Positions 1 through 21,407 of a stretch of 21,407 bases of DNA are shown one piece after another; the first letter of the stretch is position 1, and the number at the start of each line of letters is the position of its first letter. The DNA is taken from IMG/VR virus record IMGVR_UViG_3300047551_000196, positions 1 to 21,407 of that record; one strand, 5' to 3'. The notes beneath the pieces are model-generated. The model saw only the letters and a list, made by a program, of their open reading frames with translations. It was not told where the DNA came from and did no database searches. The stretch comes from a virus. The position numbers and the translations under genes are program-made.

Positions 1-3000
1 ACATCAAAACCGCTGCTGCTTACGTTGGTCACGTTGAAGTAGTCGCCGGATTGCAGGTTTTGAGCGGTGATGCCGATGGACGGCAAGATGCTGTTGACGC
101 CTCCGAGTGCCGCCGTTCCGGTCCAGAACGGATTGGCAAACGCAACGCTCTTGGTGCCAGCACCGCTTGATTCGGCCACCACTGAGCTTTCAATGCGCCG
201 CTGAAACGATGCTTTGTAGCCCAGCTCATAACAGGCAAACGCCTGCGACAACGTAAAGGCTGAGGCATCCAGCTTGAACTGGAAGGCTCGCGCAGTGAAG
301 GTGCCGTTGCCAAATTCTTGGTAGTCGCTCCACGTTGGCGATCCGGCAGGATTGTCGTCAGTGGTACGCACGCAGACCTTGGAATTGACTTGATCGGCCA
401 CTGCGCCCTCAAAGTCAACCCAAGTGTCAATCAGGTCGGTGCGCTCGTCGATCAGATCAGATGGGTAGAAACCACCAGCAACAAGATGACGTCGTAGATC
501 TAGCGAATACTTAGCGCCTAGATCTAGCACTTCATTGAACACGTATGTACCTGTCTCCGCAATGTCGCCGTAATAGTCGAGATCCAGCAGCAGATCAAAG
601 TCTGCGATGGTGTCAAACAGTGCTGAGCCGCCGAGCGTAATGGCGTCGTACTCAGCGCTGTAAAACAAATTTGTGAACTCGCCTTGGAATGGCGGATCCG
701 TTGTGTCTTCGCGTTTGTCCAGCACCAAGAAGGCGCTAAGTGGATCGGGCAGGTCAACGACGACGCTGGCTTCAGCGATGCTTTGCTTGCCGCTGCTGTC
801 TTCAAACTTGACGAGGTATTCACCCTCGACCATTGGCACGATCGCTTCGGTGCTGTAGCCAGGCACTGCAGGGATGAGATCCTGCGAGTTAGTCCATGTG
901 CCAGTGCCGTCTGTGATGCTGGTGTGGCGGATGTGAACGCGACCGCCGATCTTCACGTCAAGATCAGTCGAAGCATCCCAACGCAAACGTGCAGAGTTGG
1001 CGCTGATCTGTTCAATCGTCAGATTCTGCACATTGGCGGGTTCAACTAGCTTGCCGCGTGCTGATACATCCAGACGTGCTGGTTGCGCTGATGGCCGCAA
1101 TCCAGCATTAACGCCATAGATCAATACTTCGTAGTCGCCAGGTGTGGTGTCATAGATGACGTATTCCTGGGTGGTGACATAACTCTGCGCCCAGTTGCCG
1201 TCTACTCTTCGCCATTGCACCAGGTACTGCACAGCATTGGTGCGCCCGTCTTCATCAATGGATGCGAGCCAGTTGATGATGAGTTTGGACAGCACTTGTC
1301 CCGCTTCCTCGTACAACACCTCTTGGGAGGTCGGCGCACGTGGAGCACTGGCTGGCTTGTTGAGATCAGTGATGTCGCGTTCTTCTAGTGCTGTGCCGCG
1401 TTCGATGTAGTCGTACTTGCTGGCGTTATAGGCAATAGCGCTGATAGCGTAGTTGCTGCCGTCTTGCTCTTGAACGGTAAGCACACGCCACGTTGATGTT
1501 TGGATGGCGTTGGTTTGATAGATCCAGACGCTGTTCGCATTGGGCGCCACCGAGAAAGCCGTTGCGACAGTGATCACCTCACCGGCAATGCTGCTGATGC
1601 TGCGTGTTTCAACGCTGCCATCGGGCATGATGACCGACAGCTCAGCGCCTGCTGCTGTCAGTCCAGTGGCATCATCCACCGTGATGGCCGTGGTCGTTGC
1701 GGCAGAGATGCGACCGCCGCGTCGTGCACCAGCCCGCACTGGATCGGCTACCTCGATGATTTGCCCAGGGCGTACCAGCACGCCAGCATCAATCGAGGCA
1801 GTGAAGCTGATGATTTCGCTCTCGTAGCGCTCCGAGTACAACAGCCATTCACCGATGCGATACGCCTGTCCACGACTGGTGCAAGCGAAGGCGCTGATTT
1901 CAGTTTTGACGACGCCGTATTTCTGGATGGCTTCTGCGTCTTCTACGACTTCGTAGGCAATGTCGCGGCTGTTGAGATCGAGGTAGCTAACAACGCAAAC
2001 CGTGGGGCGGGTCTTGCGGCTGCCGCCTTGATAGCTGAAACCTTCTTCTGTGACATTTGCCAGCGTGAACAGATAGGCGGTATCAGCGGGCTTGTCTTGG
2101 CTGATCGTGAGTGCTCCAGTGCTCCAGTACGGCATCACCCGCATTACTGAGCACATGTCGTTGATCAGCTTGTACGCATCTTCTGCGGTTTGGATGTTGA
2201 CATTGCAAGAGAAGCGCGGCTCTTGCCCGCCGAAGCCATCGGGCACCAGTTCGGAGCAATACTGACTGGCGGCGTAGAAAGCGAACTTATCAAGTTGCGC
2301 GGCTTCAATGTGATCACCAAAGCCATAGCGCGTTGATGTGAGCAAATCCCACAGGATCCACGCTGGATCGCTGCACCATTGCGCTGCGCCGAATGTGCCG
2401 TTCCAGATGCCGGCGTAAATCAGCCTGCCGGTGACGCTATCAACGGTGGCATTGCTTGGAATTTGTACCTTGATGCCACGAATCAGATAGGACCGTGATG
2501 GGATGCGGTTGAACTGCTCGGCATCAACACGCAACCACGCCAATGCACTATTTGGGTAGCGCAGTTTGGCGTAGATGATCTCGGTATAGCTTGTCCAGTT
2601 GAAGGCGTTGACTACTTTGGGGTCAGTGCTATCTGGCCGGTCGCGTTCAACCTTGATGTCGATTGGGTAGACGCTGGCAAGGTTGATCAAGTAATCGCGC
2701 TGATAAGCATCACCAGTGCGTCCGCTGATGGTGTCGGTAACAGCCAAGTTGTAGCCGCCGCCGTTGTATTGCACGTAAATGCGCAGGCCTACTTGCGAGC
2801 CAAGCACATCGCCTTCGTTGGTGAACGTTTGCAGTTGCGGCACTGTGATCGTGATGCGTGCAGCATTAACGCTGGTGTCCGTGATAGATCGAACAACAGG
2901 CGATGCGTATTGCACCTCAACGCCTACTGCCTTTTCTTCCTCTACGTCAGACGTGCCAGGGATATAGGACTGATTCTGCGTGCCATTGCGCGTGGCAATG

Positions 3001-3239
3001 GAGACGTTCTGGAAGTTGTATGTACCGTCTGCATTTTGCAGCGGTGTGTTATCAATGAAGATGGATTGATAGCCGTTCTTCAGTCCTTCAATCTCGCCCT
3101 CGCTGATCAGATCGAGGACTTGCGCGTATTGCTTGGAATTAAGGCTGTCGGTTTCAGTTGTAGGCGTGCGTGGTGCGGGTTGCGATTGCGCACCGCCGCC
3201 TTTGCCACCGCCACCACCAGCGCCATAGATGCGTGCCAT
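1..3239 (-). CDS. Tail tip / host-specificity protein, lambda gpJ family (partial, runs off the left edge)
   Basis: Central tail-tip hub and receptor-contact protein of lambda-type siphophages. The frame is open from the ATG at 3239 to the window edge: 1079 codons with no stop, against 1132 residues for all of lambda gpJ, so only the extreme C-terminus should be missing. Frame was checked at the start, near 1238 and at the left end. A glycine-rich N-terminus (residues about 6-16) is followed by the family signature VLDLISEGEIEGL (41-53). Two fibronectin-III-like segments follow at about 632-720 (with VQYLVQWRRVDGNW) and 732-820 (with NSARLRWDAS). The rest is a beta-rich region that probably includes the receptor-binding part. 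The ATG overlaps the stop of the gpI-like gene by one base (TGATG). It appears less G+C-rich than the head genes. Family assignment is firm; the receptor is unknown. Confidence 0.93.
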   Translation of the reverse strand, partial: MARIYGAGGGGGKGGGAQSQPAPRTPTTETDSLNSKQYAQVLDLISEGEIEGLKNGYQSIFIDNTPLQNADGTYNFQNVSIATRNGTQNQSYIPGTSDVEEEKAVGVEVQYASPVVRSITDTSVNAARITITVPQLQTFTNEGDVLGSQVGLRIYVQYNGGGYNLAVTDTISGRTGDAYQRDYLINLASVYPIDIKVERDRPDSTDPKVVNAFNWTSYTEIIYAKLRYPNSALAWLRVDAEQFNRIPSRSYLIRGIKVQIPSNATVDSVTGRLIYAGIWNGTFGAAQWCSDPAWILWDLLTSTRYGFGDHIEAAQLDKFAFYAASQYCSELVPDGFGGQEPRFSCNVNIQTAEDAYKLINDMCSVMRVMPYWSTGALTISQDKPADTAYLFTLANVTEEGFSYQGGSRKTRPTVCVVSYLDLNSRDIAYEVVEDAEAIQKYGVVKTEISAFACTSRGQAYRIGEWLLYSERYESEIISFTASIDAGVLVRPGQIIEVADPVRAGARRGGRISAATTTAITVDDATGLTAAGAELSVIMPDGSVETRSISSIAGEVITVATAFSVAPNANSVWIYQTNAIQTSTWRVLTVQEQDGSNYAISAIAYNASKYDYIERGTALEERDITDLNKPASAPRAPTSQEVLYEEAGQVLSKLIINWLASIDEDGRTNAVQYLVQWRRVDGNWAQSYVTTQEYVIYDTTPGDYEVLIYGVNAGLRPSAQPARLDVSARGKLVEPANVQNLTIEQISANSARLRWDASTDLDVKIGGRVHIRHTSITDGTGTWTNSQDLIPAVPGYSTEAIVPMVEGEYLVKFEDSSGKQSIAEASVVVDLPDPLSAFLVLDKREDTTDPPFQGEFTNLFYSAEYDAITLGGSALFDTIADFDLLLDLDYYGDIAETGTYVFNEVLDLGAKYSLDLRRHLVAGGFYPSDLIDERTDLIDTWVDFEGAVADQVNSKVCVRTTDDNPAGSPTWSDYQEFGNGTFTARAFQFKLDASAFTLSQAFACYELGYKASFQRRIESSVVAESSGAGTKSVAFANPFWTGTAALGGVNSILPSIGITAQNLQSGDYFNVTNVSSSGFD

Positions 3240-3868
3240 CAGCCGTACACCTCTACGGTGTCAATACCAGCCGAGATGGTGACAGAGCCAACCAAGGTCT
3301 CGCCATAGACGATTGGCACGGGTGTGCCTTGCCTGCTGGTATTTTGGATGCCGCTGAAGCTGTAGCTTTTGCGGGGATCGTTGTTGTCTTGTGGTGTGCC
3401 GGGTTGGTTGATTTTTGGCGTGGGAGTTAAGAGCTGAGAGACTCCGCCGAGAATCAGCGATGCGCCAACAAGGCTTGCAGCAGTGCCAATGCCGGTCAAG
3501 ATGCCGCCGGCTGTAGCGGCTTGGCCAAAAATACTGAATGTGCCAAAAGCGCCTGCGCCTGGCAGTAAAAATGACAAGGCAATTAAGCCAATGCCCGCCA
3601 AAATCTTACCCGTTGCACCACCAGCACCCACTAGCACCGGCACGATCTTGATCTCTTGCTGCCCCGCTGGATCATGCAGCTCATCCATGGTTAGTGCATA
3701 TTTCCCCACACTGACGCGGTAGTGCTGATCCGCCATGTGCTTTTCAAGTTGCGGGAAGTTCACCACTAGAAACCGCACCGCCTCAGCGGCGTTGGCAACG
3801 TCCGCCTCAAACACACGCTGGCCAAGGAACTTGGCAAGTCGTCCATATACCCGGATCTTCCGCAGCAT
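3239..3868 (-). CDS. Tail assembly protein, lambda gpI family
   Basis: Tail-tip assembly protein of 209 residues (lambda gpI is 223). Residues 1-78 look like a small beta-grasp domain (MLRKIRVYGRLAKFLG to QQEIKIVPVLVG). A long glycine/alanine-rich hydrophobic stretch at about 83-147 is typical of gpI. A C-terminal segment contains TPVPIVYGETLVGS, resembling the link toward gpJ. The position between K-like and J-like genes agrees with lambda order. Translation likely starts at the ATG at 3868, with GGAGG about 12 bases upstream inside the end of the K-like gene; the spacing is long, so coupling may help. Its biochemical role is not well defined even in lambda. Confidence 0.88.
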   Translation of the reverse strand: MLRKIRVYGRLAKFLGQRVFEADVANAAEAVRFLVVNFPQLEKHMADQHYRVSVGKYALTMDELHDPAGQQEIKIVPVLVGAGGATGKILAGIGLIALSFLLPGAGAFGTFSIFGQAATAGGILTGIGTAASLVGASLILGGVSQLLTPTPKINQPGTPQDNNDPRKSYSFSGIQNTSRQGTPVPIVYGETLVGSVTISAGIDTVEVYG

Positions 3869-3876
3869 GATGCGAC

Positions 3877-4602
3877 TCAGCCTCCACCCATGGTAACGAA
3901 GTCGGGATGGCGCAGCCTATGGCCAGTGCATTTCTGAAGCCAGCCGCCACCGCCGTACAGATCACGACTGCTGAGTCGTCCGCGCAAGTGGTGAAGCACC
4001 ATTCCGTCACCGATGTAGACGCCGCAGTGGTTCAAGCCGCTGCCTGAAATGTTCATCAGCAGGAAGTCGCCTTTTTGCAGCTCTTGCTCCTCTTCCAGCT
4101 CGCGAAAGCCAGCCTCGCGCCAGCAGTCATCGAACATTGGCGCCGCTTCAAACTGCTCTGGTGTTAGCGGTCGCTCCCAGTCGCGTAGGTGTAATCCGTG
4201 CTCGGCGTACCAATCACGCGCCAGCGTCCAGCAGTCGCTGATGCCCCAGGTCCATTGCCTGCCGATGAGTGGAGCGCGGTAGCCGCTTGGTTGGCATTCG
4301 CCCCATCCGCCGGTCTTTGGATTCCAGATGTACCACGGTAGACCGCTTGCCTCGCAGGCCATTAGATCCGGCTGGCTTGGCGTTGGTGGCGTGCTTGGAT
4401 GCGAGTGGAACACCGCGACGATTTCGCCGGCATCTTCGGCGGCTGCGTAGTCGGCAGGATCGAGGATGAACTGATCGCTGCCGCTGCTGAGGTTGCGACA
4501 TGGCCAGTAGCGTTCGCGGCCTTTGACCACCACCACAAGCCCGCACGCCTCACGCGGTATATCACCACGTGCATGATCCATTGCGGCGTGCTTCCAGGTC
4601 AT
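3877..4602 (-). CDS. Tail tip assembly protein with JAMM peptidase and NlpC/P60 domains, lambda gpK family
   Basis: A 241-residue two-domain protein. The N-terminal half is a JAB/MPN metalloprotease-like domain with all expected zinc-site residues: Glu18 in PREACGL and the H-x-H...S-x-x-D motif at His66, His68, Ser76 and Asp79 ([14 protein letters not shown]). The C-terminal half is NlpC/P60-like, with candidate nucleophile Cys124 in [11 protein letters not shown], His192 in [10 protein letters not shown] and His204/His205 downstream. Known members act at the tail tip and may cut peptidoglycan stem peptides during DNA entry; that role is inferred here. The start overlaps the stop of the L-like gene by 4 bases (ATGA). 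Confidence 0.93.
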
Positions 4603-5276
4603 CCGCTAAAGGCTCCGATGCCGGGGTAGCTGCCAAATGGCAGTTCAGCCGTAGCGCCAAAGTGCGCTTTGCAGTCAGTCAGTGTTTTGAGGCAGGTCGG
4701 CAGCCCGCCGCTGTAGCCACATTCGGTTGACTTGTATACCCACTGGCAGATGTTGGCGATGCATTGCCGTTTAGGTGCGCTGACGCCAGCAAGGTCAAAA
4801 GCGGCCGCAAGCTCAAACTCGACTACCTCGCGGTTTTCGATGGTTTTGCGATCGACGTAGTAGATCTCACGCGGAAACTCCGCCGTAGGGTCGGGACTGT
4901 AGGGGCTAGTGCCACCAGGGAAGTTTGCTGCGTCGATATAGCGTGCCAGCGTGCGGATGCGCGTAAATTTGGCACCCTCCAGTCCATCCGGCAGTGTCAA
5001 CAGCAGGGCCGTGATGGTGCTGAGGATGTTGCTGACGCGGATCTTGGGACGTGGGAGCTGACCATTGCCGCTGTATTCAAACCCATCAGCCTCGACGGGA
5101 AAACGCTGATAGTTGTTGCCGTTCCACACCACCTCGCCATTGTTGTTGAGGCTGGTGCCAGCGTGGAAACGGTAGGTGTCGTTTGCGCCGTGTTGGGCAG
5201 TATTCAGCTCCAGCTCAAACAGCTCGATGATCGCGCTAGGCGTAACAGCTTGAAGGTCTGAAACCGGAACCGTCAT
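4599..5276 (-). CDS. Minor tail protein, lambda gpL family (probable Fe-S tail-tip protein)
   Basis: Tail-tip protein of 225 residues (lambda gpL is 232). The N-terminal part ([21 protein letters not shown] at about 88-108) matches the gpL family. The C-terminal part holds five cysteines at 172, 177, 186, 195 and 202. Lambda gpL and relatives bind a [4Fe-4S] cluster through C-terminal cysteines, so four of these five probably do the same; which four cannot be told from sequence alone. It sits between M-like and K-like genes, with 4-base ATGA overlaps at both ends, so translation is probably coupled. Confidence 0.91.
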
Positions 5277-5608
5277 GGCTCAAACACCTCGCGAAAAGTT
5301 GCCTGGATCTGGTTGTTGTTGCAGTTGCTTAGCGTGACTTGCCACTCCTCACAGACGTATTTGCCGGCCGTGCCGCGAGGTGGCGTCCAGTCGAACGCTT
5401 CCACGCCGCCGCGCGCCTCAAGGAAGGCCGCAATGTTGTCGCGCTCGGTGTCGGTCCGGTTGGCAAACGTCAGACTCCATTCCTTCGGGTCGCTGTGGAG
5501 GCCGAAGCGGATCCGCTGCTCATAGCCGTCACCAGCCTGAAAGCGCCGCACCCGAGGCTTGCTGCTCTCAGTTGCCTCAAACGAGGCCGTGTAGGTAAAG
5601 GTCGCCAT
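5273..5608 (-). CDS. Minor tail protein, lambda gpM family
   Basis: A 111-residue tail-tip protein, close to the 109 residues of lambda gpM. Family hallmarks are GDGYEQRIRFGL (about 26-37), KEWSLTFANR (about 42-51) and AFDWTPPRG (about 71-79), followed by an acidic, aromatic C-terminus (ATFREVFEP). The fold resembles tail-tube proteins, and M forms a ring below the tube in lambda-like tails. It begins 3 bases after the tape-measure stop and overlaps the L-like start by 4 bases, as expected for the H-M-L block. Confidence 0.92.
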   Translation of the reverse strand: MATFTYTASFEATESSKPRVRRFQAGDGYEQRIRFGLHSDPKEWSLTFANRTDTERDNIAAFLEARGGVEAFDWTPPRGTAGKYVCEEWQVTLSNCNNNQIQATFREVFEP

Positions 5609-5611
5609 CGG

Positions 5612-7819
5612 TTACGCCGCCAACAGGCCGCCAGGCCGCTTCTGCTTGATCAATTCTGCCTGAACCGCCTGCGAGATCGCGCGGCCCAGCTGCTCGCCTT
5701 GGCCGCCGTTGCCCTGCACGCTGGTGCCCTTGGCATCCACGTTCACCACCACACTGGTGCCACCACCACCTGCCACGCCCAGTTTGCCGTCGCGGCCGCG
5801 CTTCAGCGGCATGATTGCCTCCGGGCCAGCCTCTCCCATCAGGCCCAGTCGGCCGGCGCCGCCGTTGGCGAATTTGAACAGCGTGGGGCTGTTGACGATG
5901 CCGCCAGACGCAAACGGTTGGATGCCGTTGGCGAACGTGCCGCCGTTGGCAAAGATGCCGCCCGGCACCAGCTTGGTAGTGGAGAGCGCATTGGCGCCAC
6001 TGAGCGCGCCACCACCGCCAGGGATCAAGTTCTGGATCAGCTGCAGGATCGGCGCAATGATCAGCATCCGCGTCACCATCCGCGTCAGGTCCTCGATCAC
6101 CGACAGCGCGAAATCTTTGAAGCTAAACTTACCCGTCATCGTCAGGCTGACGATTGCATCCTCAAGACCCTTGAAGGCGTTTTGCGCCACGTTGCTGATG
6201 TTCTCAGCCAGCGTGCCAATGCTCTCTAGGTAGGAGTTAATGCCACCTTGCGCGCCTTGAATTGCTTGGCTCTGCAGCTCGATGGCATTGACAAACTCCA
6301 TCGCGCCGATGGCGGCTTGTGCAGCTTCGTCACCGATCGCCTTGATGCCTTGTTGGTACTCCTTATCCGCAAGTGCGACGTTGCCCTCCGAGATCTTCTT
6401 GATGAGATCCTCGAACGGCTTGATGTCGATCTGACCGCCAGCTGCGTTGATCTCCACAGCCAACTGCACCACGTCGCGGGTGAGCTGATCCACCAGCCGG
6501 CTGTTCTCGGTGATCGCCGCGCTGCGCCGTAGCTCCAGCGTCTCAAACTCATTGGCACCCACGCCCGCATAAGCAGCGTTGAGATCTTCCAAGCTCTCGC
6601 GCAGCTTCTGCTGCATGTCCAGCGCGCGCTGGCCAAGGTCGCGCCGGCGCTCCTCTAGGCGCTCCTGCTCCTTAGCGGCACGCTTGGACGCGGCCTCAGC
6701 CTTCTTTGCTTCTGCTTCTGGATCGGAACGCCCTGGCAGCAATGCTGGGATGGGGCGCAGTGTTGGCGGCTTAAGCCTGTCGGTTTTCTGGAACTCAGGC
6801 TGCTGCTGCAACAGTCTGATGAAGTTCTGAGTGTCGAAGCCAAAACCCAAAAAGCCAGGCCCGGCCTGCTGCTGCAGCTGACGACGCCGCGCTTCTCCAA
6901 TGATCCGATCGAGCGCCTCAGGTCCACCAAACGGCAGCTTGCCCGCCTTGATTGCAGCCCTAGTGTCTGCCTCCTGCGGTCCGTTGATTGCAGTCTTGAT
7001 CGCTAGGTTGATCGTGTCGAGGATGTTGATCGCGTAGTCCAGAATGGCCTTCATCGCAGGCGCCAGGATGTTGCCCAGCGTCTGAGAGAGGGCTGTGATG
7101 TTGTCCTTCAACGTGCTGAACTTGCCGTTCAGCGTGTCGCTCTGTGCAATGGCACCGTCTGCGTACTTGCCACCTGCATCAGTAAGCCGCTTGATCGCCA
7201 GCTCAACAGCCTCGGCGCTGATGCGGCCGCCCTCCAATGCCTTGGTGAACTCCTGCCCCTGCAGCTTGTACATCCGCTGCAGCTCCTCAGATAGCGCCAC
7301 GCCGCGCTCTTGGAACTGCAGCAGCTCCTCGCCTTGCAGTCGCCCCTTGGCCACAACTTGCCCGTAAGCAGTCGCCAGTTCCGTCAAGTTGGCGCCAGTT
7401 GCACCAGCCACATCGCCAAGGTTTTTCACCACCTCAACAACACGCACCGACTCGATGCCAAAAGCGTTCAGGCGCTTTGCTGTCTCGATCAGCTCTGTTG
7501 ACTCAAAAGGAGTTGCCGCTCCGTAGGACTGCAGCTCTCTGATGATCTGCGATGCTTGCTGTGCGCTGCCAGTCAGAACCTCGAGACTCTTGGCTTGGCT
7601 TTGCAGGGTGGCAGTGTCACCGAAGATCTTGGTGAAGATGACGCCGCCGCCAACCAGGCCAATCAGGCCGCCGATGCCGCCGCGCAACCCAGCCATCGCT
7701 AGGTTCAGGTTTTTCACGCGGCCCTCGACGCCCTGCATCGAGTTGCCGAGCCGGCGAATGTTGTTCTCGCCTTGAACGTCCGCCTTGATGCGGAGCATGG
7801 CGTCCATGTTCATCGCCAT
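5612..7819 (-). CDS. Tail tape measure protein, lambda gpH family
   Basis: Sets tail length and is thought to be released into the host during DNA entry. It has 735 residues; with the usual relation of about 0.15 nm per residue the tail would be roughly 110 nm (inference). The N-terminus includes a hydrophobic glycine-rich segment (about 44-62) and the tape-measure N-terminal domain with ATPFESTELIETAKRLNAFG. A charged coiled-coil stretch lies at about 365-415. A hydrophobic segment follows (MLIIAPILQLIQNLIPGGGG). The C-terminal signature GEAGPEAIMPLKRGRDGKLG is at about 661-680. AGGAG stands 8 bases before the ATG at 7819, one base after the T-frame stop. Met3, Met5 and Met8 are alternative starts. 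Confidence 0.95.
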   Translation of the reverse strand: MAMNMDAMLRIKADVQGENNIRRLGNSMQGVEGRVKNLNLAMAGLRGGIGGLIGLVGGGVIFTKIFGDTATLQSQAKSLEVLTGSAQQASQIIRELQSYGAATPFESTELIETAKRLNAFGIESVRVVEVVKNLGDVAGATGANLTELATAYGQVVAKGRLQGEELLQFQERGVALSEELQRMYKLQGQEFTKALEGGRISAEAVELAIKRLTDAGGKYADGAIAQSDTLNGKFSTLKDNITALSQTLGNILAPAMKAILDYAINILDTINLAIKTAINGPQEADTRAAIKAGKLPFGGPEALDRIIGEARRRQLQQQAGPGFLGFGFDTQNFIRLLQQQPEFQKTDRLKPPTLRPIPALLPGRSDPEAEAKKAEAASKRAAKEQERLEERRRDLGQRALDMQQKLRESLEDLNAAYAGVGANEFETLELRRSAAITENSRLVDQLTRDVVQLAVEINAAGGQIDIKPFEDLIKKISEGNVALADKEYQQGIKAIGDEAAQAAIGAMEFVNAIELQSQAIQGAQGGINSYLESIGTLAENISNVAQNAFKGLEDAIVSLTMTGKFSFKDFALSVIEDLTRMVTRMLIIAPILQLIQNLIPGGGGALSGANALSTTKLVPGGIFANGGTFANGIQPFASGGIVNSPTLFKFANGGAGRLGLMGEAGPEAIMPLKRGRDGKLGVAGGGGTSVVVNVDAKGTSVQGNGGQGEQLGRAISQAVQAELIKQKRPGGLLAA

Positions 7820-7820
7820 G

Positions 7821-8102
7821 TCAGCTGCTCCTATTGATGCTCAGTAACGCCGCGGCTTCCATCACCTGCAGATCCTCCAGCAGAGCGCGCGGGTCTTCCA
7901 CTTCGTACAGTCTAAGGAGCCACGCCACAGCCCCATAATCGAGGCCCAGCAGGCCGCTCATTGTGGTGCGCCACTGTGTCTGTAGGCGTAGGAACATCTC
8001 GACCGCCGGCCAGTTCTCCTCAAACACCTCGAAATCCTCCGGCGGCTGCTCCGGCATCACGATGCCAAGGGTTGCCGCGTCTGCTTCCGTTTCATCAATC
8101 AC
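7821..8102 (-). CDS. Tail assembly chaperone T part (DUF1799-like), probably made as a G-T frameshift fusion
   Basis: The stand-alone frame starts at a GTG at 8102 and gives 93 residues. The core ENWPAVEMFLRLQTQWRT, followed by GLDYGAV and VMEAAALL, matches the DUF1799 phage family. The same frame is open upstream through KLIEAAEHWASGG back to the end of the G gene, with no start signal there. This extension fits a -1 frameshift at 8138-8144, giving a 224-residue GT fusion spanning 7821-8494 (119 residues of G plus 105). In lambda the equivalent T domain recruits the tail tube protein to the tape measure. I favour the fusion as the functional product; independent GTG initiation is possible but no good ribosome site precedes it. 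Confidence 0.85.
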   Translation of the reverse strand: MIDETEADAATLGIVMPEQPPEDFEVFEENWPAVEMFLRLQTQWRTTMSGLLGLDYGAVAWLLRLYEVEDPRALLEDLQVMEAAALLSINRSS

Positions 8103-8144
8103 GCCGCCGCTAGCCCAGTGCTCGGCGGCCTCTATCAGTTTTTT
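8103..8144 (-). promoter_or_regulatory. Programmed -1 ribosomal frameshift signal (slippery heptamer plus hairpin)
   Basis: In the G frame the last codons are CGA AAA AAC TGA, so the heptamer A AAA AAC (8144-8138) sits in the correct phase directly before the G stop codon. After an 8-base spacer (TGATAGAG) comes a 7-bp GC-only stem, GCCGCCG (8129-8123) pairing with CGGCGGC (8109-8103), around a 13-base loop. Slipping back one base enters the T frame at CTG (8138). Heptamer type, phase, spacer and stem all match known -1 frameshift elements, and the G/GT gene position is where lambda uses one. Confidence 0.88.
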
Positions 8145-8494
8145 CGCTTGGCTCCCTTGATGCTGTCCATGTACGCCTTCAGCACCGCAACAGCGAGAAA
8201 CGGCACCTCCAGCAGTTGCTCCAGTGCCTTCTGGCTGTAGGGAATCTCCTTGCCGTCGTCGCCAGTCACGCCAGACCAGCCAACCAGCACATCGCCAGCG
8301 ATCTCGGTCAGCCGGTCCAAATCGTTCAAATCTTCCAGCTTCATCATCTCGGCCACCATCGGACCGATCTTGCTCTGCGGTAGGCGTTTGAACTCGCCGT
8401 CGAACGTCTGTTTTTCGTGTCGGCCACCATCGACGGGAACGTCAAATGTGACCGGCCAGATGTAGGTGTCGGACTGCTTGAGAACAAACGCCAT
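8135..8494 (-). CDS. Tail assembly chaperone G (lambda gpG-like position)
   Basis: A 119-residue protein between the tail tube and tape-measure genes, the invariant place for tail chaperones that coat the tape measure during assembly. The sequence is mixed alpha/beta with a lysine-rich end (SIKGAKRKN) produced by the slippery site; lambda gpG is 140 residues. Sequence similarity alone would not name it: the call rests on position, size and the frameshift into a DUF1799-like frame. AGGAG lies 7 bases before the ATG at 8494, 12 bases after the tail tube stop, so it probably has efficient independent initiation. Confidence 0.85.
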   Translation of the reverse strand: MAFVLKQSDTYIWPVTFDVPVDGGRHEKQTFDGEFKRLPQSKIGPMVAEMMKLEDLNDLDRLTEIAGDVLVGWSGVTGDDGKEIPYSQKALEQLLEVPFLAVAVLKAYMDSIKGAKRKN

Positions 8495-8506
8495 GCAGGG
8501 CTCCTA

Positions 8507-9436
8507 TCAGGTGAAAGCGAGGCTCAGCTCATCATTGCCGGCCGTGGTCGGAGTGGCAACGTAGGGGATGCTCAGCATCTGCACGCCATCCTGATCCGCG
8601 TAGGTCGGGTTGGTGATGTCGCACTGACCAGCGGTGAAGGTGACACGGTTGCCGGCGGTGGTGCCGTGCAGGAACGTGAGGTTTCCGGTGGTCTCGGTCT
8701 GGGCGATGTTGAAATAGTCCTTAGTTGCCAGTGCCGGGGCCTCGATCAGCACGGTGCCGCTGGGGGCACGATTGGTGATCAGGATCTCTTTTGTGCAGCC
8801 AACAAGCTCGCGGTAGACCGTCTCATTCGCCATGTCGAAGCTGACCGATTGCAGGCAGCCGGCATAGCTGAAGAACTGGAACGATGAGGTGTTGCCTTGC
8901 TTGAAGATCAGCGGGCTGGCCTGCGCGCTGTAGGTGGTTGTGGGCAGCGCCGTATCGGTCGGTGCGTTGTAGACGCCCACCATCGTGAAGTCGATCGTGG
9001 GGATCTGGCCCACTTCACCGGTCAGCGTGAAGGTGCCGCGGCAGCCGGTCAGGATGTGGCGGATACCGTCGTTGTTGAAGTAGATCGTGGCAGAGCTGAA
9101 GCTGCTGCTCACCGGCGCGTAGGTCACGCTGGTGCTGGCCACGATCGTCTCGCTGAGGCCGCAAGCCTGGAGCAGGGAACCGTAGCGGGGGGCAGTGCCG
9201 GCGGTACCGGAGCCGGCCAGCTCCACCTGGAAGGTGATGCTCACGCGGGTGTTGGCCAGCAGCTGCGGGCTGTTGCCCAGGTAGTTACGGATCAGATCAC
9301 GGCTGACCACATCAGCCTCGATCGGGGTGATCTCCAAGTTGCGCACCAGCAGGGCATCGGTGCCGGCAGGGCTGCTGTCGGTGCCGTAGGTGCTTTCCTT
9401 CTTAACCTGGATCAGTCTCTTGCGTGTCAGAGCCAT
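8507..9436 (-). CDS. Major tail tube protein (lambda gpV-like position)
   Basis: A 309-residue beta-rich protein that would polymerise around the tape measure to form the tail tube. It begins MALTRKRLIQVKKESTYGTD, a typical opening of siphophage tube proteins. It has the alternating beta pattern expected of the family, including GCRGTFTLTGEVGQIPTIDF near the middle. It is longer than lambda gpV (246), perhaps through an added C-terminal beta domain, but no Ig domain could be assigned with confidence. Its start lies inside the preceding 55-aa gene with a 35-base overlap; a GAGGTG ribosome site stands 7 bases before the ATG. The junction resembles the one before the FII-like gene. Confidence 0.88.
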   Translation of the reverse strand: MALTRKRLIQVKKESTYGTDSSPAGTDALLVRNLEITPIEADVVSRDLIRNYLGNSPQLLANTRVSITFQVELAGSGTAGTAPRYGSLLQACGLSETIVASTSVTYAPVSSSFSSATIYFNNDGIRHILTGCRGTFTLTGEVGQIPTIDFTMVGVYNAPTDTALPTTTYSAQASPLIFKQGNTSSFQFFSYAGCLQSVSFDMANETVYRELVGCTKEILITNRAPSGTVLIEAPALATKDYFNIAQTETTGNLTFLHGTTAGNRVTFTAGQCDITNPTYADQDGVQMLSIPYVATPTTAGNDELSLAFT

Positions 9437-9569
9437 CGCTCTTCACCTCTGTTGGGGGTTGTGAGGGATTGGCCGGCTCTGTCCGCTCAATGAGCTTCCG
9501 TTTGCCGGTTTTCGGGTCCAGCAGGTAGGTCCCGCCTTGCCCGTGGTATTCGTCCACCATCGTAGCCAT
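9402..9569 (-). CDS. Small protein of unknown function between tail terminator and tail tube genes (55 aa)
   Basis: The ATG at 9569 overlaps the stop of the U-like gene (TGATG), and the frame closes with TAA at 9402-9404. The product starts MATMVDEYHGQGGTYLLDP, continues with KTGKRKLIERTEPA and ends in a polar tail containing EVKSDGSD. The N-terminal half looks like a conserved small motif; the tail may exist mainly because it overlaps the tail tube start by 35 bases. It fills what would otherwise be a 132-base gap in an operon with almost no gaps, which supports it being real. I do not recognise a function. Confidence 0.6.
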   Translation of the reverse strand: MATMVDEYHGQGGTYLLDPKTGKRKLIERTEPANPSQPPTEVKSDGSDTQETDPG

Positions 9570-9997
9570 CACGCTGTTGCCAGATTAGTCACACTGGTGC
9601 GATAGCGGATCAGGTAGTCGCAGCTGATCACGCCAGCCGGCTGGTCCGCTTCCACCATCTCAAAGTTCACACTCTGCGGCTGGATGTCGATCGCGTAGCC
9701 GCCCAGCGTCAGGTCCGCCATCAGCCGGCTGTGCATGTTCTCCACGATCGGGTCGGCCTGCTGGTCTGGGATGTTGCCGCGCACGATCACAGCCACCCGT
9801 ACAGTCAGGCTCCAGTCCAGCGTGGGCAGGCTGGTGTTTTGCTCCGCCTGATCTTGCACCGGCTCGACCACGATCGCCGGGCTCTCGGCGCGTGCCATCG
9901 GCTCCACACGACTGCGGTAGATCCGCGTGCCAACGCCCGTGGTGCCGGTAAGGGCCGTGCGGACAGCGGCTAAAATGGTTTCGCGTCGAGTAGCCAT
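9569..9997 (-). CDS. Tail terminator protein, lambda gpU-like
   Basis: A 142-residue protein resembling the gpU/tail-terminator fold. It has an N-terminal helix (TRRETILAAVRTALTG), a strand block with SPAIVVEPVQDQAEQN, a central WSLTVRVAVIVRGN strand, then a helix and a final CDYLIRYR strand near the end. Lambda gpU is 131 residues with the same order of parts and caps the tail tube at the head-proximal end. It lies before the tail tube gene as U does before V. Start and stop overlap its neighbours by one base on each side (TGATG). Similarity is structural and weak in sequence, with gene order giving strong support. Confidence 0.8.
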   Translation of the reverse strand: MATRRETILAAVRTALTGTTGVGTRIYRSRVEPMARAESPAIVVEPVQDQAEQNTSLPTLDWSLTVRVAVIVRGNIPDQQADPIVENMHSRLMADLTLGGYAIDIQPQSVNFEMVEADQPAGVISCDYLIRYRTSVTNLATA

Positions 9998-10272
9998 CAG
10001 CAGTCCACCGCGTCGCTGTATTCAAGGTGCGTCTTGAGCCAGGCATAGCCAATCGCCAGTGGATTGTCACCGGGCTGTAGCTCGCTGGTAGGCGCAAACA
10101 TAGTGCGATCCCATACGGGGCTGGCATTTTCGTTGCGGGCATCAACGTTCGCGTAATGCGAAATCTGAATCAGCGTCTGCTCCTTATCGCAGCGCATCAG
10201 CGTGATGCGGGCATAGGTGTCGGCCATGGGAATGCCGATGTTGGTCTGAGCCAGGGAAGAGGTTAGAGCCAT
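9997..10272 (-). CDS. Unknown protein between fibre gene and tail terminator (91 aa)
   Basis: The frame is open further upstream, but the ATG at 10272 (MALTSSLAQTNIGIPMADTY) is preferred: it follows the fibre gene stop by two bases, while the upstream extension is histidine/arginine-rich noise overlapping the fibre gene. The product has 91 residues with strand-like segments (YARITLMRCDKEQTLIQISH) and a C-terminal part with NPLAIGYAWLKTHLEY. No known domain is recognised. It occupies the place of lambda Z, before U, but is half the size of Z and shows no visible similarity to it. Its stop overlaps the start of the U-like gene. Confidence 0.72.
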   Translation of the reverse strand: MALTSSLAQTNIGIPMADTYARITLMRCDKEQTLIQISHYANVDARNENASPVWDRTMFAPTSELQPGDNPLAIGYAWLKTHLEYSDAVDC

Positions 10273-10274
10273 GA

Positions 10275-11417
10275 TCAGTAGGTCATCTCCGTGGTGTCTA
10301 TGCGGCAGACCCATCGGATTGTGGTGGCTGCTGCGCCGGTGACCGTAACGGCAATACCGCCGTTTGTGGTGTCGGCGGTGACGGCAACAACCCAAGAATT
10401 GGAAGCGCCATCGTTGTGCGTCCTAGTGACTGTAGGCGTGCCAACCATTACGGTCGATGCTGCGTTAGCGCCACGCTTGATTGCACCATCAATCGTCCAC
10501 CGTGCGGTGGCGCCTGCTGCCGTGACGCCTGCGATCACCTCGCCGCTGAAGCTGTAGGCGCTGTTATTCGGCAGGATGACTTGGTTGGTGGTTGTGCCCG
10601 GTTGGTTATTGCTAGCGAGAACCGTTGCGGTAGCATCAGTGGTTTGGCGGGCTAGGAGCAGAAGCGCGGATTGTGTAGATCCAGCCGCACTAGATACTGG
10701 CTGGTTACATGCAGGAAAAACGTGATAGCCAACAATACTTCTTGTGTTGCCACTAGCCCCACCCATCACTGCCGAATAACTTCCTGATGCAGTGTGTACT
10801 CCACCTCCTCCAATAAAAGTAGAACGACCAGAAGCCGTATTGCTTTCCCCACTTGCTACACACGCATTCGCCCCACTCGCCGTATTGCTATTACCCCCAC
10901 ACACCACAGCGTGCGTGTTGGTTTGGGCGGTGTTGCTCTGGCCTCCGCCGACGAAGGAGTAGTTTGAGGTTGCTTGATTTGAGGCTCCGGCGGCTGTTGC
11001 GCTCCAAGCGGCTGTTGCGCGATTGTCGTATCCTCCCCCTATAAACGCATTAGCGCCAGTGCCATATGTGCTATCTTGCCCTCCGCAAATAACGCTAAAT
11101 ATGCCGCTTGCAAGATTGTTTTGCCCCCCGCACACAACGGAATAGTTCCCGCTAGCAACTTGCGTAGCAGTGGTCCGAAATTTCTGTAAATCCGTCGCAA
11201 ACTGCCCCCGTTTATCGCCACCCGCTCTCGTCCCATCCGGCACCTGCGCCAGCGTCGCGCCTGTACCCTTGGCGACCAGAGCGATGTCGGCATTGGTGGC
11301 GCTAATTGTGCCGCCGTTGATCTCGGTGACGGGCGTGGTGCTATTGACGCCCTCGCTGCGCAGACGTGCAACAAGCCGCAGCAGTGGTGACGCCCAACCT
11401 GCAGTGTTTAGGTTCAC
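10275..11417 (-). CDS. Fibre/adhesin-like protein with YadA-head-type repeats
   Basis: A 380-residue protein. The N-terminus (1-80) is a short beta/linker region. Residues about 88-222 hold eight or nine degenerate repeats of about 14-16 residues with the pattern N-T-A-S-G-x-x-S-x-V-x-G-G (for example NTASGANACVASGESNTASG). These resemble the left-handed beta-roll repeats of trimeric adhesin heads and phage fibres. Several repeats carry Cys before GG, which is unusual. The C-terminal domain (about 240-380) is beta-rich and ends RIDTTEMTY. The start is GTG at 11417, overlapping the previous stop (GTGA), with a GGGGGTGA-like ribosome site upstream. The repeat tract uses many codons ending in A or T, unlike its neighbours, suggesting separate origin. 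Likely a receptor- or surface-binding fibre; ligand unknown. Confidence 0.8.
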   Translation of the reverse strand: MNLNTAGWASPLLRLVARLRSEGVNSTTPVTEINGGTISATNADIALVAKGTGATLAQVPDGTRAGGDKRGQFATDLQKFRTTATQVASGNYSVVCGGQNNLASGIFSVICGGQDSTYGTGANAFIGGGYDNRATAAWSATAAGASNQATSNYSFVGGGQSNTAQTNTHAVVCGGNSNTASGANACVASGESNTASGRSTFIGGGGVHTASGSYSAVMGGASGNTRSIVGYHVFPACNQPVSSAAGSTQSALLLLARQTTDATATVLASNNQPGTTTNQVILPNNSAYSFSGEVIAGVTAAGATARWTIDGAIKRGANAASTVMVGTPTVTRTHNDGASNSWVVAVTADTTNGGIAVTVTGAAATTIRWVCRIDTTEMTY

Positions 11418-11809
11418 GTCAGGTCACCCCCGAATGCAGTGACGCGCACGGTGCCGGTGGTTGGCTGCACAGTGATCGTTGCGCCAAGCTTCCATGATGC
11501 GCTTGGCAGCACAAGATCCGTGTAGGCGGTTACCAGGCGGTAAGCCTTGGCGGTATTGCTGCCAGTGGTGGCGCTGATCGTGATCTGATCGAACAGATCC
11601 CACTGCGTCCCATCCCACAGGAAGATGTTCACCAGTGCCGCAACGGTCGTCGCGGTGCCTTGCACGTTGATACTCAGCACACGAGTGCCAGCGCTGACGC
11701 CAGTGATCAGATCAGTGATCGTGCCGGTGCCATCCGTTGCGGTGTTGGCTGTGCTCAGTGAACAACGCCCAATGCGCGGAGTGGAGACAAAAGCGGGTGA
11801 GGCAGCCAT
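11414..11809 (-). CDS. Unknown beta-rich structural protein in the fibre block (131 aa)
   Basis: A 131-residue protein with an alternating strand pattern suggesting a single beta-sandwich: SAGTRVLSINVQGTATT, AALVNIFLWDGTQWDLFD, then SWKLGATITVQPTTGT. No catalytic motif, signal peptide or membrane segment is seen. It lies between two fibre-like genes, 3 bases from the upstream stop and overlapping the downstream GTG start by 4 bases, so it is probably a virion accessory or decoration/fibre subunit. That role is inferred from position and composition only. Confidence 0.72.
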   Translation of the reverse strand: MAASPAFVSTPRIGRCSLSTANTATDGTGTITDLITGVSAGTRVLSINVQGTATTVAALVNIFLWDGTQWDLFDQITISATTGSNTAKAYRLVTAYTDLVLPSASWKLGATITVQPTTGTVRVTAFGGDLT

Positions 11810-11812
11810 GGC

Positions 11813-12079
11813 TTAGATGCAGTTCTGGTTGAGATAGAGGTTGTCACCGACGGAGCTGCCTCCGCCGCCACCACCTGCTGTTGCCCACGACAGCACACCA
11901 GATCCATTGGTGCTCAGCACTTGACCGCTGGTGCCATCAGCAGACGGCAGTGTCCAGATGCGGTTGGTAGTGATGATGGCAGGAGCCTTGAAGCCGACAT
12001 AGGCGGATGAGTCCGCATCAGCCAGCCGCAGCTCGCGTTGCGCGTTGAGCGTTATGTCGGTTTCAAAGACCCGTGCCAT
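11813..12079 (-). CDS. Small tail-fibre-like protein (88 aa)
   Basis: An 88-residue protein opening with MARVFETDITLNAQRELRLA, a pattern common at the N-terminus of phage fibre components. A fibre linker motif follows (GTSGQVLSTNGSGVLSW, about 49-65) and then a run of glycines. Comparable motifs (AGEVLKYDGTQWV) occur in the FII-like protein upstream. It is short enough to be an adaptor or a remnant of a longer fibre, but its start and stop are intact, and its ATG overlaps the previous stop (TGATG). Function as an adaptor is inference. Confidence 0.72.
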   Translation of the reverse strand: MARVFETDITLNAQRELRLADADSSAYVGFKAPAIITTNRIWTLPSADGTSGQVLSTNGSGVLSWATAGGGGGGSSVGDNLYLNQNCI

Positions 12080-12870
12080 CAGCCGATCACCACCACGCGG
12101 TAAGCATTAACGCCAGGCGCTGTTGCAAACACCAGCGTTGCAGTGGTTGTGGTGGGGCGATACACATCCACTTCAACGTCGTCGTAGTTGCCGGAGTTGG
12201 GGAACACGCGGATGATCACGTCGCGGGTGTTCAAGCTATGCGTGATCGTATAGCTGGTGGCGCTGCCGTCGCCCACGTTGGTGCTGTACTTTTTGATCCG
12301 CCCGGACCACGTAGCCAGCTTCAGCGGCGTGACGATGCGAAGGTCATCGGTGCCAGCATCAACCTCGGCCTGCGTGGCGATCTCGGCAATACCAGGAGTT
12401 GTCTCGCTAGCGGCAGGCGCTGCAGCGGCAAACGATGTCCAGATGACATTGCTGCTGTCGATCGTGCCGTTGATCTGGGTCTGACGCCAAGTGGTGCCAG
12501 CGTCGGTGCCTTCCTCGACGGTGATGATTGCCTGCTCAAGCTCAGCAAAGGTGCTGGCATCAAGCGAGCGGGTCATGGCGACCGCAGCGCCATTCCACAC
12601 ATAGATGCCGTTCTGGCTTTGCGTGGATTGGTTGCGCACCAGCACCCGATCTTGGGATGCCATGGTCACGCCATCAATGGTCGAGCCAGGGCTGCTCAGG
12701 TTGATATTGCTTTGCGTGCCAACACGGGCGCTATCCTTCCATGCCAGACCTTCAACCGCAGAGTCCACATAGGACTTGGGCACTGCGTCGCCCGCTGCGC
12801 TAGGCGTGGGCAGGTTGGTAACTCTGGAGGCCGACTGGAAATCGAAGTCGGTAAAGATCTTCCGAGCCAT
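12079..12870 (-). CDS. Tail-fibre-like protein, modular
   Basis: A 263-residue modular fibre protein. The N-terminal part (1-45) is a typical fibre start ending SAAGDAVPKSYVDSAVEG. Residues about 46-148 form a common phage fibre domain (TIDGVTMASQDRVLVRNQS, NGIYVWNG). Residues about 156-185 carry the fibre motif TPGIAEIATQAEVDAGTDD followed by LRIVTPLKL. A C-terminal beta domain (about 198-263) contains SYTITHSLNTRDVIIRVF and is paralogous to the end of the neighbouring FII-like neck protein. The ATG follows that gene's stop by one base. Its place beside neck genes rather than after J is unusual and suggests a head- or neck-attached fibre, not shown here. Confidence 0.82.
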   Translation of the reverse strand: MARKIFTDFDFQSASRVTNLPTPSAAGDAVPKSYVDSAVEGLAWKDSARVGTQSNINLSSPGSTIDGVTMASQDRVLVRNQSTQSQNGIYVWNGAAVAMTRSLDASTFAELEQAIITVEEGTDAGTTWRQTQINGTIDSSNVIWTSFAAAAPAASETTPGIAEIATQAEVDAGTDDLRIVTPLKLATWSGRIKKYSTNVGDGSATSYTITHSLNTRDVIIRVFPNSGNYDDVEVDVYRPTTTTATLVFATAPGVNAYRVVVIG

Positions 12871-12871
12871 G

Positions 12872-13480
12872 TCAGGTCAGCCTCGCGAAGCCGGATAGGG
12901 GCACTGTAAACAGGATAACGGTCTGGTTAGCGGTGGGATGCGTCACGTCCGCGTCCACCTCTTGACTGCCGCTGTCAAATACTTCCACAGACGGCACATG
13001 TCCCAGATTGTGGTTGATCGTCCAAGTAGAGGATGGCGCAGATTGCGTGAACACATAGGCGGCGCCTCCGTCCGTCCCGTCCACCCACTGCGTGCCGTCG
13101 TACTTGAGCACTTCGCCGGCGGTGGGGCTTGTCAGCTCCACATCGGTCAAATCCGACAGGCCAAACGTCCGCGGGTTCTGGCCCGGTGCCGAACTGGTCG
13201 GTCCAAGGCGCATCAAGCCAATCTCTACAAACGCGCCATCGTCCAGCTGGCGCGTCTCCTTCACTTGGTAGTTCACGCCATCGACGGTGATGCTGTCACC
13301 AAACAGCAATCCACCAAAATCAGCATTACGGCAGGTCAGCGTGTAGTCAGTGCTCAGCACCATGTCGCCGGCGAGCACCTGCGTCGGCATGTCCAAGATG
13401 CCGAGCGCCGTCACAGCGCCAGCCGTGCAGCTGACGCCAAAGTCATCCAGAAAGATGCCCAGATCTTCAGTCAGCGCCAT
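12872..13480 (-). CDS. Head-tail joining protein (lambda gpFII-like) fused to a fibre-type C-terminal domain
   Basis: A 202-residue fusion. Residues 1-92 resemble gpFII-type head-closure proteins in length and pattern (FLDDFGVSCT near the start, GLLFGDSITVDGVNYQVKE in the middle, VEIGLMRLG at the end); lambda gpFII is 117. Residues 105-137 form a fibre linker (FGLSDLTDVELTSPTAGEV, then KYDGTQWVDG). Residues 142-202 form a beta domain with TWTINHNLGHVPSVEVF, similar to the C-terminus of the next gene product. Position after the capsid gene fits a neck role. The ATG overlaps the upstream 59-aa gene by 14 bases, with an AAGGTGAAG ribosome site. The FII assignment is moderate; the fusion is directly visible. 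Confidence 0.75.
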   Translation of the reverse strand: MALTEDLGIFLDDFGVSCTAGAVTALGILDMPTQVLAGDMVLSTDYTLTCRNADFGGLLFGDSITVDGVNYQVKETRQLDDGAFVEIGLMRLGPTSSAPGQNPRTFGLSDLTDVELTSPTAGEVLKYDGTQWVDGTDGGAAYVFTQSAPSSTWTINHNLGHVPSVEVFDSGSQEVDADVTHPTANQTVILFTVPLSGFARLT

Positions 13481-13646
13481 CGGTCTTCACCTTGCGCGCG
13501 CGCGGCTTAGGCTCCTCAACCGGCGCATCAACAGCGCGACCCATGCGGATCAGCTGATGGGCCACCTCAGTGTCCAGCTCGTACACCTTGCCAGCCTCAA
13601 GGAAAGAACCCTGAGCGGCGCAGTCGTTTGAGATCAGAACCTTCAT
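13467..13646 (-). CDS. Small protein of unknown function after the capsid gene (59 aa)
   Basis: The frame runs from an ATG at 13646 to a TGA at 13467-13469. The product starts MKVLISNDCAAQGSFLEAGK, then VYELDTEVAHQLIRMGRAV, and ends with a basic PKPRARKVKTDGAD tail. The GxxxExGxVYxLxxExAxxLIxxGxA pattern is common in small phage proteins encoded just after the capsid gene, of unsettled function. The start codon lies only 4 bases after the terminator U-tract, with no Shine-Dalgarno sequence. It overlaps the FII-like start by 14 bases. Codon use and the lack of any other gene here favour a real gene. Confidence 0.66.
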   Translation of the reverse strand: MKVLISNDCAAQGSFLEAGKVYELDTEVAHQLIRMGRAVDAPVEEPKPRARKVKTDGAD

Positions 13647-13649
13647 CAG

Positions 13650-13677
13650 AAAAAAAGGGGGGCGGTTGCCCGCCCCC
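13650..13677 (-). terminator. Intrinsic terminator after the capsid gene
   Basis: On the minus strand an 8-bp stem, GGGGGCGG (13677-13670) with CCGCCCCC (13665-13658), closes a GCAA tetraloop (GNRA type), followed by C and seven T residues (13656-13650). It begins 8 bases past the capsid stop. A perfect GC stem plus T-run is a textbook rho-independent terminator. In an operon it probably lets capsid transcripts outnumber those of the neck and tail genes. Confidence 0.88.
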
Positions 13678-13685
13678 GTCTCCTA

Positions 13686-15578
13686 TCAGGTGGTGATGTC
13701 AAGGATGGCGGCAAAGCTCTTGGGATCGCGCACGGCCACGTCGTAGGTGACGATGCCGCGAACGCTGGTCAGAGCCTTGCTGAAGTCGTCCTGATCCTCG
13801 CCCACGGTGATCTCAAGGCCGTTGCCCCAGAAGCCCACCATTGCCTGCGAGAAGTCACCCATCACCAGAGCGGAGCAGACGCCGCTGCTGCTGCCCTTGG
13901 TCAGGTTGCTGGGAACCTGGTTGGTCAGGGCGAGGGGGTAGCCGTTCAGGTTGGCGGGGGTCGGACCGCGGCCGATGGCGTTCAGCTGATCGTTGACCAG
14001 GAACGGACCGTCGCCAGTGGTGGAGCCACCAGCACGCAGCTTCTTCAGAGCAGCGGAGACCTTGTAGTTGGTGAGATAGGCCACGTTGGCGGCGTTCACC
14101 ACACCGTTAGCCTGCATCACAGCAGACTCAAGATCCACCACCTTTTCAACGGTGATAGCGCCACCGTTGGTGCCCATGGCCACCGAGCCGATGCCGGAGG
14201 TCTGCATGATGCCGGTGGGCTGGCCGCTGGAGCCAGAACCGTTCAGAATGCCCAGGTCGATGGAAAGGTTGATGCCATCGGTCAGGTCACGGCGCACCAG
14301 CTCCTCGATGCCAGGGGTGCCCTGCAGCAAGGTCTGGCGGCTGTACTTGGACAGGGCAGCCAGGTTCTTGGGGCTCATGGTCACCTGGTCGAAGGTGGAC
14401 TCCGACTGGGTGATCGCGGTGGTCTGGGTGCTCAGGTAGTAGGTCGAAGCAACACCAGAGCGGCGGGGGATCGCCACGTTGCCCACCAGGCCAGGCATGG
14501 TGCGAACACCAAGCTGGAGCATCAGGGCGTTGTTCCGCAGGAACTCGATGAACTCATCGGCCAGCAGATCGGTCTGCACCAGGTTGCCGCCGGTGGTAGC
14601 GCCGGAGGTCACATAGGTGGCACGCTTGCCGCCCAGCGCAGAGAAGGGAACGAAGAAGCTGCGCTCAGTGGTCTTGCTGATGCCAGACTTTTCCACCTCG
14701 CGGGACAGCTCACGCACCAGGCCAGCCTCGCGGCTCGACCAGTCGCCGGTCAGCATCGCGCGGATGCCAGCGGTCAGGCTGTAAGCAGCGCGCTCATCGG
14801 ATGCCATCTCCACAGGGGCGACGGTCTCCACAGGTTTGGCGCCCAGCTTGTCGAGCACAGCAGTGCGAGCCTCATCGAGGCTGCGGCCGCTTTCGATCAG
14901 CTGGCGACCAAGATCGGCCATGCCGTGCTTCTCAGTCAGGGCAGTGATGCCGGCAATGCGGGCGCGCTCGGCTTTTGCAGCCTCAGCAGCCGCTTCAGCC
15001 CGCACCGCCGAGATGTCGGGGGTGTTTTCCATCGGAACCTCAGGTTCTGTTTCGGGGGTTGGTGATGCGGCGGAGGCCGCAGGATCAGTCTCTAGAGACC
15101 GACCCACACCCACAGTGGGGTCTGCAGGTATGCTAACCACGCTCACTTCGTAGGGAGCCCAGCTGGTAGCGACGAAATCACCGCTGCCGCGTTGCTCCAT
15201 TTCGTTGATCGCGTAGCCGAAGGATACATTGCGAAGAACGCCATCCTTCACATCAGCCAATACTTCCTGCGCGAACGCATTGCGGCTGAACTTTACCGTG
15301 GCATAGCCACGCTTTTTGTCTCCATCAATCCACGCGCGCTCCACCACGCCGATCACTTTGTTGGGATCGTGGTTGAACAGCAGCGGCGCCGAATCATTCA
15401 AACGGGAGAGATCAGCGCTGCGCGCATCATGCTGCAGCACCTCATTCCCGAAGTAACGGGCGACGGGATACTCACTAGAGAAGGGGAACTCAATGCTGCG
15501 GCCGTCTTCGCTGACCGTAAAGTCAGCTACCTCGGCGCGCTTCAATAGCTGCCCTTCAAGATCACGCGATAGGTCCAT
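13686..15578 (-). CDS. HK97-type prohead protease fused to major capsid protein
   Basis: A single 630-residue frame. Residues about 1-165 form a U35-type prohead protease, with candidate catalytic His70 (LLFNHDPNKVIGVV) and Ser119 (LRNVSFGYAI). A linker (about 165-185) leads to an alanine/glutamate-rich helical delta (scaffold-like) segment at about 183-260. The rest is an HK97-fold capsid, with SGATTGGNLVQTDLLADEFI, VAIPRRSG and SGSSGQPTGI. An open frame extends to an ATG at 15641, but the ATG at 15578 is preferred: it has GAGG about 6 bases upstream and overlaps the portal stop by only 17 bases. An internal ATG at 15032 with its own GAGG could make a protease-free capsid of 448 residues. 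Confidence 0.92.
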   Translation of the reverse strand: MDLSRDLEGQLLKRAEVADFTVSEDGRSIEFPFSSEYPVARYFGNEVLQHDARSADLSRLNDSAPLLFNHDPNKVIGVVERAWIDGDKKRGYATVKFSRNAFAQEVLADVKDGVLRNVSFGYAINEMEQRGSGDFVATSWAPYEVSVVSIPADPTVGVGRSLETDPAASAASPTPETEPEVPMENTPDISAVRAEAAAEAAKAERARIAGITALTEKHGMADLGRQLIESGRSLDEARTAVLDKLGAKPVETVAPVEMASDERAAYSLTAGIRAMLTGDWSSREAGLVRELSREVEKSGISKTTERSFFVPFSALGGKRATYVTSGATTGGNLVQTDLLADEFIEFLRNNALMLQLGVRTMPGLVGNVAIPRRSGVASTYYLSTQTTAITQSESTFDQVTMSPKNLAALSKYSRQTLLQGTPGIEELVRRDLTDGINLSIDLGILNGSGSSGQPTGIMQTSGIGSVAMGTNGGAITVEKVVDLESAVMQANGVVNAANVAYLTNYKVSAALKKLRAGGSTTGDGPFLVNDQLNAIGRGPTPANLNGYPLALTNQVPSNLTKGSSSGVCSALVMGDFSQAMVGFWGNGLEITVGEDQDDFSKALTSVRGIVTYDVAVRDPKSFAAILDITT

Positions 15579-17136
15579 CGGTGTCCTCGATGTCATCCTG
15601 TTCATTATCGGGGGTCTCGGTCTCGGCAGCCTCGGCTGCACTTTCCGCCGGCTCCATTCCGGGGTCCTCCATCGCCTCGTGCTCGTTCTCGGGGTTGGTG
15701 TCGAAGTAGAGGTCCAGCTCTTCGGCGCGATCTACCTCGGCCTTGCGGGCCAGCAGCAGCTCCTCAAGGTCGCCGCCTTGCTCGGCCACCACGTCCGCCT
15801 GCGTCTTGAACCCGCAGCGCACCGCTTCCTTGTACGCCTGCACTTCTTTGCCGGGGTCCACCCACGCCCAGCCGCGCGGCATCCACCGCACACGCCGATA
15901 GCGATCAGGATCGGTCTCATACGCCGGCAGATTCAACGCACCACCGAGCACCGCCATCTCCAGCCATGCCTCAAACACCGGTCGGTGGAAGTTCTCAATC
16001 ATGTACTGCTGCAGCGCCTTCCAGTTCTCACGATCCTCCAGCAGGCTCAGCCGGCTGCTGCTGTAGTTCGTCTGGCTGAAGTCCCGGCTGATCGTCTCGT
16101 AGCTGCAGCCAACACCGGCCGCCATGGCGCGCAGCATCGCCCGCAAAAACGGCTCCAGCTGGCCATCAGGTGCATCGAGCTGCGGCACCGTCACGCTTTC
16201 GCCTGGCGCCAGGTACTTGAACACGCCGGGCTCAAAGTTGCTGACCCGTTCGTTGTCGTAGATCTCATCACCCAGCAGCTCACCCTCAGGGCTGGTGATG
16301 AAGCCCATCAAGCTGCTGCTAGCCCGTGCGCGCACCACCTCGGCCTGCTCATAGCCCGAGAGCATGTGCAGCCGCTGGATCGCACTCGCCAGCCAAGGCA
16401 CGCCTCGGGTCTGGCCGGGGCGCTCCTGTTGGTAAAGATGAAGCACCTCAGCAGCAGGCACCAGCCGGTGGCGTGCCGTGGTGCTAGGCCCGAACGTCGA
16501 GTCGCCGGGGTGCTTTGTCAGGAACGCATACTGCACCGGCCGCCCCCAGCGGTTCAGCTCGATGCCCATCCGCCATTCGTTGCCCTCGATCGTGCTGGCG
16601 CCCGTGTAGTTGTCGTCCAGCAGATCACTCTCGATGATCTCCAGCGCGAACGGCACGCGGCTGGCACCGAACGGCTGGCGCACCATCCGCACGAATACCT
16701 CGCCGGACTCCGCCATCGCACCCACCAGCAGGCGCTCGATATCAGTGAAGCTCAGCCGGCCGGCCGTATGGCAGCTATCCTTGCGCCCCCAGTCAGACCA
16801 TGCCAGCTCGATCGCATCGTTGACCGCCTGATCCAGCCGGCCACCACCGCGCTGCATCCGCACCTGCGCCTGCATCTTGATGCCGGTGCCGATCACGTTG
16901 TTACGCACCGCACGGATCGTCTGGCGCGCATAGTCGTTATCCCGCACCAGCTGGCGCGAGCGGTTGCGCAGCCGTGGCAGGCTGCCCTTGATCTCAGCGT
17001 CCGCGCTGGTGCCGCCTGTCACCCAGTCGCTGGTCAGCCGGCTGACCCGTGCGCCCTCATACATCCGGCGCCGTGGTGCTGGCATCGGGGCGGCGCCCTG
17101 CTGCAGCCAGCCAAGTATCGAGGATCGGATGCCCAT
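15562..17136 (-). CDS. Portal protein, lambda gpB family
   Basis: Dodecameric portal ring through which DNA is packaged and ejected. It has 524 residues (lambda gpB is 533). Family features include RDNDYARQTIRAVRNNVIG (65-83), SGEVFVRMVR (about 145-154), the IIESDLLDDNY segment and a central region with MLSGYEQAEVVRARASSS. The C-terminus is acidic and glutamate-rich (from about 475), probably disordered. The ATG overlaps the upstream gpW-like stop by one base (TGATG); the end overlaps the protease-capsid start. Its position W-B-C/E is the lambda order. Confidence 0.95.
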   Translation of the reverse strand: MGIRSSILGWLQQGAAPMPAPRRRMYEGARVSRLTSDWVTGGTSADAEIKGSLPRLRNRSRQLVRDNDYARQTIRAVRNNVIGTGIKMQAQVRMQRGGGRLDQAVNDAIELAWSDWGRKDSCHTAGRLSFTDIERLLVGAMAESGEVFVRMVRQPFGASRVPFALEIIESDLLDDNYTGASTIEGNEWRMGIELNRWGRPVQYAFLTKHPGDSTFGPSTTARHRLVPAAEVLHLYQQERPGQTRGVPWLASAIQRLHMLSGYEQAEVVRARASSSLMGFITSPEGELLGDEIYDNERVSNFEPGVFKYLAPGESVTVPQLDAPDGQLEPFLRAMLRAMAAGVGCSYETISRDFSQTNYSSSRLSLLEDRENWKALQQYMIENFHRPVFEAWLEMAVLGGALNLPAYETDPDRYRRVRWMPRGWAWVDPGKEVQAYKEAVRCGFKTQADVVAEQGGDLEELLLARKAEVDRAEELDLYFDTNPENEHEAMEDPGMEPAESAAEAAETETPDNEQDDIEDTDGPIA

Positions 17137-17711
17137 CAGAAGCGCACGAACAGGTTGTGCGGGTTGCCAAGCCCATTTGCGTGCAGCTGGGCTGCCTGCT
17201 CACGCTTGACCGCTGCCTTAAGACTAGATTCCAGCGCAAGCAGGTCGGACATCTCCATCTTCTTCAGCCGCCGGCTGCCAATGCTGTACTCAGCCACAGC
17301 GCCGCCCGAGATCATCGAGCGGATCGCCGCTTGCACCGCATCGAGATCTTTCTGCGATTGGCTGCGATCATCAACCGCTGCAGGCGTCCCGGTGTAATAA
17401 AGGTTCTCATCGACCTGAAACTGGCCGGCGCCCAGCGTGATCTTCTCACCAGCCTTCGTCGCTACTGCCTGCCAGTACCCCGTGTCATCTGCGTGGAACC
17501 CGTCAGTGGTCGCGCTGCTGAGCGTGAACTCCCAGCCCTGCCCATAGGCGGTGCCAACCGCCGTTGCACCGTGGTTGTTGCGGTTAAACCGGATGTAGTA
17601 AGTCAGCGCCCAGCCGGCACCGCTACTGATCGGATTGCCAAGGTTGTCGCGGCCTGCGTCGTCTCGCCACTTAACCGTGTCGCCTCTTCGGATCGTCGCA
17701 GGGATGTTCAC
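17136..17711 (-). CDS. gpW-like head-tail joining protein with an extra N-terminal beta domain
   Basis: A 191-residue protein with two parts. Residues about 120-175 match lambda gpW in pattern: a helix (DLDAVQAAIRSMISGGAVAE), a beta turn with IGSRRLKKMEM, then a second helix (SDLLALESSLKAAVKREQ); lambda gpW is only 68 residues. Residues 1-115 are a separate beta-rich domain (GDTVKWRDDAGRDNLGNP, GWEFTLSS, GYWQAVATKAGEKITLGAG). Position between large terminase and portal is exactly that of W, which stabilises the packaged head and helps join the tail. The start is GTG at 17711, 4 bases after the terminase stop, with GAGG very close to it. The W call on the C-terminal part is good; the N-terminal role is unknown. 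Confidence 0.82.
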   Translation of the reverse strand: MNIPATIRRGDTVKWRDDAGRDNLGNPISSGAGWALTYYIRFNRNNHGATAVGTAYGQGWEFTLSSATTDGFHADDTGYWQAVATKAGEKITLGAGQFQVDENLYYTGTPAAVDDRSQSQKDLDAVQAAIRSMISGGAVAEYSIGSRRLKKMEMSDLLALESSLKAAVKREQAAQLHANGLGNPHNLFVRF

Positions 17712-17715
17712 GGCC

Positions 17716-19587
17716 TCACCAGCTGTTGACGAACGCCGACGCCGCGGCTCCTCCTGATCTTAGGCGCGCCTTGCGTGGCTCAGCATCTCCATTCTGAAGG
17801 CGCTTCTCCAGCTGATCCCAGATAGTTCTCCGGTCATACCGCTGGTACATCAGATTTAACGCCGCATAGGCATAGACCAGGCAGTCCAGCGCCTCGTTCC
17901 GTGCGCTCGGTTTCTTCACCCACTCGCGCACCGGGAAGCCGCCGCGGTTGTAGCGCAGCACCTGCTTCTCCGCCGTCAGCTGCTCGAAATACTCAGCCGT
18001 CGCATCCATGTGGAAGTGCAGGTAGCCAGCGCCCTTGTCGTTGTGGCGCAGCCGCCCGAACAGCGTGGTCTTTACCGTGTCGCTGCCCACCGGATAGACC
18101 AGCGCCGAGCGCTTGAGCGTCTTGCCCTTGTAGTTCACGTCCACCTTGCTGGCCTTGCCGATGGGTGGCTTGCCCGACTGGCTTTGACCCTTGATCGCCA
18201 CCACGCCCTGCCGCGCACGCTCACGCGCGTAGGCGTAGACCTCGCTGGTGAAGTGGCCGCCCGAGTCGATGGCCACCACGTCGGGGCGCAGCTTTGCGCC
18301 CGTGCCGTGCTGCCACTCGCGCAGCACCACCTCGTCCAGCTGCTTCCACAGCTCCGGCCGCGAGGGGTCGCCGTAGATCTCCTGGTGGTAGATGAGCCAG
18401 CCTTCCTCCTCGCGCCCCCATGCCCACACCGAGATAGCGAAGCGATTGTCCTGCACGTCGACGCCCACCGTCAGCGCCAGCGCAGCATCCGGCAGCACCT
18501 GCGGGTCGTAGTGCTCGCACCGCTCCATCAAGCCCTCGGCGCTCACCTTGCTGGCGTAGTCCTCCTCCCACGTCTCGCCCAGCACGGTGTTCACCCATGT
18601 CTTCAGCCGGGGCGCATCGCCCTTGGCGCGCAGGAAATCCTCGACAACCTCCTCCCACGACTTCCACCCGAGCGGGCTGTAGAGCGAGGAGATGTGGAAG
18701 CCGGCCGTCTTGCCATCGCCCGGTGCCGTCGCGCGCCACTCACCGGCGGTCAGCATCCGTGTCTTGTGGCTTTCTGAGAACCGTTCGCAACAAGCCTCGC
18801 ACTCGTACTGCACCGTGCTCGGGTCGTTGTCCTGGTACTTGAGCTGCTTCCACTGCAGCCATTGCATCGCCCCACAGCTGGGGCATGGGCAGAAATACCT
18901 ACGCTGATCGCTCAGCAGGTACTCGGCCTCGATGCGGCTGAAGTCCTTCACCGTGGGCGTCGAGGTCATGAAGATCTTGCGCCGGCTGAACGTCGTGCTC
19001 CGCCGCTCGGCCAGCGTCACCGGGTCGCCCTCGCCATCCACATCGCTCGGGAACGCGTCCACCTCATCGAGGAAGATGTACCGGCAAGGGGTCGAGCGTA
19101 GACCAGTTGCGGAATTGGCACCTGTCAGGATCATCATCCCGCCGGGGAACTCCTTGCTGAACATCGTGTTGCCACTGTCCCGGCTGCGCGCAGGCGCGAT
19201 CTTCTCCGCCAGCACCGGCGTCTCCGTGATCAAGCTCTCCAGCCGCTGCTTGCTCAGGCGCTTCGCCATGTCCACGGTCGGCTGCACCATCAGCATCGGT
19301 CCAGGCGCGTGGTCGATCACATAGCCCAGCCAGTTGGCGCCGCCCTCCGTCTTGCCCAGCTGCGCACCAGCCATCAGCACCACCCGCTGCACCGGGCTGG
19401 TGATGCTCAGGCAGTCCATCACGTCCTTGAGGTAAGGCGTCCTGTCCGTCCGCCACGGTCCGGGCTCCGCGCTGGCCTTGCCCGACAGCACCCGGTGCGC
19501 ATCCGCCCACTCACTCACCGTCAGATCCGCTTCAAACCGCAGCGCCTCCCGGCAGACCTGCAGCAGCTCGTCAATCGCTGATGGCAC
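17716..19587 (-). CDS. Terminase large subunit, lambda GpA family
   Basis: The packaging motor and DNA-cutting subunit, 623 residues (lambda gpA is 641). The ATPase has a Walker A-like AGAQLGKTE (73-81), Walker B IFLDEVDAF (171-179) and a coupling motif in MTSTPT (207-212). A probable zinc ribbon has CPCPSCG (233-239) and CEACC (263-267). Candidate nuclease acidic residues are Asp377 (VGVDVQDNRFAI), Asp441 (AIDSGGH) and Asp568 (NEALDCLVYA). The start is GTG at 19587, supported by GGAGGG 8 bases upstream, overlapping the small-subunit gene by 17 bases. The GpA family suggests cos-type packaging, though no cos site is seen in the window. Confidence 0.96.
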   Translation of the reverse strand: MPSAIDELLQVCREALRFEADLTVSEWADAHRVLSGKASAEPGPWRTDRTPYLKDVMDCLSITSPVQRVVLMAGAQLGKTEGGANWLGYVIDHAPGPMLMVQPTVDMAKRLSKQRLESLITETPVLAEKIAPARSRDSGNTMFSKEFPGGMMILTGANSATGLRSTPCRYIFLDEVDAFPSDVDGEGDPVTLAERRSTTFSRRKIFMTSTPTVKDFSRIEAEYLLSDQRRYFCPCPSCGAMQWLQWKQLKYQDNDPSTVQYECEACCERFSESHKTRMLTAGEWRATAPGDGKTAGFHISSLYSPLGWKSWEEVVEDFLRAKGDAPRLKTWVNTVLGETWEEDYASKVSAEGLMERCEHYDPQVLPDAALALTVGVDVQDNRFAISVWAWGREEEGWLIYHQEIYGDPSRPELWKQLDEVVLREWQHGTGAKLRPDVVAIDSGGHFTSEVYAYARERARQGVVAIKGQSQSGKPPIGKASKVDVNYKGKTLKRSALVYPVGSDTVKTTLFGRLRHNDKGAGYLHFHMDATAEYFEQLTAEKQVLRYNRGGFPVREWVKKPSARNEALDCLVYAYAALNLMYQRYDRRTIWDQLEKRLQNGDAEPRKARLRSGGAAASAFVNSW

Positions 19588-20089
19588 TGCCCAAGCCCTC
19601 CAAGGCTTGCCCGATCTCCTTCAGCAGCATCGCGTGGATCTTCGCCTGGTCGGTCTCGGCCGCCACGATAGGCGCCACCCGGTCAGGGATGGTGCGCAGG
19701 CTGTCGCGCACCGCCATGTGCAGCTTGGCCAGTCGCATCTTCAGCTCGGCCTTGTCCACCAGCCGCCCGCTGCGCTGGTCGTACTCCAGCCGCGTCAGCC
19801 GCGCCGCATACGCCTCACGGATTGCCCGCGACTGCGCAAACGACGGGATGGCCGCCGCCTGGTTCTGCTGCTGCACCAGCGCCTGGTCAATCGCCGGTGC
19901 CCCGCCACGCCCGCCACGGTCCGGTGCCTTGGCCGCGGCCACCTGACGGTCCAGCTCCTGTGCATCCGCCACCATCCACCGGCGGCCTTCCTTGCGCAGC
20001 GCATCGCTGGTGAACCGGCCTTGCCCAGCCCACTTGCTCAGCTGCGTGTACTCGACCTTGCGGTCCTCGGCGTACTGCAGCAGGTTCAT
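19571..20089 (-). CDS. Terminase small subunit, Nu1-like
   Basis: A 172-residue protein (lambda Nu1 is 181). The N-terminal part (1-45) looks like a winged-helix DNA-binding unit (MNLLQYAEDRKVEYTQLSKW, then GRRWMVADAQELDRQV), as used by Nu1 to bind cosB. A low-complexity linker with GGRGGAP follows. The central helices have AARLTRLEYDQRSGRLVDKA, a pattern typical of Nu1-type small subunits, and the C-terminal helical region should contact the large subunit. The ATG overlaps the methyltransferase stop by 4 bases (ATGA). Gene order (small then large terminase) supports the call. Confidence 0.87.
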   Translation of the reverse strand: MNLLQYAEDRKVEYTQLSKWAGQGRFTSDALRKEGRRWMVADAQELDRQVAAAKAPDRGGRGGAPAIDQALVQQQNQAAAIPSFAQSRAIREAYAARLTRLEYDQRSGRLVDKAELKMRLAKLHMAVRDSLRTIPDRVAPIVAAETDQAKIHAMLLKEIGQALEGLGSAISD

Positions 20090-21312
20090 GCAGCATCCTC
20101 AGGGAACAGCTCGCCCGTCGCCTCCAGCGTGGCGCGCTTGCCCGTGAACGCCTGCCACCGCTTCACGATCACGTCGCAGTAGCGCGGGTCCAGCTCCATC
20201 AGCCGCGCGTGGCGGCCGGTCTTCTCGCAGGCAATCAGCGTGCTGCCGCTGCCGCCGAACAGGTCGAGCACGAAAGCGCGCTTGTCGCTGAAGTCAGCAA
20301 GAGCGCGTTCGGCAAGCGCCACCGGCTTCTGCGTCGGGTGAACGTAGGAGGCCGCGGCGTCCTTCGACACTTGCCACACCGCCATGCCGCGACTGCCGCG
20401 GAACTTAGGGCTGCCTTTTGCGCAGAACAATGCCAGCTCGTAGTCCAGCGCGTACTGACCCTCCAAGTCACCCATCCCGCCGCCGCCTTTGTGCCAGACG
20501 ATGGTCTGCTTGTAGAACTGCTCAAACTGCGCTCGCCACACCGGATAGACGTGGTGGCTGGTCCAGATGAACGCTGCCGTGTTGTCGGCCATCGCCTCCC
20601 AGACCACCGGCGCGATGTCCAAGATCTTGTCGTCGTTCTGCAGCACGTCAAAGCGTTTGCTCATGTTGGAGCGAAACTCCACGCCATAGGGAGGGTCAGA
20701 AAAGACCAGGCCAGCCTTCTTGCCATCCATCAACCGCTCCACCTCAGTCAGCGATGTGCTGTCACCGCACATCACACGGTGCTTTCCCAGCAGCCACACA
20801 TCCCCCGGCTTGCTGATGGGATCCTCCGGCGGCTCCGGTGTGGCCTCATCATCCGCATCTTCCGGCGGCAGCTCCTCCACATCCGGCAGCAGGTCCGCCA
20901 GCTCGTCATCGCTAAAGCCGATCAGGCTCAGGTCAAAGTCCTGCTCCGCCAGGTCCTGAAGCTCCGCCCGCAGCAGGTCGGTGTCCCACCCGGCGTTCAG
21001 CGCCAGCTGGTTGTCCGCGAGGATGTACGCCTTGCGCTGCCGCTCACTCAGGTGGTCGAGCACCACCACCGGCACCGTCTTCAGTCCCAGCTCCTGCGCA
21101 GCCATCAAACGGCCGTGTCCGGCGATGATCCCGTCGTGGCTGTCGACCAGCACCGGGTTGGTGAACCCGAACTCCACAATCGACGCCGCAATCTGCGCTA
21201 CCTGCTCTGCGCTGTGCGTCCTTGCGTTCCGTTCGTATGGCCTTAACCGCTCCAACGGCCATAGCTCGATCCGCTTGGCCATGGCGATGGTGAGGCTGGC
21301 GTCTGCTGTCAT
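20086..21312 (-). CDS. ParB-like domain fused to a DNA methyltransferase (beta class)
   Basis: A 408-residue two-domain protein. Residues about 10-145 form a ParB/Srx-type domain with GIIAGHGRLMAAQELG (61-76) and ILADNQLALNAGWD. An acidic linker (about 145-167) leads to an amino-methyltransferase: motif IV SDPPYG (205-210) comes before HPTQKP (325-330) and the S-adenosylmethionine motif LDLFGGSGSTLIACE (349-363). This order places it in the beta class (adenine-N6 or cytosine-N4; DPPY favours adenine-N6). No restriction nuclease is adjacent, so it is probably a solitary phage methylase. Met11 is an alternative start; neither start has a strong ribosome site. It may protect phage DNA or mark sites for regulation or packaging; target unknown. 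Confidence 0.92.
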   Translation of the reverse strand: MTADASLTIAMAKRIELWPLERLRPYERNARTHSAEQVAQIAASIVEFGFTNPVLVDSHDGIIAGHGRLMAAQELGLKTVPVVVLDHLSERQRKAYILADNQLALNAGWDTDLLRAELQDLAEQDFDLSLIGFSDDELADLLPDVEELPPEDADDEATPEPPEDPISKPGDVWLLGKHRVMCGDSTSLTEVERLMDGKKAGLVFSDPPYGVEFRSNMSKRFDVLQNDDKILDIAPVVWEAMADNTAAFIWTSHHVYPVWRAQFEQFYKQTIVWHKGGGGMGDLEGQYALDYELALFCAKGSPKFRGSRGMAVWQVSKDAAASYVHPTQKPVALAERALADFSDKRAFVLDLFGGSGSTLIACEKTGRHARLMELDPRYCDVIVKRWQAFTGKRATLEATGELFPEDAA

Positions 21313-21407
21313 GCGCTATTGCGAGCCGTTCTCAGTAGGGCGGTTTGAGTTTTCTAACGGTAGCCAAAAGCCGCGCGCGCGAAATACCCACGTCAAAACC
21401 CCCAGGA
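21313..21407. other. Right-edge 95 bases with no assigned gene
   Basis: Upstream of the methyltransferase gene. On the minus strand it begins G+C-rich with an alternating CG run (near 21372-21380) and has two short open frames of 24 and 29 codons entering from the edge; either could be the tail of an upstream gene, but neither can be identified. A TTGACG hexamer is present but no convincing -10 box lies at 16-18 bases from it, so no promoter is called. Confidence 0.4.

Follow-up and report, generated by a model that had tools for sequence, protein, structure and literature searches.

A programmed -1 ribosomal frameshift, by which two tail-assembly chaperones would be made from one mRNA, is very probably encoded on the minus strand of IMG/VR viral contig IMGVR_UViG_3300047551_000196. 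The whole stretch of this contig that was analyzed, 21,407 nt, is referred to below as the window. The original prediction of such a frameshift is supported by conservation of the site among relatives, by coding constraint in the -1 frame at the junction and by fold matches to tape measure chaperones. We infer the following course of events in the cell. Most ribosomes would translate gene G and terminate at its TGA, giving a protein of 119 aa. A minority would pause at a hairpin 8 nt downstream with Lys- and Asn-tRNA on A AAA AAC, where the tRNAs would re-pair on AAA AAA, one base back; translation would then continue in the -1 frame to a predicted G-T fusion of 224 aa (119 + 105). An upstream AGGGAG sequence possibly adds to the slippage. 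By analogy with lambda, G would bind the tape-measure protein and recruitment of tail-tube subunits would fall to the T part; assembly would therefore depend on how much of each form is made relative to the other. The elements of the site and the flanking genes are located as follows.

9569..9997, minus strand: tail terminator (PHROG 4204, E 6e-42)
8507..9436, minus strand: tail tube protein, directly before G (Phage_tube_2, E 9e-26)
8135..8494, minus strand: gene G, 119-aa tail assembly chaperone (ATG 8494..8492, TGA 8137..8135)
8152..8157, minus strand: SD-like AGGGAG, 7 nt upstream of the heptamer, a possible stimulator
8138..8144, minus strand: slippery heptamer A AAA AAC in the reading phase of G
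8135..8137, minus strand: TGA stop of G, directly abutting the heptamer
8103..8129, minus strand: stem-loop (stem 8129-8123 with 8109-8103, loop 8122-8110)
8100..8102, minus strand: GTG next to the base of the stem, the earliest codon at which T could start independently
7821..8138, minus strand: T part, post-slip -1 frame of 105 codons with a DUF1799 domain (stop 7823..7821)
5612..7819, minus strand: tape measure protein (735 aa) whose gene follows T directly (Tape_meas_lam_C, E 1e-21; TMP_3, E 3e-21)

The gene order is thus tail tube, G, T, tape measure, and the two overlapping frames lie between the tube and tape measure genes, the placement known from lambda G/GT and anticipated for this site. 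Minor tail proteins of the Phage_min_tail and Phage_tail_L types come downstream of the tape measure gene. In profile searches G matched PHROG 569 (E 8e-18) and PHROG 313, 'Tail assembly chaperone' (E 2e-7). Phage_TAC_4 (PF08748) gave a full-length match to G of 17.9 bits (E 0.004); since this score is under the curated cut-off of 21.1, G was kept out of that Pfam family. The -1 frame is free of stops from 8441 down to 7823..7821, and the 105 codons predicted to follow the slip are all present (8138..7824). The DUF1799-like domain that had been suspected in this frame was identified well above the curated cut-off (PF08809, E 3e-17, 62.9 bits against 26), and the T part also matched PHROG 680 (E 4e-28). 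PHROGs 569 and 680, together with many GenBank records, name these chaperone halves 'tail length tape measure protein', and the G gene of Synechococcus phage S-LBS1 carries the label ABC transporter ATPase. Both labels look like misnaming.

AlphaFold2 models of G and T had a mean pLDDT of about 85 each, and searches of a viral structure library with these models point to a chaperone-type fold for both halves. G matched Gp15 of an Edwardsiella phage (E 2e-4) and the tape measure chaperone of Serratia phage Scapp (E 0.002), while T matched the tape measure chaperones of F20, W011D, Solomon and Scapp (E 1e-5 to 3e-4). The Scapp protein, a fused entry of 236 aa, was matched from both G and T. PDB sequence searches with G and T and a PDB fold search with G returned nothing meaningful, and lambda gpT was not among the matches of T in Pfam, PHROG or the viral structure library. 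In the models G closes with a helix (residues 100-118) and T opens with a helix (residues 2-10) across the junction residues; an unbroken helix through the fusion junction is a plausible reading of these models.

The last codons of G are AAG CGA AAA AAC TGA, with the predicted heptamer in phase and immediately before the stop. The sequence AAAAAAC by itself is not rare, the window holding one copy where 0.66 are expected. Its significance lies in its placement, because a slip heptamer abuts the G stop in 35 of 43 dissimilar lineages (<70% alike after the slip), whereas the ends of 688 other ORFs of at least 80 codons from these loci show no canonical XXXAAAN or XXXTTTN heptamer in that position. 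Counted by site, the abutting stop was found at 172 of 181. The stop itself varies among the 35 lineages (TGA in 22, TAA in 9, TAG in 4), and GGGAAAC takes the place of AAAAAAC at 12 of the 181 sites, in 9 of the 43 lineages.

Close relatives, where loss of the heptamer and of the frame relation would have counted against a frameshift, retain both almost throughout. In a set of 81 sequences, comprising the window and 80 relatives with 82-100% identity in G, AAAAAAC stands in phase and immediately 5' to TGA in 80. The remaining sequence (L010) keeps the frame relation but reads AAAAAGC at the end of G, which makes a poor site for tandem slippage. A scan of genomes for close relatives yielded a single 3.3-kb contig in a Burkholderiales MAG, which is too little to name a host.

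Distant relatives behave likewise. Scans that started from Synechococcus phage S-LBS1, from RcapMu and from a Vibrio phage, to which one genome contig was added, gave 54 sequences with a readable stop, which was abutted by AAAAAAC in 51 and by GGGAAAC in one; of the other two, one (L140) also carries the site and one (L137) has an extra A. Among isolates, A AAA AAC TGA is present in S-CBS1, S-LBS1, S-CBS3 and ZX4290, and G GGA AAC TGA in RcapMu and RcWaterboi. All 12 further DUF1799 phages examined, from Rhodobacter, Pseudomonas, Pantoea, Serratia, Cronobacter, Klebsiella, Thiobacimonas, Aeromonas and Escherichia, have one or other heptamer abutting the stop, as does Stenotrophomonas phage S72. 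In DUF1799 loci of Burkholderiales, AAAAAAC or GGGAAAC was found in phase and at most 9 codons from the zero-frame stop in 28 of 30, abutting it in 19; in one locus the heptamer is 18 codons before the stop (L161) and in one there is none (L178). A sub-group of these loci (L180, L181, L183 and L187) has one sense codon between AAAAAAC and the stop, and in the first three a stem follows the heptamer. The locus with the extra A (L137), a Vibrio-type prophage with eight As in place of seven near its position 1565 and G and T fused in frame, was considered as natural proof of a fused gene and rejected. Another poly-A run in this locus (near 288) likewise exceeds its L136 counterpart by one base, which makes a sequencing error the probable source of the extra A.

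A few relatives without a canonical heptamer count against a programmed frameshift, these being L178 and the Webervirus phages, along with the AAAAAGC variant among the close sequences. In the Webervirus phages KingDDD (L156) and Kilian (L157) G ends in A AAA GTC TAA, and the -1 frame still runs on into DUF1799; here a single-tRNA slip on A AAA may operate in place of the tandem slip.

The codons between the slip and the first possible start of T bear on how T is expressed. Automated annotation was predicted to call two separate genes, and this is what is seen in the records of relatives. In the window the earliest ATG, GTG or TTG of the -1 frame is the GTG at 8102, directly 3' to the stem, so that a two-gene call drops 12 residues of the fusion (LIEAAEHWASGG), the number originally given. 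T could in principle be a separate gene, initiated at this GTG or by termination-reinitiation at the G stop, with no fusion made. The pattern of substitution makes this very unlikely. Among 38 distinct junctions, single-base codon differences were synonymous in 73% of cases when read in the -1 frame, in 16% in the zero frame and in 41% in the other frame, and variation was concentrated at the third codon position (0.160, against 0.029 and 0.048 at the other two). As the pattern fits the -1 frame, protein is the simplest reading of the junction codons, including the 12 upstream of GTG 8102, and no entry into the -1 frame other than a slip at the heptamer was seen there. The start itself is not conserved: across relatives the first possible start of T shifts from 5 to 45 codons from the junction, or is absent. 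Separate genes would also give no reason for the conservation of heptamer and stem. A Leu invariably follows the slip, but it was dropped as independent evidence because AAC followed by any stop must yield CTG or CTA.

The predicted hairpin begins 8 nt after the heptamer, stop included, and has the GC-only, 7-bp stem that was expected, GCCGCCG pairing with CGGCGGC (about -18 kcal/mol). Its loop of 13 nt is able to form 3 more pairs. The 42 nt 3' to the stop fold more stably than about 97.5% of the window's same-phase pieces (2.5th percentile). When the 42 nt following the heptamer and next codon were compared with same-phase pieces of the same loci, the 43 lineages lay at a median 3rd percentile of stability, with 26 at or below the 5th percentile (KS p 4e-14); about a quarter of the lineages are without unusual stability after the slip. 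Stems occupy about the same position across lineages and differ in sequence (in S-LBS1, for example, GCCGCTGTAGA with TCTATAGCGGC). Among 39 close variants each of the seven stem pairs is retained in 36-39, the changes being mostly G-C to G-U. Since most stem changes in close relatives are one-sided, covariation is weak and the argument for structure rests on the distant lineages. An Rfam search over the window gave no match.

The AGGGAG element, which was not part of the original prediction, ranks at the 4th percentile of same-phase pieces for pairing with the anti-SD. Stimulation of the dnaX kind, by an upstream SD and a downstream stem around the slip site, is a possibility here: all three elements are present in the window, the SD-like one at a spacing of 7 nt and with only a weak trend across the family. 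An internal SD as a family-wide stimulator was considered and rejected; it is good in the window and some lineages, with a weak trend overall.

If the fusion is made, slippage of RNA polymerase on the six-A run could be its source in place of the ribosome. The As do form a homopolymer, and bacteria are known to show transcriptional slippage on A runs (PMC5009743), but six As are short for it, and the stem at a fixed distance after the site fits a ribosomal mechanism. The GGGAAAC version interrupts the homopolymer yet keeps tandem tRNA re-pairing, which argues for ribosomal over transcriptional slippage; we consider the polymerase a very improbable source of the fusion. An error of sequencing or assembly in a one-frame gene, or gene decay, is already refuted by the number of independent sequences, for although homopolymer runs are error-prone, and the in-frame prophage (L137) and STSR3, which has five As at the site, look like errors, the same frame relation, with TGA, TAA and TAG all used as stops, recurs in more than 100 sequences from contigs and isolate genomes.

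The preferred reading, programmed ribosomal frameshifting, places the window site within the known lambda G/GT system. As in lambda, the site lies between the tail tube and tape measure genes, the shift is in the -1 direction near the end of the first gene, and the predicted products are an in-frame protein and a rarer fusion. The lambda slip site is G GGA AAG; here it is A AAA AAC, the stop abuts the heptamer and the second half is DUF1799. The first two of these departures from lambda had been pointed out originally and hold for that comparison, but they are the rule within the DUF1799 family. Frameshifting of the lambda g-t type is widespread in tailed phages (PMC5009743; Xu, Hendrix and Duda 2004), and in an HK97-like tail chaperone cluster two genes gave 6-7% in reporters (PMC3711429). 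The average slip-to-stop distance is given as 36 nt for the Xu set and as 26 nt for SEA-PHAGES (PMC10274946); on these averages an abutting stop is unusual for tail chaperones generally and normal in the DUF1799 family.

Frameshifted tape measure chaperones have been described in the T1-like phages Stevie (PMC4319613) and Solomon (PMC8407766), and the records of Smarc2 (A AAA AAC TGA) and RcapMu (G GGA AAC TGA), both with abutted slips, are annotated with the frameshift. Some DUF1799 phages thus already carry the frameshift annotation. All four share gene order and the T domain family DUF1799 with the window; their proteins are only distantly similar to those of the window and their stem sequences differ. 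The two slip sequences, G GGA AAC and A AAA AAC, also serve tail chaperone frameshifting at the g-t sites of the haloarchaeal viruses HCTV-1 and HCTV-2, a likeness of slip sites in viruses of an archaeal host (PMC5009743). Among systems with unrelated proteins, IS1 uses AAAAAAC on E. coli ribosomes (PMC12428005), and dnaX has an upstream SD, slip site and stem-loop, some bacterial dnaX genes also having a zero-frame stop directly after the slip (PMC5009743). E. coli dnaX differs in using A AAA AAG, with an efficiency of about 50%. It counts against the proposed frameshift that, when E. coli ribosomes are used, A AAA AAC is the weaker of these two slip sequences (PMC5009743).

A literature search, in which naming varies by author and subscription papers were largely outside coverage, found no paper treating DUF1799 and frameshifting together, and none calling a stop-abutted XXX-AAAC slip a hallmark of nearly the whole DUF1799 family. 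That such a slip is near family-wide for DUF1799, with few exceptions, is well supported by the sequence comparisons and is a useful extension of the lambda system. DUF1799, which has records in over 1000 phages, is still a domain of unknown function by its Pfam name and a tape measure by its PHROG name; almost wherever examined, it has the look of a frameshift-appended chaperone half. The findings support a two-product tail chaperone in an environmental phage lineage that is widespread, and they offer a rule for annotation: the gene 5' to a DUF1799 domain should be checked for A AAA AAC or G GGA AAC abutting its stop.

The DUF1799 sites also form a natural set for asking why a stop directly after the slip is kept. 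One speculative answer, to which we give a rather low probability, is that the stop is part of the mechanism, the slip occurring at least partly once AAC has reached the P site and the A site holds the stop. Release-factor supply would on this hypothesis compete with the shift and set the G:GT ratio, and the DUF1799 family would be a large natural set of release-factor-sensitive -1 sites on bacterial ribosomes. A precedent of sorts comes from earlier work described in PMC4373837, where placing a stop behind the HIV-1 slip sequence reduced frameshifting on bacterial ribosomes and gave sensitivity to the cognate release factor; we liken this engineered site to the naturally abutted sites of the family. 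Retention of a stop, with interchange of TGA, TAA and TAG, could mean that release-factor competition helps to hold the fusion at a low level. More simply, an ancestral layout may just have been retained.

Other regions of the window have features of their own. Four minus-strand ORFs at 10275-12870 separate the head-tail attachment protein from the tail terminator, and three of them were scanned against Pfam and gave no match; the product of 10275-11417 contains repeats of the type VVCGGxxNxASG. A single ORF at 13686-15641 encodes both a prohead protease (Peptidase_S78) and an HK97-type capsid protein, and a fusion of a ParB-like domain with a DNA methylase at 20086-21312 adjoins the terminase genes.
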